Assembly: GCF_024385525.1 (NCBI RefSeq)
Contig: NZ_JANFLU010000001.1
Span: 620,001-684,000 of the forward strand
Length of the DNA stretch: 64,000 nt
Direction: 5' to 3'
Source of the DNA: Arthrobacter sp. zg-Y238
Lineage (GTDB): Bacteria; Actinomycetota; Actinomycetes; Actinomycetales; Micrococcaceae
A model generated the notes under the pieces. That model saw nothing but the letters and a program-made list of their open reading frames with translations, did no database searches and was not told the origin of the DNA. Made by a program: the position numbers and the translations under genes. This document shows positions 1-64,000 of the stretch, in pieces. Positions within the stretch are counted from its first letter, which is position 1; the number at the start of each line of letters is the position of its first letter.

Positions 1-87
1 GATTTCTTCGACACCTGGGCCGGGGGTAGATGGCGCTTCTGTATACGCCCATGTACATGGGACGAAGCTTCATTAGAGCGGTTTTGA
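1..87 (+). pseudogene. Possible DUF6308-type gene remnant at the window edge
   Basis: Frame 1 is open from the window edge to a TGA at 85-87 and contains F-D-T-W-A-G-G. That heptapeptide occurs in both complete DUF6308 genes of this window (23271-23975 and 30795-31490). The underlying 18 bases at 6-23 recur exactly at 23381-23398, but similarity fades on both sides. It may be the broken end of a third copy, a recombination scar, or a chance match. The upstream sequence is not available. Confidence 0.3.
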
Positions 88-474
88 CTTTCCTGGCGGA
101 CGGGGTCGGAAGGCTGCGGGCCCTTCGGCCGATCTTGGAACCCATCTCCCAGTAAACCCATCGAGTACGTCCTCCGGGCCAGGCAAACTCCATCCAGAAA
201 CCGTTGCGAAACCGTTCCGCTTTGGTGTCTCTGCGGTGGTGAAGGATGTGACGGCAGGGGTTGCTTGGTGGGTTCCGGCCGCCCGCGATCAACGAGTTGC
301 CCGCAGCATCCCGCCGCTGCTGCAGTCGCAGACATTCATGGCTGGAGGGAGAAGAGGCTTGGGCGCCGCCGGGTGGGGGTATTGCGCATTAGGCTACTGG
401 TCGGTACAGTGCAGAAACCGATAATGTCTGGTGTCTTTCGCAGGCAATGCTGCCCCTGTGCACAAGGAGATTCA
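88..474. other. Intergenic region upstream of the ABC importer
   Basis: No convincing gene is seen. Long frames here lack a ribosome binding site and only extend the next gene upstream. The last 100 bases hold the promoter/operator at 382-410 and a ribosome binding site (AAGGAGA, 464-470). Confidence 0.5.
382..410 (+). promoter_or_regulatory. Promoter P1 with 15-bp island operator overlapping the -10 box
   Basis: A -35 TTGCGC (382-387) and a -10 TACAGT (405-410) are separated by 17 bases. The -10 is the right end of the palindrome ACTGGTCGGTACAGT (396-410). Nearly the same 15-mer lies at the same place in promoters at 4747, 12638 and 21534. It would drive the ABC transporter operon with a leader of about 58 bases. 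A repressor bound here would cover the -10. A TetR regulator encoded at 4877 or 5601 is the natural candidate, by inference. Confidence 0.6.
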
Positions 475-1446
475 ATGAAGAATACTCGCGCCCTCACAAT
501 CGCAGGCACCGCGCTCGCGGTCAGCCTGTTGACCCTTCCCGGATGCGCCGCATCCGAGGAAGCGGCTGCCGAGCCCGCCGGTTCCGCCGGAGCGGAGTCG
601 AAGGGAGAGATTGCCTTCTTCACTCCGTCCTCCCAGATCGACGTCGTCGCGGCGCTAGCTGACGGCGTGGTCGAGTACTTCGAGGGTGAGGGTTATACCG
701 TCACCATCCAGGACGCGGGCTTCGACGCGGTGAAGCAGGCCCAGCAGATCCAGCAGGCCATCGACACGCGCAGCATCGTGGGGGCGTGGATCATGCCCGT
801 GGCGCCTGAGACCGCCGCTCAGAGCCTCGCGGCGCTGCAGGCGGCGAAGATTCCCGTGGTTGTGGAGGGTCCGCCCATGTCGGTCGGATTGGAGGGACCT
901 CAGCCGGGAATTGCGTTCGACGAGCCGGACTTCATGAAGTACGGGACGATGATCGGCGACACCGCAGCGAAGTGCGCCGTTGACGGCGAAGGGCGCGAGG
1001 CGCTGTTCCTGATGCCGCCTGATGCCGCCGGCGGCACAGAGCAGGTCATCGGTGCCATCGAGAATTCCTTTGCAGCCGGAGCCCCGGACGTCCCCATCGT
1101 CGCGACCGGCGAGGCTGCGGACATTTCGAGTGCACAGACCACCGTCTCGCAGCTCCTCATCGCCAACCCTGATGCGAACGTCATCATTGCGGCGAGCGAC
1201 GAGACCGCGCTCGGTGCGGCGGGTGCCTTCAAGGCTGCCAACAAGACTCCGGCCTGCATCGTGGCCGGCGGCGGCGGTGACGGGGCCGTGGCCGCGCAGG
1301 AGGCCGGAGACATCACGGCTGTCGTCAGCTGGGACTACTCCAGCGCCGTTGACGAGGCCGGAGCAGACCTCATTCGCCTGATCTCTGACCCCACATCCCA
1401 GGGCGGGATCATCGAGACTCCGGTTAAGGCTACGGGCGGTAACTGA
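475..1446 (+). CDS. Sugar-type ABC transporter substrate-binding lipoprotein
   Basis: This 323-residue protein is a periplasmic-binding-type (Peripla_BP_4, RbsB-like) solute receptor, lipid-anchored outside the membrane. The N-terminus is a lipoprotein signal with an L-P-G-C lipobox (Cys 24), followed by an Ala/Glu-rich linker and the two-lobed domain. The start at ATG 475 is chosen because AAGGAGA lies 5 bases upstream and the signal peptide begins there, although the frame is open further upstream. It is first of three genes with a permease and an ATPase. Their place beside aromatic-degradation genes suggests the ligand may be the aromatic substrate or a conjugate rather than a sugar. The ligand cannot be read from sequence. 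Confidence 0.85.
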   Translation: MKNTRALTIAGTALAVSLLTLPGCAASEEAAAEPAGSAGAESKGEIAFFTPSSQIDVVAALADGVVEYFEGEGYTVTIQDAGFDAVKQAQQIQQAIDTRSIVGAWIMPVAPETAAQSLAALQAAKIPVVVEGPPMSVGLEGPQPGIAFDEPDFMKYGTMIGDTAAKCAVDGEGREALFLMPPDAAGGTEQVIGAIENSFAAGAPDVPIVATGEAADISSAQTTVSQLLIANPDANVIIAASDETALGAAGAFKAANKTPACIVAGGGGDGAVAAQEAGDITAVVSWDYSSAVDEAGADLIRLISDPTSQGGIIETPVKATGGN

Positions 1447-1448
1447 AT

Positions 1449-2495
1449 ATGGCGCTTGTTACCCGGGCCGACACGGTGAGTCAGCTCTCGCCGAACAACG
1501 CCCTGCCGTGGAAGATCCGTGGGCTGCTCCTGATCCGTGACCAAGGCCTCCTGGCACTCTTCCTCGCGATCATCGCCGTCTTCGCGTTCTGGGGGGCACC
1601 GTACTTCCTCACCCTGCCCACCGCTATCTCGATATTGAACGCGGCAGCGATCGCGAGCATCTTCGCCGCGGGTGTCGCTGTGGGGATCATGACGGGAGTG
1701 CTGGACCTCTCGGTGCCTGGCACAGCCGCATTGGCCGGCGTCGTCACCGGGCGCCTCCTTCAGGAGGGGCTGCCGGTGGGGGCGGCTATCATGTGCGGCT
1801 TGCTGGTGGGACTCGTCGTGGGTCTTGTCAACGCCGTGGTCGTACTCCGGGGGTTCAATCCCCTCATCGTCACCATCGCCATGCTCAGCGTGCTCAGCGG
1901 TGCATCGCTCCTGATCGCCGGCAGTTACAACATCTCGGGGCTCACCCAGCTGGTGTTCATGGGAACGCGGACATACTTCGGCATTCCCGCACCGGTGTAC
2001 ATCGCGGTGGTCCTCTTCATTATCCTCACTGTGTTCCTCAAGTTCACCCGCGGGGGGACACGTCTGCTGGCCGTCGGCGGCAGCGCCGAGGCCGCCCGCC
2101 GCGTCGGCATCGCGGTTAACTGGTACCGCATCCTCGGCTTCGCGATCTCGGGTCTGTGCGCAGCCCTCGGAGGAATCGTGACGGCGGCGTACATCACGAC
2201 CGCGGTCCCGAGCGCCAGCGTGGGCACCGTCTTCACCGCAATGACAGCTGTTGCGCTTGCGGGGGTGCCGTTCGTCGGCGGTCGGGGGAGCCTCCCCAGG
2301 GTCGGTCTCGGCGTGATTGTGGTAGCGACGATCTCTGCCGGACTGTTGCTGGCGAAGGTGCCGGCGGACTGGTCTTCGGTGGTGACGGGCGTGCTGCTGG
2401 TCGGCGGTCTCGGACTGAACATGTGGACGACAAACACAACGTCAAAGCTCCTTCTCGCCAGTGGCGACGACGGCGCGAAAAGAGGAACACGATGA
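1449..2495 (+). CDS. ABC transporter permease, RbsC/FrcC type (BPD_transp_2)
   Basis: A 348-residue integral membrane protein with many hydrophobic helices from about residue 25 to 335. It matches the branched-chain/ribose-type permease family in length and in features such as the G-x-x-D-L-S-V-like segment near residue 80. It would form the channel that the binding protein at 475 feeds. It starts 2 bases after the preceding stop, and its stop overlaps the ATPase start by 4 bases (ATGA), so translation is probably coupled. The ribosome binding site is weak. Confidence 0.85.
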   Translation: MALVTRADTVSQLSPNNALPWKIRGLLLIRDQGLLALFLAIIAVFAFWGAPYFLTLPTAISILNAAAIASIFAAGVAVGIMTGVLDLSVPGTAALAGVVTGRLLQEGLPVGAAIMCGLLVGLVVGLVNAVVVLRGFNPLIVTIAMLSVLSGASLLIAGSYNISGLTQLVFMGTRTYFGIPAPVYIAVVLFIILTVFLKFTRGGTRLLAVGGSAEAARRVGIAVNWYRILGFAISGLCAALGGIVTAAYITTAVPSASVGTVFTAMTAVALAGVPFVGGRGSLPRVGLGVIVVATISAGLLLAKVPADWSSVVTGVLLVGGLGLNMWTTNTTSKLLLASGDDGAKRGTR

Positions 2496-3268
2496 GTGAC
2501 GCCGCATTGGAACTGAAGGACATCTCGGTCCACTACGGATATGCCCGTGCCCTGGAGGGAGTGTCCCTGACCGTCCATGCAGGTGAGGTAGTCGCGCTGT
2601 TGGGCGACAACGGTGCCGGCAAGTCGACGCTGCTGAAAGTCATGTCGGGTGCGCACAGCCCCAGTTCGGGGCAGATCCTCGTGCACGGGCGCCCGGTGGA
2701 TTTCAAGTCGCCGAGGGATGCTTCCGGTGCCGGTGTCCAGATGGTGTATCAGGACCTCGCACTGGTGGAGGCGATGGATATCGCCGGGAACCTCACCCTG
2801 GGCCGGGAGCAACTCATGCGTGGGCCTCTCGGGTGGCTCGGGTTCCTCGACCACAAGGCGATGCGGCGTGAATCGGAGCGCGAACTCGACGAGTTGGGCA
2901 TCCGGACGGCGCCGGTGACCCGCCCCGTCGAGATGCTGTCCGGTGGGCAGCGCCAGGTTATCGCCATTGCTCGGGCAAGCGCGCGCTTGCCCGAGCAGGG
3001 CATCCTCCTCATGGATGAGCCGACGGCTGCGCTCGGACACGAGCAGACCGAACTCGTCGAGGAGCTCATCAAGACCCTCGCTGCGCGCGGCACCTCGATT
3101 GTCGTAGTCACCCACAACCTTCCACTCGCCTTCGCCGTGTCCGACCGCACCGTCGTCCTCAACCGCGGGCGCAAGGTGGCAGACACTGCGACGGGGTCAG
3201 TCGACAAGGAAAGCGTTATCGGCTGGATCACGGGCGCCTCCGTCCAAGAGGGTGTCCTGGAGTCCTGA
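2492..3268 (+). CDS. ABC transporter ATP-binding protein, single-domain sugar type
   Basis: A 258-residue ATPase with Walker A G-D-N-G-A-G-K-S-T (residues 38-46), signature L-S-G-G-Q-R-Q and Walker B I-L-L-M-D-E-P. It powers the permease at 1449. It carries one nucleotide-binding domain, like FrcA, not the doubled domain of RbsA, so it should act as a homodimer. The ATG at 2492 overlaps the permease stop and has AGAGGAA upstream. A much longer in-frame extension is rejected because it runs through the permease gene. Hairpins follow the gene. Confidence 0.88.
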   Translation: MSDAALELKDISVHYGYARALEGVSLTVHAGEVVALLGDNGAGKSTLLKVMSGAHSPSSGQILVHGRPVDFKSPRDASGAGVQMVYQDLALVEAMDIAGNLTLGREQLMRGPLGWLGFLDHKAMRRESERELDELGIRTAPVTRPVEMLSGGQRQVIAIARASARLPEQGILLMDEPTAALGHEQTELVEELIKTLAARGTSIVVVTHNLPLAFAVSDRTVVLNRGRKVADTATGSVDKESVIGWITGASVQEGVLES

Positions 3269-3279
3269 GCTGAACGCAG

Positions 3280-3367
3280 AGCGGAAGCTGGGCAGACGTG
3301 CTTCCGCTCCACGGCTGTAGCCCTGAAAGCGCGGTCCCGGGTGGAATGAAAGCTCCACCCGGGACCG
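3280..3367. terminator. Tandem hairpins between convergent genes
   Basis: A first inverted repeat, AGCGGAAGC (3280-3288) with GCTTCCGCT (3300-3308), follows the ABC operon. A second, stronger one pairs CGGTCCCGGGTGGA (3332-3345) with TCCACCCGGGACCG (3354-3367) around an 8-base loop. They sit between converging genes, so the second probably ends transcription from both sides. Neither has a clear T tract. Confidence 0.6.
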
Positions 3368-3386
3368 TCAGCGTTTACCGTGCCGG

Positions 3387-4718
3387 TTACTTCTGCGCAC
3401 CCTTGTCCTGCAGTCCACCGGCGAACATCTTGAACGGGGGCTGTCCGAGGAGCCGGCGGCCACTGATCTCCGCAAGGGATTCGAGACGCATTGCACCGTG
3501 GGAGAGTATGACGCCCGAGTCGCGCGAGTAACGCTGGAGTGGGTTGGACAGTGCCATGCCTGACGACCCCAGGATGCGCAGGAGGAGGTCGATCGCGTCC
3601 TTCGCCAGCTGGCCGGCGAAGGCGAGGTCGGTGCAGCCCTGCGCTTCCTCGTCGCCGGTGTAGTCTTCGCCGCGAACCGCGAGATGGTCGATCTCGTCCG
3701 CATACTGGAGCACGGTCGCGCCCGCAACGCCGAGAAGCGCCTTTGCCTTACCGGCTGCGACCTGGCTCGATGCCATTTCGGCAATCGTGTCGTAGGGCGG
3801 GCTGAACGGCTTCCGTTTTTGCGCGAGCTCCTGGAACACCTCCAGGGCGCCCTCGGCCATGCCGACCAGGGCGGCCATGTTCAATACCGTTGCGGTCATC
3901 ATGGATGCCCGTGTCTTCGCCTGGTAGGCAAGACCGGCGAACCGTTCCGCTGCACTGTCCAGGTGCATCGGGAGCTCTGACATATCGATGAAGCGGTGGT
4001 CGGGCACGAACATCGGCTTGGTTGTGGTGATGGAGTTGGAGTCGGACGCCATCATGCCGGCCACGTGCCAGTCATCAACCGGTTCGATGTCGGCTGGGTC
4101 CATCATGAACAATGCATGGCCGCTGCGGTTTCCGTCCGCCCATGCGGCACCGCCGAAAAGCCAGGCGGCGTCGTGATTTCCCGATACGTAGGTCCACTTA
4201 CCCTCAACGTTCCATCCCCCTTCCACTCTGACCGCCTTGCCCGTCACGGCAGCGAACGTCGAACCCCCGGCGGCCAGCGGGCCGATATGGCCCTGCTGCC
4301 GGCTGTAGAGTTCGTCTACCAAGGGCTTGGGGAAGGTGCTGACCATACGGAGGCTGGTGCCGACGAAGAAGGTCCAGTTTGCCGCGGCGTCGCCTCGTCC
4401 CAGTGCCCGCGCAATCTCAGCGATGTCGCGGGCACCCAGAGCGGAGCCGCCGTACTCGATGGGGGCACAGGCGCGGTAGAGGCCAAGCTCGGTGAAGGCC
4501 TCGACAATCTCCGGGCTGAGTCGGCCGCGGCGCTCGGCCTCGGGGGCGAGCTCCCGAATGCGGTTCTGGAGGGTGCGCACTCCGGCTGCGAGCCGCTTCC
4601 CCTCCGCGCTGAGGTACCTGGATGCCGGTGCATCCAGAGGGGTTGACCGCTCAGGGGGAGGCCCCGGGGGGAGGCCCGGAGTCAGCTCGTCAGGTGGCTG
4701 GGGAATCGTGTCAGTCAT
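3387..4718 (-). CDS. Acyl-CoA dehydrogenase-fold flavin-dependent monooxygenase (paralogue A1)
   Basis: This 443-residue protein has the acyl-CoA dehydrogenase fold and best fits group D two-component flavin monooxygenases (HsaA/HpaB/DszC-like), which use reduced FMN or FAD from a partner reductase to hydroxylate aromatic compounds. Typical segments are E-Y-G-G-S-A-L-G-A-R near residue 88 and D-D-W-H-V-A-G-M near residue 208. The first 30 residues are Pro-rich and probably disordered. It is paralogous to the 456-residue protein at 7639. It is transcribed alone, leftward, from P2. Assignment as oxygenase rather than true dehydrogenase is inferred from the co-located flavin reductases and the lack of beta-oxidation partners. 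Confidence 0.75.
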   Translation of the reverse strand: MTDTIPQPPDELTPGLPPGPPPERSTPLDAPASRYLSAEGKRLAAGVRTLQNRIRELAPEAERRGRLSPEIVEAFTELGLYRACAPIEYGGSALGARDIAEIARALGRGDAAANWTFFVGTSLRMVSTFPKPLVDELYSRQQGHIGPLAAGGSTFAAVTGKAVRVEGGWNVEGKWTYVSGNHDAAWLFGGAAWADGNRSGHALFMMDPADIEPVDDWHVAGMMASDSNSITTTKPMFVPDHRFIDMSELPMHLDSAAERFAGLAYQAKTRASMMTATVLNMAALVGMAEGALEVFQELAQKRKPFSPPYDTIAEMASSQVAAGKAKALLGVAGATVLQYADEIDHLAVRGEDYTGDEEAQGCTDLAFAGQLAKDAIDLLLRILGSSGMALSNPLQRYSRDSGVILSHGAMRLESLAEISGRRLLGQPPFKMFAGGLQDKGAQK

Positions 4719-4746
4719 GTCATCTCCGTCTGTATGGCTGGGGTGT

Positions 4747-4775
4747 ACTGTACGGATCAGTGCGCAAGTTGTCCA
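4747..4775 (-). promoter_or_regulatory. Promoter P2 with 15-bp island operator
   Basis: Read leftward, -35 TGGACA (4770-4775) and -10 TACAGT (4747-4752) are 17 bases apart. The -10 lies inside ACTGATCCGTACAGT (4747-4761 on the minus strand). The leader to the start at 4718 is about 22 bases and carries GGAG. Confidence 0.65.
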
Positions 4776-4790
4776 TGCATGTCTTTCCGT

Positions 4791-4805
4791 ACTGGTCGGT
4801 CCAGA
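4791..4805 (+). promoter_or_regulatory. Second, imperfect copy of the island operator
   Basis: ACTGGTCGGTCCAGA matches the P1 site at 13 of 15 positions. It lies in the divergent region between the monooxygenase at 4718 and the TetR gene at 4877, about 70 bases before the TetR start. This is what an autoregulated repressor would show, but no good -10/-35 pair fits it. Confidence 0.45.
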
Positions 4806-4876
4806 GCATAGGATGGCGATGAGCGGCTACCCGCAGGTGTGCGGGTTGAGTCGGAGCGTATACAGAGGAGAGCCGA

Positions 4877-5575
4877 ATGCCACGGGCCAAACGAAGCGGT
4901 GGGCGCAGCAAGCGCGACGCGGTGCTCGATGCAGCCGTTGAACTGTTGCTGCTCAACGGGTATGACGGCACATCCATGGACGCGGTGGCCGCTCAGGCAG
5001 GAGTGTCCAAGACGACGGTCTACGCGCACTTCGCGGACAAGCTCGAGCTCTTCAAAGCTGTTCTGCAGCATGGAAGCATGGAGCTCGGGCAGCGGTTGCG
5101 CGAGCTTCGGCAGCGCGACGGATCAGGCGAGGGGTCCGCTGAGGATCGGCTGGTTGGCGCCCTGGTCGCGGCGACTAGGGCCGGCACTGGCGCACAGGCA
5201 ATCGCGTACTTCCGCGTGATGATCGCTGAGCACAACCGGCGCCGTGAGATCCAGGCTGCGTTCAACACCATCCCGATGCCTGACGTCTCGGACATCATCA
5301 GCATCATCGCGCAGCTGCTCGTTGACTATGGCTCCGAGCACAACTTCGAAGTTGATCGGCCGGAGGCGCACGCCTCAATGCTCCTGCGGATGACGGTGTC
5401 CGGCATCGAGTTCGATGCACTGATCTCAGACTTCGACGTCTCCGACGAGCTGCTCGAAGCCCATGTCGAATACATTGTGCGTGTCTTCCTGCGCGGGCTG
5501 CGTCCGATTGCGGGGGAGCAGGACTTGGTGCTGAAACCCGGCTACGACTATCCGTGGGGCCCGGCGCTGGGCTAA
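4877..5575 (+). CDS. TetR/AcrR family transcriptional regulator
   Basis: A 232-residue regulator with an N-terminal TetR helix-turn-helix (about residues 12-60, including G-V-S-K-T-T-V-Y-A-H-F) and an all-alpha ligand and dimerisation domain. GAGGAGA precedes the ATG. It is divergent from the monooxygenase at 3387, and island-type 15-bp sites lie between them, so it is the best candidate for the repressor that reads the sites at 396, 4747, 12638 and 21534. The inducer is unknown, probably the substrate or an intermediate of the pathway. Confidence 0.85.
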   Translation: MPRAKRSGGRSKRDAVLDAAVELLLLNGYDGTSMDAVAAQAGVSKTTVYAHFADKLELFKAVLQHGSMELGQRLRELRQRDGSGEGSAEDRLVGALVAATRAGTGAQAIAYFRVMIAEHNRRREIQAAFNTIPMPDVSDIISIIAQLLVDYGSEHNFEVDRPEAHASMLLRMTVSGIEFDALISDFDVSDELLEAHVEYIVRVFLRGLRPIAGEQDLVLKPGYDYPWGPALG

Positions 5576-5600
5576 GAATGACGGGAGAGAGGTTGCGACG

Positions 5601-6197
5601 GTGAGTGATCCCGCTGAACGGCCTCGGCACAGCCGACTCTCACCGCACCGTGAGGCGGAGATCCTCGCCGAGACCCTTGGCCTCCTCGAGGAGGTCGGTT
5701 ATGAAGGTCTAGCCATGCCCGCCGTGGCGAAACGCTCCAAATGCAGCACGGCGACGATCTATCGCCAGTGGCACGGCAAGCCGGGCCTGGTGATGGCCGC
5801 CCTCCGTTCACACTCCCAACTGGAGGAGCCGGTCGATGTGGATACCGGCACGTTACGCGGCGATCTACTCGCCGTCATGGAGCAGATCGCCCATGTGGCT
5901 GAGTCCGAAATGACGCTCCTCGCGGCCCTCGCCCACGCGTCGATGCGCGATGAGGCACTCGCGGAGACGATGCGTGAGCAGATCTCGGCTCCTGCGGGTT
6001 CCCCGCTCGACCGCGCCATCGACCGCGCCGTCGAGCGTCGGGAGATCTCCGTCGATGCGACCGTTCGGCGGTACTGCCATCACGCGTTCTTATCCATGCC
6101 GCTCGCCAAACATCTGGCGGAGGGGACATTTCCGGACCGCGAGTATTTGGCCGGCTTCGTCGACACGATTCTGATCCCGGTGCTCTCGCACCGCTGA
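5601..6197 (+). CDS. TetR/AcrR family transcriptional regulator
   Basis: A 198-residue TetR-type protein starting at GTG 5601 with GGAGAGAGG upstream. The DNA-binding part spans about residues 15-62 and contains C-S-T-A-T-I-Y-R-Q-W in the recognition helix region. It lies 25 bases after the first TetR gene and may be co-transcribed with it. The perfect palindrome at 6395-6416, just downstream and before the next operon, is a plausible target. Having two TetR proteins suggests separate control of the two halves of the island. Confidence 0.82.
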   Translation: MSDPAERPRHSRLSPHREAEILAETLGLLEEVGYEGLAMPAVAKRSKCSTATIYRQWHGKPGLVMAALRSHSQLEEPVDVDTGTLRGDLLAVMEQIAHVAESEMTLLAALAHASMRDEALAETMREQISAPAGSPLDRAIDRAVERREISVDATVRRYCHHAFLSMPLAKHLAEGTFPDREYLAGFVDTILIPVLSHR

Positions 6198-6352
6198 CAC
6201 TTCACCTCTCGCCCCGACGTCGCCCATGCCCTCCACATCGCTCCGGCGGCAACCCCTCCCGAAAACGGGTCGTCGGCGGCAAAACCAGCCGGAGCCGACC
6301 GGCCAACCGACTCATCTCCTGCGCCGGGAGCAGGCTTCGAACGTGACGGGGG

Positions 6353-6381
6353 TTGCGCTCCCTGTGACGTGGCAGTAGCGT
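6353..6381 (+). promoter_or_regulatory. Possible promoter for the 6468 operon
   Basis: TTGCGC (6353-6358) and TAGCGT (6376-6381) are 17 bases apart. The -35 hexamer is the same as in P1 and P3, but the -10 is poor. The expected start site is just before the palindrome at 6395. Confidence 0.35.
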
Positions 6382-6394
6382 GACCCTCGAGCTG

Positions 6395-6416
6395 ATCGAA
6401 ACGATGGCGTTTCGAT
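6395..6416. promoter_or_regulatory. 22-bp perfect inverted repeat, likely TetR operator
   Basis: ATCGAAAC (6395-6402) and GTTTCGAT (6409-6416) are perfect 8-bp arms around six bases. The site lies between the second TetR gene and the start at 6468, in the expected transcribed leader. It differs from the 15-bp ACTG/CAGT operator, so a different regulator is expected. Confidence 0.6.
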
Positions 6417-6467
6417 GCGGTGTCTGCCCCTGACGCGACGCCGACAGCTGCAGAGAGGATCCGCACC

Positions 6468-6989
6468 ATGGCTGGATTTACCGTCATCAATGGAATCGCA
6501 GAGATCAGTGATCCCGCGATTTATCAGAACTGGCTCGACAATGAGGAGTTCAAGGCAGCGGTCGCTGCCGATTCTTCGCCGGAACGCACCGCGGTCAAGC
6601 GCCTGCTTATCGACTTCGAAGCAGACATGGCCCGTATTGTCCGCGACGACAAGGTGCAGGAACAGGTCGTCGAGGTCATGACCAGATACGCCGCGGAAGA
6701 CTACGTCCAGCACGACCCGAACGCGGCCGGTAACGGCCTCGAGAAGCTCATTGAACACTTCCGGCATGTGCCGGTCGTTGGTGAGATCCCGCCGCCGGTG
6801 GTGGGCGTCATCCTCGATGGCGAGGTTGCCTGCCTCATGATGCGAAAAGTCGTCCCCGATCCCGTCATTCCGGAGGCCTCCTACGACTGGAACATCCTCA
6901 CCGTTTTTCGGGTGCACAACGGCAAGCTTGCCGAGCATTGGAGCACTTTCCGCAAAGCGGTCCCCGGCCAGGATCCGCTGGGGGACTGA
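6468..6989 (+). CDS. SnoaL-like / NTF2-fold protein
   Basis: A 173-residue protein with an NTF2-like alpha+beta barrel, resembling predicted SnoaL-like aldol-condensation enzymes. Supporting features are Y-A-A-E-D-Y-V-Q-H-D-P-N near residue 75 and a C-terminal N-I-L-T-V-F-R-V-H-N-G-K-L-A-E-H-W strand pair. ATG 6468 is chosen over an in-frame GTG at 6420 because AGAGGA lies 9 bases upstream and the domain needs no extension. It begins the operon with the FMN reductase. A catalytic role such as isomerisation or hydrolysis of a pathway intermediate is possible but not shown. Confidence 0.7.
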   Translation: MAGFTVINGIAEISDPAIYQNWLDNEEFKAAVAADSSPERTAVKRLLIDFEADMARIVRDDKVQEQVVEVMTRYAAEDYVQHDPNAAGNGLEKLIEHFRHVPVVGEIPPPVVGVILDGEVACLMMRKVVPDPVIPEASYDWNILTVFRVHNGKLAEHWSTFRKAVPGQDPLGD

Positions 6990-6991
6990 CG

Positions 6992-7603
6992 ATGCCCAAA
7001 CTGCAGATCATTGTCGGCAGCACTCGCCCCGGCCGCCTCGCCGGACCCATAGCAAAGTGGGCCTTCGAGCGAGCGGTGGCGGATGGGAGATTCGAGGTAG
7101 AGCTCGTCGACATCGCGGATTATGAACTGCCCGTCCTCGACGAACGCCACCACCCTGTCCTGGGACGCTACGAGCATGGGCACACGCAGAGGTGGGCCGC
7201 GAAAATCAGGGAAGCGGACGCGTTCATCTTCGTTTCACCGGAGTACAACTACGGGCCGTCGGCCGCCCTGCTGAATGCCTTCGACTACCTCGGGCGCGAG
7301 TGGACGTATGCTCCCGTCGCCTTCGTCAGCTACGGCGGCATCGCGGGAGGTCTCCGCGCAGTACAGGTCATGAAACAGATCGTCACGACTGTTCGCATGA
7401 TGCCGCTGCCGGACGGTGTCGTACTGCCGCTTGTTATGCAGAACTTTGAGGCCGGCGACTTCGTGCCGCCGCCTTCCGCCCAGGGTGCCGTCGCACCGAT
7501 GCTGACGGAACTGCTGCGGTGGACGCATGCGCTGGGGCCGCTCCGTGCCGAAGGCCCGCCGCCCCCGACGCTGCCGTCGGGTCCGGTCGCACCCCGCCCC
7601 TGA
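6992..7603 (+). CDS. NADPH-dependent FMN reductase-like flavoprotein
   Basis: A 203-residue flavodoxin-fold protein with the phosphate-binding loop G-S-T-R-P-G-R (residues 8-14) and the S-P-E-Y-N-Y-G-P-S segment typical of the NADPH-dependent FMN reductase (SsuE/ArsH-like) family. It starts 2 bases after the SnoaL-like gene. A longer in-frame start at 6938 would overlap that gene and lacks a better binding site. It probably supplies reduced FMN to the flavin monooxygenases of the island. The C-terminal 25 residues are Pro-rich. Confidence 0.8.
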   Translation: MPKLQIIVGSTRPGRLAGPIAKWAFERAVADGRFEVELVDIADYELPVLDERHHPVLGRYEHGHTQRWAAKIREADAFIFVSPEYNYGPSAALLNAFDYLGREWTYAPVAFVSYGGIAGGLRAVQVMKQIVTTVRMMPLPDGVVLPLVMQNFEAGDFVPPPSAQGAVAPMLTELLRWTHALGPLRAEGPPPPTLPSGPVAPRP

Positions 7604-7638
7604 TCACGGAAGCCTCAAAGAAGAGATTGGATCCCTCG

Positions 7639-9009
7639 ATGACAACATCACGCACAATGCCGCCGGCAGGTATCCCCAACGGAGAGCCGATCCTGCCGGA
7701 CGGGCCTTCCACCACCAGGGCGAAGTTCCCCGAGTCGCCGTACCTGAGTGATGAGGGTCGCCGAATGCGGGACGAGATTGTCCAGCTCCTCCCGTTGCTG
7801 CGCCAACAGGCCGCCGAGGGGGAAGCGCTCGGCGCACTGACTCCTGCCACCCTGGAGGCGGTGAATCGGGTCGGTGCCTTCAAAATCACGATCCCCACAG
7901 AGTTGGGCGGCTACGCACTCGGGGCCCGCGACACTGCGGAGGTCGTGCGGACACTCGGCCTGGGCGATGCGGCAGCCGCCTGGCTGGTAATCGTCTCGAG
8001 CGCAACCCGGAACATCCTTGGATTCGATGCGAAGCTCCGCGACGAAGTACTTGCGGGAATCGACGAATGGGTCGGTCCGCTCGTGTTCGGTGCGACCGTC
8101 TTCGCACCGAAGGTCGGCGACGGCCGCAAGGTGGCCGGCGGCTACCAGGTGAAGGGCAAGTGGTCGTTCGGCAGCGGCAGCAAGCACGCTGCCTGGGGCT
8201 CCGTTGGTTTCGAGTATGACGACCCGGCAAGCGGCGAGCGGCGACGCGCAATGGGTGTCCTGTCCAGGGACCAGTACACGATCGTCGACGACTGGCATGT
8301 CATGGGGCTTCAGGCAACGAACTCGAACAGCATCCGGGCGGACGAGGAGATCTTCGTCCCCGACTACCGCGTCGTCCACACCGCTGACCTTCCGCGTCTG
8401 AGCGATTCACTTCGCGGCGCCTACTCGGGGTTGGGCTTCAAGCACGGAGCGTTCGGGATGATGATCGGCAGCAGCGGCGCGTTCGCCGCCTTGGCCATCG
8501 GGATCGCACAGGGGGCACTGGACTCGTTCCTTGCGCAGGCCGCGAAGCGTCCGCCGTTCAATCTGCCCTACCCGACTATGTCGGAAATGGCCTCGATCCA
8601 GATGGTCGCCGGCAAAGCGCGTGCGGCCATCAACTCGGCGGACGCCGTTCTCGCCCGGCACATGGACGAGGCGGATCGGCGGGCGCTCGCAGGTGAGGAC
8701 TATCTCCCGTCTGAAGAACCCGAAATCACGATGGATCTCGTCCACCTGATCCACCAGTGCCTCCACACAGTGGACGGGCTCCTCCTCGCTCTGGGATCGT
8801 CGGCGGTTTCCCTCTCCAATCCGATCCAGCGCGCGGTCCGGGACATCCACGTCCTGGCCACGCATGGGGCGTTCCGGATCGATCCGATGGCTGAGATCAA
8901 TGGCCGGGCGATGTTCGGTCTTGCACCTTTTCCGATGATGGCGGCGATAAGTTCGCCCGTCACTGCGCCCAAGGGCGGGCGTCCTCCGGCAGTACCCCCG
9001 CGCCACTAA
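7639..9009 (+). CDS. Acyl-CoA dehydrogenase-fold flavin-dependent monooxygenase (paralogue A2)
   Basis: A 456-residue protein with the same architecture as the one at 3387: a Pro-rich N-terminus of about 40 residues, then the acyl-CoA dehydrogenase fold with L-G-G-Y-A-L-G-A-R and D-D-W-H-V-M-G-L. It follows the FMN reductase by 35 bases, the expected pairing for a two-component hydroxylase. ATG 7639 is used because an upstream extension would run into the reductase gene, although the ribosome binding site is only moderate. The substrate is unknown. Confidence 0.75.
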   Translation: MTTSRTMPPAGIPNGEPILPDGPSTTRAKFPESPYLSDEGRRMRDEIVQLLPLLRQQAAEGEALGALTPATLEAVNRVGAFKITIPTELGGYALGARDTAEVVRTLGLGDAAAAWLVIVSSATRNILGFDAKLRDEVLAGIDEWVGPLVFGATVFAPKVGDGRKVAGGYQVKGKWSFGSGSKHAAWGSVGFEYDDPASGERRRAMGVLSRDQYTIVDDWHVMGLQATNSNSIRADEEIFVPDYRVVHTADLPRLSDSLRGAYSGLGFKHGAFGMMIGSSGAFAALAIGIAQGALDSFLAQAAKRPPFNLPYPTMSEMASIQMVAGKARAAINSADAVLARHMDEADRRALAGEDYLPSEEPEITMDLVHLIHQCLHTVDGLLLALGSSAVSLSNPIQRAVRDIHVLATHGAFRIDPMAEINGRAMFGLAPFPMMAAISSPVTAPKGGRPPAVPPRH

Positions 9010-9101
9010 GTCGTGTCCCGGGGGTTCGCCCTCGTGCCCCAGCAGGTGAAAGCGCAGGCGTCAAGGTCGACGCCGGCGACAACCGACCACAAGGAGTCCC
9101 G

Positions 9102-10622
9102 ATGCAGAAAGATCATCCAGTTGTGCCGGCGTCGAGCGTTCCGCAGCCCGTGCCCCTGCTCGACGACGCAGCGAAAATCAGCTTCAAACAATACGCCGTC
9201 GACTTCCTGAAGGCCCCGGGTCGGGCCAAGGCGGCGCTGATCGGCAGTCTTCTGCTGGTCGCCGTGAGTCCTGCAGCCCTGGCTGCGATGACCCCCTTTA
9301 TTGTTCCGGCCTACGCGATGAGCACAGGTACACGGCCGCAGGACGGGATACTTCTGTTCGTCAGCATTCCGCTGCTCGTCGGACCATTGTTCCTTCCCTT
9401 CCTCGGACGCTGGGTCGACCGCCACGGCGCCCGGACGGTCGCTTTGCCGTCCATCATTCTCTATGCGGTTTTTATGGCCTTGGTTCCGGTCGCCGGCACC
9501 ACCACATGGCTGCTCGGTGTGCTTCTTACCCTCACAGCAATCTGTGGCTTCAGCGCGAGCCTGGGGGTGGTGTTCAAAGTCATCTCCGGGTGGTTCCCGG
9601 CGCATCGTGGTATTGGTTTCGGCCTCGTCGGCGTGACGTCCGGCGTGATCGCAGCGATCTCATCTCCTCTGTTCCAGTGGCTTATTAATGGGAACGCCGC
9701 GCCCCAGACAGGTGGGGTACCCCCGGCAGGCGAGGCGCCGGCGGGAGCCGAGCCCCCCGCAGACTCCGGAAGCGGCGGTCTGGTTCCGCCTGGCGACGCG
9801 GGCGGTGCGCCTATGCCTAGCGTCGACGCCGGGGTCTTCGCGGGGCTTGGCTGGGACGGCACCTACCTCGTCACCGCCATCGCGGTCGCCGTCATCGGAA
9901 TCCCCACCGTGCTCTGGCTCATCTCCGAGCCCAAGGTCACTGCGCACGTTCCTCTGCCCAAGGCAGTCGACGCTTCTCTTCCGGGGGTGCCGTTCCGGAA
10001 GGCGATTTTGACACGACCGTGGATTCTACTCATCCTCTTCCTCGTCCTCGCTGGGACCGGGCCTATCGCGATGCGTCAGAACGCAGTGGATTTCTTCGGT
10101 CAGTCCGGTGTCAATCCCGCCGCCGTCTCGGTCTCGCTTTCGGTACTCGCCAGCACGTCAATCATTGGACTGCTTGCCGGGGGTACCACTCTCGACCGCA
10201 CACGCCGCCCGTGGGTCGTGGCGCTGCTTCTCCTCGGCGCACCGCTGGGTCTCCTGCTCGCACTCGGTAACGGTGGTTCCCTGGTGCTCGTCTATCTCTC
10301 TATGGGACTGCTCGGCATCATCGCGGGCGTGGAGTCGGCCCTGGGTCCGGCGCTGATCGCCAAGTATTTCGGGATGAAGTCCTTCGCAGCGCTCCAAGGC
10401 ATGACGCTCGCGGTTACGGGTGTTGCGCTTGCGGCGTCCCCGTACCTCTTCAGTGCGCTTCAGGCAGCTACGGGAAGCTACGCCGCGCCGATGCTCGTAC
10501 TCGTTGTGCTGGGCGTCATCGCGGTAGCGTGCGCCGCCCTTCTGCCGAAGTTCCCCGCCCCGTGGACGGGACCTGCCGTTCATAACGAGGAAACGCTGGT
10601 CGAGCCCCGACCTGCTGACTGA
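9102..10622 (+). CDS. MFS transporter with a Pro/Gly-rich loop insertion
   Basis: A 506-residue major facilitator protein with about 12 hydrophobic helices. A cytosolic N-terminus of about 35 residues precedes the first helix, and AAGGAG lies upstream of the ATG. Between the two halves (about residues 196-243) there is a stretch made almost only of Pro, Gly and Ala, longer than usual for the central loop. It sits between oxygenase genes and probably imports the substrate or exports a toxic intermediate. Direction and ligand cannot be told. Confidence 0.8.
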   Translation: MQKDHPVVPASSVPQPVPLLDDAAKISFKQYAVDFLKAPGRAKAALIGSLLLVAVSPAALAAMTPFIVPAYAMSTGTRPQDGILLFVSIPLLVGPLFLPFLGRWVDRHGARTVALPSIILYAVFMALVPVAGTTTWLLGVLLTLTAICGFSASLGVVFKVISGWFPAHRGIGFGLVGVTSGVIAAISSPLFQWLINGNAAPQTGGVPPAGEAPAGAEPPADSGSGGLVPPGDAGGAPMPSVDAGVFAGLGWDGTYLVTAIAVAVIGIPTVLWLISEPKVTAHVPLPKAVDASLPGVPFRKAILTRPWILLILFLVLAGTGPIAMRQNAVDFFGQSGVNPAAVSVSLSVLASTSIIGLLAGGTTLDRTRRPWVVALLLLGAPLGLLLALGNGGSLVLVYLSMGLLGIIAGVESALGPALIAKYFGMKSFAALQGMTLAVTGVALAASPYLFSALQAATGSYAAPMLVLVVLGVIAVACAALLPKFPAPWTGPAVHNEETLVEPRPAD

Positions 10623-10735
10623 GTCCCCGATACGTCACCCCGCTGGCGGACACCCGCCGGCATCCGTGACGCGAGCAGCCATCTCACCACTCTCTCTATC
10701 ACCCACGTCCCATCACCAAGAAAAGGTTCCCCGTT

Positions 10736-11923
10736 ATGTCCCCTCTGCTTACCGCCCCCCTCCCTGCCGAACTCCTGTCGAATGCCGAAGCACTGGTGCC
10801 CCTGCTGAGGGAGCGTGCGGCCGAGACCGAGGAGCTTCGCCGCCTCCCGGACGAAACGATCTCCGACTTCGAAAGGGCAGGCCTATTCAGCGCGATGCTC
10901 CCAGCCACGCTGGGCGGCTCCCAGATCGACCTCATCGAGTACGTGGACATCGTCCGGACCCTGTCCCGGGGCGACGCGTCAGCCGGGTGGGTCGGCGCGT
11001 TCCTCATGGCCCACAATCTCCTGCTCGCTCGTTATGGGGCACAGGCGCAGGCCGACTTCTTCCAGGGCGGCACGTACGCGCTGGCAGCGGCGGCGGCCAC
11101 CCCTCCCGGAACGGCGGTGACGACCGAGGGCGGCTACCTGGTCAGCGGTCGCTGGCGCTTCGCCTCCGCTGTGATGCACGCCCAATGGGTGATGGTCAGC
11201 GCCGTATCTCCATCCGGGCCGCTCTCGGTGGCGGTGCCCATCGAGGACGTGACGGTGATCGACACGTGGCAGGTCCCCGGTATGAAGGGCACCGGGAGCA
11301 ACGATGTAGAGGCAAAGGACGTCTTCGTTCCCGCGCACCGAACGATTGAGTTCGCGTTGTTCTCCGCTGACTCGGAACGGGCTGCTGCGCTACACCCCGG
11401 TTACCCGCTCGCTGCGTACCCCGTCAACCGCATTCTGCCCGTCATCCAGGCTGCAGTTGCGCTCGGCACCGCGGATGCGGCCCTGGAGCTGTTCCGTGGA
11501 AATGCCGGTAAGCGTGTCCGCATGCAGACCGGGCAGCGAATCGTGGATGAGCCGCTGGTGCGATCGGCATACGCCCACGCCTGGGACCTGCTGCACGTCG
11601 CGGAGCTGCAGATGAGGGACGCACTCGAAATGACGGCCGCCATCTACGGGCCTGAGCGCTCGCAGGAGGCAAGCCTTGAGAACCGCGCCGTGATCAACCT
11701 GGGTCTCACCGGGGCGGGCACCAAGGCATTTGCTGCAGTGGACCTGGTGGTGCGCTCGTCGGGGGCCTCTATCTTCCGCACGGGTGACCCGCTGGAGCGC
11801 ATCTGCAGGGATGTGCAGGTCATCCGCAATCATGCGTCCGCAGATTTCATGACCATGAGCGCTGTTGCCGGCGGTGTCCTCCTCGGGCAGGATCTCGGCG
11901 ACTTCCCCGAGCCCCTCTTTTAA
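10736..11923 (+). CDS. Acyl-CoA dehydrogenase-fold flavin-dependent monooxygenase (paralogue B1)
   Basis: A 395-residue protein of the acyl-CoA dehydrogenase superfamily, HsaA/HpaB-like. Segments include L-S-R-G-D-A-S-A-G-W near residue 78, V-P-G-M-K-G-T-G-S-N-D in the middle and S-G-A-S-I-F-R-T-G-D-P-L near the C-terminus. It has the same length as the protein at 20308 and similar sequence throughout. Each of the two is followed, after exactly 41 bases, by a 217-residue NTF2-like gene. It probably works with a reduced flavin from the reductase at 6992 or 12683. Confidence 0.77.
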   Translation: MSPLLTAPLPAELLSNAEALVPLLRERAAETEELRRLPDETISDFERAGLFSAMLPATLGGSQIDLIEYVDIVRTLSRGDASAGWVGAFLMAHNLLLARYGAQAQADFFQGGTYALAAAAATPPGTAVTTEGGYLVSGRWRFASAVMHAQWVMVSAVSPSGPLSVAVPIEDVTVIDTWQVPGMKGTGSNDVEAKDVFVPAHRTIEFALFSADSERAAALHPGYPLAAYPVNRILPVIQAAVALGTADAALELFRGNAGKRVRMQTGQRIVDEPLVRSAYAHAWDLLHVAELQMRDALEMTAAIYGPERSQEASLENRAVINLGLTGAGTKAFAAVDLVVRSSGASIFRTGDPLERICRDVQVIRNHASADFMTMSAVAGGVLLGQDLGDFPEPLF

Positions 11924-11964
11924 TCGACGTCGCCCCTCCATCCCCTCCGTTACGAAAGGGCATC

Positions 11965-12618
11965 ATGTCCGAACTCGCAGATATCACCCGCCGACTGGAG
12001 CGCCTCGAAGCTGTTCATGAAATCGAAAACCTCATGGGGCGCTATGCGTTCTACCACTCGGCCTATCGGGATGACCTGATTCCACCGCTGTTCGCGGACC
12101 GGGAGGACCTGGTTGTGGAGATGCCGTTCGGTACGTTCACCGGGCCGGACGCCGCCCGGAGAGCGTGGGCGCCGCCCCCGATGAAGGCGCCCTCGCGCGA
12201 TCTGACCGGTGAGTACGTTGAGCACCTGCTCACGACTCCGGTGGTGGAAGTTGCCCAGGATGGGCGCACCGCTTCGGCGGCATGGATCTCACCGGGCGCC
12301 GAGGCGCATCACCTCGGCTGGGTCGAAGGCAACCCGCTTCGGGCGCTTTGGTACTGGGGACGTTACTCGGCGGATTTCGTCCGTGAAGACGATGCCTGGC
12401 GGCTCTGGCACTTCCGGCTCTCGGCCACCTTCATCACGGACTACAGCGCCAGCTTCACGGATGCCGCTGCGCAGCTGATCCCGCCTCTGCCGCCCTACGA
12501 CGAGAACGGACCAGATGCTCCGCCCCGCGGTCAGGTGCCCTACTCGCCGGTCTGGGACCCCCGTGAGCTCCCGCTCGCCCCGGAGCCGTACGACACGTTC
12601 CCCGGTCCGCCGGAATAA
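11965..12618 (+). CDS. NTF2-like (SnoaL_4-type) protein (cassette B1)
   Basis: A 217-residue protein with an NTF2-like domain in about residues 1-150 and a Pro-rich C-terminus. It shares the blocks E-Y-V-E-H-L-L, P-G-A-E-A-H-H-L-G-W-V-E-G-N-P and W-Y-W-G-R-Y with the protein at 19613. The His pair in A-H-H-L-G-W could be functional. GAAAGG precedes the ATG. Its fixed partnership with a B-type monooxygenase suggests it acts on, or binds, that enzyme's product. Confidence 0.68.
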   Translation: MSELADITRRLERLEAVHEIENLMGRYAFYHSAYRDDLIPPLFADREDLVVEMPFGTFTGPDAARRAWAPPPMKAPSRDLTGEYVEHLLTTPVVEVAQDGRTASAAWISPGAEAHHLGWVEGNPLRALWYWGRYSADFVREDDAWRLWHFRLSATFITDYSASFTDAAAQLIPPLPPYDENGPDAPPRGQVPYSPVWDPRELPLAPEPYDTFPGPPE

Positions 12619-12623
12619 ACCCA

Positions 12624-12652
12624 TTGCGCTTATCTGCACTACACCGTACAGT
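12624..12652 (+). promoter_or_regulatory. Promoter P3 with 15-bp island operator
   Basis: TTGCGC (12624-12629) and TACAGT (12647-12652) are 17 bases apart, the same arrangement and -35 as P1. The operator is ACTACACCGTACAGT (12638-12652). The predicted start site near 12659 leaves a leader of about 24 bases with GAGGAGG before the GTG at 12683. Confidence 0.65.
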
Positions 12653-12682
12653 ACGACTATGAATCTCAATGAGGAGGTACCG

Positions 12683-13183
12683 GTGGATACGCATACAGAA
12701 GTTTCCGTTGATCCGCAGGCATTCCGGGCAGCCATGGGAGCCGTCGCCACGCCCGTCTCCATCGTGACGACCACTCTCGGTGTCCCGCATGGGACAACGG
12801 TCAGTGCGTTCGCATCGTTGTCGCTGGATCCACCGATGGTCCTCGTGTCGCTTCAACACGACTCAGACCTGCTCGAGTTGATCACGCGGTCCGGGCGGTT
12901 CGGTCTCAATGTCCTCGCCTTCGACCAGGCGGGGATCGCCTCGACCTTCGCAAGGCGTGGTCTCGACCGGTTCGCCGGCGTGGATTGGGTGATGGATCAG
13001 GGATTGCCGCGTATTGCCGGCATCGCGTCGTGGGCAGCGTGCCAGGTCGTGGACCTGGTGCGGGCGGGGGATCACACGATCGTGACGGGTCTCGTCGGTG
13101 CTGCGGACAGCTTCGATGTCGCCGGCCTCGTTTATCAGCACCGCCGGTTCGGTCACTTCACCCCCGTGGAGCCGGCGGCCTGA
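12683..13183 (+). CDS. Flavin reductase domain protein (HpaC/HsaB-like)
   Basis: A 166-residue flavin reductase with a split-barrel FMN-binding fold. It shows T-P-V-S-I-V-T-T near the N-terminus, G-T-T-V-S-A-F-A-S-L-S-L-D-P-P and a C-terminal Y-Q-H-R-R-F-G. It would supply reduced flavin to the group D monooxygenases. GTG 12683 is preferred because GAGGAGG (12671-12677) lies 5 bases upstream. An in-frame ATG at 12659 coincides with the predicted transcription start of P3 and could only serve as a leaderless start. It is first of the six-gene operon to 19548. Confidence 0.83.
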   Translation: MDTHTEVSVDPQAFRAAMGAVATPVSIVTTTLGVPHGTTVSAFASLSLDPPMVLVSLQHDSDLLELITRSGRFGLNVLAFDQAGIASTFARRGLDRFAGVDWVMDQGLPRIAGIASWAACQVVDLVRAGDHTIVTGLVGAADSFDVAGLVYQHRRFGHFTPVEPAA

Positions 13184-13260
13184 GGGCCCTCCTTACAAAA
13201 CCGAGCCGCAAGTACAGCAATGAATCGGCTGCAGCGCAGCCGCCGAGTGAAGGAACAATG

Positions 13261-13950
13261 ATGTCCCAGTCCGTCTATGCCACCACGCCGAAACCGCGCC
13301 CTATCCGCGCCCCCAAACTCCACCACGCGACCTTCATGACCATGGAGATCGACCCCATGGTGAAATTCTACGAGGCCGTTTGCGGCCTCCAGCCGATCTT
13401 CTACTCGGAGAACGCCGCCTGGCTGGTTAACGATGAGGCGAACCACCGCATCGCACTTCTCCGCATTCCCGGCACGGTCCCGCCGGTGGACAAACCCCAC
13501 TCGGCCGGGATCCACCACACGGCGTTCGAATACCCCGACTTCGACTCGTGGCTGGACAACTACGTCCGCCTGCGGGACCAGGACATCCTGCCCGCCTTCA
13601 ACATGGACCATGGCATGACGATGTCCATGTACTACACCGACCCGGACGGGAACGGCATCGAGATCCAGGTGGACAACTTCCATGACTGGGGCAAGTCGAG
13701 CGAGTGGATGTGGGCATCACGCGAGTTCGCGGAGGACCAGCTCGGACCGCAGTTCGACCCGGACAAGCTGGTTGCCGCACGCGAGGCGGGGATGGATCAC
13801 GAGGAGATTCACCGCCGGGCTTATGCCGGTGAGTTCCGTCCCGCCGTCGAGGTTCCCAACCCGTCGTTCCCCGACCGTTGGGCAGAGAAGATCGCGGCGA
13901 ACCCCGAGCTCCTGCGCGGAGTTCCCTTCCCGCTCGCAGCGGAGGCCTGA
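13261..13950 (+). CDS. VOC-superfamily extradiol ring-cleavage dioxygenase
   Basis: A 229-residue type I extradiol dioxygenase candidate. The metal ligands are visible: His in L-H-H-A-T-F (21 or 22), His in I-H-H-T-A-F (85 or 86) and Glu 134 in G-N-G-I-E-I. It is shorter than the classical two-domain enzymes of about 290-300 residues, having one clear VOC module and a Trp/Glu-rich C-terminal tail. ATG 13261 is used because AAGGA is 6 bases upstream; ATG 13258 is possible. It should open the ring of a catechol- or hydroquinone-like product of the hydroxylases. The next gene is a ring-fission-product hydrolase. Confidence 0.8.
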   Translation: MSQSVYATTPKPRPIRAPKLHHATFMTMEIDPMVKFYEAVCGLQPIFYSENAAWLVNDEANHRIALLRIPGTVPPVDKPHSAGIHHTAFEYPDFDSWLDNYVRLRDQDILPAFNMDHGMTMSMYYTDPDGNGIEIQVDNFHDWGKSSEWMWASREFAEDQLGPQFDPDKLVAAREAGMDHEEIHRRAYAGEFRPAVEVPNPSFPDRWAEKIAANPELLRGVPFPLAAEA

Positions 13951-13953
13951 CAC

Positions 13954-14805
13954 ATGCGTATAGCCAACCTGAATGGCCGTGCCTCCCTCGTGACCGAGGG
14001 GGGAGCAGTCGACATCGCCAAAGCCTCCGACGGCGCTTTCGGGCCTGACCCGATGGATGTCTACGAGCGCTGGAGTGACTTCGCCGCCTGGGCGGCCGCG
14101 GCCGCCCTGCCGGCGGCTGTGCCCTTCGAGCCGGCCGATCTCGGCATCCCGGTCCCGAGGCCTCCGCAGGTGCTCGCCATCGGCGTGAACTACAAGGACC
14201 ACGCCGCCGAGGCCAACATCCCGGCACCCGATGACCTGATCGTCTTCACGAAGTTCCGCTCCAGCCTCGCAGCGCCCAACGCACAGGTCGAACTGCCAAG
14301 CGACGACGTCGATTACGAAACCGAGATTGTCGTGGTTATCGGTAAGGAAGGCCGCCGGATCGAGAAGGCCGATGCATGGCAACATGTGGCCGGCATCGCC
14401 GTCGGACAGGATTATTCGGAGCGCACTGTGCAGCGCCGTCCCCCCGTACCGCAGTTCTCGATGGGCAAGTCGTTCCCGAATTTCGGACCGTTCGGACCGT
14501 ACGTGGTCACACCGGACGAATTCCCGAACCGGGACTCCATCTCGTTCCACGCGGTGCTCGAGCGCCCGGGCGAAGAGACGATCACTCTTCAGGACGGCGA
14601 CACGGATCAGCTGTTTTTCCCGATTGACGAGAGTATCCACAGGCTCTCGCAAATCGTGACGCTGCTGCCCGGTGACATCATCTTCACAGGCACGCCCGCG
14701 GGTGTGGGCCTCTCGCGCGGGATACTGATGCGGCCGGGCTATCGCCTCACCAGCACCCTCGACGGCTTCGGCTCGTTTACGAACGAGTTCACCGCGGCAT
14801 CGTGA
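13954..14805 (+). CDS. Fumarylacetoacetate hydrolase family protein
   Basis: A 283-residue FAA-hydrolase-fold protein. Features include G-V-N-Y-K-D-H-A-A-E (near residue 77), the metal-binding acidic motif in D-Y-E-T-E-I-V-V-V (about 112-120) and F-T-G-T-P-A-G-V-G near the C-terminus. Family members cleave C-C bonds in acylpyruvates or fumarylacetoacetate, or decarboxylate or hydrate related acids. It lies 3 bases after the dioxygenase and overlaps the acetoacetyl-CoA synthetase by 4 bases. The likely role is to cut the ring-cleavage product and release a beta-keto acid. Confidence 0.83.
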   Translation: MRIANLNGRASLVTEGGAVDIAKASDGAFGPDPMDVYERWSDFAAWAAAAALPAAVPFEPADLGIPVPRPPQVLAIGVNYKDHAAEANIPAPDDLIVFTKFRSSLAAPNAQVELPSDDVDYETEIVVVIGKEGRRIEKADAWQHVAGIAVGQDYSERTVQRRPPVPQFSMGKSFPNFGPFGPYVVTPDEFPNRDSISFHAVLERPGEETITLQDGDTDQLFFPIDESIHRLSQIVTLLPGDIIFTGTPAGVGLSRGILMRPGYRLTSTLDGFGSFTNEFTAAS

Positions 14806-16757
14806 CCGAGACGTCCGGGGCGCCCGAAGTCACCTGGGCGCCCACCGAGGAGAGCATCCGGAACACCCAGATGTGGGCCCTCCGTGAGCTCGCCCTCGAA
14901 CGCCACGGGGTGCTCCTCGACGACTACCCTGCCTTCTGGCGGTGGTCGGTCGAGGAGCCCGGGGAATTCTGGGATCTCGTACGTGAGCATGCGGGCCTGA
15001 TAGGCGACGGGCTGGTGGGACCTGCCCTTTCGGAGCGCCGCATGCCCGGTGCGGTCTGGTACCCGGAGGCGCGGCTGAACTATGCCGAGAACGTCCTGCG
15101 GCATGCGGACACCCGGCCGGACGAGGTGGCGATCGTAGGACTGTCCGAGGACGGGCGCATCGAGTGGACCTGGGCCGGTCTCCGTGATCGTGTCGCGGCC
15201 CTCGCCGCCCGCCTCCGCGGCCTCGGCGTCGAGCAGGGCGACGTCGTCGCGGGCGTCTTTCCGAACATCCCCGAGGCGATCGCTGCGATGCTCGCGGCCG
15301 CGTCCCTCGGCGCGATCTGGTCGGTGTGCTCGCCCGACTTTGCCAAACCTGCCATCGTCGACAGGCTGGCGCCGCTCGAGCCCCGCGTGCTGCTGGGTTT
15401 CTCCGGCTACACGTTCAAGGGCCGCGCGGTCGACTCCCGGCCGCTGGTGGACTCGGTCGGCTCCGCGCTGCCCACGGTGACCGACGTCGTGTACCTCGAC
15501 GACCTCGATGCCTTGCCGCCTGCACCCGCGGACTACCGGCGCCTCCCGTTCGACCACCCCTTGTGGGTCCTCTTCTCCTCCGGAACCACCGGCACGCCGA
15601 AGGGAATCGTGCACGGACACGGCGGAATGCTGCTCGAATCCGCCAAGGGAATCGGGCTGCAGTTCGACCTCGGTCCGGGTGACCGCTATTTCACCGCAGC
15701 GAACACCTCCTGGATGGTGTGGAACACTCTTCCGAACACGCTCAGCGTGGGGGCATCAGTGGTTACCTTCCCCGGTGCGTCCGTGTGGCCGGACGCCGAC
15801 CGCCAGTTCGCACTCGTCGCTGAGACGCAGGCGACGATGCTCGCCACCGGGGCCGCATATCTCGCCCTCGTGGAGAAGTCCGGGCTGCGCCCGGGAGACC
15901 GTTACGACCTCTCGTGCCTGGACACGATCATGTCAACGGGATCGGTTCTCGCCCCCTCGACCTGGCGCTGGGTCCACGCCGCGGTCAAGGCCGACGTCCA
16001 CCTGTCGAGTGATTCCGGCGGCACCGATATCTGCAGCGGTTTCATCGGGGGCAACCCGTGGCAGCGCGTGCACCTCGGTGAACTGCAGGGACCGACGCTC
16101 GGAACTCCCGTCCAGGTCCGCGCGGAGGGCGGCCGGGAGGCGGCGGACGACGAAGTGGGCGAGCTCGTGCTGACCGGGCCGATGCCGTCAATGCCGGTCC
16201 GCTTCTGGGGCGATGAGGATGGCGCCAAGTACCACGCGGCGTACTTCGAAGCCGACCCGTCCGTCTGGACGCACGGCGACTGGATCAGCCGCACCCCGCG
16301 CGGGGGTGTGGTGGTGCACGGAAGATCCGACGCGACGCTCAACCGCGACGGCGTGCGGCTCGGCAGCGCGGAGATCTACGCCGCGCTGCAAACCCTGGAT
16401 GAAGTGCGTAACGGCGTCGTTCTGGGGATCGAAATGCCGGGCGGGCGGTACTGGATGCCGCTGTTCGTCGAACTGGCCGACGGCGTCGAACTCAGCGACG
16501 ACCTGGCCGCGCGGATCCGGACCGCGATCCGTTCCCGAGCGACGGCGCGGCACGTTCCGGACGCGATCGAGGCAGCGCCGGGCATTCCCGTCACGTACTC
16601 CGGTAAGCGGATCGAGGTGCCCTTGAAGAAGGTGTTCCTGGGGTATGACCAGGCCAAGGCGGTCAACCGCGGATCGCTGCAGAACCCAGGCACGGTCGAC
16701 TGGTTCGTCCAGCGGGCCCGAGTATTCAACGAACAGAATGGAATCGAAGCCAAATGA
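14802..16757 (+). CDS. Acetoacetyl-CoA synthetase (acetoacetate-CoA ligase)
   Basis: A 651-residue AMP-forming acyl-CoA synthetase. The N-terminus (N-T-Q-M-W, W-Y-P-E-A-R-L-N-Y-A-E-N) is typical of acetoacetate-CoA ligases. The AMP loop is F-S-S-G-T-T-G-T-P-K-G (near residue 255), H-G-D-W-I lies further on, and the C-terminal lysine region contains T-Y-S-G-K-R-I-E-V-P. It activates acetoacetate, or a close beta-keto acid, with ATP and CoA. The GTG start overlaps the upstream stop, and its own stop overlaps the next ATG. With the thiolase at 18328 it explains conversion of the ring-cleavage product to acetyl-CoA. Confidence 0.88.
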   Translation: MTETSGAPEVTWAPTEESIRNTQMWALRELALERHGVLLDDYPAFWRWSVEEPGEFWDLVREHAGLIGDGLVGPALSERRMPGAVWYPEARLNYAENVLRHADTRPDEVAIVGLSEDGRIEWTWAGLRDRVAALAARLRGLGVEQGDVVAGVFPNIPEAIAAMLAAASLGAIWSVCSPDFAKPAIVDRLAPLEPRVLLGFSGYTFKGRAVDSRPLVDSVGSALPTVTDVVYLDDLDALPPAPADYRRLPFDHPLWVLFSSGTTGTPKGIVHGHGGMLLESAKGIGLQFDLGPGDRYFTAANTSWMVWNTLPNTLSVGASVVTFPGASVWPDADRQFALVAETQATMLATGAAYLALVEKSGLRPGDRYDLSCLDTIMSTGSVLAPSTWRWVHAAVKADVHLSSDSGGTDICSGFIGGNPWQRVHLGELQGPTLGTPVQVRAEGGREAADDEVGELVLTGPMPSMPVRFWGDEDGAKYHAAYFEADPSVWTHGDWISRTPRGGVVVHGRSDATLNRDGVRLGSAEIYAALQTLDEVRNGVVLGIEMPGGRYWMPLFVELADGVELSDDLAARIRTAIRSRATARHVPDAIEAAPGIPVTYSGKRIEVPLKKVFLGYDQAKAVNRGSLQNPGTVDWFVQRARVFNEQNGIEAK

Positions 16758-18331
16758 GCGACAACGATGTCGATGTGCTTGTTGTGGGGCAGGGCGTGGT
16801 TGGGCAACTGACCTCGCTCTACCTTGCACAGCGCGGGTACCGGGTGCTGGCCGTTGAGCAGCACCGCGAGCCGTATTCTCTGCCGAGGGCCGTCCATTAC
16901 GACCCGGATGTCAACCGATTCCTAGCCGGAGTAGGCCTGGATGCGGAGGAGCAGGCCACATTCAGCGAGCCTGCCCTGAGCTACGACTGGCTGACTGCCG
17001 ATCGGAAGCTCCTGCTGACCTTCCCCGCACCCCTCGACGGGCCGCAGGGCTGGCCGGAGTCCACGATGTTCGCCCAGCCCGACCTCGAAGCCGCGCTGCG
17101 GCGGCACCAGGAGATGGCCGAAGAGCTCGAGATTCGCTGGGGGACCGCTCTTACCGGGTTTGACCAGGATGCCGAGGGGGTATCGGCGTTCATCCACGGC
17201 CCTGCCGGCGGGGCCACGGTCCGTGCCAAATTCCTCGTGGGATGCGACGGTGCCAACTCAGCTGTGCGGGAACTCGCCGGGCTGGCAATGACGGATCTGG
17301 ACTTCAGTTCGGACTGGCTGGTGATGGATCTCCAGATGGCCGAGCGTGAATGGACGCCCGAGAACGGCCAGATCTGCGACCCCCTGCGTCCGACGTCTGT
17401 CGTCTCCGGTGGTCCTGGCCGGCGCCGCTTCGAATTCATGCTGATGCCCGGGGAGGACGCTGCGGCATTCGCCAGCACGGAGAACGCCTGGGAACTTGTC
17501 GCTCCCTGGGAGGTCACTCCCGAGAAGGCGGACCTCGAGCGCCTGGCGATGTACACGTTCAACGCGCGGTGCGTCACCGAATGGAGCCGCGGGCGCGTGT
17601 TCGTCGCCGGCGACGCCGCGCACCAGATGCCGCCCTTCTTCGGGCGGGGCATGGTGTCGGGGGTCCGGGATGTCGCGAACCTCGTGTGGAAGATTGACCA
17701 CGTGCTGAGCGGGCTCGCACCGCTCAGTCTGCTCGACACCTATGGGAGCGAGCGGGGTGCGCACGTTCAGCATGCGCTGATGATGTCGCTCGAACTCGGC
17801 CGGATGATCTGCGAGACCGACCCCGCCAAGGTCGAGGCGCGCGACACCCACTTCCTCAGTGCCGGGCCGTTCCCCTGGAATGCACTTCCTCCCATGCCCC
17901 CGGAGATCCTCGGTCCGGGCTTCTTCCCCGGCGGTGCGCCCGGGTCCGATCCGGTCGCCGGCCGAATCGGCGTGCAGGGACGGTTGCGTGGCCTCGACGG
18001 CAGCGAGACGGCCGCGGACCGGATTACCTGGGGTGAGTTCGTGGCCTTCGTCGACGGGCGCGTGGTGAGTGAGGACGATGCGGAGCGTATCCGTGCGGCC
18101 AAACCCGCCGGATTCCCGTGCAAGGTCATCGAGGTCATGCCCGCCGACACCGCGGCCCGCAACCGGCACAGCGGCAGCGACGTCGATGGCCGATACGGGG
18201 AGGTCTTCGATACGGCCGTGGCCGTCGTCTACCGTCCCGACTTCCACGGGTTCGCCTCTGCAAAGACCGTTGACGACGCCGTAAACCTCATGGCCGCCCT
18301 TGAACCAACCCACCTACGGGAGTCCGCATGA
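16754..18331 (+). CDS. FAD-dependent aromatic hydroxylase (MhpA/PheA-like)
   Basis: A 525-residue single-component flavoprotein hydroxylase of the FAD_binding_3 family. It has the GxGxxG nucleotide loop G-Q-G-V-V-G (12-17), the DG motif C-D-G-A-N-S-A-V-R near residue 160 and the GD motif V-F-V-A-G-D-A-A-H-Q-M-P-P near residue 285. It would hydroxylate a phenolic ring with NAD(P)H and O2, making the diol cleaved by the enzyme at 13261. The C-terminal 130 residues form a thioredoxin-like cap in related enzymes. It overlaps both neighbours by 4 bases. Confidence 0.85.
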   Translation: MSDNDVDVLVVGQGVVGQLTSLYLAQRGYRVLAVEQHREPYSLPRAVHYDPDVNRFLAGVGLDAEEQATFSEPALSYDWLTADRKLLLTFPAPLDGPQGWPESTMFAQPDLEAALRRHQEMAEELEIRWGTALTGFDQDAEGVSAFIHGPAGGATVRAKFLVGCDGANSAVRELAGLAMTDLDFSSDWLVMDLQMAEREWTPENGQICDPLRPTSVVSGGPGRRRFEFMLMPGEDAAAFASTENAWELVAPWEVTPEKADLERLAMYTFNARCVTEWSRGRVFVAGDAAHQMPPFFGRGMVSGVRDVANLVWKIDHVLSGLAPLSLLDTYGSERGAHVQHALMMSLELGRMICETDPAKVEARDTHFLSAGPFPWNALPPMPPEILGPGFFPGGAPGSDPVAGRIGVQGRLRGLDGSETAADRITWGEFVAFVDGRVVSEDDAERIRAAKPAGFPCKVIEVMPADTAARNRHSGSDVDGRYGEVFDTAVAVVYRPDFHGFASAKTVDDAVNLMAALEPTHLRESA

Positions 18332-19548
18332 CCATCCTCACTGACAACGACGCCGTCATTGTCTCCATTGCCCGTACCGCCATCGGCCGTGCCCGCAAGG
18401 GCGGACTCGCCGACGTGCGCGGCGACGAACTCGCCCGCCAGGTCTTCGCCGGCGTCATCGACCGTGTACCAGGATTGTCCATCGACGACGTCGATGACCT
18501 GATGCTCGGCACGGCGGCCCCCGACGGGGAACAGGGTTTCAATATGGCCCGGGTCGTGGCGACGCTGCTCGGTTACGACACGCTGCCGGGCACGACTGTG
18601 AACCGCTTCTGCGCGTCCTCGATCCAAACCACCCGGATGGCGTTCCACGCCATTAAGGCCGGCGAAGGGGACGCGTTCCTCGTCGGAGGTACCGAGTCGA
18701 CATCGCACGCGGCCCCTCCGGCCGGGGCGGGCAATGCCGCGTTCGACGCAGCGGCCGAACGCACCGCGCAGGCGATGCTGTCGGGGGCGTCGTGGCACGA
18801 CCCGCGCACCGACGGCGCTATGCCCGACGCCTATATCCAAATGGGTCACACGGCTGAGTATGTGGCGCGGCTGACCGGAGTCAGCCGGGCCGATCAGGAC
18901 GCCTTCGCTGCGCGCTCGCAGCGCCTGGCAGGGGAAGCGCAGGCCAGCGGCTACCTGGCGCGGGAGATCGTGCCCGTGGTGCGGCCGGACGGGTCAATCT
19001 TCGACCAGGATGACTCGCTTCGTCCGGGGACCACGGCGGAGGTGCTGGCCGAGCTGAAGCCCGTGTTCTCGCCCGTCGGAACGGTCACGGCAGGCAATGC
19101 CTGCCCGCTCAATGACGGTGCATCCGCCGCAGTGGTCGTCTCCGGACGGTATGCGAAGGCGCACGGTCTGCAGCCACTGGCACGCATCGTCTCGACCGCT
19201 GTCTCAGGTCTGTCGCCGGAGATCATGGGGCTCGGACCCGTGGAATCGTCGCGGCGGGCGCTGCGTCGGGCCGGCCTGACCATCGCCGACCTCGACCTGA
19301 TTGAGATCAACGAGGCATTCGCCGTCCAGGTCGTTGCTTCTGCGAGGGAGCTCGGGATCGACATGGACCGCCAGCTCAACACGCACGGCGGGGCGATTGC
19401 CATTGGACATCCCTTCGGTGCGACCGGCACCCGCCTCATCGGCACGCTGATCAACGGCCTGTCGACCGAGGACAAGACGCTTGGCATGGCCACGCTGTGC
19501 GTCGGCGGCGGGCAGGGAATGGCAATCGTGCTGGAACGCCTCAGCTGA
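18328..19548 (+). CDS. Thiolase family acetyl-CoA acyltransferase
   Basis: A 406-residue thiolase with the acyl-accepting Cys 95 in N-R-F-C-A-S-S, the catalytic His in G-H-P-F-G-A-T-G-T-R and the second Cys in L-C-V-G-G-G-Q-G. It should split acetoacetyl-CoA, made two genes upstream, into two acetyl-CoA, or thiolyse a related beta-ketoacyl-CoA. It is last of the operon from 12683, and a hairpin follows. Confidence 0.88.
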   Translation: MTILTDNDAVIVSIARTAIGRARKGGLADVRGDELARQVFAGVIDRVPGLSIDDVDDLMLGTAAPDGEQGFNMARVVATLLGYDTLPGTTVNRFCASSIQTTRMAFHAIKAGEGDAFLVGGTESTSHAAPPAGAGNAAFDAAAERTAQAMLSGASWHDPRTDGAMPDAYIQMGHTAEYVARLTGVSRADQDAFAARSQRLAGEAQASGYLAREIVPVVRPDGSIFDQDDSLRPGTTAEVLAELKPVFSPVGTVTAGNACPLNDGASAAVVVSGRYAKAHGLQPLARIVSTAVSGLSPEIMGLGPVESSRRALRRAGLTIADLDLIEINEAFAVQVVASARELGIDMDRQLNTHGGAIAIGHPFGATGTRLIGTLINGLSTEDKTLGMATLCVGGGQGMAIVLERLS

Positions 19549-19563
19549 TCGGCAGAACGGAAA

Positions 19564-19592
19564 GCGGCCGGGGGAATTATTAACCCGGCCGC
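19564..19592. terminator. Hairpin terminator between convergent operons
   Basis: GCGGCCGGG (19564-19572) pairs with CCCGGCCGC (19584-19592) around an A/T-rich 11-base loop. It lies between the thiolase stop and the stop of the leftward gene at 19613, so it can serve both strands. Confidence 0.6.
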
Positions 19593-19612
19593 GGTTAGGT
19601 GTTTCGGCGGGG

Positions 19613-20266
19613 TTATAAAAGGGGCACATACACCAACGTGGCGTAGGGCTCGGGTGCGTGCACGAGTTCCTTGGGATCCCACGACGGGGTGTACTCGACC
19701 TGGAATCGCGGAGCACTGTCCGGTCCACCGTTCCCGATCGGCGCTGGCGGTCGGGGGAGGCTGCCGTCCGTGAAGCTCTTGTAATAATCGGCAACGAACG
19801 TGAGGGAGTTCCGGTACTTCCAAATCTTCCAGGCACCATCTTCCTTGCGGAAGACCAGGTGGTAGCGGCCCCAGTACCAGAACCCGTGGAGGGGATTGCC
19901 CTCGACCCAACCGAGGTGGTGAGCCTCGGCGCCCGGCGTGATCCACGCGGCCTTCGCCGTTTCGAGGTCATCGGCAACCTCGATGACGGGTGTGGACAGG
20001 AGGTGCTCGACGTACTCACCGCTGAGGTCGCGGGGCGGGAGGCCCTCGTCGAGCGCGCCGACGAAGCAGCGCTGCGCGGCGTCGGAACCGGTGTAGCGGC
20101 CGAACGGGAGTTCGATCACGGTGTCGGGCCGTGTGCTGAAGTACGGCACAATCGGTTCGTTCGCGTATGCGGAGTGGAGGAACTCAATCCTTCCCATGAT
20201 GTTCGAGATCTCGATGTAGGCCTCGGTTCGGGAAATCCGGCGTTCAAGTGCAGCAATGTCGGTCAT
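19613..20266 (-). CDS. NTF2-like (SnoaL_4-type) protein (cassette B2)
   Basis: A 217-residue paralogue of the protein at 11965, sharing S-G-E-Y-V-E-H-L-L, P-G-A-E-A-H-H-L-G-W-V-E-G-N-P and W-Y-W-G-R-Y in the same order. AAGGAAG precedes the start. It is second in a leftward two-gene unit behind the B2 monooxygenase, with the same 41-base gap as in the other cassette. Function is unknown beyond the NTF2-like fold; a role on the oxygenase product is inferred from the conserved pairing. Confidence 0.68.
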   Translation of the reverse strand: MTDIAALERRISRTEAYIEISNIMGRIEFLHSAYANEPIVPYFSTRPDTVIELPFGRYTGSDAAQRCFVGALDEGLPPRDLSGEYVEHLLSTPVIEVADDLETAKAAWITPGAEAHHLGWVEGNPLHGFWYWGRYHLVFRKEDGAWKIWKYRNSLTFVADYYKSFTDGSLPRPPAPIGNGGPDSAPRFQVEYTPSWDPKELVHAPEPYATLVYVPLL

Positions 20267-20307
20267 GCGGTCTTCCTTATCAGTAGGTGGAGGGCAGTCG
20301 GGTCGAC

Positions 20308-21495
20308 TTAGAACATGGGCTCGGCGTAGTCGCCGATACCAACACCGAGCAGCGCGCCGCCGGCGACGGACGCCATGGTTTCGAAGTCGACTGCGGCGTG
20401 ATTGCGCATGACCTGTGTATCGCGGACGATCCGCTCCAGCGGGTCGCCGGTGCGGAAGATGGAGGCACCGGCTGCCCGCACCACGAGGTCGATGGCTTGG
20501 AAAGCTTTCTGCCCGGATCCGGTCAGCCCCAGATTGATGCGGGCGCGGTCTGCGAGCGACGCGGGACCGGTTGAGTGCCGGCCGTAAACCCGGTCAGTGT
20601 GCGCAAGTGCGTCGTGTAGCTGGAGACCAGCGACCTGTACTAGGTCCCATGCCTTGCCGTAGGTCTGGCGGGTGATCGGCTCGTCGATCTGCTTCTGCTG
20701 CGTCTGCATCCGGACCCGCTTACCGAGACCGCCCGCGAAGAGCTCGAGGGCCGCGTCTGCGGTTCCGATCGCGACAGCGGAATGGATGAGGTTGAGCGTG
20801 CGGTTCATGGGGTAGCCGATGAGCGGGTATTCAGTCAGTGCCGCACCCTCGTTGTGCTCCGACGAGTATGTGGGGAAGGAAACCGTGCGGTGGCGGGGAA
20901 CGAAGAGTCCCTCTACCTTGATGTCGTTGGAGCCCGTCGCCTTCATTCCGGGGACGTGCCAGGTGTCGACGATCTCCGTCTCACTGACGGGTACCACAAC
21001 GCTGAGAGGGCCATCGGGGGACATTGCACTGAGTGCGGCCCACTCAGCGTGTAGAACACCCGAACCGAAGCGCCAGGTGCCGGAGAGGCTATATCCGCCC
21101 TCCACAGGGGTTGCGGCTCCGGGCGGGCCCGCAGCGGCGACGGTCAGTCCGTACGGTTTTTCCGCGAAGAACTCGCCCTGTGCTTCCGCGCCGTAGCGAT
21201 AGAGGAGGGTCGAGTGCGAGATGAGGAATGCGGCGATCCAGCCGGCAGAGGCATCGCCCCGCGAGAGGACGCGGACGAGGTCGGCGAACTCGCTGAGGCC
21301 GAGTGCGGAGCCTCCGTGTTCGGCGGGCACCATCGCTGTGAAGAACCCGGCGGATTTGAAATCCTCGATGGTCTCATCGAGCTGCCGTCGGAGGTTCTCG
21401 GCCTCGGATGCGCGCTCCCGTAATAGCGGGACCAGCTTTTCCGCGCGGGCGATGAGCTCGCTTGCTGTGGGGGCGGTCGTTGTCGTCGTCGACAT
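20308..21495 (-). CDS. Acyl-CoA dehydrogenase-fold flavin-dependent monooxygenase (paralogue B2)
   Basis: A 395-residue protein closely similar in order and motifs to the one at 10736: L-S-R-G-D-A-S-A-G-W, V-P-G-M-K-A-T-G-S-N-D and G-A-S-I-F-R-T-G-D-P-L. It lacks any obvious beta-oxidation partner and fits a group D hydroxylase that takes reduced flavin from the island's reductases. GAGAGGT precedes the ATG, and promoter P4 with the island operator lies just upstream. It is the right-hand outer gene of the catabolic island. Confidence 0.77.
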   Translation of the reverse strand: MSTTTTTAPTASELIARAEKLVPLLRERASEAENLRRQLDETIEDFKSAGFFTAMVPAEHGGSALGLSEFADLVRVLSRGDASAGWIAAFLISHSTLLYRYGAEAQGEFFAEKPYGLTVAAAGPPGAATPVEGGYSLSGTWRFGSGVLHAEWAALSAMSPDGPLSVVVPVSETEIVDTWHVPGMKATGSNDIKVEGLFVPRHRTVSFPTYSSEHNEGAALTEYPLIGYPMNRTLNLIHSAVAIGTADAALELFAGGLGKRVRMQTQQKQIDEPITRQTYGKAWDLVQVAGLQLHDALAHTDRVYGRHSTGPASLADRARINLGLTGSGQKAFQAIDLVVRAAGASIFRTGDPLERIVRDTQVMRNHAAVDFETMASVAGGALLGVGIGDYAEPMF

Positions 21496-21533
21496 CGGTA
21501 TACCTCTCGTGGGTGACGTGATAACCGAACTAT

Positions 21534-21562
21534 ACTGTACGTACCAGTTCAGTAGTACACAA
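21534..21562 (-). promoter_or_regulatory. Promoter P4 with 15-bp island operator
   Basis: Read leftward, -35 TTGTGT (21557-21562) and -10 TACAGT (21534-21539) are 17 bases apart. The operator is ACTGGTACGTACAGT (21534-21548 on the minus strand), the most symmetrical of the four. The leader to 21495 is about 32 bases with GAGAGGT. Confidence 0.65.
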
Positions 21563-21674
21563 TCGTCTCCCGGTGTTCAGCGTTGCGGAAACTGCGGCGG
21601 CGAGTCCAGAGCGATCACCCCTGGCCGATGCCGTGAGATGTCCTTCCCCTTACGGATGGGTCTCGGCTGCCGAA

Positions 21675-21682
21675 TGTATATA
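21675..21682 (+). promoter_or_regulatory. Possible extended -10 element
   Basis: TGTATATA (21675-21682) looks like an extended -10 about 80 bases before ATG 21766. The -35 is not clear. It argues that translation starts at 21766 rather than at the in-frame GTG at 21688. Confidence 0.35.
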
Positions 21683-21765
21683 GGGGCGTGCATCCGAAAG
21701 CGGTCGCGCGTGCGGCAGCGGGTGTGCGCACCCGCCTCGATCCGCACCAGCGAAAAGACCCACGA

Positions 21766-22530
21766 ATGTCGCAGCAGCACCCCAGTCAGTCCACCCCGGA
21801 GCAGCCGCCGGTTGCAGAACCAGAAACCGCAGAGATGGTGACTGCCGGCTCAGTACCTCCTCCGCCGCCTGCCCCGGAAACCGATACCCCGGCGTCCCTG
21901 CGGGGTAGGAAAGCACGAGGAGACCGGCTCAAGGCCACGAACCCGGCGGACGAACCGCGGGCGGACCGACAGGCGGCGAAGCGCAAAGCCGCACGGATCT
22001 GGCTGGCGGCTGCCGGCGTCGTACTGCTTGCCGGCGGCGCTGTAGGTGGACATTTCCTGACCGACCCGACCCGGAGCGAGGAATACATCGCGCTTTCGGA
22101 AGAATCGGCGCAGCGCCAGTCGATGCTCGAGAAGTCCCAGGACGACTACAGCGTCATGAAGGAGGACTACAACAAGCTCTCCAGCGGCATGTACGCCCGG
22201 GAGATGAAGGTAGGGGAGCGAGAAGAAGCTGCCGCAAAGGCCGAAGCCGATGTGGAAAAGCGGGAATCTGCTGTCTCCGCCGCGGAGAAGCAGAAGGCAG
22301 CTGACACTATCAGCGACGGGACCTGGACGGTGGGCACCAACGTTTCGCCGGGGACCTACACAACCGCGGCTGACGTCGGCTCCAGCTGCTACTGGGGAAT
22401 TTACCGAAGCGGTTCGAACGGCGACGACATCCTGCAAAACGATCTCCCCGGCGGAGGCAGGCCCACTGTCACCCTGTCCGAGGGCCAAGACTTCAAATCC
22501 AGCCGATGCGGAAAGTGGGAGAAGCAGTAA
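21766..22530 (+). CDS. Membrane-anchored protein with coiled coil and C-terminal surface domain
   Basis: A 254-residue protein of unknown function. It has a Gln/Pro-rich cytosolic N-terminus (about 1-75), one transmembrane helix (about 78-98), a charged coiled coil rich in Glu, Lys and Ala (about 110-185) and a C-terminal domain with two Cys. The last contains W-T-V-G-T-N-V-S-P-G-T-Y, S-S-C-Y-W and R-C-G-K-W, a pattern seen in many exported actinobacterial proteins. The start is placed at ATG 21766 because GTG 21688 lies within the probable promoter. The next gene overlaps its stop and has a similar layout. Confidence 0.65.
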   Translation: MSQQHPSQSTPEQPPVAEPETAEMVTAGSVPPPPPAPETDTPASLRGRKARGDRLKATNPADEPRADRQAAKRKAARIWLAAAGVVLLAGGAVGGHFLTDPTRSEEYIALSEESAQRQSMLEKSQDDYSVMKEDYNKLSSGMYAREMKVGEREEAAAKAEADVEKRESAVSAAEKQKAADTISDGTWTVGTNVSPGTYTTAADVGSSCYWGIYRSGSNGDDILQNDLPGGGRPTVTLSEGQDFKSSRCGKWEKQ

Positions 22531-23144
22531 TGACGCAGGATGACGCACCGTATCCGCATCCGCAGAACCCTGCCGGTGGCACGGAGAGTGCGCGGATGAA
22601 ACCCATGCCGCCGCTGCCTCCGGCCCCTCCCGCTCCTCCCGCGCAGTCCGGGACCGGACCGGAGAATCGCGCGGCACTGCCGTTCGGTATGACGCCGTAC
22701 CCGCCTACGGTCCAGTTGCCTCCGTCGCGGCGGAACTACGCGTTGTTCGCCGGTGCTGGACTTGTTGTTGGTCTGGGCGCGGGGCTCCTGCTTGCGCAGA
22801 TTGATATGTCCGGGTCCCCCGAGCCTTCCACCGTACTGTTTGACGCGGTGGAGAGTTGCGGTGTCAGCGGCCATACGGGCATAGAGCTTGGCGACGAGGG
22901 ACAGAGCCTCACGATGGACAGCGCGGGCACTGACTACCTCGACGAGGGGACCGAACTATCAGAAATCAATTGTGTTCTCCGTGGGACAGACATGCCCGAT
23001 AGCGTCAGCAGTCGGATGGACAATACGAGGGCCTTGGACGGACGGCAATTCGCCGAGTGGAATGGTATATCCGCCTCTTGGAACTACCACCCGGACACCG
23101 GAACAAATGTGGTCCTAGAGATAATGGCGCCTGCCGAAAAATAG
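22530..23144 (+). CDS. Pro-rich single-pass membrane protein of unknown function
   Basis: A 204-residue protein with a long Pro-rich N-terminus (about 1-68), one transmembrane helix (about 71-90) and an exported C-terminal part with two Cys (E-S-C-G and I-N-C-V). The ATG shares one base with the upstream stop (TAATG), so the two membrane proteins are probably translated together and may interact. No family was recognised. Confidence 0.6.
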   Translation: MTQDDAPYPHPQNPAGGTESARMKPMPPLPPAPPAPPAQSGTGPENRAALPFGMTPYPPTVQLPPSRRNYALFAGAGLVVGLGAGLLLAQIDMSGSPEPSTVLFDAVESCGVSGHTGIELGDEGQSLTMDSAGTDYLDEGTELSEINCVLRGTDMPDSVSSRMDNTRALDGRQFAEWNGISASWNYHPDTGTNVVLEIMAPAEK

Positions 23145-23181
23145 CCACGACTGGCGGTTGCCGCCTGCGTTATGCCGTAAG

Positions 23182-23215
23182 CGTCCCCTCCGGACTTCGG
23201 AGGGGGCGTTTATTA
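23182..23215 (+). terminator. Intrinsic terminator
   Basis: CGTCCCCTCCG (23182-23192) and CGGAGGGGGCG (23198-23208) form an 11-bp stem with one G-T pair and a 5-base loop, followed by TTTATTA. It ends the 21766-23144 operon. Confidence 0.8.
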
Positions 23216-23270
23216 TCGACGGATTGGGGGGAGTGACTGCTGCCCTGTCGACTATTGGGGGATCCATACC

Positions 23271-23975
23271 GTGCACATTCCAGAAATACTGACCGAAGAG
23301 CAGACCGACAACGCCGTTACGTTGCTCAAGAACTACTACACCGAACCCGTTTCCAAGGGCCGGGTCCGCACCGGAGCGCGCTTCGACACCTGGGCCGGAG
23401 GTGGAGACGCACCCGAGGTCGTCAACACCATCTCGGCCGACGATATGCTCGCCGCCTCTTTCCTCTCCGTTCGCTTTTCCCCGACGGCGGTCATTGGCGT
23501 CCTTGAGACGCGCCGCGAAGACATCACCGCGCTGCTTGCCCAGATCCCCGTTGATCTGGACCTGACGGCCCTCAGTCGCGACGAAGTGGAGAAAGTCCTC
23601 GGTGAAGATGGCCCGGCCTGGCAGCTCTGGAACATCCTCCGCGGAAAGGATCTCCAGAAGAAGGAAAAATGGGGAATTGGACCAACCAAGGCGAGCAAGC
23701 TGCTGGCCCGGAAGCGTCCCCGACTGATCCCCATCTGGGACTCAGTGGTGAAGAACGAGACGAAGCTGAAGGGCTCCCTGACCCAGTGGGATGACTGGTA
23801 CGAGGCGCTCACCCAGGACAGCGGCGCTCTCGGCCTCCACCTCGATGAAATCCAGCGCCGCGCAGAGCTCCCGCACCCCGTTTCCCGGCTCCGCGTCATG
23901 GACGTGGTTCTGTGGATGCACGGTACCGGCGGCGGCGCGACCCAGCCCCCGACCGGCGAAGACGAAGAAGCTTAG
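23271..23975 (+). CDS. DUF6308-type protein (copy 1)
   Basis: A 234-residue protein of unknown function, matching the DUF6308 pattern in R-T-G-A-R-F-D-T-W-A-G-G-G-D and I-S-A-D-D-M. It shares S-K-L-L-A-R-K-R-P and L-I-P-I-W-D-S with the paralogue at 30795. No transmembrane segment or signal peptide is seen, so it should be cytosolic. The GTG start is weakly supported. The conserved Arg/Lys-rich block K-L-L-A-R-K-R-P-R could bind nucleic acid, but that is a guess. Eighteen of its bases (23381-23398) are repeated at the left window edge. Confidence 0.65.
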   Translation: MHIPEILTEEQTDNAVTLLKNYYTEPVSKGRVRTGARFDTWAGGGDAPEVVNTISADDMLAASFLSVRFSPTAVIGVLETRREDITALLAQIPVDLDLTALSRDEVEKVLGEDGPAWQLWNILRGKDLQKKEKWGIGPTKASKLLARKRPRLIPIWDSVVKNETKLKGSLTQWDDWYEALTQDSGALGLHLDEIQRRAELPHPVSRLRVMDVVLWMHGTGGGATQPPTGEDEEA

Positions 23976-24420
23976 CCCCCTCAATGTGCATCTACTGAGC
24001 AGATAACGGGGTTATCCCCGCCGGATAGCCCCGTTATCTGTACAACCGGCGCGGCTGTGCCCCGGTATCTGTACAACCGGCGCGGCGAAACCCCGTTATC
24101 TGTACAACCGGCGCGGCGAAACCCCGGTATCTGTACAACCGGCGCCGCCCGCACGTTCATAGTGCAGTTGATGCAGCCTCCCGGCTGGCCCGGGGGCATC
24201 TACTGCACTATGAACGCGCCAGAGCCAGTGAATCGCGCAGAACTTCCCACCCAAATGGGGCTTCGCACAGAACGTAAACCCTTGTGAAGTGCCGATGTGA
24301 CCGCAAACACAAATTGCATTAGCGTTGTTCTTCCGTCAACGCAGCCGGAGCCACTCTCCGCACCCATGCTGCGTCATCACTTGCCCCCTTGAGGCGGCAC
24401 GACATGGAAAGGGGTGCCGG
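23976..24420. other. Intergenic region carrying composite repeat element 1
   Basis: There is no supported gene in these 445 bases. Short frames read through the repeats only. Positions 24000-24216 hold the composite repeat element. The remainder leads to the APC permease, with AAAGGGG at 24408-24414 as its ribosome binding site. Confidence 0.6.
24000..24216. repeat. Composite repeat element, copy 1
   Basis: The element has three parts. The head is a palindrome with 18-bp arms (24000-24017 and 24023-24040, one mismatch) around CAGATAACGGGG/CCCCGTTATCTG. The body is four direct repeats of exactly 31 bp starting at 24029, 24060, 24091 and 24122, with core CCCCGKTATCTGTACAA and a variable end. 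The tail is a hairpin with 21-bp arms (24154-24174 and 24196-24216, one mismatch) beginning CGTTCATAGTGCAG. The same architecture recurs at 26458-26678. A 31-bp period is three turns of the DNA helix. Confidence 0.85.
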
Positions 24421-25863
24421 GTGGGAACCTCGCTCCACGAAACCGAGCCCTCGCTCAAGAAAGTCCTCGGCCGGATTGACGTTTTGGCGCTCGGTTTCGG
24501 CGCAATGATCGGTTTCGGCTGGGTGGTGCTCACCGGCGACTGGCTGATCAATGCCGGCACCCTCGGCTCGGTGCTGGCCATGCTGACCGGCGGCGTCATT
24601 ATGGCGGTGGTCGGACTGACGTACGCCGAGCTCTGCGCGGCCATGCCCAAGGCCGGCGGCGAGCACAACTACATCATGCGGGCTATGGGTCCGCGGACCT
24701 CCTTCATCGGATCCTGGGCCATCATCGGCGGCTATGTGACCATCGTGGCATTCGAAGCCGTGGCCCTGCCCCGCACCGTGCAGTACATCTTCCCGGACCT
24801 CAGCCAGATTCACCTGTGGACCGTGGCGGGCTTCGACGTGCACCTGACCTGGGCGCTGGTAGGTGCGGTTGCCGCCGTCGTAATCACCTGGATCAACATC
24901 CGCGGCGTGAAGGAAGCGGGCGTGGTGCAGACCTTCGTGGTGCTTTTCCTGCTGGCCATCGGGCTGGTGATGATCGCCGGGTCCTTCGCCGGAGGGTCCG
25001 TGGCCAACATGGAGCCGTGGATCAACAACGGCATGACCGGGTTCTTCGCGGTCCTGGTGGTGGTGCCCTTCCTGTTCATCGGCTTCGACGTGATTCCGCA
25101 GTCCGCCGAGGAAGTGAACATCCCCGCCAAGCAGATCGGCAAGCTCGTAGTTGTCTCCGTGGTGCTGGCAACCATCTGGTACCTCATGGTGGTGCTGACC
25201 ACTTCGTCGGCTATGTCTGCCGGAGACCTGGCGCAGACGGACATAGCGACGGCGGACGCCGTCGGGGCCATGTTCGGCTCGGACATCATGGCCAAGATCC
25301 TGATTGCCGGCGGCATCGCAGGCATCCTCACGTCGTGGAACTCGCTGTTGATGGGCGCTTCCCGGCTGATGTATTCCCTGGCCCGTTCCGGCATGCTCCC
25401 GGCCTGGTTCGGCCGCCTGCATCCGAAGTATCACACCCCGCACAACGCCCTGCTGTTCATCGGGGCACTGAGTTTCCTTGCCCCGTTCGGCGGCGCGGAG
25501 ATGCTCGGCTGGCTGGTGGACTCCGGGGCGCCCAGCATCGTGCTGGCCTACACCCTGGTAGCGATTTCGTTCCTCATCCTGCGCCGCCGCGAACCGGCAA
25601 TGGACCGTCCGCTGCGGATCGGCGGGCGCGGCAACGGCGGCATCGCCATCGGTATTGCCGCCGCCGTCTTCGGCCTGGCCCTGTTCAGCCTCTACATGCC
25701 GGGCATGCCTGCGGCGTTGGGCGTCGAGCCGTGGGTACTGTTCGCCGCCTGGTGGGTGGTCGGTCTGGTCTTCTTCTTCCGGGTGCCGACCGGCATCAAG
25801 GCGGGGCCCGACGCCGAGGAGCACCTCCTTGCCGGTCTTCGGTCCCGCGTGCGGCAGGGCTGA
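24421..25863 (+). CDS. APC-superfamily amino acid permease
   Basis: A 480-residue membrane protein with about 12 transmembrane helices. The first helix carries the family's substrate-binding region (L-G-F-G-A-M-I-G-F-G-W), and M-P-K-A-G-G-E-H-N-Y follows the second. GTG 24421 is chosen because AAAGGGG lies 6 bases upstream and the longer in-frame N-terminus runs into non-conserved Arg/Cys-rich sequence. It imports an amino acid or amine, probably by proton symport; the substrate is not readable. Composite repeat elements lie on both sides of this gene and its small downstream neighbour. Confidence 0.83.
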   Translation: MGTSLHETEPSLKKVLGRIDVLALGFGAMIGFGWVVLTGDWLINAGTLGSVLAMLTGGVIMAVVGLTYAELCAAMPKAGGEHNYIMRAMGPRTSFIGSWAIIGGYVTIVAFEAVALPRTVQYIFPDLSQIHLWTVAGFDVHLTWALVGAVAAVVITWINIRGVKEAGVVQTFVVLFLLAIGLVMIAGSFAGGSVANMEPWINNGMTGFFAVLVVVPFLFIGFDVIPQSAEEVNIPAKQIGKLVVVSVVLATIWYLMVVLTTSSAMSAGDLAQTDIATADAVGAMFGSDIMAKILIAGGIAGILTSWNSLLMGASRLMYSLARSGMLPAWFGRLHPKYHTPHNALLFIGALSFLAPFGGAEMLGWLVDSGAPSIVLAYTLVAISFLILRRREPAMDRPLRIGGRGNGGIAIGIAAAVFGLALFSLYMPGMPAALGVEPWVLFAAWWVVGLVFFFRVPTGIKAGPDAEEHLLAGLRSRVRQG

Positions 25864-25936
25864 TTTGGGCGGGCCGTTTTCTTTGCCGGCGGAAGTCCGG
25901 ACCGAATAACTTAACGCCGACAATGATGGGGGACGA

Positions 25937-26389
25937 ATGACACTGAACAGGATGCTCACCGACGAGGAAGTCTTCGCAGAGCACCGGAGGCTCCTGGCCC
26001 GGGGCGAGAAGCGATTCCTTCATCGGACGGAGTTTGGCAATCTCCACAGCTACGCCCCGGACGAACTCGGGTTCCGGCCGGACGGTGCTCCGCCGTCGGA
26101 CCACCCCAATTCCTGGGTGGTGGGGGTGCTCCTCCTCATCCTGTATTTGGTGTTCATTCTCTTTTTCGCCGGGGTTGGCCTTTTCCCGTCAGACGACTGG
26201 GTCTTGAGAGTGACCGCACTGATTCTCGTGGCGGTGATGCTCGGTTGTTCCTTCCGGCTTGTTGCGGCGACCCGAAGGGAATACCGGGCTGCGAGGGTGC
26301 GGAAGCAGCTAGGGCTTCCGCGGCCCGGCCGCCAGGGTGCGGTAGCCCTGCCGGACGTTGTCGATGGGCGTTTCGGTTTCCGGCGCTGA
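25937..26389 (+). CDS. Small two-helix membrane protein of unknown function
   Basis: A 150-residue protein with a charged N-terminal domain (about 1-55), two transmembrane helices (about 58-80 and 88-108) and a basic C-terminal tail. GGGGGACGA precedes the ATG. It lies 73 bases after the APC permease on the same strand and may be co-transcribed. No family was recognised. The location between two copies of the composite repeat is notable. Confidence 0.6.
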   Translation: MTLNRMLTDEEVFAEHRRLLARGEKRFLHRTEFGNLHSYAPDELGFRPDGAPPSDHPNSWVVGVLLLILYLVFILFFAGVGLFPSDDWVLRVTALILVAVMLGCSFRLVAATRREYRAARVRKQLGLPRPGRQGAVALPDVVDGRFGFRR

Positions 26390-26457
26390 CCGGACGTCGC
26401 CCGCTGCACAGGGATCCTCGTCGCGGAGGGGGCTGGGGCTGTTTCCGAAAATCCGGT

Positions 26458-26678
26458 GTACAGATAACGGGCCTATGCCGGCCGAATAACCCCGTTATCT
26501 GTACAACCGACCCCGGTAAGCCCCGTTATCTGTACAACCGGCGCCGCTAAGCCCCGTTATCTGTACACCGGACGAGGGTAAGCCCCGTTATCTGTACAAC
26601 CGACGCCGCCCGCACGTTCATAGTGCAAGTAGATGCTGCCTCTGGACCGGCCAGAGGACATCAACGGCACTATGAATG
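26458..26678. repeat. Composite repeat element, copy 2
   Basis: This has the same parts and orientation as the element at 24000. The head is an inverted repeat (14-bp arms, 26458-26471 and 26491-26504). The body is four direct repeats with a 31-bp period (CCCCG at 26490, 26521, 26552 and 26583). The tail is a hairpin (CGTTCATAGTGC at 26615-26626 with GCACTATGAATG at 26667-26678) enclosing a second perfect hairpin (CCTCTGG/CCAGAGG). The body-tail junction is nearly identical to copy 1, while variable parts and loops differ. Confidence 0.85.
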
Positions 26679-26909
26679 CGTCCGGCCGCTGAAGCCCCGG
26701 CAGAACGTCAAGCCCACCCGGCCCGGCCCGCCCCGGCTCACCCCGCCCCCGGCTCACCCCGCGGCCCGCCCCGCCCCAAGCCCACCCGTCACCCCGCGGC
26801 CCGCCGCACCCCGCCCGTTGCAAAAACATCACGTTAAGCCGGGTTTGGGGCTCCTCGGGGCGCTTTGTGAAGCAGGTAACGGTAAGGTTGCTTGGTAGTT
26901 TTCGCCCGG

Positions 26910-27026
26910 ACACCAACCCCGGACACCAACCCCGGACACCAACCCCGGACACCAACCCCGGACACCAACCCCGGACACCAACCCCGGACACCAACCCCGG
27001 ACACCAACCCCGGACACCAACCCCGG
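26910..27026. repeat. 13-bp tandem repeat, nine perfect copies
   Basis: The unit ACACCAACCCCGG is repeated nine times without error, followed by a degenerate tenth copy (27027-27040). It ends 72 bases before the first gene of the osmoprotectant ABC operon. The unit length is not a multiple of three and no start signal precedes it, so it is probably not coding. Such tracts can change copy number by slippage. Confidence 0.9.
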
Positions 27027-27042
27027 ACACCAAACGCCGGGC

Positions 27043-27070
27043 GGCGACAAGAAACAGGCGACAAGAAACA
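27043..27070. repeat. 14-bp direct repeat, two copies
   Basis: GGCGACAAGAAACA occurs at 27043-27056 and again immediately at 27057-27070, just upstream of the ribosome binding site of the gene at 27099. Confidence 0.75.
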
Positions 27071-27098
27071 TACGCAACCAAAGTGAAGAGGTCTTGAT

Positions 27099-27740
27099 GT
27101 GTGGGAATTCGTGGCGGACCGGTATCAACAGATCCTGTTCGCCGGATGGCAGCACTTCAGCCTAGTTATCCAGTGCCTGATCCTCGCCACGGTCATTGCC
27201 GTGGTCATTGCGGCCCTCGTTTACCGCAATAAGACCCTCAGCGGAGTGGCCAACGGCGTCTCCGCGGTAGGCCTCACGCTGCCGTCCTTCGCCCTGATCG
27301 GCCTGCTGATCGCGCCCTTCGGGTTCGGCGCCGTGCCGGCCGTGATCGTCGTGGCGTTCTATGCCACCCTGCCCATCCTGCGCAACGCGGTGGTGGGCCT
27401 GGCCGGGATTTCCCCGACCGTCGTCGAATCCGCCCGCGGTGTCGGCATGAGCCGGCTGCGCACACTGCTGCGCATCGAACTGCCGCTGGCCTGGCCTGTC
27501 ATCCTCGCCGGCGTGCGGGTGTCCGCCCAGATGGTTATGGGTATTGCCGCCATCGCGGCCTACGCCCTCGGCCCGGGACTGGGCGGCTTCATCTTCACCG
27601 GACTCTCCCGCCTGGGCGGTGCCAACTCCCTCGAATCCGTGGTGGTCGGCGTCGTCGGCGTCATCCTGCTGGCCCTGATCCTTGACCTTCTCCTGGTCGG
27701 CCTCGGCCGGCTCACAACCCCGCGAGGTATCCGTGTCTGA
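27099..27740 (+). CDS. Osmoprotectant ABC transporter permease (OpuCB/ProW-like)
   Basis: A 213-residue permease with about five or six transmembrane helices and the conserved cytosolic loop near A-R-G-V-G-M-S (residues 110-116). GTG 27099 has GAAGAGG 8 bases upstream. It is the first gene of four that together make a complete glycine-betaine/choline/proline-type uptake system: two permeases, a CBS-containing ATPase and a lipoprotein. Its upstream DNA carries the 13-bp tandem repeat. Osmotic control is usual for the family but cannot be read here. Confidence 0.85.
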   Translation: MWEFVADRYQQILFAGWQHFSLVIQCLILATVIAVVIAALVYRNKTLSGVANGVSAVGLTLPSFALIGLLIAPFGFGAVPAVIVVAFYATLPILRNAVVGLAGISPTVVESARGVGMSRLRTLLRIELPLAWPVILAGVRVSAQMVMGIAAIAAYALGPGLGGFIFTGLSRLGGANSLESVVVGVVGVILLALILDLLLVGLGRLTTPRGIRV

Positions 27741-29016
27741 GACTCTCTCCCCAACCACCGGCGATAAAGCCACCGCCACCGGCATCCTGCTCGAAGACGT
27801 CACCAAGCGCTTCCCCGGGCAGGACAAACCGGCGGTCGGCGGGCTGACCATGGAAATCCCGCGGGGCAGCATCGTGATGCTGGTTGGTCCGTCGGGCTGC
27901 GGCAAGACCACCACGCTGAAAATGATCAACCGGCTCATTGAGCCCTCCAGCGGGCGGATCATCCTCGACGGCGAAGATGTCACCGGGATCGACGGCGACC
28001 AGTTGCGCCGCGGGATCGGCTACGTCATCCAGGCCGGCGGGCTCTTCCCGCACATGACCGTGGCGGCGAACATCGCCGTCGTCCCCAAGATGCTCAACTG
28101 GGACAAGGACCGCATCCAGTCCCGGGTGGACGAGCTGCTCGAACTGGTCTCCCTCGATCCGGCCCTCTACCGTGACCGCTACCCGAAGGAACTGTCCGGC
28201 GGGCAGCAGCAGCGCGTGGGCGTGGCCCGTGCCCTGGCCGCCGATCCGCCCGTGCTGCTTATGGATGAACCGTTCGGTGCCGTGGACCCGATCACCCGCC
28301 AGCGGCTGCAGGACGAACTGCTGCATATCCAGTCCGAACTGAACAAGACCATCGTCTGCGTCACCCATGACTTCGACGAAGCGGTGAAGCTGGGGGACTG
28401 GATCGCCATCTTCGACGAGGGCGCGCAGCTGGTGCAGTATGACTCCCCGGAACGCATCCTGGCGAACCCCGCCAACGAGTTTGTGGAAAACTTCATCGGT
28501 TCCGGCGCCGGCCTGAAGCAGCTCACGCTGACCCGTGTGAACGAGGTGGAGCTGGCCTCGCCGATTACGGCCGGCATCGGGGACCTTGCCAGCGACACCC
28601 TCTCCCTGCTGCAGGGCGCGGGCGAGCAGAACGCCGTCGTCCTGGACGAACGGGAGCGGCCCATCCAGTGGCTCTCCCGCCGCCAGCTCAGCCGCCTGGA
28701 CCGGCATACCGATGCCGTTGATCCCAAGCTTCCGGTGATCAGCGAGCAGTCCACGCTCAATGACGCGCTGGACACCATGCTGGTCTCCAGCACCGGCGCC
28801 GCCCTCGTGACCGGTCCACGGGACCGGTTCCTCGGGCTGGTCACCGTTCAGACCGTAATGGAAGCGATCACGGCAGCGAACGACGCCGCGCAGCAGGGCT
28901 CTTCCAGCGCACCGGTGGGCCTCAACAGCGGCGGCATCCGACGCGGCACAGAGACGGACGCGCAGGCAGCAGTGCAGGACGACGCCGGTGCTGCCGCCGG
29001 CCAGGGCACCCGATGA
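27733..29016 (+). CDS. Osmoprotectant ABC transporter ATP-binding protein with CBS domains
   Basis: A 427-residue ATPase. Walker A G-P-S-G-C-G-K-T-T is at 52-60, the signature is S-G-G-Q-Q-Q-R-V-G and Walker B is L-L-M-D-E-P-F-G. A C-terminal tandem CBS region (about residues 265-380) senses ionic strength or nucleotides in OpuA/OpuC relatives. GTG 27733 overlaps the permease stop by 8 bases and has GAGG upstream; the longer frame from 27682 lies inside the permease. The last 45 residues are Ala/Gly/Gln-rich and probably disordered. Confidence 0.88.
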   Translation: MSETLSPTTGDKATATGILLEDVTKRFPGQDKPAVGGLTMEIPRGSIVMLVGPSGCGKTTTLKMINRLIEPSSGRIILDGEDVTGIDGDQLRRGIGYVIQAGGLFPHMTVAANIAVVPKMLNWDKDRIQSRVDELLELVSLDPALYRDRYPKELSGGQQQRVGVARALAADPPVLLMDEPFGAVDPITRQRLQDELLHIQSELNKTIVCVTHDFDEAVKLGDWIAIFDEGAQLVQYDSPERILANPANEFVENFIGSGAGLKQLTLTRVNEVELASPITAGIGDLASDTLSLLQGAGEQNAVVLDERERPIQWLSRRQLSRLDRHTDAVDPKLPVISEQSTLNDALDTMLVSSTGAALVTGPRDRFLGLVTVQTVMEAITAANDAAQQGSSSAPVGLNSGGIRRGTETDAQAAVQDDAGAAAGQGTR

Positions 29017-29792
29017 CCGCCGTCCCCACGGCCGCCCAGGCCCGGACCGAAGCCGAAACCGGTGCCGGCCCGACATCCTGGCGCCCGCTGCTGCTGCAGC
29101 TGGCCGGCATCGCGGTGGCCTTCGGGCTCCTGATGCTCTGGCTGACCACTGCCGAGCTCAGCGTCACCGAGCGCACCACCCTGGATCCCGCGGCGCTGTG
29201 GGACTACACCGTGCAGCACCTCCTGCTCACCGGGGTGTCCGCGGTGATCGTGCTGGTGGTCGCCATCCCGCTGGGCGTGCTGCTCACCCGCGGACGGATG
29301 CGCCGGGTCACCGGACCGATCATGGCGGTGGCCAACATCGGCCAGGCGGCACCGGCCATCGGGCTGCTGGTGCTGCTGGCCTTCTGGGTCGGCTTCGGTT
29401 TCCGGGCCGCCATCGGCGCGCTGGTGGTCTACGCCCTGCTGCCGGTCATGCGGAACACGATGGTCGGCCTGCAGCAGGTGGATCCGCGCGTCGTGGAGGC
29501 CGGCCGCGGCGTCGGCATGAGCAACGCCCAGGTGCTGTTCCGGCTGGAACTGCCCCTCGCGGTGCCCGTGATGCTCTCCGGGGTCCGGACCGCACTGGTG
29601 CTCCTGGTGGGCACCGCCACGCTGGCCACGTTCGTCAACGGCGGCGGGCTGGGGATCCTCATCACCACCGGCGTGAACCTGAACCTGACCACGGTGCTGG
29701 TGGCCGGAGCCCTGCTGGTGGCGCTGCTGGCCCTGGTGGTCGACTGGATCGGCCGGCTGGTCGAGCACATCGCCCGGCCGAAGGGACTCTGA
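29013..29792 (+). CDS. Osmoprotectant ABC transporter permease (second subunit)
   Basis: A 259-residue permease with a 30-residue cytosolic N-terminus and about six transmembrane helices. The loop A-G-R-G-V-G-M-S matches that of the permease at 27099. It overlaps the ATPase stop by 4 bases (ATGA) and ends on the first base of the lipoprotein start. Two different permeases flanking one ATPase suggest a heteromeric channel, as in OpuC-type systems. Confidence 0.87.
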   Translation: MTAVPTAAQARTEAETGAGPTSWRPLLLQLAGIAVAFGLLMLWLTTAELSVTERTTLDPAALWDYTVQHLLLTGVSAVIVLVVAIPLGVLLTRGRMRRVTGPIMAVANIGQAAPAIGLLVLLAFWVGFGFRAAIGALVVYALLPVMRNTMVGLQQVDPRVVEAGRGVGMSNAQVLFRLELPLAVPVMLSGVRTALVLLVGTATLATFVNGGGLGILITTGVNLNLTTVLVAGALLVALLALVVDWIGRLVEHIARPKGL

Positions 29793-30793
29793 TGAAAACG
29801 CAGCCAAACGCACGCGTCCGCCTCGCTGCCGCAGGAGCCGCCGCCGTCGGACTGCTGCTGGCGGGCTGCGGACTGCAGCCCGCAGCGTCCTACGTGCCGG
29901 ACGCGGACCCGGGGCTGATCCAGCCCGTCGAGGGCCTGCCCGACGACGCGGAACTCACCATCACCAGCAAGAACTTCACCGAACAGCTCATCCTGGGCAA
30001 GATCGCGGTGCTGGCCACCAAGGTCGCCGGCTTCGACGTCACCGACCTGACCAACGTGCCCGGCAGCCAGCCGGCGCGGGAGCTGCTCCTGTCCGGGCAG
30101 GCCGGCATGACCTGGGAATACACCGGCACCGGATGGATCGCCTACCTCGGCCAAAGCGAAGGCATCCCGGACAAACAGGAACAATGGCAGGCCGTGCATG
30201 ACGCGGACCTGGCAAACGGTGTCACCTGGGGCGATCCGGCGCCGCTGAACAACACCTACGCCATGGCGATCCGCAGCGAGGCCGCCGAGGAACTGGGCGT
30301 GGCCAGCATCTCCGACATCACCACCCTGCCGGTGGAGGAGCGCACGTTCTGCCTTGAGGCCGAGTTCAACTCGCGTCCGGACGGCATGAACCCGCTGCTG
30401 GAAAAGTACGGCATGCCGCGCGGGGCACCCAACGGTGTGCCGGACGCCAACATCGGCATCTATGACACCGGTGCCGTGTATTCAGCCACCGACGCCGGGG
30501 AGTGCAACTTCGGCGAGGTCTTTGCCACGGACGGACGGATCGATTCGCTGGGACTGACCGTGCTCGAGGACGATCTGGCCTACTTCCCCGCCTACAATGC
30601 GGCGCCGGTCTTCAACACCGAGGCGCTGGAGGAATATCCGGAGCTGGTGGACATCTTTGCGCAGGTGTCCCCGTTGCTTACGGACGAGGAACTGCGCAAG
30701 ATGAACCTTGCCGTAGACGTCAACGGCCAGGAGCCCGCCGACGTCGCCTTCGACTGGATGGTCGAGAAGGGCCTGATTACCGCTCCCGAGTGA
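29792..30793 (+). CDS. Osmoprotectant ABC transporter substrate-binding lipoprotein (OpuCC-like)
   Basis: A 333-residue receptor with a lipoprotein signal ending L-L-A-G-C (Cys 26). The OpuAC-type domain begins I-T-S-K-N-F-T-E-Q, a hallmark of quaternary-amine binding proteins, and contains W-E-Y-T-G-T-G. It captures betaine-, choline- or carnitine-like solutes outside the membrane. The ATG overlaps the permease stop. The frame is open far upstream, but that part lies within the permease gene. A DUF6308 gene starts 1 base after its stop. Confidence 0.88.
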   Translation: MKTQPNARVRLAAAGAAAVGLLLAGCGLQPAASYVPDADPGLIQPVEGLPDDAELTITSKNFTEQLILGKIAVLATKVAGFDVTDLTNVPGSQPARELLLSGQAGMTWEYTGTGWIAYLGQSEGIPDKQEQWQAVHDADLANGVTWGDPAPLNNTYAMAIRSEAAEELGVASISDITTLPVEERTFCLEAEFNSRPDGMNPLLEKYGMPRGAPNGVPDANIGIYDTGAVYSATDAGECNFGEVFATDGRIDSLGLTVLEDDLAYFPAYNAAPVFNTEALEEYPELVDIFAQVSPLLTDEELRKMNLAVDVNGQEPADVAFDWMVEKGLITAPE

Positions 30794-30794
30794 G

Positions 30795-31490
30795 GTGGAC
30801 CCCGTGGACCTTCCAGCCATCCTCGACGCCGGCCACGTTGACGACGCCGCCGGCCTGCTGCGCCGCTACTACACGCAGAAACTGACCTCCGGGCATGTGC
30901 GGACCGGGGCGAGGTTCGACACCTGGGCCGGCGGGGGAGACTCCCCGGGGGCCGCCGACCGGATCACCGCCGACGACCTGGTTGCACTGGCCCTGCTGGG
31001 CGAGGAAATCAAGGGACCGGCGGTGGTGGGACTGCTCGAGACCAAGGCACCGGAGATCGGCGAGCTGCTGGAACTGATTCCGGTGAGCCTGGAGCTGGCG
31101 GACGTTACCGGCGTCGAATACGTCCATGTCCTCGGCAAGGACAGCCCGGCGTGGCTGCTCTGGGAGATTTTCCGCGGCTACCGGGGCGGGCAGTGGAAGA
31201 TGGGCCCCACGAAAACCAGCAAGCTGCTGGCCCGCAAACGGCCGAAACTGATTCCGATCTGGGATTCAATGGTGGCCCGCAGCATCGGAGCGGGGACCTC
31301 CCTCACGCAGTGGGAGGAATGGCATGCGCTGCTGACCGCCAATGACCGGGAACTGGTCCGCCTCCTGGACGAAGTCCAGGACCGGGCTGCGCTGCCGGTG
31401 CGGGTGTCAGCCCTGCGGGCCATGGACGTGGTGCTGTGGATGGACGCCAAGCAGCGCGGTTTCCGGGCCGCGCCGGGCGACGACGACTGA
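30795..31490 (+). CDS. DUF6308-type protein (copy 2)
   Basis: A 231-residue paralogue of the protein at 23271, sharing R-T-G-A-R-F-D-T-W-A-G-G-G-D, T-A-D-D-L, S-K-L-L-A-R-K-R-P and L-I-P-I-W-D-S. No membrane segment is visible. The GTG start lies 1 base after the osmoprotectant lipoprotein stop, so it is probably the fifth gene of that operon; a second GTG at 30804 is equally possible. Function is unknown. Pairing with an uptake operon here and a membrane-protein operon at the other copy gives no consistent hint. Confidence 0.65.
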   Translation: MDPVDLPAILDAGHVDDAAGLLRRYYTQKLTSGHVRTGARFDTWAGGGDSPGAADRITADDLVALALLGEEIKGPAVVGLLETKAPEIGELLELIPVSLELADVTGVEYVHVLGKDSPAWLLWEIFRGYRGGQWKMGPTKTSKLLARKRPKLIPIWDSMVARSIGAGTSLTQWEEWHALLTANDRELVRLLDEVQDRAALPVRVSALRAMDVVLWMDAKQRGFRAAPGDDD

Positions 31491-31510
31491 GCCGGACTCC
31501 CCGAAGCCGC

Positions 31511-31807
31511 CTAGTTCCGGTAGGTGAACACGGTCAGCCCGCCGGTCGCGAAACGAGGGATGTCGGCGTTGGCGGCCTGCCCCTCGGCGGTGGTAAGGGA
31601 CTCCTGCATGGCCGATTCGTCGTCGAAATCGGCTTCAAACAGTGCGAAATACGGCGGTTGCTCCTCCGCCGACCTCAGCTCCTCGGACGCCCGCAGCTCA
31701 CGGAGGCCGGGGATGTTGCGCACCAGCGGCAGGTGCACGTTGCGGTAGTGCCGGCGGAAGGCAGCCGGGTCCCGCGGCTGCCGGAACAAAACAACGAGGG
31801 TGTGCAT
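31511..31807 (-). CDS. EthD-family dimeric alpha/beta-barrel protein
   Basis: A 98-residue protein with the EthD pattern: a beta strand (L-V-V-L-F), F-R-R-H-Y-R-N-V-H-L-P-L-V near residues 17-29 and a second strand pair with Y-F-A-L-F-E-A-D-F. Members are small ferredoxin-like-fold proteins linked to oxygenation or stress, with no firmly shared reaction. It is a single gene, convergent with the DUF6308 gene and divergent from the dehydrogenase at 31950. Confidence 0.7.
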   Translation of the reverse strand: MHTLVVLFRQPRDPAAFRRHYRNVHLPLVRNIPGLRELRASEELRSAEEQPPYFALFEADFDDESAMQESLTTAEGQAANADIPRFATGGLTVFTYRN

Positions 31808-31949
31808 GCTGAAAAGGTAACGCTCTAGGTGGCAACGGGACAGGGGGTTTGCCCGACGGCGGTTAAGGACACCGGGTGCCGCACCGGACTAGAGTCCTCA
31901 GTACGCCGGGGCCGCCATGCCCGCGGACCCGCAACGAAGAGGAACCCTA

Positions 31950-33053
31950 ATGTCACTTTCCACCAGCGCCGCCGCCGAGATCCCGACGCCGGAGCTTCCG
32001 GACAGCATGCGCGTCTCGGTCCTGCGCGTCCCGGCCACCCGCGGCGGAAACGACGGCCCCGCGGACGAAACCGCCCCCAACCAGCTGTCCGTCGACGAAC
32101 GCCCGCTTCCGCAGCTGGAACCGAACGAGGTGCTGGTCCGGGTGGCCGCCGTCGGCGTCTGCGGCAGCGACGTGCATTATTTCCGGCACGGGCGGATCGG
32201 GCAGTTTGTTGTGGAGGACCCGCTGGTCCTGGGGCACGAAGCGTCCGGGACCATTGCCGCCGTCGGCGCCTCCGTGGATCCGGCCCGGATCGGCCAGCGG
32301 GTATCCATCGAGCCGCAGAAGCCCTGCCGCCGCTGCGAGCAGTGCAAGCAGGGCCGCTACAACCTGTGCCCGGACATGGCCTTCTACGCCACCCCACCGG
32401 TCGACGGCGCCTTTGCCGAATACGTGGCGATCGAGTCCGATTTCGCCCACGCCGTTCCGGACACGGTCTCGGACGAGGCCGCCGCCCTGATGGAGCCGCT
32501 CTCGGTAGGCATCTGGGCCTGCCGGAAGGCCGGCGTCGGGCCCGGACAGCGGGTGCTGGTAGCCGGTGCCGGACCGATCGGCGTGATCATTGCCCAGGTG
32601 GCCCGCGCCTTCGGCGCCAGCGCCGTGTACATCAGTGACATCGCGCAGGACCGGCTGGACTTCGCCGCCGCGCACGGAGCCACTCACACCCTGCATGCCT
32701 CCCAGCCGGTGGACGGGCTGGGAGTGGATGCGTTCATCGACGCCTCCGGAGCTCCCAGCGCGGTCCGCGCCGGCATCCGGGCGGTGGCTCCCGGCGGCCG
32801 GGCCGTGTTGGTGGGCATGGGCGCCGAGGACGTCGAACTGCCGGTCGGCGTGATCCAGAACCGCGAAATCTGGCTCACCGGCGTCTTCCGCTACGCCAAC
32901 ACCTGGCCGACGGCCATCTCGCTGGTCGCAGAGGGCAAGGTGGACCTGGACGGTTTGGTCACCCATGAGTTCGGGCTCGGCCAGGTGCGGGAAGCGCTCG
33001 ACGCCGGCCAGGAACCGGGGACGCTGAAGGCCATGGTCCAGCCGTGGCGCTGA
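31950..33053 (+). CDS. Zinc-dependent polyol/alcohol dehydrogenase (sorbitol dehydrogenase-like MDR)
   Basis: A 367-residue medium-chain dehydrogenase. The catalytic zinc site is Cys 71 with His 96 and Glu 97 (G-H-E-A-S-G). The structural zinc site is Cys 126, 129, 132 and 140, and the Rossmann loop is G-A-G-P-I-G. The sequence around C-G-S-D-V-H-Y matches sorbitol/xylitol/L-idonate-type enzymes, which oxidise a polyol to a ketose with NAD(P)+. The first 50 residues form an unusual N-terminal extension before the family core. ATG 31950 is used because AAGAGGAA lies upstream. Confidence 0.85.
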   Translation: MSLSTSAAAEIPTPELPDSMRVSVLRVPATRGGNDGPADETAPNQLSVDERPLPQLEPNEVLVRVAAVGVCGSDVHYFRHGRIGQFVVEDPLVLGHEASGTIAAVGASVDPARIGQRVSIEPQKPCRRCEQCKQGRYNLCPDMAFYATPPVDGAFAEYVAIESDFAHAVPDTVSDEAAALMEPLSVGIWACRKAGVGPGQRVLVAGAGPIGVIIAQVARAFGASAVYISDIAQDRLDFAAAHGATHTLHASQPVDGLGVDAFIDASGAPSAVRAGIRAVAPGGRAVLVGMGAEDVELPVGVIQNREIWLTGVFRYANTWPTAISLVAEGKVDLDGLVTHEFGLGQVREALDAGQEPGTLKAMVQPWR

Positions 33054-33125
33054 CGGGCGCGGCGGTGCGGGCACCGGATCCGGTCCGCGTGGAACGGAGC
33101 GGGAAAAGAAAATTCCGCGGCGCAC

Positions 33126-33154
33126 CTCGACACTAAGTTACTGAGCGGTAATAT
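33126..33154 (+). promoter_or_regulatory. Promoter of a leaderless gene with TTAC/GTAA palindrome
   Basis: TCGACA (33127-33132) and TAATAT (33149-33154) are 16 bases apart. The predicted transcription start coincides with the ATG at 33162, and no ribosome binding site is present. TTACTGAGCGGTAA (33138-33151) overlaps the -10 and looks like a TetR-type operator. Confidence 0.55.
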
Positions 33155-33161
33155 AGCGGGC

Positions 33162-33710
33162 ATGCACCTCATTCTGCGCACCATCCTGACCCTGTTCCGC
33201 GCCCGACGCCGGCCCAAGCTGGGCTTCTTCGAGACCTCCTCGGTACCCATGAAGGTCCTGGTCACGGACATCGACTTTGCGATGCACCTGAACAACGGCA
33301 TGTACTTCTCGCTGATGGACCTGGGCCGCTTTGACCTGCTGGTCCGCAGCGGCGTCTGGGACATCATGAAGAAGCGCGGCTGGAGCCCGGTGGCGAACAA
33401 CGAAACCATCAGCTTCCGCAAATCCCTGCAGCTGCACCAGCAGTACAGCATTGAAACCCGGGTCATCGGGTTCGATGAGCGGGCCATCTACATCGAGCAG
33501 CGCATGGTGGCGGACGGAGAGATCTACGCCAGCGCAGTCATCTGCACCCGCCTGGTATCCAAGAACGGACCGGTGAGCAACGAGGAGATCTTCGAGGCCG
33601 TGGGCGCCGTTCCGCCGTCGGACCTGGAACTGCCGGAGTGGATCAGCGAGTGGCGTGCCGCCGTCGCCCTGCCGAGCACCCGCCGCCCCGCTCCGCACAC
33701 CTGGGCCTAA
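33162..33710 (+). CDS. Hotdog-fold acyl-CoA thioesterase-like protein
   Basis: A 182-residue protein of the 4HBT/FAT-like hotdog family. It contains T-D-I-D-F-A-M-H-L-N-N-G-M-Y (near residue 40), a typical active-site stretch, then the long hotdog helix L-G-R-F-D-L-L. It should hydrolyse an acyl thioester. The N-terminal 25 residues are basic and partly hydrophobic. It appears to be translated without a leader. The palindrome in its promoter resembles sites near the heptad-repeat/MFS region (37692, 37731) and upstream of an acyl-CoA dehydrogenase (47465), hinting at lipid-linked control. Confidence 0.75.
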   Translation: MHLILRTILTLFRARRRPKLGFFETSSVPMKVLVTDIDFAMHLNNGMYFSLMDLGRFDLLVRSGVWDIMKKRGWSPVANNETISFRKSLQLHQQYSIETRVIGFDERAIYIEQRMVADGEIYASAVICTRLVSKNGPVSNEEIFEAVGAVPPSDLELPEWISEWRAAVALPSTRRPAPHTWA

Positions 33711-33805
33711 GCGGAGCTGCCGCCCCGGGCGTTGTCCGGAGCCGTTGACACCCCCGGATGCCGGGCCGAACCTAGAAGCAGGGGGACCTAGGAACGGGGT
33801 GCTCG

Positions 33806-34435
33806 GTGAAGCTGACGGTCAACACTTTTCTGACGTTGAACGGCGTGATGCAGGCCCCGGGCAGCAGGGAGGAAGACCCGTCCGGCGGGTTCACCGGCGG
33901 CGGGTGGCTGACGCCGCTTGCTGATCCTGACCTGGAGCAGATTGTCTCCGAGTGGTACGGCATGGCCGATGCACTGCTGCTGGGGCGCAACACGTACGAC
34001 ATGATGCAGCCCTACTGGGAGGCCGCGAACCAACCCGGGGACGTCATTGCCACAGCCTTGAACAACCTGCCGAAGTATCTGGTCTCCGCGACAATGCCGC
34101 CGGTGCCCTGGCACAACACGCTCCTGCTCGAAGGGGAGCTGATCTCCAGCGTGGAACGGCTGAAGTCCCGGCGCAGCGGCGAACTCCAGGTGCACGGCAG
34201 CTATCAGCTGGTCCAGGCGCTGGCTGCGGCCGGGTTGGTGGACGCGTACCGGCTGCTGATTTTCCCGGTGGTGGTGGCCCAGGGCAAGCGGCTCTTCGAA
34301 GACATCCGCGAGACGGCCTCCTACAGCGTCTCGCAGCCGCAGACCACGCGGTCCGGCGCTGTCTGCGTGACGCTGCACCCAGCCGGGCTGCCGGCCGAAA
34401 CCGGTTCCGGAAGCGGACCCGGGATCTCCGTTTGA
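33806..34435 (+). CDS. Dihydrofolate reductase family (RibD C-terminal-like) protein
   Basis: A 209-residue protein with the DHFR/RibD reductase fold: V-N-T-F-L-T-L-N-G-V at the N-terminus, L-L-G-R-N-T-Y-D-M-M-Q near residue 60 and a C-terminal V-V-V-A-Q-G-K-R-L-F. These stand-alone homologues are NADPH-dependent reductases of mostly unknown substrate, and they are not the folate enzyme. The GTG start is followed at once by the conserved first strand. TTGACA near 33745 may be part of its promoter. Confidence 0.75.
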   Translation: MKLTVNTFLTLNGVMQAPGSREEDPSGGFTGGGWLTPLADPDLEQIVSEWYGMADALLLGRNTYDMMQPYWEAANQPGDVIATALNNLPKYLVSATMPPVPWHNTLLLEGELISSVERLKSRRSGELQVHGSYQLVQALAAAGLVDAYRLLIFPVVVAQGKRLFEDIRETASYSVSQPQTTRSGAVCVTLHPAGLPAETGSGSGPGISV

Positions 34436-34515
34436 TGCCTTTTCCGCGGTGCTGGATAAGGAAGAAAGTTTCCGCTCTGCGATAAAGTGGGGGCAATTCG
34501 TGGGGAGGGGCAATC

Positions 34516-35271
34516 ATGGCTGAACGGTCCGCCGGATCCGGCGTGCAGTCGGTGGAACGGGTCTTTGAGCTGCTGGAGCTGATTGCCGACGCCGGCGGGG
34601 CTGTGACGCTGAGCGAACTTGCCGCCTCCACCTCCCTGCCGCTGCCCACCATCCACCGGCTGCTGCGCACCCTCGTGGGCCGGGGCTACGCCCGACAGCT
34701 GCCCAACCGGCGTTACGCCCTCGGGCCGAAGCTGATCCGGCTCGGGGAAGGCGCCAACCTGCAGCTCGGTGCGCTGGCGATGCCGCAGCTCAAGGGGCTG
34801 GCGGATGATCTGGGGGAGACCTCCAACATGGCAGTGCTCGACGCCGACATGGTGGTCTATGTGGCCCAGGTTCCCTCGCGGCATTCCATGCGGATGTTCA
34901 CGGAAGTCGGCCGCCGGGTGCATACGCACGACACCGGCGTCGGCAAGGCGATCCTGGCGCAGCTGCCGGAGGAACAGGTCCGCAGCATCGTGGGCAGGGC
35001 GGGAATGCCCACCCCGACCGGGCACAGTCTGGGCAGCGTCGATGCGCTTCTGGCTGATCTGGATGGCATCCGGGAACGCGGCTACTCCGTGGACGAGCAG
35101 GAACAGGAACTCGGGGTGCGCTGCTTCGCCATGGCCGTTCCCAACGCACCCACGCCGTCGGCGGTTTCCGTCTCGGGGCCGGTCTCGCGCGTGGATGAAG
35201 CCTTCGCGGACCGTGCGGTGCCGCTGCTGCGCGAAGCCGTGGAGCGGATCTCCGCCGAGCTGAAGCGCTAG
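34516..35271 (+). CDS. IclR family transcriptional regulator
   Basis: A 251-residue regulator. The N-terminal winged helix (about residues 10-70) contains L-P-L-P-T-I-H-R-L-L-R-T-L, and the C-terminal IclR ligand domain contains H-T-H-D-T-G-V-G-K-A-I-L-A and G-Y-S-V-D-E-Q-E-Q-E-L-G-V-R-C. GGGGAGGGGC precedes the ATG. Many IclR proteins control small organic-acid metabolism; targets here are unknown. The oxalate/formate-type MFS at 37863 is a possible neighbour target. A strong terminator follows. Confidence 0.85.
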   Translation: MAERSAGSGVQSVERVFELLELIADAGGAVTLSELAASTSLPLPTIHRLLRTLVGRGYARQLPNRRYALGPKLIRLGEGANLQLGALAMPQLKGLADDLGETSNMAVLDADMVVYVAQVPSRHSMRMFTEVGRRVHTHDTGVGKAILAQLPEEQVRSIVGRAGMPTPTGHSLGSVDALLADLDGIRERGYSVDEQEQELGVRCFAMAVPNAPTPSAVSVSGPVSRVDEAFADRAVPLLREAVERISAELKR

Positions 35272-35301
35272 GACATTTCCCGGGAGCCTTCCCGGGCACG
35301 G

Positions 35302-35340
35302 AAAAGGGCAGGTGCCGCGGCTGCGGTACCTGCCCTTTTC
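35302..35340. terminator. Intrinsic terminator, bidirectional
   Basis: AAAAGGGCAGGT (35302-35313) pairs perfectly with ACCTGCCCTTTT (35328-35339), with an inner CCGC/GCGG pairing. It has A and T tracts on opposite sides, so it can end the IclR gene and the leftward heptad-repeat gene. Confidence 0.85.
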
Positions 35341-35390
35341 TCAGTGATGCGAGGTGATGCGGTGCTGTCTAACCGTGTGCTGTCCGGACC

Positions 35391-37538
35391 CTAGTGCTGG
35401 GTGCCGCGGCGGGTGCCGGCGATCAGCATGCCGATCGGAATCAGCAGCAGGAGCAGCGGGATCAGTACGGCCAGGATCTTCGGGGAGGTGAAGATTTCGC
35501 CCGGGGTCAGCGCCGTGGTGCTGGCCCGCATGGTGTCTGCACCTTCGGAGATCTTGCCGTTGCCGTCGGCCAGGGTCTTGCTGCCTTCGGCCAGTTCGGT
35601 GTTGCCGTCGGCCAGCTTCTCGGCGCCTTCCTTCAGGTCGCTCGTGCCGGCGGTCAGCGTCTTGCCGCCGTCGTCGAGCTTCACAACGCCCTCGTCCAGG
35701 GACTCGGTGCCGGTGACCAGGCGGCTGGTGCCGTCGGAGAGGCTGATGGTGCCGTCGTAGATCTTGTAGTTGCCGTCGGCCAGCGTGTAAGCGCCGGTTT
35801 CCAGGGTGTCCAGCCCGGTGGCGAGGGTTCCTGCGCCGGTGGCGAGCTTCTGAGCGCCCGTATTGAGTTCCCCTGCGCCTGCTGCGATCTTGCTGGCGCC
35901 AGCAGTCAGCTCGGGAGATTTCGAGGCAAGCTCGTTGGCCCCGGCGTCCAGCTGGGTAGCGCCAGCCTCGATCTTGCCGTTGCCAGCCTCGAGAGTCTTG
36001 GCACCGGTACGCAGAACCTGGATGCCGTCTGAAAGCTGCTTGACGCCGCCCTTTACCTTCGCCGTTCCGCTGGCAATTTGCTTCGCGCCGGACTCGAGCT
36101 TCTCGGAACCCGCTGTCATTGCGATTGTTCCGTTGTGCAAGGCTTCAGCACCATCTGCCAATCCGGGGTTGGTCCCGTCACCGATGTTGAATCCCACCTG
36201 GACTTGCTTGATTCCTCCGTCGAGCTTTGCGGCGCCGTCGGCCGCGTCAGCCGCGCCCTGCTTGAGGGCCTGGAGCGTTATTCCACTCACGCCTGCGCTG
36301 TAAGCGGTGGCACCCGCCGAGAATTGTCCGGCACCCGTGACCAGCTTGTCCATGTTAGGAGCCAGCTGATCATAACCGCTCTTGACGGCGGTTGCGCCCT
36401 GAGAAATGCCGTCCACGTTTGCCTTGGCTGACTGGGCAGCGCCCAGCGCATCGGCGAGTGCTGCGTTGAGCTCATCATCAGTCATGGTGCCGGCTTTACC
36501 CTGAAGGGCGGCCAGCGAGTCGACCATAGCTTGGGATGCATTGACCGAGTTGGTGTTCGCTGTAGCAAGGTCTGCCGCTCCATCGGCCATGGTGGTGGCA
36601 CCAGCCTTAATTAGAGGCCAGCCCAACGCCAGATCGGCCGCCCCGGCGCTCAGCTGCGGGGGAGCAGCAACGAGGCTATTGATGGCATTGGAAATCGTAC
36701 GGGTGCCCTCTGCAAGCTTGGGCGAAGCGTCCTCGGCAGCAAGCTGGTCCACGCCGGCCTGCAACTTTGCCGCTCCGTTCTTCAACCGAAGTGCTCCCGC
36801 TTCAAGATCCTTCGCGCCAGTTACAGCCTCTTTCGCTCCGGTGACCAGTTGCTGGGCCCCCGCATCAAGGAAGGGAACGCCGGTTTTTTGATCGTTGAGC
36901 TGTTCCGCACCTGCTGCGAGCTGGTCGGCCCCCGAGGCAATCTGGCCGGCTCCGACCTTGGCATCTCCGGCACCCTTCTTGAGTTCACCTGTGCCGGCAG
37001 CTAGTTGACCAGTGCCATCCTGGATGCGGATGGCACCGTCTTGAAGGGCGGTGCCGCCGGTAGCGAGCTGCGATGCGCCTGCTGACAGGGTAGTGCCGCC
37101 GGTGGCGAGCTGCTGTGCCCCGCCGTTTGCCGTGGTGGCACCGGCGGCCAGCTTGTTGGCACCTTCATTGGCAGCCTCGGCGCCGGTGAGAAGCTTCGCG
37201 GCTCCTTCATCCAGCGTGGTGGCGCCTTCCTTGAGGGTGGTGACGCCCGCCTTGGCGGAGCCGATTCCCTTTGCCAGGGTGTTGGCGCCCGCGTCAACCT
37301 TTTCGGTGCCCGCTGCGAGGTCCTTGGCACCGGTCTGTGCCTTCTCGGCGCCGGCCTCCAGGTCTCCTGCGCCGGTGGAGGCGCGCTCCGCGCCATCGCT
37401 CAGCTCCGATGCGCCGCTGGCAACCTTGCCCGTAAAGAGGACGAAGAAGGCGAGGAGGAGGACCAGGAACAACGCCAAAAGTACGGTTAAAAGTGTATGG
37501 GGGCGGCTGGAGGCGCGCCCGGACGTGGAACTCGTCAT
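35391..37538 (-). CDS. Giant Gly/Ala heptad-repeat membrane protein (YhgE/Pip-like coil)
   Basis: A 715-residue protein with a transmembrane helix near each end (about 17-37 and 688-708). About 630 residues between them are built from seven-residue units of the type G-A-x-x-L-x-x, for example A-G-A-E-K-A-Q and T-G-A-K-D-L-A. Gly-Ala and Leu recur with strict spacing, which should give very long helices or a helical bundle outside the cell. Similar repeats occur in YhgE/Pip, EsaA-like and some MMPL-associated proteins, but no ABC-2 or MMPL domain is present. A break at about residues 300-400 has less regular sequence. Function is unknown. Confidence 0.7.
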   Translation of the reverse strand: MTSSTSGRASSRPHTLLTVLLALFLVLLLAFFVLFTGKVASGASELSDGAERASTGAGDLEAGAEKAQTGAKDLAAGTEKVDAGANTLAKGIGSAKAGVTTLKEGATTLDEGAAKLLTGAEAANEGANKLAAGATTANGGAQQLATGGTTLSAGASQLATGGTALQDGAIRIQDGTGQLAAGTGELKKGAGDAKVGAGQIASGADQLAAGAEQLNDQKTGVPFLDAGAQQLVTGAKEAVTGAKDLEAGALRLKNGAAKLQAGVDQLAAEDASPKLAEGTRTISNAINSLVAAPPQLSAGAADLALGWPLIKAGATTMADGAADLATANTNSVNASQAMVDSLAALQGKAGTMTDDELNAALADALGAAQSAKANVDGISQGATAVKSGYDQLAPNMDKLVTGAGQFSAGATAYSAGVSGITLQALKQGAADAADGAAKLDGGIKQVQVGFNIGDGTNPGLADGAEALHNGTIAMTAGSEKLESGAKQIASGTAKVKGGVKQLSDGIQVLRTGAKTLEAGNGKIEAGATQLDAGANELASKSPELTAGASKIAAGAGELNTGAQKLATGAGTLATGLDTLETGAYTLADGNYKIYDGTISLSDGTSRLVTGTESLDEGVVKLDDGGKTLTAGTSDLKEGAEKLADGNTELAEGSKTLADGNGKISEGADTMRASTTALTPGEIFTSPKILAVLIPLLLLLIPIGMLIAGTRRGTQH

Positions 37539-37862
37539 TGAATATCCTTCTTCTGCTTCTTACGATTCGAGACTGACTAAGCGGCGAGCAGCACGCCTGT
37601 GGGCGCAGCCTCCGCGGATGCAAGGTGACCGGGTCCGTCGCTACGTTGAGACGTAATCGGTCAAGACCAGTGTGATGTCTGTTACATCTAAGCTACCCGC
37701 GGGTAACAAAGCAAGGCTTTTTCGAAATTAGTTACCGACGAGTAGGTTGCGCGGTATGTTTTGCTGCGCTAAAGGGAACCAGCGTGTCGAAGCTGCGTAA
37801 CCCAGCTCACACCGGGCATCGTTGGGTGCAGACAGGATCGGCCTTAGATCAAGGGAGTCCGT
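37539..37862. other. Divergent intergenic region with two TTAC-type palindromes
   Basis: These 324 bases separate the leftward heptad-repeat gene and the rightward MFS gene. No gene is supported. Two related sites (37692-37707 and 37731-37746) lie in the middle. Clear promoters could not be assigned. Confidence 0.5.
37692..37746. promoter_or_regulatory. Pair of TetR-type operator candidates
   Basis: GCTACCCGCGGGTAAC (37692-37707) and GTTACCGACGAGTAGG (37731-37746) share the frame TACCSRCGRGTA and lie 39 bases apart. They are located between divergent genes and resemble TTACTGAGCGGTAA at 33138. Confidence 0.5.
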
Positions 37863-39269
37863 ATGAGCTGGCTGGACCGCGACCGAACCATCGCCCCACC
37901 CGGATTCAACCGGTGGCTGATCCCGCCGGCTGCGCTGGCCGTGCACCTGTGCATCGGACAGGTCTACGCCACCAGCGTCTATAAGACGGCGCTCGTGGAA
38001 TACTTCGGCGCGAGCCTCACCCAGATCGGCATCATCTTCTCCATCGCCATCGTGATGCTTGGACTGTCCGCCGCCGTGATGGGCACCTGGGTGGATGCCA
38101 ACGGACCCCGCAAGGCCATGTTCGTTTCGGCCATGTTCTGGGTGAGCGGCTTCCTGATCGGAGCCGTGGGCATCTTCACCGGCCAGCTCTGGCTGCTGTA
38201 CCTGGGCTACGGCTTCATCGGCGGCATCGGCCTGGGCATCGGCTACATTTCCCCGGTCTCCACCCTGATCAAATGGTTCCCCGACCGGCCCGGCCTCGCC
38301 ACGGGCATGGCCATCATGGGCTTCGGCGGCGGTGCGCTGATCGCCAGCCCGCTCTCCTCGGCCCTGCTGACGTTCTTCGACCCTGACTCCGGCACGCCAG
38401 GCTGGGTGGCCAGCGGCGACGCCGTGGGCAAGCTGTTCCTCACGCTGGGCGCTCTCTACCTGGTGTACATGCTCTACGGCGCCTGGAGCATCCGGGTGCC
38501 GGCGGCGGACTGGAAGCCCGAGGGCTTCGACCCCTCCACCGTTGCCTCCAAGTCCCTGGTCACCACCAATCACGTCTCCGCCGCCAACGCCATCAAAACC
38601 CGGCAGTTCTGGCTCGTCTGGATTGTGCTCTTCTGCAACGTCACCGCAGGCATCGGCATCCTGGAACAGGCAGCGCCCATGATCCAGGACTTCTTCCGCC
38701 AGCCCGACGGCGCCTCGCTGGTGACAGCCGCCGTCGCCGGCGGATTCGTCGGCCTGCTTTCGATCGGCAACATGGGCGGGCGCTTTGTCTGGTCGGCCAC
38801 CTCGGACGTGATCGGACGCAAGCGCATCTACATGCTCTACCTCGGTGCCGGCGCCGTCATGTACGTCCTGTTGTCCTTCTTCGGAGACACGTCCACCATC
38901 CTCTATGTGGCCCTAGCGTTCGTGATCCTGTCCTTTTACGGCGGCGGGTTTGCCACCGTTCCCGCCTACCTGCGTGACCTCTTCGGCACCTTCCAGGTCG
39001 GTGCCATCCACGGCCGGCTCCTCACGGCCTGGTCCGCTGCGGGTATTGCCGGTCCGCTGATCGTCAACTCCTTCCTGGACGCGCAGGGCACCCCCGGGGA
39101 GCTCACAGCAGCGGCATACTATCCCGCCCTGCTGACCATGGTGGGACTGCTGGTGGTGGGCTTCATCGCCAACCTGCTGGTGACGCCGGTCGCGTCCCGC
39201 TATCACGAACCGCAGAAGCCCGCGCAGGCGGACCCGGCGCAGGCCGCTACCCAGGACGGAGAACGCTGA
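37863..39269 (+). CDS. Oxalate/formate antiporter (OFA) family MFS transporter
   Basis: A 468-residue MFS protein with about 12 transmembrane helices. It fits the OFA family by its first segment (R-W-L-I-P-P-A-A-L-A-V-H-L-C-I-G-Q-V-Y-A), G-Y-I-S-P-V-S-T-L-I-K-W-F-P in the middle and R-D-L-F-G-T in the second half. It should exchange or import a small carboxylate. The next gene, overlapping the stop, encodes the 33-residue companion usual for this subgroup. Two operator-like sites lie upstream. Confidence 0.85.
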   Translation: MSWLDRDRTIAPPGFNRWLIPPAALAVHLCIGQVYATSVYKTALVEYFGASLTQIGIIFSIAIVMLGLSAAVMGTWVDANGPRKAMFVSAMFWVSGFLIGAVGIFTGQLWLLYLGYGFIGGIGLGIGYISPVSTLIKWFPDRPGLATGMAIMGFGGGALIASPLSSALLTFFDPDSGTPGWVASGDAVGKLFLTLGALYLVYMLYGAWSIRVPAADWKPEGFDPSTVASKSLVTTNHVSAANAIKTRQFWLVWIVLFCNVTAGIGILEQAAPMIQDFFRQPDGASLVTAAVAGGFVGLLSIGNMGGRFVWSATSDVIGRKRIYMLYLGAGAVMYVLLSFFGDTSTILYVALAFVILSFYGGGFATVPAYLRDLFGTFQVGAIHGRLLTAWSAAGIAGPLIVNSFLDAQGTPGELTAAAYYPALLTMVGLLVVGFIANLLVTPVASRYHEPQKPAQADPAQAATQDGER

Positions 39270-39370
39270 TGACCAAGGCAAAGTTGACGGTGAGCTGGCT
39301 GCTGGTGGGGATCCCCCTGGCCTACGGGGTATTCCAGACCCTGACCCGGGCCGCGGCGCTTTTCGGCTGA
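39269..39370 (+). CDS. MFS transporter small subunit (33 aa)
   Basis: A 33-residue protein that begins on the last base of the OFA transporter stop codon. It has a short basic start (M-T-K-A-K-L), then one hydrophobic helix (about residues 7-23) containing W-L-L-V-G-I-P-L-A-Y-G-V, and ends near A-L-F-G. Such peptides follow OFA-type MFS genes in many bacteria and are thought to associate with the transporter. The overlap and the single-helix pattern support it. Confidence 0.75.
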   Translation: MTKAKLTVSWLLVGIPLAYGVFQTLTRAAALFG

Positions 39371-39402
39371 GCATCGCCCGCGACCAGGGTAAAGGAGAGG
39401 AC

Positions 39403-39825
39403 ATGCCCGGCAGCTGGAATGAAGTTCGGATCCTGCCGCCGGAAGCAGAGCCGGACGCGTATACCCAGCTGCCGTTGACGGGCTGGTTCCTCATGATGGG
39501 ATGGGCGGCGCGGGCGCAATACACCTACCGCCGGCCTGGCACGCTGTATGAAACCCTGCCGACCCAGGAGCTGTTCGCCCCCGAGGACGAGGAACGGGTT
39601 TACCAAATGACCAATGACTATCTGCAGCTGGTCGGCATTCCGCCCGTGCCGCGGGGATACGCCTGGTTCCTGGCCCGGCCCGCAGGGATCGCTTCCGATG
39701 AAGCCCTGTGGCGGCGGCTGAACGAAATGATCGATGAGGTGGGAGGCATACCCCACTTCGACGGCCCCGCCTACGTGACGGGGGCCTATCCGGTCATCGC
39801 GGAAGCGGTACGCCGGCTCTACTGA
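39403..39825 (+). CDS. Conserved small soluble protein of unknown function
   Basis: A 140-residue protein without signal peptide or clear transmembrane helix. AAAGGAGAGG precedes the ATG. It contains W-F-L-M-M-G-W-A-A-R-A-Q-Y-T-Y and several aromatic residues. I did not recognise its family with certainty. It is 32 bases after the MFS small subunit and may belong to the same transcript. The last 7 bases overlap the end of the convergent gene. Confidence 0.6.
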   Translation: MPGSWNEVRILPPEAEPDAYTQLPLTGWFLMMGWAARAQYTYRRPGTLYETLPTQELFAPEDEERVYQMTNDYLQLVGIPPVPRGYAWFLARPAGIASDEALWRRLNEMIDEVGGIPHFDGPAYVTGAYPVIAEAVRRLY

Positions 39826-40331
39826 CTGGGCTTCGAATCCTTGGCGTCCTTTGAATCCATCACCCAGTCAATGACCAGGGAATAGAGCGCCGCTGCCATT
39901 GCCATAACGCGACGGGGACGGGCCACCCCGCGCCGAACCAGCCACGTTTCGACAGCCTCATCCAGCACCAGGGTCAGTGCCGTGATCCCGCTGACGGTTG
40001 CCCCCATCAGTGCAGCCATACCCGTCAGCGCAATTTCCGGCATCCGCGTCTGGGACCCGGCCGTGGGCGCGGCAACGTAGGAAGGCACGGTTGCGGAATC
40101 GCCCCCGGCCCCTGCCGTGAACGGGGTGACGAGGTCAACGGTCCCAGCGGCAGCCAGTTCCCTCCCTTTCCGGCGGCCTTTTCGGAGTGCCAGAACGACG
40201 ACGGCACCCGCGGCTGCGCCGGAACCAAGAACGTAGGCGCGGCGCAGGCCCGGGGACCAGTCCGCCGGCCGAGACAGGGTGAACGCCCCCACGGAAGCGG
40301 CGAGCGCGAGGGACAGAGGAAGATTCTTCAT
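39819..40331 (-). CDS. Small integral membrane protein of unknown function
   Basis: A 170-residue protein with about three or four hydrophobic segments, two near the N-terminus and two in the second half, and a charged C-terminal tail (S-K-D-A-K-D-S-K-P). The start at 40331 (M-K-N-L-P-L-S-L) is chosen over a frame opening at 40451, since the extension is non-hydrophobic and overlaps the divergent dehydrogenase promoter. Its stop overlaps the convergent gene's stop by 7 bases. No family was recognised. Confidence 0.5.
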   Translation of the reverse strand: MKNLPLSLALAASVGAFTLSRPADWSPGLRRAYVLGSGAAAGAVVVLALRKGRRKGRELAAAGTVDLVTPFTAGAGGDSATVPSYVAAPTAGSQTRMPEIALTGMAALMGATVSGITALTLVLDEAVETWLVRRGVARPRRVMAMAAALYSLVIDWVMDSKDAKDSKPSQ

Positions 40332-40449
40332 GGCCCACACGCTACCTGCTGCCGGAAGGGCTGTGGAACCGGGGACGCGGGTGCAACGATTAACGTGCAA
40401 ATCCAACCATCGTGCCGTCGCGGAACGGTGCGGAGAGCAGGAGTATGCC

Positions 40450-41487
40450 ATGAAGGCCCTTCAATACCGTGCCATCGGCCAGCCGCCCGAAGTGGTGGAG
40501 ATCGATACCCCCGAGCCCGGCCCCGGGCAGGTCCGGCTGAAGGTGACCGCCGCCGGGGTCTGCCACTCCGACGAATTCATCATGAGCCTCCCCGAGGAGG
40601 AGTACATCTACGGTCTGCCCCTGACCTTGGGGCACGAGGGTGCCGGCGTGGTGGACCGGGTGGGCGACGGCGTGCAGTACATCGAGGAGGGCGCGTCCAT
40701 GGCCGTCTACGGGCCGTGGGGCTGCGGGATTTGCTACGAGTGCTCCAGCGGCCGGGAGAACTACTGCCGGAACGCCGCGAAGTTCGGCATTGTCCCGCCC
40801 GGGCTCGGCGCACCCGGGGCCATGGCCGAATACCTGATTGTGGACAGCCCCCGGCATCTGCTCCCGCTCGGGGACCTGGATCCGGTGCAGAACGTGTCCC
40901 TGACCGATGCCGGGCTCACCCCGTACCACGCGATCAAAGGCTCGCTGGAGAAGCTGCCCTCCGGTGCGACCGCCGTCGTCATCGGCGTGGGCGGGCTGGG
41001 GCACGTGGCCGTGCAGATCCTGCGGGCCATGACCGCAGCCACCGTGGTGGCGCTGGACATTGACGAGGCGAAACTGAACCTGGCCACCGACGTCGGCGCG
41101 CACTACACCTTCCCGTCCGAGCCCGGCGCGGTGGACATGGTCCGGGACCTGACCGGCGGGCGGGGCGTGGACGCCGTCTTCGACTTCGTGACCAACCAGG
41201 CCACGCTGGACCTGGGCCAGGCGATGGTGGGATCACAGGGCGACCAGGTGCTGGTGGGCGTAGGCGCCGGCACCCTGCCGGTGGGGCTGGGCGCCACCGC
41301 GGCGTGGGAAACCTCCATCCGTGCCCCGTACTGGGGCTCCCGGTCGGAGCTGTTCGAGGTGCTGGACCTCGCGCGGGGCGAAGGCATCAACGTGCACACC
41401 GAGGTGTTCAGCCTGGACGAAGCGCCGGCGGCCTACGAAAAGCTGAAGAACAACCAGCTCCTCGGCCGCGCCGTCGTCGTGCCGTAA
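40450..41487 (+). CDS. NAD-dependent zinc alcohol dehydrogenase
   Basis: A 345-residue medium-chain dehydrogenase with catalytic zinc ligands Cys 38 and His 62 (G-H-E-G-A-G), structural zinc Cys 92, 95, 98 and 106, and Rossmann loop G-V-G-G-L-G near residue 180. It resembles bacterial AdhA/AdhB-type enzymes acting on primary or aromatic alcohols. AGGAG is 7 bases before ATG 40450; the longer frame from 40279 is antisense to the membrane protein gene and unlikely. It is convergent with the kinase-like gene at 41497, 9 bases apart. Confidence 0.85.
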   Translation: MKALQYRAIGQPPEVVEIDTPEPGPGQVRLKVTAAGVCHSDEFIMSLPEEEYIYGLPLTLGHEGAGVVDRVGDGVQYIEEGASMAVYGPWGCGICYECSSGRENYCRNAAKFGIVPPGLGAPGAMAEYLIVDSPRHLLPLGDLDPVQNVSLTDAGLTPYHAIKGSLEKLPSGATAVVIGVGGLGHVAVQILRAMTAATVVALDIDEAKLNLATDVGAHYTFPSEPGAVDMVRDLTGGRGVDAVFDFVTNQATLDLGQAMVGSQGDQVLVGVGAGTLPVGLGATAAWETSIRAPYWGSRSELFEVLDLARGEGINVHTEVFSLDEAPAAYEKLKNNQLLGRAVVVP

Positions 41488-41496
41488 CGCCGGAAG

Positions 41497-42594
41497 CTAC
41501 AGCGGTGCCGCTGCCAGTCCGGCGAACCCGGCGGCGGCCCGCAGCAGCTGCGGCACGCCGGCCTCCAGCGACGGGGCGAACACCCGGTCATTGGGGCGCT
41601 CGCCCTTGAGCCAGCGGGTGTAGATGGCCTCGCAGAAAATCGATGCCTTCCACAGGGCCAGGGCCTGGTACCAGGGCAGCGCTTCCAGATCCAGGTCCAT
41701 CCGCTGCCGGTACGCCTCAATGACTTCCTCCCGGGAGTAATAGCCCGGGTTGCGGGTAACCCCGGTCAGCTCCAGCGGCGTAGCGACGCTGCCGGGTTCG
41801 GAGTAGGTGGCGGTGAGGTAGCCCAGATCCGCCAGCGGGTCGCCGATGGCGGACATTTCCCAGTCCAGGACGGCAATCACCCGGGCGGGGGACTGCGGGG
41901 CGAACATCAGGTTCCCGGGCCGGTAATCCCCGTGCAGCACCGAGGCGGCCTGGCTGTCCGGCACGTTGTCCGCCAGCCAGCTGCCGATCCGGGCCACCTC
42001 GGGAAGGTTGCGCATGGTGTTGACCTCCCACAGCCCGGAGAACCTGGCCACCTGGCGCTGCAGGTACCCCTCCGGCTTGCCGAACGTGGCCAGGTCCCCG
42101 CTGCTGACATCCACGGAGTGGATGCGGACCAGGGCGTCGACGACGGCGGCGCTGGTGGCCCGGCGTTCCTCCATTGAGGACAGCACGGGCGGGATGGTGT
42201 TGGTGATGACCAGCCCGTCAAGGAAACCCATCACGTAGAACGGCACCCCGAGCACCGACTCGTCTTCGCACACCGCCAGGATTTCCGGCACCGGCACACC
42301 CTGCACGCGCAGCAGCTGCTGGATCCGGGCTTCGCGGACCATGTCATGGGTGGAGCGGGGCAGCGGCGGGCGCGGGCCGCGGCGCAGCACAAAGTCGTCG
42401 TTCCCGCGCCGGATCCGGTAGGTGATGTTGGACTGCCCGTCCCCGATCTGCGCCCAGGACAGTGGCCCCGAACCCAGCCCGTGCGCGTCGAAGAACGCGG
42501 TGACCTCATCCAGGATCAGCAGCGGAGGGGAGGCCAATGCCTCAGCCTCGGAACGGGTGGCTACAACTTCGGTGCCGTCGGCAGTAGTGTGCAT
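41497..42594 (-). CDS. APH-family phosphotransferase (LvaA/ACAD11 kinase domain-like)
   Basis: A 365-residue aminoglycoside-phosphotransferase-fold kinase. The nucleotide-binding part has G-D-G-Q-S-N-I-T-Y and F-V-L-R-R-G-P-R, the catalytic loop is H-G-D-Y-R-P-G-N, and the metal site is D-W-E-M-S. Relatives joined to or next to acyl-CoA dehydrogenases (ACAD10/11, LvaA) phosphorylate 4-hydroxyacyl-CoA. The start at 42594 lies 5 bases after the acyl-CoA dehydrogenase stop, so the pair is translationally linked. A longer frame upstream is rejected because it lies inside the dehydrogenase gene. Confidence 0.8.
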   Translation of the reverse strand: MHTTADGTEVVATRSEAEALASPPLLILDEVTAFFDAHGLGSGPLSWAQIGDGQSNITYRIRRGNDDFVLRRGPRPPLPRSTHDMVREARIQQLLRVQGVPVPEILAVCEDESVLGVPFYVMGFLDGLVITNTIPPVLSSMEERRATSAAVVDALVRIHSVDVSSGDLATFGKPEGYLQRQVARFSGLWEVNTMRNLPEVARIGSWLADNVPDSQAASVLHGDYRPGNLMFAPQSPARVIAVLDWEMSAIGDPLADLGYLTATYSEPGSVATPLELTGVTRNPGYYSREEVIEAYRQRMDLDLEALPWYQALALWKASIFCEAIYTRWLKGERPNDRVFAPSLEAGVPQLLRAAAGFAGLAAAPL

Positions 42595-42599
42595 GGGGT

Positions 42600-43859
42600 T
42601 CAGGCTTTCGCTTCGGCGGGGGTTCCGGCGTCGGACGCCGGGCGGGACACATCGGCAAGATCCGGAGCGCCGCGCTCCGCTTCCCGGCGGCGGCCGGCGG
42701 AAGCGCGGCGGGCTATGGCCCACTTATGCGTTTCGTTGGAGCCGTCATAGATGCGGAAGGCGCGGACCTCGTTGAGGTAGGAGGCCAGCGGCAGCCGGTC
42801 GGTGACGCCGTCGCCGCCGCACAGCTGCAGGCTCCGGTCGATCACCCGGTACACCGCCTCCGAGGTGTGGGCCTTGGCCACCGAGGACAGCGCCGAGCCG
42901 GCCTTGGCATCGGTTTCCAGCAGGGCGGCGGTCTTCGTGATGATGGCGTCGGAAGTCTCAATATCGATGACCGACTGCGCGATCATTTCCTGGGCCAGGC
43001 CGAGTTCGTTCATCACCGAGCCGAAGATCTCGCGCCGGTTGGTGCGGTCCAGCGCGATGTCCAGGGAGCGCCGGGCCAGGCCGAGCCAGCGCATGCAGTG
43101 GGTCAGCCGGGCCGGACCAAGCCGGACCTGCGCGTAGCGGAAGCCCTCGCCGGGTGCGCCGAGCACGGCGGCGTCCGGCACAAACACGTCCTCAAAGTGC
43201 ACGTGCGGATGCCCGCCGCCGATCGCCCGGTCCATGGTGTGCAGCTGCTCGCCGATCCGCACGCCGGGGGCGTCCATGTCGACCAGGAGCATGGTGGCCC
43301 CGGCGGGCGCACCGTCCACCGCGTCGGTGCGCACCATGGCGATGCAGAACGTGGCGTTGTTGGCGCCGCTGGTGAAGCGCTTTTCCCCGTTGATCAGCCA
43401 GCCCCCGTCCACCTTCGCGGCGCTGCTGCGCAGGGCGGCGGGATCCGATCCGGCACCCGGGTGCGGCTCGGTCATGCCGAAGCAGGAGCGGGCCTCGCCG
43501 GAGACCAGCGGGGCGAGGTAGCGGCGCTTCTGCTCCTCGCTGCCGATCAGGTTCAGCATGTGCATGTTTCCTTCATCCGGGGCCATGCAGTTCAGTGCCG
43601 AGGGGCCGATCAGCGAATAGCCGGCCTCCTGGAAGATGGGGGACCAGTACGCCAGCGGCACCCCCTGTCCGCCGTACTCGCGCGGTGCGTGCGGGGCGAA
43701 GACCCCGGCGGCCTTGGCGGCGGCGCGCAGTTCCTCCAGCAGTGCCTCCGGAACGACGGCGCCCGGCCGCGGTTCTGCGGGCATCACGGTGCCACGGATG
43801 AACTCGCGGGTGCGCAGGCGGAGGTCTTCGATTTCCGGAGGCAGGGAAACAGTGCTCAT
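42600..43859 (-). CDS. Acyl-CoA dehydrogenase (LvaC/ACAD11-like partner)
   Basis: A 419-residue acyl-CoA dehydrogenase with F-G-M-T-E-P near residue 128, G-S-D-P, the FAD/dimer region and the C-terminal L-C-G-G-D-G-V-T. Y-D-G-S-N-E-T-H replaces the usual G-T-x-E-I in the last segment. It has an extra Ala/Glu-rich tail. With the following kinase it resembles the two halves of ACAD11 and the LvaC/LvaA pair that isomerise 4-hydroxy- to 3-hydroxyacyl-CoA by a phosphorylated intermediate. A plain dehydrogenase role is the alternative. Confidence 0.82.
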   Translation of the reverse strand: MSTVSLPPEIEDLRLRTREFIRGTVMPAEPRPGAVVPEALLEELRAAAKAAGVFAPHAPREYGGQGVPLAYWSPIFQEAGYSLIGPSALNCMAPDEGNMHMLNLIGSEEQKRRYLAPLVSGEARSCFGMTEPHPGAGSDPAALRSSAAKVDGGWLINGEKRFTSGANNATFCIAMVRTDAVDGAPAGATMLLVDMDAPGVRIGEQLHTMDRAIGGGHPHVHFEDVFVPDAAVLGAPGEGFRYAQVRLGPARLTHCMRWLGLARRSLDIALDRTNRREIFGSVMNELGLAQEMIAQSVIDIETSDAIITKTAALLETDAKAGSALSSVAKAHTSEAVYRVIDRSLQLCGGDGVTDRLPLASYLNEVRAFRIYDGSNETHKWAIARRASAGRRREAERGAPDLADVSRPASDAGTPAEAKA

Positions 43860-43890
43860 GAGGGGTCCTTAGGGGATGCGGTGGGAGCGG

Positions 43891-44679
43891 TCAGGCCGCG
43901 CCGCCGGCCACGAGCAGGCCGCCGTCGAGGTTGATGATCTGCCCGGTGACCCAGGCGGCGTCGTCGGAAGCCAGGAAGGCGGCCGCACCGGCCACGTCCT
44001 CCGGGGTGCCGAGCCGCTTCAGCGGGTAGGTGGAGCTGACTTTTTCTTCGCGGCCCTCATACAGGGCGCGTGCAAACTGCGTCTTGACGACGGCGGGTGC
44101 CAGTGCGTTCACGCGCACGGTGGGGGCCAGCTCGACGGCGAGGGTACGGGTGAGCTGTTCCACGGCGGCCTTGCTGATGCCGTAGAAGCCGATGCCGGCG
44201 GCCGGGGTCTGCGCCGAGACCGAGGAAAGATTCAGCACCGATCCGCCGCGGCCCAGGAAATCCAGTGCCTCATGCGCACAAACGGCGGAAACCCAGGCGA
44301 GGGTGCCCAGCACATTGACGTCCAGGATCCGGCGGGCGGCCTCCGGGTCCAGCTTGCTCAGCGGACCGTACACCGGGTTCACGCCGGCGTTGTTGACGAG
44401 GATGTCCAGCCGGCCCCAGGTCTGGGCAACGGTGTCCAGCACCTCCGTGCGGTGGTCCGGGTCATCGGACTTGCCGGCTATCGCCAGGACGCTGCCTTCG
44501 GGGAACTCTGCAGCGGCTTCCTTCAACGGACCGATGTTGCGGGCAGTGATGCAGACCTTCGCGCCCTCGGCCACCAGGCGGCGGGCAATGGCCAGGCCGA
44601 TGCCGCGGCTGGCCCCGGTGACAATGGCGGTCCTGCCCTCGAGGCGGGGCCTGCCCGCAGACTTCTCCGGTTCGGTCAT
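43891..44679 (-). CDS. SDR-family oxidoreductase (3-hydroxyacyl-CoA dehydrogenase-like)
   Basis: A 262-residue short-chain dehydrogenase with the cofactor loop T-G-A-S-R-G-I-G (near residue 21), N-N-A-G-V, the catalytic Ser in L-S-S-V-S and Y-G-I-S-K. It is first of a three-gene leftward operon with the acyl-CoA dehydrogenase and APH kinase, as LvaD is in the levulinate operon. The start at 44679 is chosen because the frame extends far upstream only antisense to the divergent TetR gene. The TetR-type palindrome at 44709 lies in its promoter region. Confidence 0.85.
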   Translation of the reverse strand: MTEPEKSAGRPRLEGRTAIVTGASRGIGLAIARRLVAEGAKVCITARNIGPLKEAAAEFPEGSVLAIAGKSDDPDHRTEVLDTVAQTWGRLDILVNNAGVNPVYGPLSKLDPEAARRILDVNVLGTLAWVSAVCAHEALDFLGRGGSVLNLSSVSAQTPAAGIGFYGISKAAVEQLTRTLAVELAPTVRVNALAPAVVKTQFARALYEGREEKVSSTYPLKRLGTPEDVAGAAAFLASDDAAWVTGQIINLDGGLLVAGGAA

Positions 44680-44708
44680 GTGCTCCGCCAACTTCCGTTT
44701 CCATCCAC

Positions 44709-44728
44709 TACCGAGCGACCGCTCGGTA
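44709..44728. promoter_or_regulatory. TetR operator between divergent SDR operon and TetR gene
   Basis: TACCGAGCGACCGCTCGGTA has perfect 9-bp arms around AC. This is a classical form of TetR/AcrR operator. It lies 30 bases upstream of the SDR start and 72 bases upstream of the TetR start, so the regulator at 44800 probably represses both directions. Confidence 0.75.
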
Positions 44729-44799
44729 TGGTTAGTCTGGTGCAGGGCCCGGAAAGTGTCAAGGATCACATCCGGGTATTCGACCATCGAGGGGACGCC

Positions 44800-45411
44800 A
44801 TGACCGCAGTCCGTACGCAGCCCGACTGGCGGGACTTTTCCGTGCCCGCCCTGCCCCCGCTGCTGCGTAATGCCCTGGACTGCTTCGTGGAGCACGGCTA
44901 CCACGGAACCAGCATCCGCACCGTGGCCACCCGGGCCGGCTTGTCGGTGCCGGGGCTCTACCACCACTATCCGTCCAAGCAGGCGCTGCTGGTGGGAATA
45001 GCCGAATCCGCGATGGCGGATCTCTACGTACGGAGCACCGCCGCCCTCGCGGAGGCGGGCGAGGACGTCGAAGACCGGTTTGCCCTCCTGATCGAATGCC
45101 TTGTCCTGGTCCATGCCTACCGCTGGGAACACGCATTCATCGCGGCCAGCGAGATCCGCAGCCTGGAGGGGCCGGCCCGCGACGGGCACATAGCGGCCCG
45201 GGACCGGCAGCAGAAACTCCTCGATGACGTGGTGTCGGCAGCGGTCAGCAGCGGCCGCTTCGCCACCGGGTATCCGAAGGACGCCAGCCGGGCGGTCACC
45301 ACCATGTGCACCGGAGTGTCCCAGTGGTACCGCGCCGGAGGTCCGCTCAGCCCGGAGGAACTGGCGGTGCGCTATGTGCAGATCTGCCGTGGCGCGGTGG
45401 GAGCGTCCTAG
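44800..45411 (+). CDS. TetR family transcriptional regulator
   Basis: A 203-residue TetR protein with DNA-binding motif T-R-A-G-L-S-V-P-G-L-Y-H-H-Y-P-S-K near residues 42-58 and a ligand domain related to regulators of lipid and acyl-CoA metabolism. GAGGGGA precedes ATG 44800; the frame is open through the divergent SDR gene, but that part is antisense. It is divergent from the SDR/ACAD/kinase operon, with the palindrome at 44709 between. The likely inducer is an acyl-CoA of that pathway. Confidence 0.83.
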   Translation: MTAVRTQPDWRDFSVPALPPLLRNALDCFVEHGYHGTSIRTVATRAGLSVPGLYHHYPSKQALLVGIAESAMADLYVRSTAALAEAGEDVEDRFALLIECLVLVHAYRWEHAFIAASEIRSLEGPARDGHIAARDRQQKLLDDVVSAAVSSGRFATGYPKDASRAVTTMCTGVSQWYRAGGPLSPEELAVRYVQICRGAVGAS

Positions 45412-45414
45412 GGC

Positions 45415-47388
45415 TCACCGGTACCGGCGGTGCAGGTTCTCCTTCGGTTCGCCGCCGCGGGCCGTCTCCGAAATCCACGGGCCCGTGCCCTCCGACGCAT
45501 CCAGCACGCCTTTCTCCTGCCAGGTGTACCGCCCGGCCAGAATGCCCTTGGACAGCTGCCGGTCGGCGTCGTCGGAGTTGTGCCACAGGCCGTCGAACAG
45601 GGACTCGATCCGCACCCGGGACTGCCGGCTGAAAGCGTCCGCAAGTTCGAACGCGGCCGCGCCCTCCGCCGGATCCTCACGCCGAATGTTCAGGGCACGG
45701 ACGCACGAGGCCGAGATCGCGAAGATTTCCGCACCGATGTCCACAATCCGCCCCAGGAAGACCTGATGGTGCTCCAGTCCGGCCTGCCAGCGGGCCATGC
45801 CGAGGAAGGTGGAACGGGCCAGCCGGCGGGAGGCCCGCTCGGCGTAGCGGAGGTGCCGGGCCAGCAGGCCGAACTCGTTGTAGGACGTGGGGACGTTGCC
45901 CTTGCCGGTGGCGAGCGTCGGCAGCCACTTGCCGTAAAAGCCGCTGGCCTTCAGCGCGGCCCGTGCCTTGGCGCCCACCGGGGCGTCCGCCACCGCCAGG
46001 TCCCCGGCCGCGGAAAGGTGCGCATCCACGGCTTCCCGCGCAATGAACAGGTGCATGATCTCGGTGGATCCCTCAAACACCCGGTTGATGCGCAGGTCCC
46101 GCAGCTGCTGTTCGGCCGGGACCGCGCGCTCGCCGCGGGCGGCGAGGGAATCAGCGGTCTCGAAACCGCGCCCGCCGCGCACCTGCACCAGCTCGTCGGC
46201 CACGTTGTACGCCATTTCACTGGCCCAAAGCTTCGCCAGCGCCGCCTCGATGCGGATGTCCTTGGTGCCGGCGTCGGCCAGTTGGGCGGAGAGTTCGAAG
46301 ACCGCCTCCAGCGCGAAGCTGGTGGCCGCAATGTAGGCCAGCTTCTTGGCCACAGCCTCGTGTCGGCCGATCGGCCGGCCCCACTGTTCCCGGGCGCCGG
46401 ACCAGCCGCGGGCAATCTTCAGCGACCATTTCCCCGAGGCCGCGCACATGGCCGGAATGGAGAGGCGGCCGGTGTTCAGCGTGGTCAGGGCAATCTTCAG
46501 GCCCTGGCCTTCGCGGCCCAGCCGGTTGGCCGCCGGAACGCGGACATTGGTGAAGCGGGTGACCCCGTTTTCGATGCCGCGCAGGCCCATGAAGTTGTTG
46601 CGGTTCTCCACCGTGATGCCGGGGGAGGACATTTCCACCACGAACGCGCTGATGCCGCCCTTTGAGTTGCCGTGCGGCGGAACGGCGGCCATGACTACCA
46701 CCAGCTCGGCAATCACGCCGTTGGTGGTCCACAGCTTGACGCCGTCGATCACGTATTCGCTTCCGTCTTCGGAGGGGATGGCGGTGGTGCGCAGCCGCGC
46801 GGGGTCGGACCCGACGTCGGGCTCGGTGAGCAGGAAGGCGGTCACCGCCCCGGCGGCGCAGCGCGGCAGGTACTCTTCCTTCTGTTCCTCGGTCCCGAAG
46901 ACCTTCACCGGCTCCGGCACGCCGATGGACTGGTGGGCCGAGACCAGCGCCCCGAGGCTGGGGTGCACGCTGCCCAGGACCATCAAGGCGCGTCCGTAGT
47001 TCAGCAGGGACAGTCCGAGCCCGCCGTAGTGCCGCGGAATCTTGATGCCGAACACCCCCAGGTCCGCGAGTCCGCGCAGGTTCTCGTCCGGAATCAGTCC
47101 GGTGCGTTCAATCGCCAGGCCGTCCATGGTCCGGCAGTACTCGGTCAAGGCTTCCAGGAACAGCTGGGCCCGGGCCTCTTCGTCGAGGTCCGCCGGCGGC
47201 AGGGAGCCGACCAGATCCAGGTTGTAGTTGCCGAGGTAGATCCCCTTGGCGAAACTCGGGCGGGATTCTCCGGTGTCGCGTGCTGCTTCGGTGGCGTTGC
47301 GGGCGTCTTGTTCAGTGACCACGCGCTCTTTGATTCTGCGGGCACTTCGGTTGCGGCTGGCATCTTGGGAAGTGTCAGTGGTGCTCAT
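45415..47388 (-). CDS. Long acyl-CoA dehydrogenase with C-terminal extension
   Basis: A 657-residue acyl-CoA dehydrogenase of the long type, similar in layout to VLCAD/ACAD9: a dehydrogenase core at about residues 75-490 and an extra all-alpha C-terminal domain. Core motifs are F-L-L-T-E-P-D-V-G-S-D, W-T-T-N-G and F-E-G-S-T-E-I-M-H near residue 445. The first 45 residues are charged and variable. It ends 3 bases from the convergent TetR gene. A TTAC/GTAR-like palindrome at 47465 lies upstream. It likely oxidises medium- or long-chain acyl-CoA. Confidence 0.85.
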   Translation of the reverse strand: MSTTDTSQDASRNRSARRIKERVVTEQDARNATEAARDTGESRPSFAKGIYLGNYNLDLVGSLPPADLDEEARAQLFLEALTEYCRTMDGLAIERTGLIPDENLRGLADLGVFGIKIPRHYGGLGLSLLNYGRALMVLGSVHPSLGALVSAHQSIGVPEPVKVFGTEEQKEEYLPRCAAGAVTAFLLTEPDVGSDPARLRTTAIPSEDGSEYVIDGVKLWTTNGVIAELVVVMAAVPPHGNSKGGISAFVVEMSSPGITVENRNNFMGLRGIENGVTRFTNVRVPAANRLGREGQGLKIALTTLNTGRLSIPAMCAASGKWSLKIARGWSGAREQWGRPIGRHEAVAKKLAYIAATSFALEAVFELSAQLADAGTKDIRIEAALAKLWASEMAYNVADELVQVRGGRGFETADSLAARGERAVPAEQQLRDLRINRVFEGSTEIMHLFIAREAVDAHLSAAGDLAVADAPVGAKARAALKASGFYGKWLPTLATGKGNVPTSYNEFGLLARHLRYAERASRRLARSTFLGMARWQAGLEHHQVFLGRIVDIGAEIFAISASCVRALNIRREDPAEGAAAFELADAFSRQSRVRIESLFDGLWHNSDDADRQLSKGILAGRYTWQEKGVLDASEGTGPWISETARGGEPKENLHRRYR

Positions 47389-47464
47389 GGGATTTCTCCT
47401 CCGTCATGGCTGCACCGTGGATCCGGCACCGTGTCCGGCCTCGCAGCCCACTGTGGGGACCATG

Positions 47465-47478
47465 CTACGCGTCAGTAG
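47465..47478. promoter_or_regulatory. Weak TetR-type palindrome upstream of the long acyl-CoA dehydrogenase
   Basis: CTACGCGTCAGTAG has 4-bp perfect outer arms and the same spacing as TTACTGAGCGGTAA (33138) and the pair at 37692/37731. It lies about 77 bases before the dehydrogenase start. A single short site can arise by chance. Confidence 0.3.
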
Positions 47479-47588
47479 GTAGGGGTAAAGGGCGTGCGGT
47501 GGCTAATGTTGGCCGCAGGCCGCAAAGTCGGAGGAAAGCTCCCGGATGAGGGAGAAACCCGGCGGGGTTCAACATGAAGGAGATCGAC

Positions 47589-48218
47589 ATGGCATGGGTG
47601 GAAACGGAACGCGCGGAATTGGTCCGGACGCTGCGGGAGGCGGATCCGCTGGCGCCGACGTTGTGCGAGGGGTGGGATGTGCGCCGGCTGCTGGCCCATC
47701 TGGTGCTCCGTGAGCAGGCGCCCTGGAAGATCGCCGCCGATGCGGTGCGCCGGCCCAAGCCGGGCCAGGAAAAGCAGCTGGGCGTCTGGGCTGCCGCCGC
47801 GGGAACCCCCGAAGGCTATGCCTCATTGGTGGACCGGTTCGCCGCCGGACCGGCCCGTTTTTCACCATTCCGGCTGGATGCGGCGAACCTGGTGGAATAC
47901 GTCATCCACCATGAGGACATCCGCCGCGGGGAATCAATGGCAGCGCCGCGGGAACTTCCCGCAGGACAGCAGCAGGCCCTGTGGAAGCAGTTGGGCCTCA
48001 TGGCCCGGCTGGGCTACCGCAGCAGCCCGGTGGGTGTGGAACTGGCGGCGCCCGGTTCCGGCCGGCGCCGGGTCAAGCGCGGCACCCCGTCCGTGCTGAT
48101 TTCCGGAGATGTGGTGGATCTCGCCCTGCACGCCATGGGAAGGCGCGCGGCGGCCAATGTGAGCATTGAAGGCGGGGGTGAGACCGTCCGGGCGTTCCGC
48201 GAGTGGGCTGCCCGCTAA
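47589..48218 (+). CDS. TIGR03085-type mycothiol-dependent-like protein (DinB/MDMPI fold)
   Basis: A 209-residue protein matching the TIGR03085 family of actinobacteria. It has T-E-R-A-E-L-V-R-T-L near the start, P-T-L-C-E-G-W-D-V-R-R-L-L-A-H-L-V-L-R-E, and E-Y-V-I-H-H-E-D-I-R-R-G, whose His and Glu probably bind metal. The fold is the four-helix DinB/mycothiol maleylpyruvate isomerase type; the reaction is unknown. ATG 47589 is used because AAGGAG lies 6 bases before it, so the earlier ATG at 47574 would put the binding site inside the gene. Confidence 0.78.
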   Translation: MAWVETERAELVRTLREADPLAPTLCEGWDVRRLLAHLVLREQAPWKIAADAVRRPKPGQEKQLGVWAAAAGTPEGYASLVDRFAAGPARFSPFRLDAANLVEYVIHHEDIRRGESMAAPRELPAGQQQALWKQLGLMARLGYRSSPVGVELAAPGSGRRRVKRGTPSVLISGDVVDLALHAMGRRAAANVSIEGGGETVRAFREWAAR

Positions 48219-48229
48219 CTTCACCGGCT

Positions 48230-48274
48230 TGACAAGTACCCCCTCTTTGCCGTTGAAATAGTAAGCACACTGAT
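48230..48274 (+). promoter_or_regulatory. Promoter region of the MarR-like gene with TAGTAAG-type site
   Basis: TTGACA (48230-48235) is a good -35, but no clear -10 lies at 16-18 bases. ATAGTAAGCACACTGAT (48258-48274) closely resembles 17-mers upstream of the YihY gene (53542-53558, minus strand) and between the divergent genes at 56152-56168. It may be the operator of the regulator encoded directly downstream. Confidence 0.5.
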
Positions 48275-48326
48275 TGTTTCAGCGGAGCAGAACCGCCTAC
48301 CAATGACGTATCAGGGAAGCAGGAAG

Positions 48327-48830
48327 ATGCAGAACGAGGGGGACTGGGAACCCGTGCGGCTGCTCTCAACGGCTGCAAGACTGGTAAGACGAGAAGTAGA
48401 TAACAAGCTCCGCGCCGTGGGGCTCACCCAGGAGCGCGTGACAGTGCTGCGGGTGCTCCTGGCCGAGGGGCCCATGCGGCGCGCGGAACTGGCCAGGCGC
48501 CTGCGCGTCACCGCGCAGACCCTGGGTACGGCGTTGGTGAGCATGGCGGCGCAGGGTCTCGTGGAAGAAGTGTCGGCCGAGACCGTAGGCCGCTCCGGAC
48601 GGTGGATGGCCATCTCCGAGCGCGGGCAGAAGCTCCTGGCCGACGCCGAAAACCTGGAGCAGGACAATTCCACGGCCGGGATCGGCCCGGAGCTGCGCTC
48701 GGAGTTGATCACGCTCATCCGCGGTCTGGAGCACGGCAAGCAGCAGCGACCCTCCGGTACGCCGCTGGCTGCTGCGCAGCAGGACGGGTCCCCGTTGAGC
48801 GCGGCCTCCGAGCCCCCGCTGCCGGGGTAA
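48327..48830 (+). CDS. MarR-like winged-helix transcriptional regulator
   Basis: A regulator of 167 residues if it starts at ATG 48327; an in-frame ATG at 48303 would add 8. The winged helix spans about residues 15-105 and includes A-E-L-A-R-R-L-R-V-T-A-Q-T-L-G-T-A-L, then a basic wing (R-S-G-R-W-M-A-I-S-E-R-G). The C-terminal 30 residues are low-complexity. Ribosome binding sites are weak for both starts. A repeated 17-bp motif lies in its promoter and before two other genes of this region, suggesting a small local regulon that includes itself. Confidence 0.72.
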   Translation: MQNEGDWEPVRLLSTAARLVRREVDNKLRAVGLTQERVTVLRVLLAEGPMRRAELARRLRVTAQTLGTALVSMAAQGLVEEVSAETVGRSGRWMAISERGQKLLADAENLEQDNSTAGIGPELRSELITLIRGLEHGKQQRPSGTPLAAAQQDGSPLSAASEPPLPG

Positions 48831-48883
48831 CGTGTTGACCTAAGAGCAGCACGTTATTGGCCTGGGCGCCGGGGAAGGAAGGC

Positions 48884-49228
48884 ATGAGCGAGGGTATCCG
48901 CGTTGCCGATGTTGACGAGATAGACGAGGGCGAGGCCCTGACGGTGGACGCCGAAACGGCGGGCACCTCGGACGATATAGCTGTATTCCACAGCGACAAT
49001 GGAAACTTCTATGCCCTGAATGACACCTGCACGCACGAGGATGCCTCCCTTGCCGACGGCTGGATCGAAGGGGACGAGGTGGAATGCCCCATCCACTCCG
49101 CGCGGTTCTGCCTCCGCACCGGGGAAGCTTTGTGCCTGCCCGCCCTCATCAACACCAAGGCACACCGCGTTGACGTGCGCGACGGTGCGGTGTGGCTATA
49201 CCCGAACGAGAGCCCGCTCAGCGCTTGA
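48884..49228 (+). CDS. Rieske-type [2Fe-2S] ferredoxin
   Basis: A 114-residue protein holding one Rieske domain. The cluster ligands are Cys 49 and His 51 (C-T-H) and Cys 68 and His 71 (C-P-I-H). It lacks an oxygenase domain or signal peptide, so it is a cytosolic electron carrier, like the ferredoxins of Rieske oxygenases. GGAAGGAAGG precedes ATG 48884. The ferredoxin reductase gene starts on the last base of its stop codon, so the two form an electron-transfer pair. No terminal oxygenase is next to them. Confidence 0.87.
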   Translation: MSEGIRVADVDEIDEGEALTVDAETAGTSDDIAVFHSDNGNFYALNDTCTHEDASLADGWIEGDEVECPIHSARFCLRTGEALCLPALINTKAHRVDVRDGAVWLYPNESPLSA

Positions 49229-50469
49229 TGGTCCTCGCAGCCCCCGCGTCCATTGCTGTGGTGGGGGGCGGAGTCGCCGGCTTCAGTGCCGTCCGTGAGC
49301 TCCGCCGGCGCGGCTATGCCGGCGCCCTGACCCTGGTGGACCCTGCGGGGCTGCCCTACGATCGGCCGCCGCTGAGCAAGGCGTTCCTCGCCGGGAGCCT
49401 GGACCGGCTCCGCCTGCAGCTTGCCCCGGAACAGTGGTACGAAGACAACGGCATTACGGTGCTCGCCGACGCCGTGGACAAGCTCGACGCCGGCAACGGC
49501 ACCGAGGCGCCCGTCCTCGCCCTGGCCTCGGGCAGGGACCTCGCCGCCGACGTCGTCCTGCTCGCCACCGGTGCCCGCGCACGCCGGCTGCCGCTGCCCG
49601 GCATGGACCTGCCCGGAGTCTTCACCCTGCGCAGCGCCGACGATGCCCTGGCCCTGCAGGGGCACCTGGCTTCCGGCGCACATCTGGTGATCCTCGGCGC
49701 GGGACTGGTCGGCGCCGAGGTGGCGGGTACTGCCCGCGGACTGGGAGCCGGCGTCACTCTGGTGGATCCCGCCGAGCTTCCGTTCGCGCAGGCCGTGGGC
49801 CCCGCAATGGCCGGCTATCTGCATGGCCTCCACGCTGCGCACGGTACCGAATACGTGCGGGGTGCGGCGGCAGGGATCACCCCGGACGGGAACGTCCTGC
49901 GGGTGGAACTGGCGGACGGCAGCAGGCTCTCCGGAACCGCCGTCCTGGTGGCCGCGGGCAGCGAGCCCGAAACGGCGCTCGCCGAAGCAGCAGGACTCGC
50001 CGTGGACGCCGGCCTGCTGGTGGATGCATCCGGCCGCACCTCTCATCCGCGCATTTTCGCCGCCGGTGATTCCTCCCGGCGACTAGGCCCCGACGGTGCG
50101 CCCGGCCGACGGTTCGAACACTGGGACGCAGCCCGCCGCACCGGTGAAGCGGCCGCCGCCGGGATGCTCGGCGCCGAACCTCCCGCCGGCACGGCGGACT
50201 GGTTCTGGTCCGACCGCTATGGCGTACACCTGGAAGTGGCCGGCAGCATGGCCGTTCCCGGGCAGACCGTGCTCCGCGGCGAGCCCGGTTCCGGTTTTAT
50301 GGTGTTCTGCCTGGACCAGGACGGGTCGCTGGCGGGGGCGGCCGCCGTCGACGGCGGAACCGCTGTCCGGGCAGCCCGGAAGCTCATTGAATCCGGCCGC
50401 ATCCTCGACCCGGTGCTGCTGCAGGATCCGGCCGTCGACCTGCGCCGGCTGGCCCGCGCGAAGCCGTAA
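49228..50469 (+). CDS. Ferredoxin reductase (pyridine nucleotide-disulfide oxidoreductase family)
   Basis: A 413-residue FAD enzyme of the BphA4/RhdA4 type. The N-terminal FAD loop V-G-G-G-V-A-G is near residue 11, R-P-P-L-S-K follows near residue 45, and the NADH loop G-A-G-L-V-G-A-E is near residue 155. F-A-A-G-D-S-S and a C-terminal reductase domain complete it. It passes electrons from NAD(P)H to the Rieske ferredoxin whose stop overlaps its ATG. The longer frame from 49192 lies inside the ferredoxin gene. The final acceptor is not in the neighbourhood. Confidence 0.86.
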   Translation: MVLAAPASIAVVGGGVAGFSAVRELRRRGYAGALTLVDPAGLPYDRPPLSKAFLAGSLDRLRLQLAPEQWYEDNGITVLADAVDKLDAGNGTEAPVLALASGRDLAADVVLLATGARARRLPLPGMDLPGVFTLRSADDALALQGHLASGAHLVILGAGLVGAEVAGTARGLGAGVTLVDPAELPFAQAVGPAMAGYLHGLHAAHGTEYVRGAAAGITPDGNVLRVELADGSRLSGTAVLVAAGSEPETALAEAAGLAVDAGLLVDASGRTSHPRIFAAGDSSRRLGPDGAPGRRFEHWDAARRTGEAAAAGMLGAEPPAGTADWFWSDRYGVHLEVAGSMAVPGQTVLRGEPGSGFMVFCLDQDGSLAGAAAVDGGTAVRAARKLIESGRILDPVLLQDPAVDLRRLARAKP

Positions 50470-50549
50470 AACAGGCGCGCAGACGGGGTCGGAGGGGCAA
50501 TTACAGTGCGCCGGATGGATTACGAAAGATTAGCGTTGCGTAATTGGGG

Positions 50550-50568
50550 AAAACCTAGGCTAACCTTA
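50550..50568. promoter_or_regulatory. DtxR/IdeR-type iron box
   Basis: The sequence matches the right half and centre of the DtxR/IdeR consensus TTAGGTTAGGCTAACCTAA (TAGGCTAACCT present) and fewer positions on the left. It lies 60 bases before the iron-siderophore binding protein. The stretch TAGGCTARCCTTACTT is shared with the box at 59467. Confidence 0.7.
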
Positions 50569-50628
50569 CTTTTGGATCCGCGACCGCCGGGTCCGTTCCG
50601 TCCGTTTGAGTGATCCAAGGAGCCCAAC

Positions 50629-51678
50629 ATGGCCCTGACCCGGATGCGCCGCGTCGCCGCTGCGGCCGCCGTCGCCGTTCTGTCCCTTTCCGCCTGCTCC
50701 ACCGGTGCTGCGGGGGAAAATGAATCCTCCGGCAGCGCTGCGGCTGCGGAAGACCAGTTCCCCGTAACCATTAAGCATGCCTTCGGTGAGACCACCATCG
50801 AAGGCGTTCCCGAGCGGGTAGCCGCGGTGGCCTGGGCCAACGCAGAAACCGCACTGGCACTGGACGTGGTTCCCGTGGGGATGCCGCTGATCGAGTTCGG
50901 CGGCAATGACCAGGGCACCACCCCGTGGATTGACGAGGCACTCGAAGACCTGGATGCTCCCATCGGGTCCGAAAACGCTCCGGTGCAGTACTCCGAGGCT
51001 GACGGCATTGCCTTCGACGACGTCGCCGCCACCGACCCCGACGTCATCCTCGCCGCGTACTCCGGCCTGTCCCAGGAAGACTACGACAAGCTGAGCAAGA
51101 TCGCTCCCGTGGTCGCCTACCCCGAAACCGCGTGGGGCACCTCCTGGCAGGACACCGCCACCATGATCGGCGAAGCCCTCGGCAAGAGCGACGAAGCCGA
51201 GCAGCTCGTGGCGGACACCGAGCAGGCCATCACCGACAAGGCGGACGAATACCCGCAGCTCGAGGGCAAGTCCTTCATCTACGGCAACCTCGCCCCGGGC
51301 GCGGAGAATTCCGTCTACACCGCCCTGGACAACCGGCCCAAGTTCATGGAATCCCTGGGCCTCACCATGGCGCCGGTGGTCGCGGAGAACACCAAGGGCG
51401 ACGAGTTCTACATCCCGTGGTCGGATGAAAACCTCAACCAGCTGGATTCCGACATCTTTGTCAGCTGGGTGGCCAGCGACGAGGTTGCGGACAGCATTGC
51501 CTCCGATCCGCTGCTGGGGCAGATCCCCGCGGTCAAGAACGGCGGCCTCGTGGCCGACGCCGACCCGACGCGCGTCTTCTCCACCTCGGCCATCAACGTG
51601 CTCAGCATCCCCTATGCCCTGGATAACGTGGTGCCGATGATCGCCGACGCCGCGACGGCAGCCGACGAAGCGAAGTAG
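50629..51678 (+). CDS. Iron-siderophore ABC transporter substrate-binding lipoprotein
   Basis: A 349-residue FecB/FepB-like receptor. The signal peptide ends L-S-A-C (lipid Cys 23), then a short Ser/Gly/Ala linker leads to the periplasmic-binding domain starting I-K-H-A-F-G-E-T-T-I, typical of ferric-siderophore binding proteins. It carries a Fe3+-chelate to a membrane permease, but no permease gene is adjacent. The operon at 59523 could supply one. An iron box upstream suggests repression by DtxR/IdeR with iron. A terminator follows. Confidence 0.87.
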   Translation: MALTRMRRVAAAAAVAVLSLSACSTGAAGENESSGSAAAAEDQFPVTIKHAFGETTIEGVPERVAAVAWANAETALALDVVPVGMPLIEFGGNDQGTTPWIDEALEDLDAPIGSENAPVQYSEADGIAFDDVAATDPDVILAAYSGLSQEDYDKLSKIAPVVAYPETAWGTSWQDTATMIGEALGKSDEAEQLVADTEQAITDKADEYPQLEGKSFIYGNLAPGAENSVYTALDNRPKFMESLGLTMAPVVAENTKGDEFYIPWSDENLNQLDSDIFVSWVASDEVADSIASDPLLGQIPAVKNGGLVADADPTRVFSTSAINVLSIPYALDNVVPMIADAATAADEAK

Positions 51679-51712
51679 GACCCGTTACAGCTCCCTTCTC
51701 CAAAAAGGTACG

Positions 51713-51747
51713 GCGGACACCCCGGAATCCTCCGGGGTGTCCGCTGT
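51713..51747 (+). terminator. Intrinsic terminator
   Basis: GCGGACACCCCGGA (51713-51726) pairs with TCCGGGGTGTCCGC (51731-51744) around a 4-base loop, followed by TGTTT. It ends the iron-siderophore binding protein gene. Confidence 0.85.
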
Positions 51748-51821
51748 TTAACCGCCCGGCAGGCATAATCCGCCCGGCCCGCCGCGGGACCTGATTGGAC
51801 AGCCACCCACGGCTGTTTGCA

Positions 51822-53057
51822 ATGATCGATTCCATGGAAGACCTGCTCTCGCTTGCTGTCAGCTTCAAACCTCTCTTTGCCGTGCTGGTGGCAGTGGGTG
51901 TCGCCCTGATCCTGGCCCGGATCCTGCGGGAGGTGGTCCATCGGGCCTTCCGGAAGACGCCGGGCATCCGGGAAATCACCGTGAAGGCCCGCAACCCGCT
52001 GCGGCTGGGGCTCTCGCTGATCGGCGCGCGGATTGCCCTCGGAGCCACCGCAGCCGGCACCTTGTGGCTGCCGGCGGTGGACTACGTACTGGTGCTGGGA
52101 CTGATCGGTGCCGTGGCGTGGCTGGCAGTGGTCCTGCTGCTGGTGATCGAGGCCATGATCCTCACGAAGTACAGCACGGACACCCGGGACAACCGCAGGC
52201 TGCGGCGGTTGAAGACGCAGGTGATCCTGGGCAGGCGCGTGGGCATCGCAGTGCTGATCATGCTGGCCGTTGCCTGCGTGCTGCTGACCATTCCCGAAGT
52301 GCGCGCACTGGGTGCCGGCATCCTCGCCTCCGCCGGCGTACTCTCCATTGTGGCCGGCCTCGCCGTGCAGGGGACGCTGACCAATGTTTTCGCCGGGATG
52401 CAGCTGGCCTTCACCGACGCGATCCGGGTGGACGACGTCGTCGTGGTGGAAGGCGAGTGGGGCACCATCGAGGAAATCACCATGACCTACGTGGTGCTCC
52501 ACATCTGGGACGACCGGCGCCTGATCCTGCCCTCCACCTACTTCACCACCACACCGTTCCAGAACTGGACCCGCCGCCAGTCGGACATCCTGGGCACGGT
52601 GGAACTGGACCTGGACTGGCGCGTACCGGTGGGGGACCTGCGCATCCTGCTGAAGGAAATCCTCGCGGACACCGACCTGTGGGACCAGCGCACCAGCGTG
52701 CTGCAGGTGACGGACGCCGTGAAGGGCATGGTGCGGATCCGCATCCTGGTCAGCGCAGCGGACAGCGGAACCCTGTTCGACCTGCGCTGCCTCATCCGCG
52801 AAAGCATGGTCGCCTATCTGCAGGAATGGCATCCGGAGGCACTGCCGCGCCAGCGGTGGGAAGAAGTCCGTCCCGCCGGCGCCGCCGTGCACAGCGGCCC
52901 GCGCGCCGCGTCGGTTCCCCGCAACGAGGACACCAGCGACTCGCAGCTTTTCACCGGAAGCATCGATGCCGTGGAGCGCCGGGTGAACTTCTCCGGCCCC
53001 GGTGAAGAGGTCTTTGCCGAACGGGAGGGAAACGCCGTCGACGACGAACGGCGCTGA
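51822..53057 (+). CDS. MscS family mechanosensitive channel
   Basis: A membrane protein of about 411 residues with four or five N-terminal helices. The MscS pore helix and beta domain include A-S-A-G-V-L-S-I-V-A-G-L-A-V-Q-G-T-L-T-N-V-F-A-G near residue 185, then a cytosolic part with F-Q-N-W-T-R-R. It would open on membrane tension to release solutes. The C-terminal 60 residues are hydrophilic and variable. The start is uncertain: ATG 51822 or 51834, or TTG 51795, none with a good ribosome binding site. Confidence 0.83.
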   Translation: MIDSMEDLLSLAVSFKPLFAVLVAVGVALILARILREVVHRAFRKTPGIREITVKARNPLRLGLSLIGARIALGATAAGTLWLPAVDYVLVLGLIGAVAWLAVVLLLVIEAMILTKYSTDTRDNRRLRRLKTQVILGRRVGIAVLIMLAVACVLLTIPEVRALGAGILASAGVLSIVAGLAVQGTLTNVFAGMQLAFTDAIRVDDVVVVEGEWGTIEEITMTYVVLHIWDDRRLILPSTYFTTTPFQNWTRRQSDILGTVELDLDWRVPVGDLRILLKEILADTDLWDQRTSVLQVTDAVKGMVRIRILVSAADSGTLFDLRCLIRESMVAYLQEWHPEALPRQRWEEVRPAGAAVHSGPRAASVPRNEDTSDSQLFTGSIDAVERRVNFSGPGEEVFAEREGNAVDDERR

Positions 53058-53168
53058 CTTCCCCGCCTCCCGCCGGGCGGTACGCCCGCAGGTGTTGACA
53101 GCGGGCCGCGCGCCGGGCGGCAATAAGAACCCCGGCAGTTCGGCCGGGCCGGCGAAAGGGACGAGACA

Positions 53169-53480
53169 ATGGCGGATGCATTTACGCTCCACGAAATCCA
53201 GGGCTCCAGCGTCTGGGCCAAGGACGGCGAGCGGCTGGGGCTGGTGGGCGAAGTGCATCTGGACCGCGCCACCGCCGAGCCTGTCTGGATCACGGTTGAC
53301 CTGGGCCTGTTCGAAACCGAGGAACACTACGTTCCGCTCACCGGTGCCCGCCGCGACGGGCAGGACATTTTCGTGAACTACTCCAGGGAGCAGGTGTCCC
53401 ACTCGCCCGGGGCGAACCCGGAGAATCCGCTGAGCCCCGCAGAAGAGTCCGTCCTGATGGATTATTACCGGCTCCGCTGA
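53169..53480 (+). CDS. PRC-barrel-like small protein
   Basis: A 103-residue soluble protein. The part L-H-E-I-Q-G-S-S-V-W-A-K-D-G-E-R-L-G-L-V-G-E-V at residues 6-28 and the strands after it fit a PRC-barrel domain. GAAAGGGACGAG precedes the ATG. Such proteins are often made in stress or desiccation in actinobacteria, but the role is not known. It is monocistronic and followed by a hairpin. Confidence 0.7.
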   Translation: MADAFTLHEIQGSSVWAKDGERLGLVGEVHLDRATAEPVWITVDLGLFETEEHYVPLTGARRDGQDIFVNYSREQVSHSPGANPENPLSPAEESVLMDYYRLR

Positions 53481-53506
53481 GCTCCGCCGGGTTCCGCTGA
53501 CGTCCA

Positions 53507-53540
53507 AGGGATCCGGGAGCGGCGCGGGATCCCTTTGTTG
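53507..53540 (+). terminator. Hairpin terminator
   Basis: AAGGGATCC (53507-53515) and GGATCCCTT (53528-53536) form a 9-bp stem followed by TGTT. It lies directly after the PRC-barrel gene. Confidence 0.65.
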
Positions 53541-53541
53541 G

Positions 53542-53558
53542 TAAGAACGCTTACTAAT
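53542..53558 (-). promoter_or_regulatory. TAGTAAG-type operator upstream of the YihY gene
   Basis: On the minus strand the sequence reads TTAGTAAGCGTTCTTAC. On the plus strand it contains the inverted repeat GTAAG-AACG-CTTAC. It matches sites at 48258 and 56152 in the frame WTAGTAAGNNNNCT. It overlaps the likely promoter of the gene at 53599. Confidence 0.45.
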
Positions 53559-53598
53559 ACGATGGGGGTCAGAACATCCATTCCAGCAGGAGGCCGCA

Positions 53599-54672
53599 GT
53601 GGCACAGGACACCAACAGCAAAGCCGAGACCGCACCCAGTCCGGACGATGCCAGCAAGCCCGATAAACCCACCGAGGTTTCCAAGCCCAGTTGGAAGTAC
53701 ATCCTCAAGAAGACAGTCCGCGAGTTTTCCAAGGACCAGTGCACCGACCTTGCAGCGGCACTGACCTACTACACCGTCCTGGCGATCTTCCCGGCCCTGC
53801 TGGCGCTGGTCTCCATTCTCGGCCTGGTGGGCCAGGCCGAAAGCACCACCGAGGCCCTGCTGGACCTCGTGCGGCAGTTCGCTCCCGGTGAAGCAGTCAA
53901 CGTAGTGGAAGGGCCGATTGCCCAGCTGACCTCTTCCAGCGCTGCCGGCCTCACGCTCATTATCGGTATCCTGGGTGCCCTCTGGTCCGCCTCCGGCTTC
54001 GTGAAGGCGTTTGGCCGTTCCCTGAACCGCATTTACGAAGTCGAGGAAGGCCGGCCCGCCTGGAAACTGCTTCCCACGCAGCTGCTTGTGACCCTGGTCC
54101 TGGTCCTGATGGCCGCCGCACTGATGCTGATGCTGGTGATTTCCGGCCCGATCGCCGAAGCGATCGGCAATGTCATCGGTCTGGGCAGCGAAGCGGTAAC
54201 CGTCTGGAACATCGCCAAGTGGCCGGTCATGGTGATCTTCGCGGTGCTGATCATCGCAGTCCTCTACTACGCCACCCCGAACGTCAAGCAGCCCAAGTTC
54301 CGCTGGATGAGCATGGGCTCGCTGATTGCGCTCGTGATCCTGGCGATCGTGACCCTTGGCTTCAGCTTCTACGTCGCCAACTTCGGCAACTACAACGCCA
54401 CCTACGGCGCCATCGGCGGCGTCATCGTCCTACTGCTGTGGATCTGGCTGGCCAATGTGTCCCTGCTCTTCGGCGCGGAGTTCGACGCCGAGGTGGAACG
54501 CGGCCGCGAACTGCAGGCCGGCATCCAGGCCGAGGAATCCGTGCAGCTTCCCCCGCGCGATACCCGTCAGACGGAGAAGCGCCAGGAACAGGAAGAGAAG
54601 GACATCGCCGAGGGCCGGAAGCTGCGCCAGCAGCATGCCGGCAAGGACTACGACGACGACCTGCACGAGTAA
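53599..54672 (+). CDS. YihY/BrkB family membrane protein
   Basis: A 357-residue protein with a 45-residue hydrophilic N-terminus, six transmembrane helices (about residues 50-305) and a charged Glu/Arg/Gln-rich C-terminal tail. Family segments are A-A-A-L-T-Y-Y-T-V-L-A-I-F-P near residue 54, W-S-A-S-G-F-V-K-A-F and Y-Y-A-T-P-N-V. The molecular function of the family is not settled. GGAGG precedes the GTG start. A TAGTAAG-type site upstream links it to the MarR-like gene at 48327 by inference. Confidence 0.82.
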   Translation: MAQDTNSKAETAPSPDDASKPDKPTEVSKPSWKYILKKTVREFSKDQCTDLAAALTYYTVLAIFPALLALVSILGLVGQAESTTEALLDLVRQFAPGEAVNVVEGPIAQLTSSSAAGLTLIIGILGALWSASGFVKAFGRSLNRIYEVEEGRPAWKLLPTQLLVTLVLVLMAAALMLMLVISGPIAEAIGNVIGLGSEAVTVWNIAKWPVMVIFAVLIIAVLYYATPNVKQPKFRWMSMGSLIALVILAIVTLGFSFYVANFGNYNATYGAIGGVIVLLLWIWLANVSLLFGAEFDAEVERGRELQAGIQAEESVQLPPRDTRQTEKRQEQEEKDIAEGRKLRQQHAGKDYDDDLHE

Positions 54673-54703
54673 GCCTTAGCGCACTGTAAAGCCGCGCAAA
54701 CTC

Positions 54704-54742
54704 AAAAAACCGCCCCGGACCAGCTGGTCCGGGGCGGTTTTT
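54704..54742. terminator. Bidirectional intrinsic terminator
   Basis: AAAAACCGCCCCGGACCAG (54705-54723) is followed directly by its complement (54724-54742), a perfect 19-bp stem with A and T tracts at the two ends. It serves the convergent YihY and APC permease genes. Confidence 0.92.
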
Positions 54743-54753
54743 GCGTGCCGGAA

Positions 54754-56133
54754 CTACTGCTCTTTCGATTCCACCGGGCTTTCCATCGACTTGCCCGCAC
54801 CGCGGCGGCCCTTGGCGCCGAGGTTCTTGCCCTTGGCCAGGAACCGGGCTCCGAACAACAGCAGCCCGATCAGCATCAGGGCACCCGCCCGCAGCCACAC
54901 GGTGCCGTCCTGCTGGGTCAGCAGCAGCAGGCAGGAGGCAATGGCGAGGTATGGCACCACAATCGGGGCCTTGAAATGCTTTTCCTCCACCTTGTCCTTG
55001 CGCAGCACAATCACTGCGACGTTGGTGCTCAGGAAGACGAAGAGCAGCAGCAGGACCACGGTCTCGGCCAGTGACGCCAGCCCGCCGGTCATGGTCAGGA
55101 TCATGGCGACGGCGGTGGTGGCGATGATGGCCACCCACGGGGTCCTCCGGTTGGGCAGCACCCGGCCGAAAACGGCGGGAAGCAGCCCCTGCTCGGACAT
55201 GCCGAAGGTCAGCCGCGAGGACATGATCATGGTCAGCAGGGCGCCGTTGGCCACGGCGACCAGGGCCACCAGGCTGAAGAGCCAGTCCGGTACGCCGAAT
55301 CCGGTGGCGCTGACGACGTCGAGCAGCGGGCCGGAGGATCCCGTCAGGTCCGCGGTGGGCAACGCAATCGAGGCAGCCAAGCCAATCAGGACGTAGACGA
55401 GACCGGCGGTGAGCATGGCTCCGAAAATGGCCTTCGGGTACACCCGGCGGACGTCGCGGACCTCTTCGGCAACGTTGGCCGAAACCTCGAAGCCCACGAA
55501 GGAGTAGTACGCAATGACGGACGCGCCAAGGACGGCGGTGCCGGGATTCACGCCTACCGGGAATTCGGTGATCTGCTCGGGGTACCCCTCGCCCTGGCCC
55601 AGCATCAGGCCAACCAGCACAATCACCAGGACCAGCCCGGAGAGCTCGATAACGGTCATAACCACGTTGCTGCGCACCGATTCCGAAATGCCGCGGGCGT
55701 TCAGCAGCGCCACCAGCAGCAGGAACACGATGGCTGCGGGAACGGAGGGTACGTCGAGGAACGGGCTCAGATAGTCACCGGTGAATGCCAATGCCAGTCC
55801 GGCGGCACTGGTCACGCCGGCGGCGAGCATGGCGAAACCGACCAGGAACGAAATGGCCGGAACCTTGAAGGCGCGCTGGGCGAACACCGCTGCGCCGCCG
55901 GCCTTCGGGTACTTTGTGACGAGTTCGGCATAGGAGGCGGCGGTCAGCAGTGCGAGGACCAGGGCGACCAGCAGCGGCACCCAGATGGCACCGCCTACTT
56001 CACCCGAAACTTCGCCCACCAGGGCATAGATACCCGCACCAAGTACGTCGCCGAGGATGAACAGATACAGCATGGGGCCGGTGATGCCCTGCTTGAGTTT
56101 GGAGGCAGGCTTTTCCTGCGTCGTTTCTTCCAT
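54754..56133 (-). CDS. APC-superfamily amino acid permease
   Basis: A 459-residue membrane protein with about 12 transmembrane helices. It has L-G-D-V-L-G-A-G-I-Y-A-L-V-G in helix 1 and Y-P-K-A-G-G-A-A-V-F following helix 2, both family landmarks. It is not close to the permease at 24421. It is divergent from the thioredoxin-reductase-like gene. The C-terminus is basic. Its substrate is probably a neutral or cationic amino acid, but the sequence alone does not tell. Confidence 0.83.
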   Translation of the reverse strand: MEETTQEKPASKLKQGITGPMLYLFILGDVLGAGIYALVGEVSGEVGGAIWVPLLVALVLALLTAASYAELVTKYPKAGGAAVFAQRAFKVPAISFLVGFAMLAAGVTSAAGLALAFTGDYLSPFLDVPSVPAAIVFLLLVALLNARGISESVRSNVVMTVIELSGLVLVIVLVGLMLGQGEGYPEQITEFPVGVNPGTAVLGASVIAYYSFVGFEVSANVAEEVRDVRRVYPKAIFGAMLTAGLVYVLIGLAASIALPTADLTGSSGPLLDVVSATGFGVPDWLFSLVALVAVANGALLTMIMSSRLTFGMSEQGLLPAVFGRVLPNRRTPWVAIIATTAVAMILTMTGGLASLAETVVLLLLFVFLSTNVAVIVLRKDKVEEKHFKAPIVVPYLAIASCLLLLTQQDGTVWLRAGALMLIGLLLFGARFLAKGKNLGAKGRRGAGKSMESPVESKEQ

Positions 56134-56151
56134 AGGGAAAGTCTATGCAAG

Positions 56152-56168
56152 ATAGTAAGAATGCTGAT
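56152..56168. promoter_or_regulatory. TAGTAAG-type operator in a divergent promoter region
   Basis: ATAGTAAGAATGCTGAT is identical to the site at 48258 outside the middle four bases. It lies between the APC permease (start 56133) and the thioredoxin-reductase-like gene (start 56199), so it could control both. Confidence 0.5.
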
Positions 56169-56198
56169 GATTCCCCTGCCATCCTGTAAAAATTAGCT

Positions 56199-57176
56199 AT
56201 GACCAGTTCTGAATCTTCCCCTTCTGCTCCCGAGTACGACGTTGTTATTGTGGGCGGCGGCATAGCCGGACTGACCGCTGCGCTGGTCCTGGGGCGGGCC
56301 CGCCGCCGGGTGGTGGTGCTCGACGCCGGCTCCCCGCGCAACGCTCCTGCCGGCCATGTTCATGGTTTCCCCACACGTGACGGCATGCCGCCCGCCGAAC
56401 TGCTTGAGCTCGCCCGCGCCGAGGTCCGCGGCTACGGCGTGGAACTGGCGGAGGCCACGGTGGCCTCCGTGGACGCCTCCGGTGCGGTCAGGACCGGCGA
56501 CGGCGGCGAGTTCCGCGGCCGGCAGCTGATCCTGGCCACCGGACTGCGGGACGTCCTGCCGGACATCGAAGGCCTGCGCTCCCGGTGGGGCCGGGACGTG
56601 CTGCAGTGCCCCTACTGCCACGGCTACGAAACGGTGGACAAAAAGCTGGCCGTGCTGGGAACCGGGGAAACCTCCATCCAGCAGGCCCAGCTGGTCCGCA
56701 GCTTCTCCGAGGACGTGGTGCTGGTGCTGCACGGGGACATTTCCCTCAGCGAAGAGGATGCCTCCGGCCTGGCTGCCATGGGTGTCCGGGTGGTGGACGG
56801 CACGGTGGCGGAGCTGAGCGTCGAGAACGATGCCTTGGCGGCCCTGGTGCTGGCCGACGGCCAAACAGTTCCCTGCGAAGCGCTGTTCCTGGAGCCCGCA
56901 GCCGAGATGGACGCCGGGCTGACCGAGCATCTGGAAGTGGACGACGACGGCTGCATTGTCACCAACGAGCTGGGGCGGACCAGCCAGGAACGGATCTGGG
57001 CCGTGGGCAATGCCACCGATCCCTCCGCCCAGGTGGTCGCCGCCGCCGGAGACGCGTACCGGCTGGCAGTGGTGGTCAACGCCAAGCTGCTCGAAGAGGA
57101 TCTCGGACTGGCGGTCGCCGCCGCACGCCCGGCAGCAGGCATGGTCGAAGCAGCGGACCTGCGCGCAGCGGTCTAG
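56199..57176 (+). CDS. Thioredoxin reductase-like FAD/NAD(P) oxidoreductase
   Basis: A 325-residue flavoprotein with FAD loop V-G-G-G-I-A-G (18-24), redox pair Cys 137 and Cys 140 in C-P-Y-C-H-G, NADPH loop L-G-T-G-E-T-S and the C-terminal A-V-G-N-A motif. The C-P-Y-C-H-G signature is that of the HcpR/TrxB-like group found beside antibiotic and holomycin-type dithiols as well as general disulfide reductases. The partner is unknown. No ribosome binding site is evident, so leaderless translation is possible. It is convergent with the gene at 57184, with 7 bases between. Confidence 0.78.
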   Translation: MTSSESSPSAPEYDVVIVGGGIAGLTAALVLGRARRRVVVLDAGSPRNAPAGHVHGFPTRDGMPPAELLELARAEVRGYGVELAEATVASVDASGAVRTGDGGEFRGRQLILATGLRDVLPDIEGLRSRWGRDVLQCPYCHGYETVDKKLAVLGTGETSIQQAQLVRSFSEDVVLVLHGDISLSEEDASGLAAMGVRVVDGTVAELSVENDALAALVLADGQTVPCEALFLEPAAEMDAGLTEHLEVDDDGCIVTNELGRTSQERIWAVGNATDPSAQVVAAAGDAYRLAVVVNAKLLEEDLGLAVAAARPAAGMVEAADLRAAV

Positions 57177-57183
57177 ATACCGG

Positions 57184-58230
57184 CTAGGGGCGCACCTGGC
57201 TGCGGGGTGCCAGCAGCGGAGAGCCGGCCACCCCGTCGCCGGTGCTCATCCCGTCCAGCACGAACTTCAGGGACTCCAGCGAGGTTCTCCGCGGCTGCCA
57301 GCCCAGCTCTTCACGTGCCCGGGTGGTGTCCATTACCGGCACACCGGCGGCCAAGTCGATCCAGCCCGGATCCGAGGCCTGCAGATGCGCCGCCCAGGTC
57401 AGGCCGACGACGGCGCGCACCACTTTCACGGGCACGTTCAGGACCCGCTTGGCGCCCAGCACCCCGGCCAGGAGCTCGGGCGTGATGACTGGATCGGCGG
57501 CAATGTTGAAGGCACCCTCCGCCCGCTGGTCCACCACGCGCCAGTAGGCGTCGGCCATGTCATCGGCGTGGACCGCCTGGAAAACAAACTCGCTGGGCAG
57601 CGGGATCAACGGCAAGCGGAGCTTGTTGAGGATGAACTTGGGGATCACCCGGCCCACAAAGTAGACGCCGATCTCGCTTCCGGCGTCGGAGGAGAAGACC
57701 AGCCCCTGCCGCAGCCGGGCCACGGCGATCTCCGGGTACTCCAGTTCGAACCGGTCCAGGAGCGCTTCCTGCTCGCCCTTGTGCCTGCTGTAGTGCGAGC
57801 TGGCGATGCCGCGCGCCGGCCAGGATTCATCCGTCAGCCGGTCTTTCGGAGCCGGGCTGTACGCACCCACCGAGGAGGCGCAGACAAACTGCCGGACCCC
57901 CGCGGCGGCCGCCGCGGCCAGCGCATTCTCCGTGCCCTTGACGTTGACCCGGTGCAGTTCGGCTTCGTCGCGGTTGGGCTGGATCAGCCAGGCAAGATGG
58001 ATGACCGCATCGGACCCGCGCAGCGCCTCGGTCAACTTGTCCACGTTGGCGGCATCGCCGACGTCGATGCTGTGCCACTCGACGTTGATGTACGGAGGCA
58101 GCGAGGTGTCCGGAATCCGGCGGGCAATCCCCACCACCTCCAGGTCACCGCGTTCGCTGCGGGCCTCGGCCAGCCGGCGCAGGATAGCCGTTCCAACGTT
58201 TCCGGTTGCTCCGATAACCGCTACTCGCAT
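57184..58230 (-). CDS. NAD-dependent epimerase/dehydratase (extended SDR)
   Basis: A 348-residue extended SDR with G-A-T-G-N-V-G (residues 7-13), the D-V-x-D segment near residue 55 and the catalytic pair in H-Y-S-R-H-K (near residue 145). It resembles actinobacterial sugar-nucleotide or 3-beta-hydroxysteroid-type dehydrogenases, but its substrate is unknown. The start at 58230 directly precedes the Rossmann strand (M-R-V-A-V-I-G). It is monocistronic, divergent from the GST-like gene. Confidence 0.8.
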   Translation of the reverse strand: MRVAVIGATGNVGTAILRRLAEARSERGDLEVVGIARRIPDTSLPPYINVEWHSIDVGDAANVDKLTEALRGSDAVIHLAWLIQPNRDEAELHRVNVKGTENALAAAAAAGVRQFVCASSVGAYSPAPKDRLTDESWPARGIASSHYSRHKGEQEALLDRFELEYPEIAVARLRQGLVFSSDAGSEIGVYFVGRVIPKFILNKLRLPLIPLPSEFVFQAVHADDMADAYWRVVDQRAEGAFNIAADPVITPELLAGVLGAKRVLNVPVKVVRAVVGLTWAAHLQASDPGWIDLAAGVPVMDTTRAREELGWQPRRTSLESLKFVLDGMSTGDGVAGSPLLAPRSQVRP

Positions 58231-58359
58231 GGTCCAGATCCTTCCGTTGCACTGCTGCCGGCACTGGACTCGACTCTACCGCCGCGCCCGTTTTCCGGCA
58301 GCCCCCAGGCGCATCGGCAGACCGCCTGCGGGAGGGCGGAACGCGTTAGTCTGGAGGGC

Positions 58360-59418
58360 ATGACCACTCAGGGATCAGCCCCGGCGGACAGCTCCGCGCA
58401 CAGCACCAAAGGCGCCTATGTCACCGGCGGCACCGAATACACGCGGGACACGAACTACATCGAAACCCGAATCACCAGGGACGGCCGGGACGGCTATCCC
58501 GTGGAGGCCGGACGGTACCGGCTGGTCGCAGCCCGTGCCTGTCCGTGGGCCAACCGGACCATCATTGTCCGGCGGCTGCTGGGCCTGGAGGGCGCCATCT
58601 CGCTGGGCCTGCCCGGGCCCACCCATGACGCGCGCAGCTGGACCTTCGACCTGGATCCGGACGGCCGGGACCCGGTGCTGGGCATTGAACGGCTGCAGGA
58701 AGCCTTCTTCCGGCGGGTCCCCGGCTATCAGCGCGGGATTACCGTCCCGGCGATCGTGGACGTTCCCACCGGTGCCGTGGTGACCAACAACTTCCCGCAG
58801 ATCACCCTGGACTTCTCCACGGAGTGGAAGGAGTTCCACCGCGAGGGCGCCCCGGACCTGCTGCCCGCGGAGCACCTGGAGGAAATGGAACAGGTCAACA
58901 AACGGATCTTCACCGAGGTGAACAACGGGGTGTACCGGTGCGGGTTCGCCGGCTCGCAGGAAGCCTACAACGCGGCCTATGACCGGCTGTGGGCAGCGAT
59001 GGACTGGCTGGAGGACCGGCTCTCTCGGCAGCGCTACTTGGTGGGGGACACCATCACCGAGGCGGACGTCCGGCTGTTCACCACCCTGGTGCGCTTTGAT
59101 CCCGTCTATCAGGGGCACTTCAAGTGCAACCGGAACAAGCTGACCGAGATGCCCGCCCTGTGGGGGTACGCCCGGGATCTGTTCCAAACACCCGGCTTCG
59201 GGGACACCGTCGATTTCGAGCAGATCAAGGCGCACTACTACATAGTCCACGAGGACATCAATCCCACCGGGATTGTGCCCAAGGGTCCGGACCTGTCCAA
59301 CTGGCTTTCGGAGCACGGCCGCGAGGAGCTGGGAGGCCGGCCCTTCGGCGACGGAACCGCACCTGGGCCGGTGCGCGAATCGGAACGGGTTGCCCCGGGA
59401 CACGGCGCCGAGAGGTAA
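58360..59418 (+). CDS. Xi-class GST / glutathionyl(mycothionyl)-hydroquinone reductase-like
   Basis: A 352-residue protein with the C-P-W-A-N active site (Cys 61) of Xi-class glutathione transferases, I-T-V-P-A-I-V-D and a C-terminal helical domain with Y-L-V-G-D-T-I-T-E-A-D-V-R-L-F. Such enzymes reduce thiol-hydroquinone adducts. Actinobacteria use mycothiol instead of glutathione, so the mycothionyl form is likely. ATG 58360 follows GGAGGG closely; the very long frame upstream is antisense to the SDR gene and is not coding. A link with the quinoid intermediates of region 1 is possible but unproven. Confidence 0.82.
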   Translation: MTTQGSAPADSSAHSTKGAYVTGGTEYTRDTNYIETRITRDGRDGYPVEAGRYRLVAARACPWANRTIIVRRLLGLEGAISLGLPGPTHDARSWTFDLDPDGRDPVLGIERLQEAFFRRVPGYQRGITVPAIVDVPTGAVVTNNFPQITLDFSTEWKEFHREGAPDLLPAEHLEEMEQVNKRIFTEVNNGVYRCGFAGSQEAYNAAYDRLWAAMDWLEDRLSRQRYLVGDTITEADVRLFTTLVRFDPVYQGHFKCNRNKLTEMPALWGYARDLFQTPGFGDTVDFEQIKAHYYIVHEDINPTGIVPKGPDLSNWLSEHGREELGGRPFGDGTAPGPVRESERVAPGHGAER

Positions 59419-59466
59419 CCCGCGGCAGGCGTCCTAATACGCAACATAAACGTTTCTTAAAGGCAG

Positions 59467-59485
59467 CAACCATAGGCTAGCCTTA
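59467..59485. promoter_or_regulatory. DtxR/IdeR-type iron box
   Basis: TAGGCTAGCCTTACTT (59473-59488) matches the core of the iron-box consensus and nearly repeats the box at 50550. It lies about 45 bases before the siderophore permease operon. Confidence 0.7.
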
Positions 59486-59522
59486 CTTAAGAAATTGCCC
59501 GTTGCCCTAGGGAGGTGCCTAC

Positions 59523-60662
59523 GTGAGCGTTGCCGCACGCCCGTCAGGCGTTCCCCGCCAGCGCGGCTCCCGCGTGCACCTCACCGAAGCGCATTCCTCC
59601 GCCGGCAAGACTGCCGGTCCCGGCACTGAACCTGTCGTTTCCGGCCCGGATACCGCTGGAAACCGCGGATCCGGACGACGTGCCGGCCTGCTTCTCCTGA
59701 CTCTTGCGTTCCTTGCCGTGGCATGCGCCGCATCCGTCGCCATCGGCGCCCGGCCGGTTGCCCCCGGCACTGTCTGGGATGCCTTTACTGCCTTCGATCC
59801 GGCCAACGGAGACCACGCGGTAGTCCACTCCCGCGTCCCGCGTACGGTTTTGGGCCTGGTCACCGGCGCCGCCCTCGGCCTGGCCGGTGCGGCCATGCAG
59901 GGCGTAGCCCGCAATCCGCTGGCAGACCCCGGCATCCTGGGCGTCAACGCGGGTGCTGCGTTTGCGGTGGTGGTGGGCATCTACATCTTCGGCATCACCA
60001 ACCTCAACGGTTACATCTGGTTTGCCTTGGCCGGTGCTGCCGGAGCCGCCGTCGTCGTTTATCTGGTGGCGAGCCTCGGCCGGGAAGGCGCTACGCCGGT
60101 CAAGCTGGCCCTGGCCGGCGCCGCGCTCAGCGCCGGGCTGATGTCCCTGCTCAGCGCCGTGCTGGTCTCCAGCCAGCAGACCCTGGACACCTTCCGGTTC
60201 TGGCAAGTGGGCAGCGTGTCCGGCCGCGACTGGGACACCATTGCCGCGGTGCTGCCGTTCCTGGCGGCCGGCGCCCTGATCTCCGTCTTCGCCGGGCGGG
60301 CCCTGAACGGCCTGAGCCTGGGCGACGACGTTGCCCGCGGGCTCGGCCAGCGCGTCGGACTCACGCGGGGGATCACCGCCCTCGGCGTAGTGCTGCTGTG
60401 CGGCGCGGCCACCGCAGCGGCCGGACCCATCGCGTTCATCGGCCTGGTCATCCCGCACGTGGTGCGTAGTTTCACCGGCCCGGATTACCGCTGGATCCTG
60501 CCCTTCTCCATGCTTCTCGCCCCGGCACTGCTGGTCACCGCCGACGTGGTGGGCCGGGTCCTGCTGCCCCCGGGGGAAATCCCCGTGGGGGTCACTACCG
60601 CCGTGATCGGCGCGCCGGTCTTCATCTGGCTCGTGCGGCGGCGGAAGCTGGCCGAGCTGTGA
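59523..60662 (+). CDS. Iron-siderophore ABC transporter permease (FecCD family, subunit 1)
   Basis: A 379-residue permease with a 50-residue disordered N-terminus and about nine or ten transmembrane helices. Typical segments are R-V-P-R-T-V-L-G-L-V-T-G-A-A-L-G-L-A-G-A-A-M-Q near residue 100 and the cytosolic loop N-P-L-A-D-P-G-I-L-G. GGGAGGTG precedes the GTG start. It is first of the operon for Fe3+-siderophore uptake that continues to the window end and is headed by an iron box. Confidence 0.9.
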   Translation: MSVAARPSGVPRQRGSRVHLTEAHSSAGKTAGPGTEPVVSGPDTAGNRGSGRRAGLLLLTLAFLAVACAASVAIGARPVAPGTVWDAFTAFDPANGDHAVVHSRVPRTVLGLVTGAALGLAGAAMQGVARNPLADPGILGVNAGAAFAVVVGIYIFGITNLNGYIWFALAGAAGAAVVVYLVASLGREGATPVKLALAGAALSAGLMSLLSAVLVSSQQTLDTFRFWQVGSVSGRDWDTIAAVLPFLAAGALISVFAGRALNGLSLGDDVARGLGQRVGLTRGITALGVVLLCGAATAAAGPIAFIGLVIPHVVRSFTGPDYRWILPFSMLLAPALLVTADVVGRVLLPPGEIPVGVTTAVIGAPVFIWLVRRRKLAEL

Positions 60663-61732
60663 GCACCGCCGTGGAAACTCCCCGCGGACCCCGCGCCGCG
60701 CCCGCCGGTGCGGCAGAAGCGGTCCGGGCCGCCCGGCGGCAGGGACGACGACGCCGGGTCCTCGTCCCGTCGCTGCTGGCCGCCTCGGTGTTCGTGCTGT
60801 TCGCGGTCTACGTCCTGCTGGGCACCTATACCTTCACCATCCCGGATTTCTTCCGGATCCTGTTCGGCGAGCAAATCCCCGGCGCAAGCTACATCCTGAT
60901 GGAGAGCAAGCTTCCCCGGGCCGTCATCGGCACCTTGATCGGCGTGGGGTTCGGGATCGCCGGGGCGGTATTCCAGACGCTGCTGCGCAACCCCCTGGCC
61001 AGCCCGGACATCATCGGCATCAGCTACGGGGCCAGTGCCAGCGCGGTGTGTGCAATCGTGCTGTTCGGCGCCGCCGGGACCACGGTGTCCGTCGTCGCGC
61101 TGGTAGGAGCGCTGGTGGTGGCCATGGCCATCTACCTGCTTTCCCGCCGCGGCGGTGCCGCCGGTTACCGGCTGGTGCTGGTGGGCATCGGCTTCGCCGC
61201 CGTAATGCAGGCACTGGTGAGTTTCCTGCTGACCCGGACGGACATCCGCACCGCCTCCGAAGCGCTCGTGTGGCTCAACGGTTCCCTGAACAACAGCAGC
61301 TGGGACCGTGCAGCGGTGCTGGCCGCCTTCCTGCTGGTGCTGCTTCCCGCCGCGGCCGTGCTTGCCCGCAGCCTGCGCGGACTGGAACTCGGTGACGACG
61401 CCGCTGCCGGCCTCGGCATCCGCGTCGAAACAGCGCGGCTGGCCCTGATCATCGTCGGCGTCGGCCTGGCCGCCGTCGCCACCGCGGCAGCGGGCCCGGT
61501 GGCCTTCATCGCGTTCCTCTCGGGCCCCATCGCCCGCCGGCTGATGGGCGGGGAAGGCACGCTGCTCACCGCCGGACTGGTCGGTGCCTTCATTGTCCTG
61601 GCCGCGGACTTCGTCGGCGCCAACCTCATCCCCGGCGTCACCCTGCCCGTGGGTGTGGTGACCGGCGCCCTCGGGGCACCTTTTCTTCTGTGGCTGCTGG
61701 TCACGTCAAACCGCGTAGGCCAAGGAGGCTGA
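60659..61732 (+). CDS. Iron-siderophore ABC transporter permease (FecCD family, subunit 2)
   Basis: A 357-residue permease overlapping the first by 4 bases (GTGA). It has a basic 40-residue N-terminus, then R-A-V-I-G-T-L-I-G-V-G-F-G-I-A-G-A-V-F-Q and N-P-L-A-S-P-D-I-I-G in the expected places. With the permease at 59523 it makes a heterodimeric channel, as FepD with FepG. Confidence 0.9.
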   Translation: MSTAVETPRGPRAAPAGAAEAVRAARRQGRRRRVLVPSLLAASVFVLFAVYVLLGTYTFTIPDFFRILFGEQIPGASYILMESKLPRAVIGTLIGVGFGIAGAVFQTLLRNPLASPDIIGISYGASASAVCAIVLFGAAGTTVSVVALVGALVVAMAIYLLSRRGGAAGYRLVLVGIGFAAVMQALVSFLLTRTDIRTASEALVWLNGSLNNSSWDRAAVLAAFLLVLLPAAAVLARSLRGLELGDDAAAGLGIRVETARLALIIVGVGLAAVATAAAGPVAFIAFLSGPIARRLMGGEGTLLTAGLVGAFIVLAADFVGANLIPGVTLPVGVVTGALGAPFLLWLLVTSNRVGQGG

Positions 61733-61733
61733 C

Positions 61734-62645
61734 ATGGAGAACCTGCTTTCCGCTGAAAAGCTGGAGCTCGGATACGACGAGCGCAAAGTGGTGGACTCGC
61801 TTTCGCTCACCCTCCCCGCCGGGAAAATCACGATCATCGTCGGTGCCAACGCCTGCGGGAAGTCCACGCTGCTGCGGGGACTGGCCCGGCTGCTGAAGCC
61901 CACCGCCGGCACCGTCTACCTGAACGGCAAGGACATCTCCGCCGTGCCCAGCCGGCAGGTGGCGCGCACGCTCGGACTGCTTCCGCAGACGCCCACCGCC
62001 CCCGAGGGGATCACGGTGGCGGATCTGGTGGGCCGCGGCCGCTACCCCCACCAGGGCTGGTTCCGGCAGTGGACAGCCGCCGACGATGACGCGGTGGCAG
62101 CGGCGCTTGCCGCCACGGACACGGTGGACCTGGCCGGACGCAGCGTGGACGAGCTCTCCGGCGGCCAGCGCCAGCGGGTCTGGATTGCCATGGCCCTGGC
62201 ACAGGAAACGGACATCCTGCTGCTGGACGAACCCACCACCTTCCTGGATGTCACCCACCAGATCGAGGTCCTGGACCTGATTACCGACCTCAACCGGCGG
62301 GCCGGCACCACCGTGGCCATCGTGCTGCATGACCTGAACCTGGCAGCCCGTTACGCGGACCACCTGGTGGCGATGAAGGACGGGAAGATTGCCGCAGAAG
62401 GCGCCCCGGCCGACGTCGTAACCGAGGAGCTGGTGGGCAGCGTTTTCGGGCTTGCCTCGCGCGTGATCCCGGACCCGGTGTCCGGCACGCCGATGGTCGT
62501 CCCGCTGGGACGCCACCACAGCGCCGCTCCGGAAGCGGAGGCGGAACCCGAACCGGAACCCGAAAAACCACAGGGCTACCTGCCCAACCCGGGGGACGGC
62601 CAGCGCCGGTCCGACATCAACGAGCCCATGGAGGCCGCATCATGA
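61734..62645 (+). CDS. Iron-siderophore ABC transporter ATP-binding protein
   Basis: A 303-residue ATPase with Walker A G-A-N-A-C-G-K-S-T (37-45), signature L-S-G-G-Q-R-Q-R-V-W and Walker B I-L-L-L-D-E-P-T, of the FepC/FecE type. AAGGAGG lies before the ATG, one base after the upstream stop. The C-terminal 45 residues are an acidic/Pro-rich extension (E-A-E-P-E-P-E-P) not needed for the core. Confidence 0.9.
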   Translation: MENLLSAEKLELGYDERKVVDSLSLTLPAGKITIIVGANACGKSTLLRGLARLLKPTAGTVYLNGKDISAVPSRQVARTLGLLPQTPTAPEGITVADLVGRGRYPHQGWFRQWTAADDDAVAAALAATDTVDLAGRSVDELSGGQRQRVWIAMALAQETDILLLDEPTTFLDVTHQIEVLDLITDLNRRAGTTVAIVLHDLNLAARYADHLVAMKDGKIAAEGAPADVVTEELVGSVFGLASRVIPDPVSGTPMVVPLGRHHSAAPEAEAEPEPEPEKPQGYLPNPGDGQRRSDINEPMEAAS

Positions 62646-63757
62646 CGCACGTCCGCTCCGCCAACGGGGCAACTGCCGCGTCCGCTGCAACCGCCCCGGC
62701 GGACCCCGCCGTCCCCGCGCGCACGGGCCGCCGGGCCCGCAGCGCCGGGGCCGTGATGTCCTTCGACGTTGAGGTCAAACGGATTGTCCGGGTGGGCGCC
62801 AACTTCCAGCGCGTCACCTTCGCCGGTGCCTGCCTCGCCGACTTCGGCGTGCAGGGACTGACCCACGACCTGCGGATCAAGGTGATTGTGCCCTGCGTCG
62901 ACGCGGCCGGCACCTCCCTGCCGCTGCCGGACCTCTCCACGCTGGACGCCGGCTGGTACCAGGACTGGCTGAAGCTGGATCCGGCCACCCGCGGCTGCAT
63001 GCGCACCTACACCGTCCGCGGTGCCCGCTGCTCCGGACCAGAACCGGAGATCGACGTCGACTTCGTGATGCACTTCGACGAGGACGGCAAGGGCGGGCCG
63101 GCCTCCAGCTGGGCGGCCTCCGCAGAACCCGGGGACCGGGTCTGCATCATCGGGCCGAACGTCGCCCAGTGCGTCACGGCCGAGTCCTACGGCGGCATCG
63201 AATGGCGTCCCGGCATGGCCCGGCACGTGCTGCTCGCCGGTGATGAAACGGCCGTACCGGCCATCACCGCGATCCTGGAGTCGCTGCCCGAAGACGTCAC
63301 CGGCCACGCCCTGATGGAAATTCCTTCCAGCGGTGACCGCCAGGAGATCAGCACCAACTCCGGCGTGCAGATGATCTGGCTGGCCCGCGGCTCCCGGCCG
63401 CACGGGGAACTGCTCGACGCCGCGGTGCGGCAGGTCGTGGCGCTGCCCGGCTGGGCCTCGGTGGAGACCGCCGACGGCGAACCGTTCCGTCCCAGCCCCA
63501 CCTTGCGGGAACCCGAGGAAGTCAACGTGGACGAGGCCATCCTGTGGGAAACCCCGCAGCGGCTCGATCCTGCGGTGGTGGAAGCCTCGCGGAACCCGCA
63601 CGCCCCGTCCGGCGCCCTTCCCTTCTACGCCTGGATTGCCGGCGAGGCCGCCGTGGTGCGCGGCCTGCGCCGCTATCTGGTGCGCGACGTCGGGATCGAC
63701 CGTAAGCAGGTGGCCTTTATGGGCTATTGGCGCAAGGGCCGCGCCGAGCTTTCCTAG
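62642..63757 (+). CDS. Siderophore-interacting protein (SIP/ViuB-type ferric reductase)
   Basis: A 371-residue FAD-binding reductase of the SIP family. Motifs are R-T-Y-T-V-R (FAD binding, near residue 121), H-V-L-L-A-G-D-E-T-A-V-P-A-I near residue 200 and the C-terminal G-Y-W-R-K-G. It releases iron from the imported ferric siderophore in the cytosol by reduction. It overlaps the ATPase stop by 4 bases. The first 40 residues are Ala/Thr-rich and probably disordered. Confidence 0.88.
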   Translation: MTHVRSANGATAASAATAPADPAVPARTGRRARSAGAVMSFDVEVKRIVRVGANFQRVTFAGACLADFGVQGLTHDLRIKVIVPCVDAAGTSLPLPDLSTLDAGWYQDWLKLDPATRGCMRTYTVRGARCSGPEPEIDVDFVMHFDEDGKGGPASSWAASAEPGDRVCIIGPNVAQCVTAESYGGIEWRPGMARHVLLAGDETAVPAITAILESLPEDVTGHALMEIPSSGDRQEISTNSGVQMIWLARGSRPHGELLDAAVRQVVALPGWASVETADGEPFRPSPTLREPEEVNVDEAILWETPQRLDPAVVEASRNPHAPSGALPFYAWIAGEAAVVRGLRRYLVRDVGIDRKQVAFMGYWRKGRAELS

Positions 63758-63829
63758 CGAATCCCGCACCCGATTTTTTGTTTGACGGGCCTGCCACACG
63801 GCGGGCCCGTCCTCCTGAGAGGAAGAACC

Positions 63830-64000
63830 ATGAAAAGAACTCCGATTGCCGCTGCGCTGGCGGTCCCTGCGGTCCTGCTGGCCCTGAGCGGCTGCGGTGC
63901 AGACGCGGGGGACAGCCCGGAGGCCGGGTCAAGCACCGCAGGGTCGGAGCACTTTCCGGTCACCATCGACTCCGCCCTGGGGCAGGCCGTGATTGAGGAA
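63830..64000 (+). CDS. Iron-siderophore substrate-binding lipoprotein (5' part)
   Basis: The first 57 codons of a lipoprotein are present. The signal peptide ends L-S-G-C (lipid Cys 22), followed by a Gly/Ser/Ala linker and the start F-P-V-T-I-D-S-A-L-G-Q, which parallels F-P-V-T-I-K-H-A-F-G-E in the binding protein at 50629. GAGGAAGAA precedes the ATG. It is the receptor gene of the operon and is cut by the window edge, not by a mutation. Confidence 0.8.
   Translation, partial: MKRTPIAAALAVPAVLLALSGCGADAGDSPEAGSSTAGSEHFPVTIDSALGQAVIEE

Follow-up and report, generated by a model that had tools for sequence, protein, structure and literature searches.

Phased repeat arrays in Arthrobacter as probable REP-like recognition sites of an AbiEi/DUF559-type protein encoded near maf

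Introduction

RAYT genes are flanked by their REPs. In the parts of the REP, REPIN and RAYT literature available to us (PMC3116915, PMC2817692, PMC8266576, PMC3733652), short dispersed palindromes are tied to a solitary gene, and the repeats described here resemble them in this respect. A second related system is AbiE, a type IV toxin-antitoxin. According to the available portion of PMC7319586, AbiEi binds two 23-bp inverted repeats placed 3 bp apart, Rv2827c binds pairs 13 bp apart, which is one helical turn more, and AbiEi proteins autoregulate through inverted repeats in their promoters. The third is the DUF559 family, for which Pfam gives no function.

Literature searches, with most subscription journals outside their range, found no publication joining DUF559 to AbiEi and none joining AbiEi to repetitive extragenic palindromes, absences that are weak evidence. 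A search for DUF559 together with palindromic repeats gave off-topic matches only, as judged by title and the start of the abstract, and among the matches listed for REP and RAYT, as far as their accessible text goes, there was no restriction endonuclease-like partner. The accessible part of RepRanger (PMC12306157) contains a table row for Arthrobacter livingstonensis.

Here we analyse two composite repeats in a stretch of 64,000 nucleotides from Arthrobacter sp. zg-Y238 (the window), together with their relatives in genomes of the same genus and in other genera (G-numbers are our handles for genomes). Their layout is known from REP and RAYT; the protein, the size of the sites and the phased arrays differ. 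Sequence comparison suggests that the window repeats are probably REP-like arrays of recognition sites for an AbiEi/DUF559-type protein encoded outside the window, near maf.

Results

Two composite repeats around a permease gene

The original prediction, made from the window's letters, described two repeat copies, each with an inverted head, four direct cores at a 31-bp period and a terminal hairpin, which bracket a permease and a 150-aa protein. Both copies are present, spanning 23995-24215 and 26456-26677, and the bracketing is borne out by a PF13520 match and by the list of open reading frames. The features are as follows, with the neighbouring genes given as context:

23995..24011, minus strand: head site of copy 1, an inverted dyad arm with a GAGCAG variant of the A core
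24029..24138, plus strand: four A-type direct sites of copy 1, starting at 24029, 24060, 24091 and 24122 (31-bp spacing)
24155..24215, unstranded: B-type palindrome of copy 1 (tail), with 20-bp arms 41 bp apart start to start
26456..26472, minus strand: head site of copy 2, an inverted dyad arm
26490..26599, plus strand: four A-type direct sites of copy 2, starting at 26490, 26521, 26552 and 26583 (31-bp spacing)
26616..26677, unstranded: B-type palindrome of copy 2; its left arm (placed by eye) has one additional base, and it contains a small inner hairpin
23271..23975, plus strand: DUF6308 gene (PF19827, E 2e-56), ending about 20 bp before copy 1 (context)
24421..25863, plus strand: amino-acid permease gene (PF13520, E 5.7e-41) between the copies (context); the reading-frame list starts this frame at 24325
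25937..26389, plus strand: 150-aa open reading frame between the copies (context), with only weak Pfam matches, below cut-off

The head site of copy 1 has 3 mismatches to the 17-base core and lies 33 bp, start to start, from the next site. Allowing up to 3 mismatches, the core has 10 matches in the window, against a mean of 0.09 in shuffled sequence (largest 1). "Exactly four" repeats is not a fixed plan, since the number of units differs at the same locus in three other genomes: the arrays read ----+ and ---+ in the same-species genome G009, --+ at one copy in G019 and --+ at both in G020. The permease is also present in G012, G010 and G024, where it has no such arrays, and its bracketing is one setting among several. 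A link to DUF6308 or the permease was considered and dropped, because the genes beside the arrays elsewhere are unrelated. Rfam returned two matches for 23500-27200, both to miRNA families and far below the gathering score, and the window array had no match in a plasmid collection.

Copies and spacing of the A-type core

The expectation that the repeats belong to a family was confirmed, as further intergenic copies were found in relatives. Its own genome has the core at ten other places, where clusters are counted and scattered matches with 3 mismatches are disregarded. The exact 14-base core is found in 11 of the 29 genomes of the genus, while a reversed control gave 0 matches in all 29. Counts are 40 in G000, 35 in G009, 32 in G022, 13 in G019, 11 in G020 and 10 in G016, with 1 to 5 copies in G018, G021, G023, G024 and G027; A-type cores are most frequent in the genomes that carry the A-type gene described below.

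We surveyed spacing at 49 loci (L014-L062) picked for holding core matches, which include orthologues and are therefore not all independent. Of 71 pairs of facing neighbours, whose GTACAG ends point outward, 68 lie at 33 bp and the other 3 at 43 bp. The 31-bp period, exact in the window as predicted, is a minority across the family: 25 of the 105 direct pairs show it, against 74 at 41 or 42 bp, the remaining six lying at 29, 30, 40 (twice), 52 and 71 bp. Descent of two repeat units may partly account for the 31 and 41 bp distances. Neighbours set back to back are spaced less regularly, with 38 bp in 11 of 20 and otherwise 10, 36, 48 (twice), 50, 58 (twice), 59 and 90 bp. A search for exact dyads, with any gap from 2 to 32 bases allowed, matched 9 of 395 genomes of the bacterial family, all in this genus, and among the matches listed the gap is always 19 bases, that is, 33 bp start to start. 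The same pattern found 10 stretches in the named collection, every one in Arthrobacter records. A consensus of 10 dyads from G022 gives a half-site of about 22 bp. The inverted sites thus resemble those of AbiEi in length, and their two facing distances, 33 and 43 bp, parallel the 3- and 13-bp gaps given in the available portion of PMC7319586.

Array geometry downstream of maf

For each of the 29 genomes we took the 560 bases that follow maf, set the register of the arms manually by the equivalent of GTACAG, and searched each locus with its own arm, allowing up to 4 mismatches. In two genomes, G021 and G026, the facing-pair count covered a shortened interval; the longer read shows the palindrome of G021 plainly. 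Of 34 facing pairs, 30 are at 33 bp, 3 at 43 and 1 at 73. Among the direct pairs (n = 63), 11 are at 31/32 bp, 46 at 41/42 and 3 at 51/52. A 33- or 43-bp facing pair was found in 22 of the 29 loci (19 with at least one at 33 bp, 3 at 43 bp) and in none of the other seven (G021, G026, G001, G014, G010, G013 and G006). Twenty block shuffles produced 0.05 facing pairs per set of 29 loci, none at 33 bp. Nine different arm sequences yield the 33-bp spacing; most maf arms share CAG, and they are therefore different rather than wholly unrelated. The pair geometry at maf is the same despite differing core sequences.

This constancy bears on a neutral origin, in which tandem repeats, or terminator or mRNA-end hairpins, would have been multiplied by slippage and recombination, keeping an inherited spacing with no dedicated protein involved. 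Such an origin would account for units differing in number by whole units among relatives, but it fits poorly with identical distances recurring in clearly different core sequences, and we judge it distinctly improbable.

The protein encoded beside maf

The gene beside the maf array encodes a protein of about 315 residues, which has a single match in the window's own genome at E 1e-20 or better and a match somewhere in all 29 genomes. Only fragments of the gene are left at maf in G012 and G026; in G005 it sits about 2.5 kb away from maf, and in G001 it lies at maf in the opposite orientation. The PADLOC AbiEi model PDLC02249 matches 25 of the 25 aligned members at E 0.001, so that the AbiEi-like domain is a constant likeness to AbiE. 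At E 0.01, the C-terminal part matches the Pfam families DUF559 in 15 of the 25 and MTES_1575 in 10. These families differ from the present proteins in that most members fall below the curated cut-offs, which are passed by 4 of the 21 members scored for DUF559 and by none of the 21 for MTES_1575; the weakness of the DUF559 match counts against reading the arrays as sites of this protein.

Eight residues are invariant in the 25 proteins (E207, D241, E252, H257, H258, D267, R270 and D271), presumably in agreement with a restriction fold of the Vsr/DUF559 kind. E207, D241 and E252 among them are candidate catalytic residues of a PD-(D/E)XK nuclease. In other genera the strict acidic motif is kept in 8 of 24 homologues, 6 of the 30 loci having been dropped from this test as short or carrying a stop; Q replaces E252 in many homologues, and nuclease activity is therefore uncertain. 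NCBIfam holds no family for the maf-locus protein. A profile search of the PDB gave four weak matches, to the endonuclease-like 3hrl (E 0.18) and to glucokinases (E 0.13-0.29), which we took as chance. A scan of viral contigs for relatives found 30 stretches fitting a pattern, none of them confirmed. Unlike in AbiE, no annotated gene for the AbiEii nucleotidyltransferase toxin adjoins this one at the three loci with annotated neighbours, where one neighbour is a hypothetical protein.

Array type and the neighbouring protein

We compared array similarity with protein and Maf identity in 25 genomes (300 pairs) by partial Spearman correlation with 2000 permutations. With Maf removed, array similarity correlates with protein identity at 0.40, a value reached by 1 of the 2000 permutations; with protein identity removed, its correlation with Maf is 0.10 (365/2000). 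The G021 interval had been 49 bp in this test, since the stop of the gene falls inside the palindrome. A repeat with a 75-bp interval gave 0.40 (0/2000) for the protein and 0.10 (357/2000) for Maf. Without G021 the protein effect persists, and therefore holds, though smaller, at 0.34 (0/2000) against 0.17 (135/2000) for Maf; without G021, G009 and G020, the extreme case and near-duplicates, the values are 0.29 (4/2000) and 0.17 (98/2000). Single pairs illustrate both the trend and its exceptions. Where Maf DNA is 94-97% identical and the proteins are only 52-65% identical, array scores are low (12-28), whereas the score is 123 for G000 with G022, a pair whose Maf identity is 83% and protein identity 68%. 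The counter-example is G024 with G007, whose proteins are 49% identical and whose arrays score 68.

Array similarity tracks the AbiEi-like protein better than Maf. This co-variation speaks against the neutral origin, and also against a second alternative, in which ordinary REP or BIME repeats are moved by a RAYT (HUH tyrosine) transposase encoded elsewhere and the DUF559-type gene occupies a permissive intergenic site as a bystander. The layout of dispersed palindromes and a gene flanked by copies is identical to what that alternative expects. However, the flanked protein matches AbiEi and DUF559-type models, with no transposase family listed for it in the Pfam, NCBIfam and PADLOC scans, and the A core, by eye, has no GTAG or CGTC foot. 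Together with the homologues in other genera treated below, this makes the bystander explanation very unlikely.

Some genomes also carry their own array type elsewhere. A pattern for three types has 38 matches in G005, 10 in G012, 22 in G007, 27 in G008, 27 in G018 and 9 in G017, and no more than 2 in any of the remaining 23 genomes, with reversed controls giving up to 3. Six genomes scatter the core of their own maf array. Dispersal of the own version is not exclusive, given the few A-type cores in G018, G021, G023, G024 and G027, nor is it universal: G027 carries an arm of the G017 type yet gives 1 match to the three-type pattern.

Homologues and flanking palindromes in other genera

With one genome sampled per genus, homologues of the maf-locus protein were found in 25 of the family's 31 other genera, some of them partial, with up to 12 matches per genome. 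Palindromes scoring at least 12 lie upstream of 18 of 30 homologous genes and downstream of 13, against 8 of 208 control windows. At 17 of the 30 loci the two flanks are alike above the 99th percentile of 870 mismatched pairs, although the top mismatched pair scores as high as the top matched pair. Among named records of the plasmid collection, 5 of 6 homologues have a palindrome of related sequence on the other side. Repeats thus flank their associated gene, as in REP and RAYT, and matching palindromes on both sides of a gene are not what neutral multiplication would lead one to expect.

The flanking palindrome of G047 is present as 31 dispersed dyads, each of exactly 32 bp, and one single arm, with 0 copies in 11 other genomes; in the 23 copies that were read, similarity is confined to about 59 bp. 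Two flanked genes of Tsukamurella are annotated as DUF559, adding to the C-terminal likeness to that family. Their palindromes occur at 20 places in 8 records and at 11 places in 9 records, all of T. tyrosinosolvens (the records opened are strain NCTC13231 throughout), with no other organism among 72,556 records at E 0.01. A palindrome used as query can match either strand and may have been counted twice, so the 20 places may be about 10 palindromes. All three palindromes, one in G047 and two in Tsukamurella, both flank a gene and are dispersed. The many homologues in other genera, and the two in Tsukamurella, which belongs to another order, lie between palindromes of their own, as a bystander of RAYT-driven repeats would hardly do.

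An annotated gene is overlapped at 4 of the 17 best Tsukamurella places listed. From the listed places that overlap no gene we opened seven copies. Five of these have converging genes on their two sides and the other two have codirectional ones; no copy has diverging neighbours, and all seven are within about 12 bp of a stop codon. The proximity to stop codons would suit mRNA-end hairpins. The orientations matter for a third alternative, that the sites serve solely as operators through which an AbiEi-like repressor controls its own gene, the scattered copies being its regulon or a titration sponge. AbiEi proteins do autoregulate in this way, and the upstream palindromes in 18 of 30 cases are where such operators would be expected, but palindromes also lie downstream in 13 of 30, and converging or codirectional gene ends are a poor place for repressor sites. 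We consider a purely operator role unlikely.

The tail palindrome and the origin of the composite

The original prediction took head, body and tail as a single element. The tail instead belongs to a distinct palindrome family, which has copies of its own at other places and 20-bp arms that are usually 40-41 bp apart start to start. Most of its matches are in G021 and G028, and many other genomes have single 3-mismatch matches only. In G021 B-type palindromes lie on both sides of the maf-locus gene, and the same palindromes stand beside variant arrays at its permease locus. Because the tail belongs to this second family, of the type flanking the G021 gene, the window carries two or more types of site next to each other, among them an A-type array body and a B-type palindrome tail. 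By eye, a third palindrome type can be seen at the permease locus in G019 and G021.

That the tail stems are kept between the copies was predicted and is partly right: in copy 2 one arm has an extra base, absent in G009, and the stem is therefore not fully kept. We provisionally read the stems as double-stranded inverted sites of fixed length rather than as RNA structure. The junction CGCCCGCACGTTCA is common to both window copies and G021, and the composite was therefore probably copied as a block, a point that also speaks for the neutral origin.

Discussion

The prediction that a period of whole helical turns suits protein-bound arrays gains from these results, since the geometry is kept while the core changes and a candidate binding protein has been found. 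Half-sites of about 22 bp and gaps differing by 10 bp fit recognition of the AbiEi class, and the arrays are therefore read as sites of the maf-locus protein. The protein that recognises them would be solitary and AbiEi-like, with a C-terminus of DUF559/Vsr-like restriction fold, and its sole close copy in the genome adjoins maf. Each site is about 22 bp long. A pair of subunits would occupy two inverted sites set at a fixed distance, and additional direct sites, whole helical turns away, could place more subunits on the same face of the DNA. Gene and palindromes probably turn over together as one module, from which palindromes of about 60 bp are shed into intergenic regions, in a layout like that of REP and RAYT. 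The A-type sites would then belong to the resident protein and the B-type palindromes to another allele. The repeat family, its geometry, the co-variation of gene and array, the palindromes beside the gene and their dispersal are observed; binding, subunit pairing, nuclease activity and the spread of the sites by the protein itself are what we infer from sequence comparison.

A broader proposal, which we make tentatively and hold at somewhat under even chances, is that Actinomycetes contain non-HUH REP-like mobile modules, in which a protein of AbiEi and restriction-fold type recognises and spreads its own palindrome and is exchanged, sites included, at one fixed chromosomal locus; older palindromes, for example those in the window tails, would record past alleles. 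Such modules would differ from REP and RAYT in several ways. Their partner combines AbiEi-like and restriction-fold-like domains and is not an HUH Y1 transposase; their palindromes measure about 60 bp, against 20-40 bp in the available part of PMC3733652; they reach tens of copies, against usually more than 100 in that of PMC2817692; and they include helically phased direct arrays. The GTAG/CGTC foot tag described in the former source is absent, the B-type arm holding GTAG internally only, as judged by eye. From AbiE they differ in the restriction-like C-terminal domain and in having sites that are also downstream and dispersed.

A tight link to gene-specific palindromes and phased arrays would give a concrete function to the DUF559 family, which has no role assigned. 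Should the protein spread its sites, the task that RAYT performs for REPs would have a second solution, unrelated to the first, and protein alleles paired with their sites would, if the reading is true, offer natural material for working out a specificity code. Cleavage by the restriction fold followed by repair is a natural guess for how the palindromes might spread. At the guaB site, where no clean target-site duplication is visible in comparison with G020, the locus is about 60 bp shorter in that genome, which serves as the empty site.

A DnaA box upstream of maf-locus gene homologues

At many of the loci read from the compared genomes (L022, L046, L162-L196 and L132-L161), the start codon of the homologue of the maf-locus gene, which lies near maf and encodes an AbiEi-like product, is preceded by a DnaA-box sequence, TGTGGATAA. 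The exact sequence was found at 10 of the 39 loci from the genus, compared with none of 1021 control windows, and at 10 of the 30 loci from other genera, compared with 1 of 659. When one mismatch was allowed, these numbers rose to 24/39 (7 of the 1021 control windows) and 18/30 (9 of the 659), respectively. The box mostly lies 43-50 bp upstream of the start codon, in some cases 54-66 bp, and in two at 116 and 139 bp. These boxes hint that the gene is under a control linked to replication.

Palindromic sites, arrays and neighbouring sequences

At L190 (genome G012) and L191 (G026), palindromic sites are still present beside a maf-locus gene reduced to fragments. In G047, a genome from another genus, the dispersed palindrome that flanks the homologue also brackets a second, distinct gene (L224, 1798-2884), which by eye resembles a short-chain dehydrogenase.

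Among the matches listed, no exact A-type core, the core of the direct-repeat arrays, falls within the first ~1 Mb from the contig start in G009 and G022; this gap may represent a position bias.

A further repeat family, centred on GTGGGATCC / TCCCACG stretches, was seen by eye close to several arrays:

L014, 4460-4700
L025, 1440-1900
L209, near 18600

In the window, a 13-bp tandem repeat, CCGGACACCAACC, occupies 26905-27000 and beyond, directly ahead of an ORF at 27099 that by eye encodes a permease. The window also carries two related ORFs, one at 23271-23975 with a DUF6308 match and another at 30795-31490, whose likeness to the first was noted by eye.
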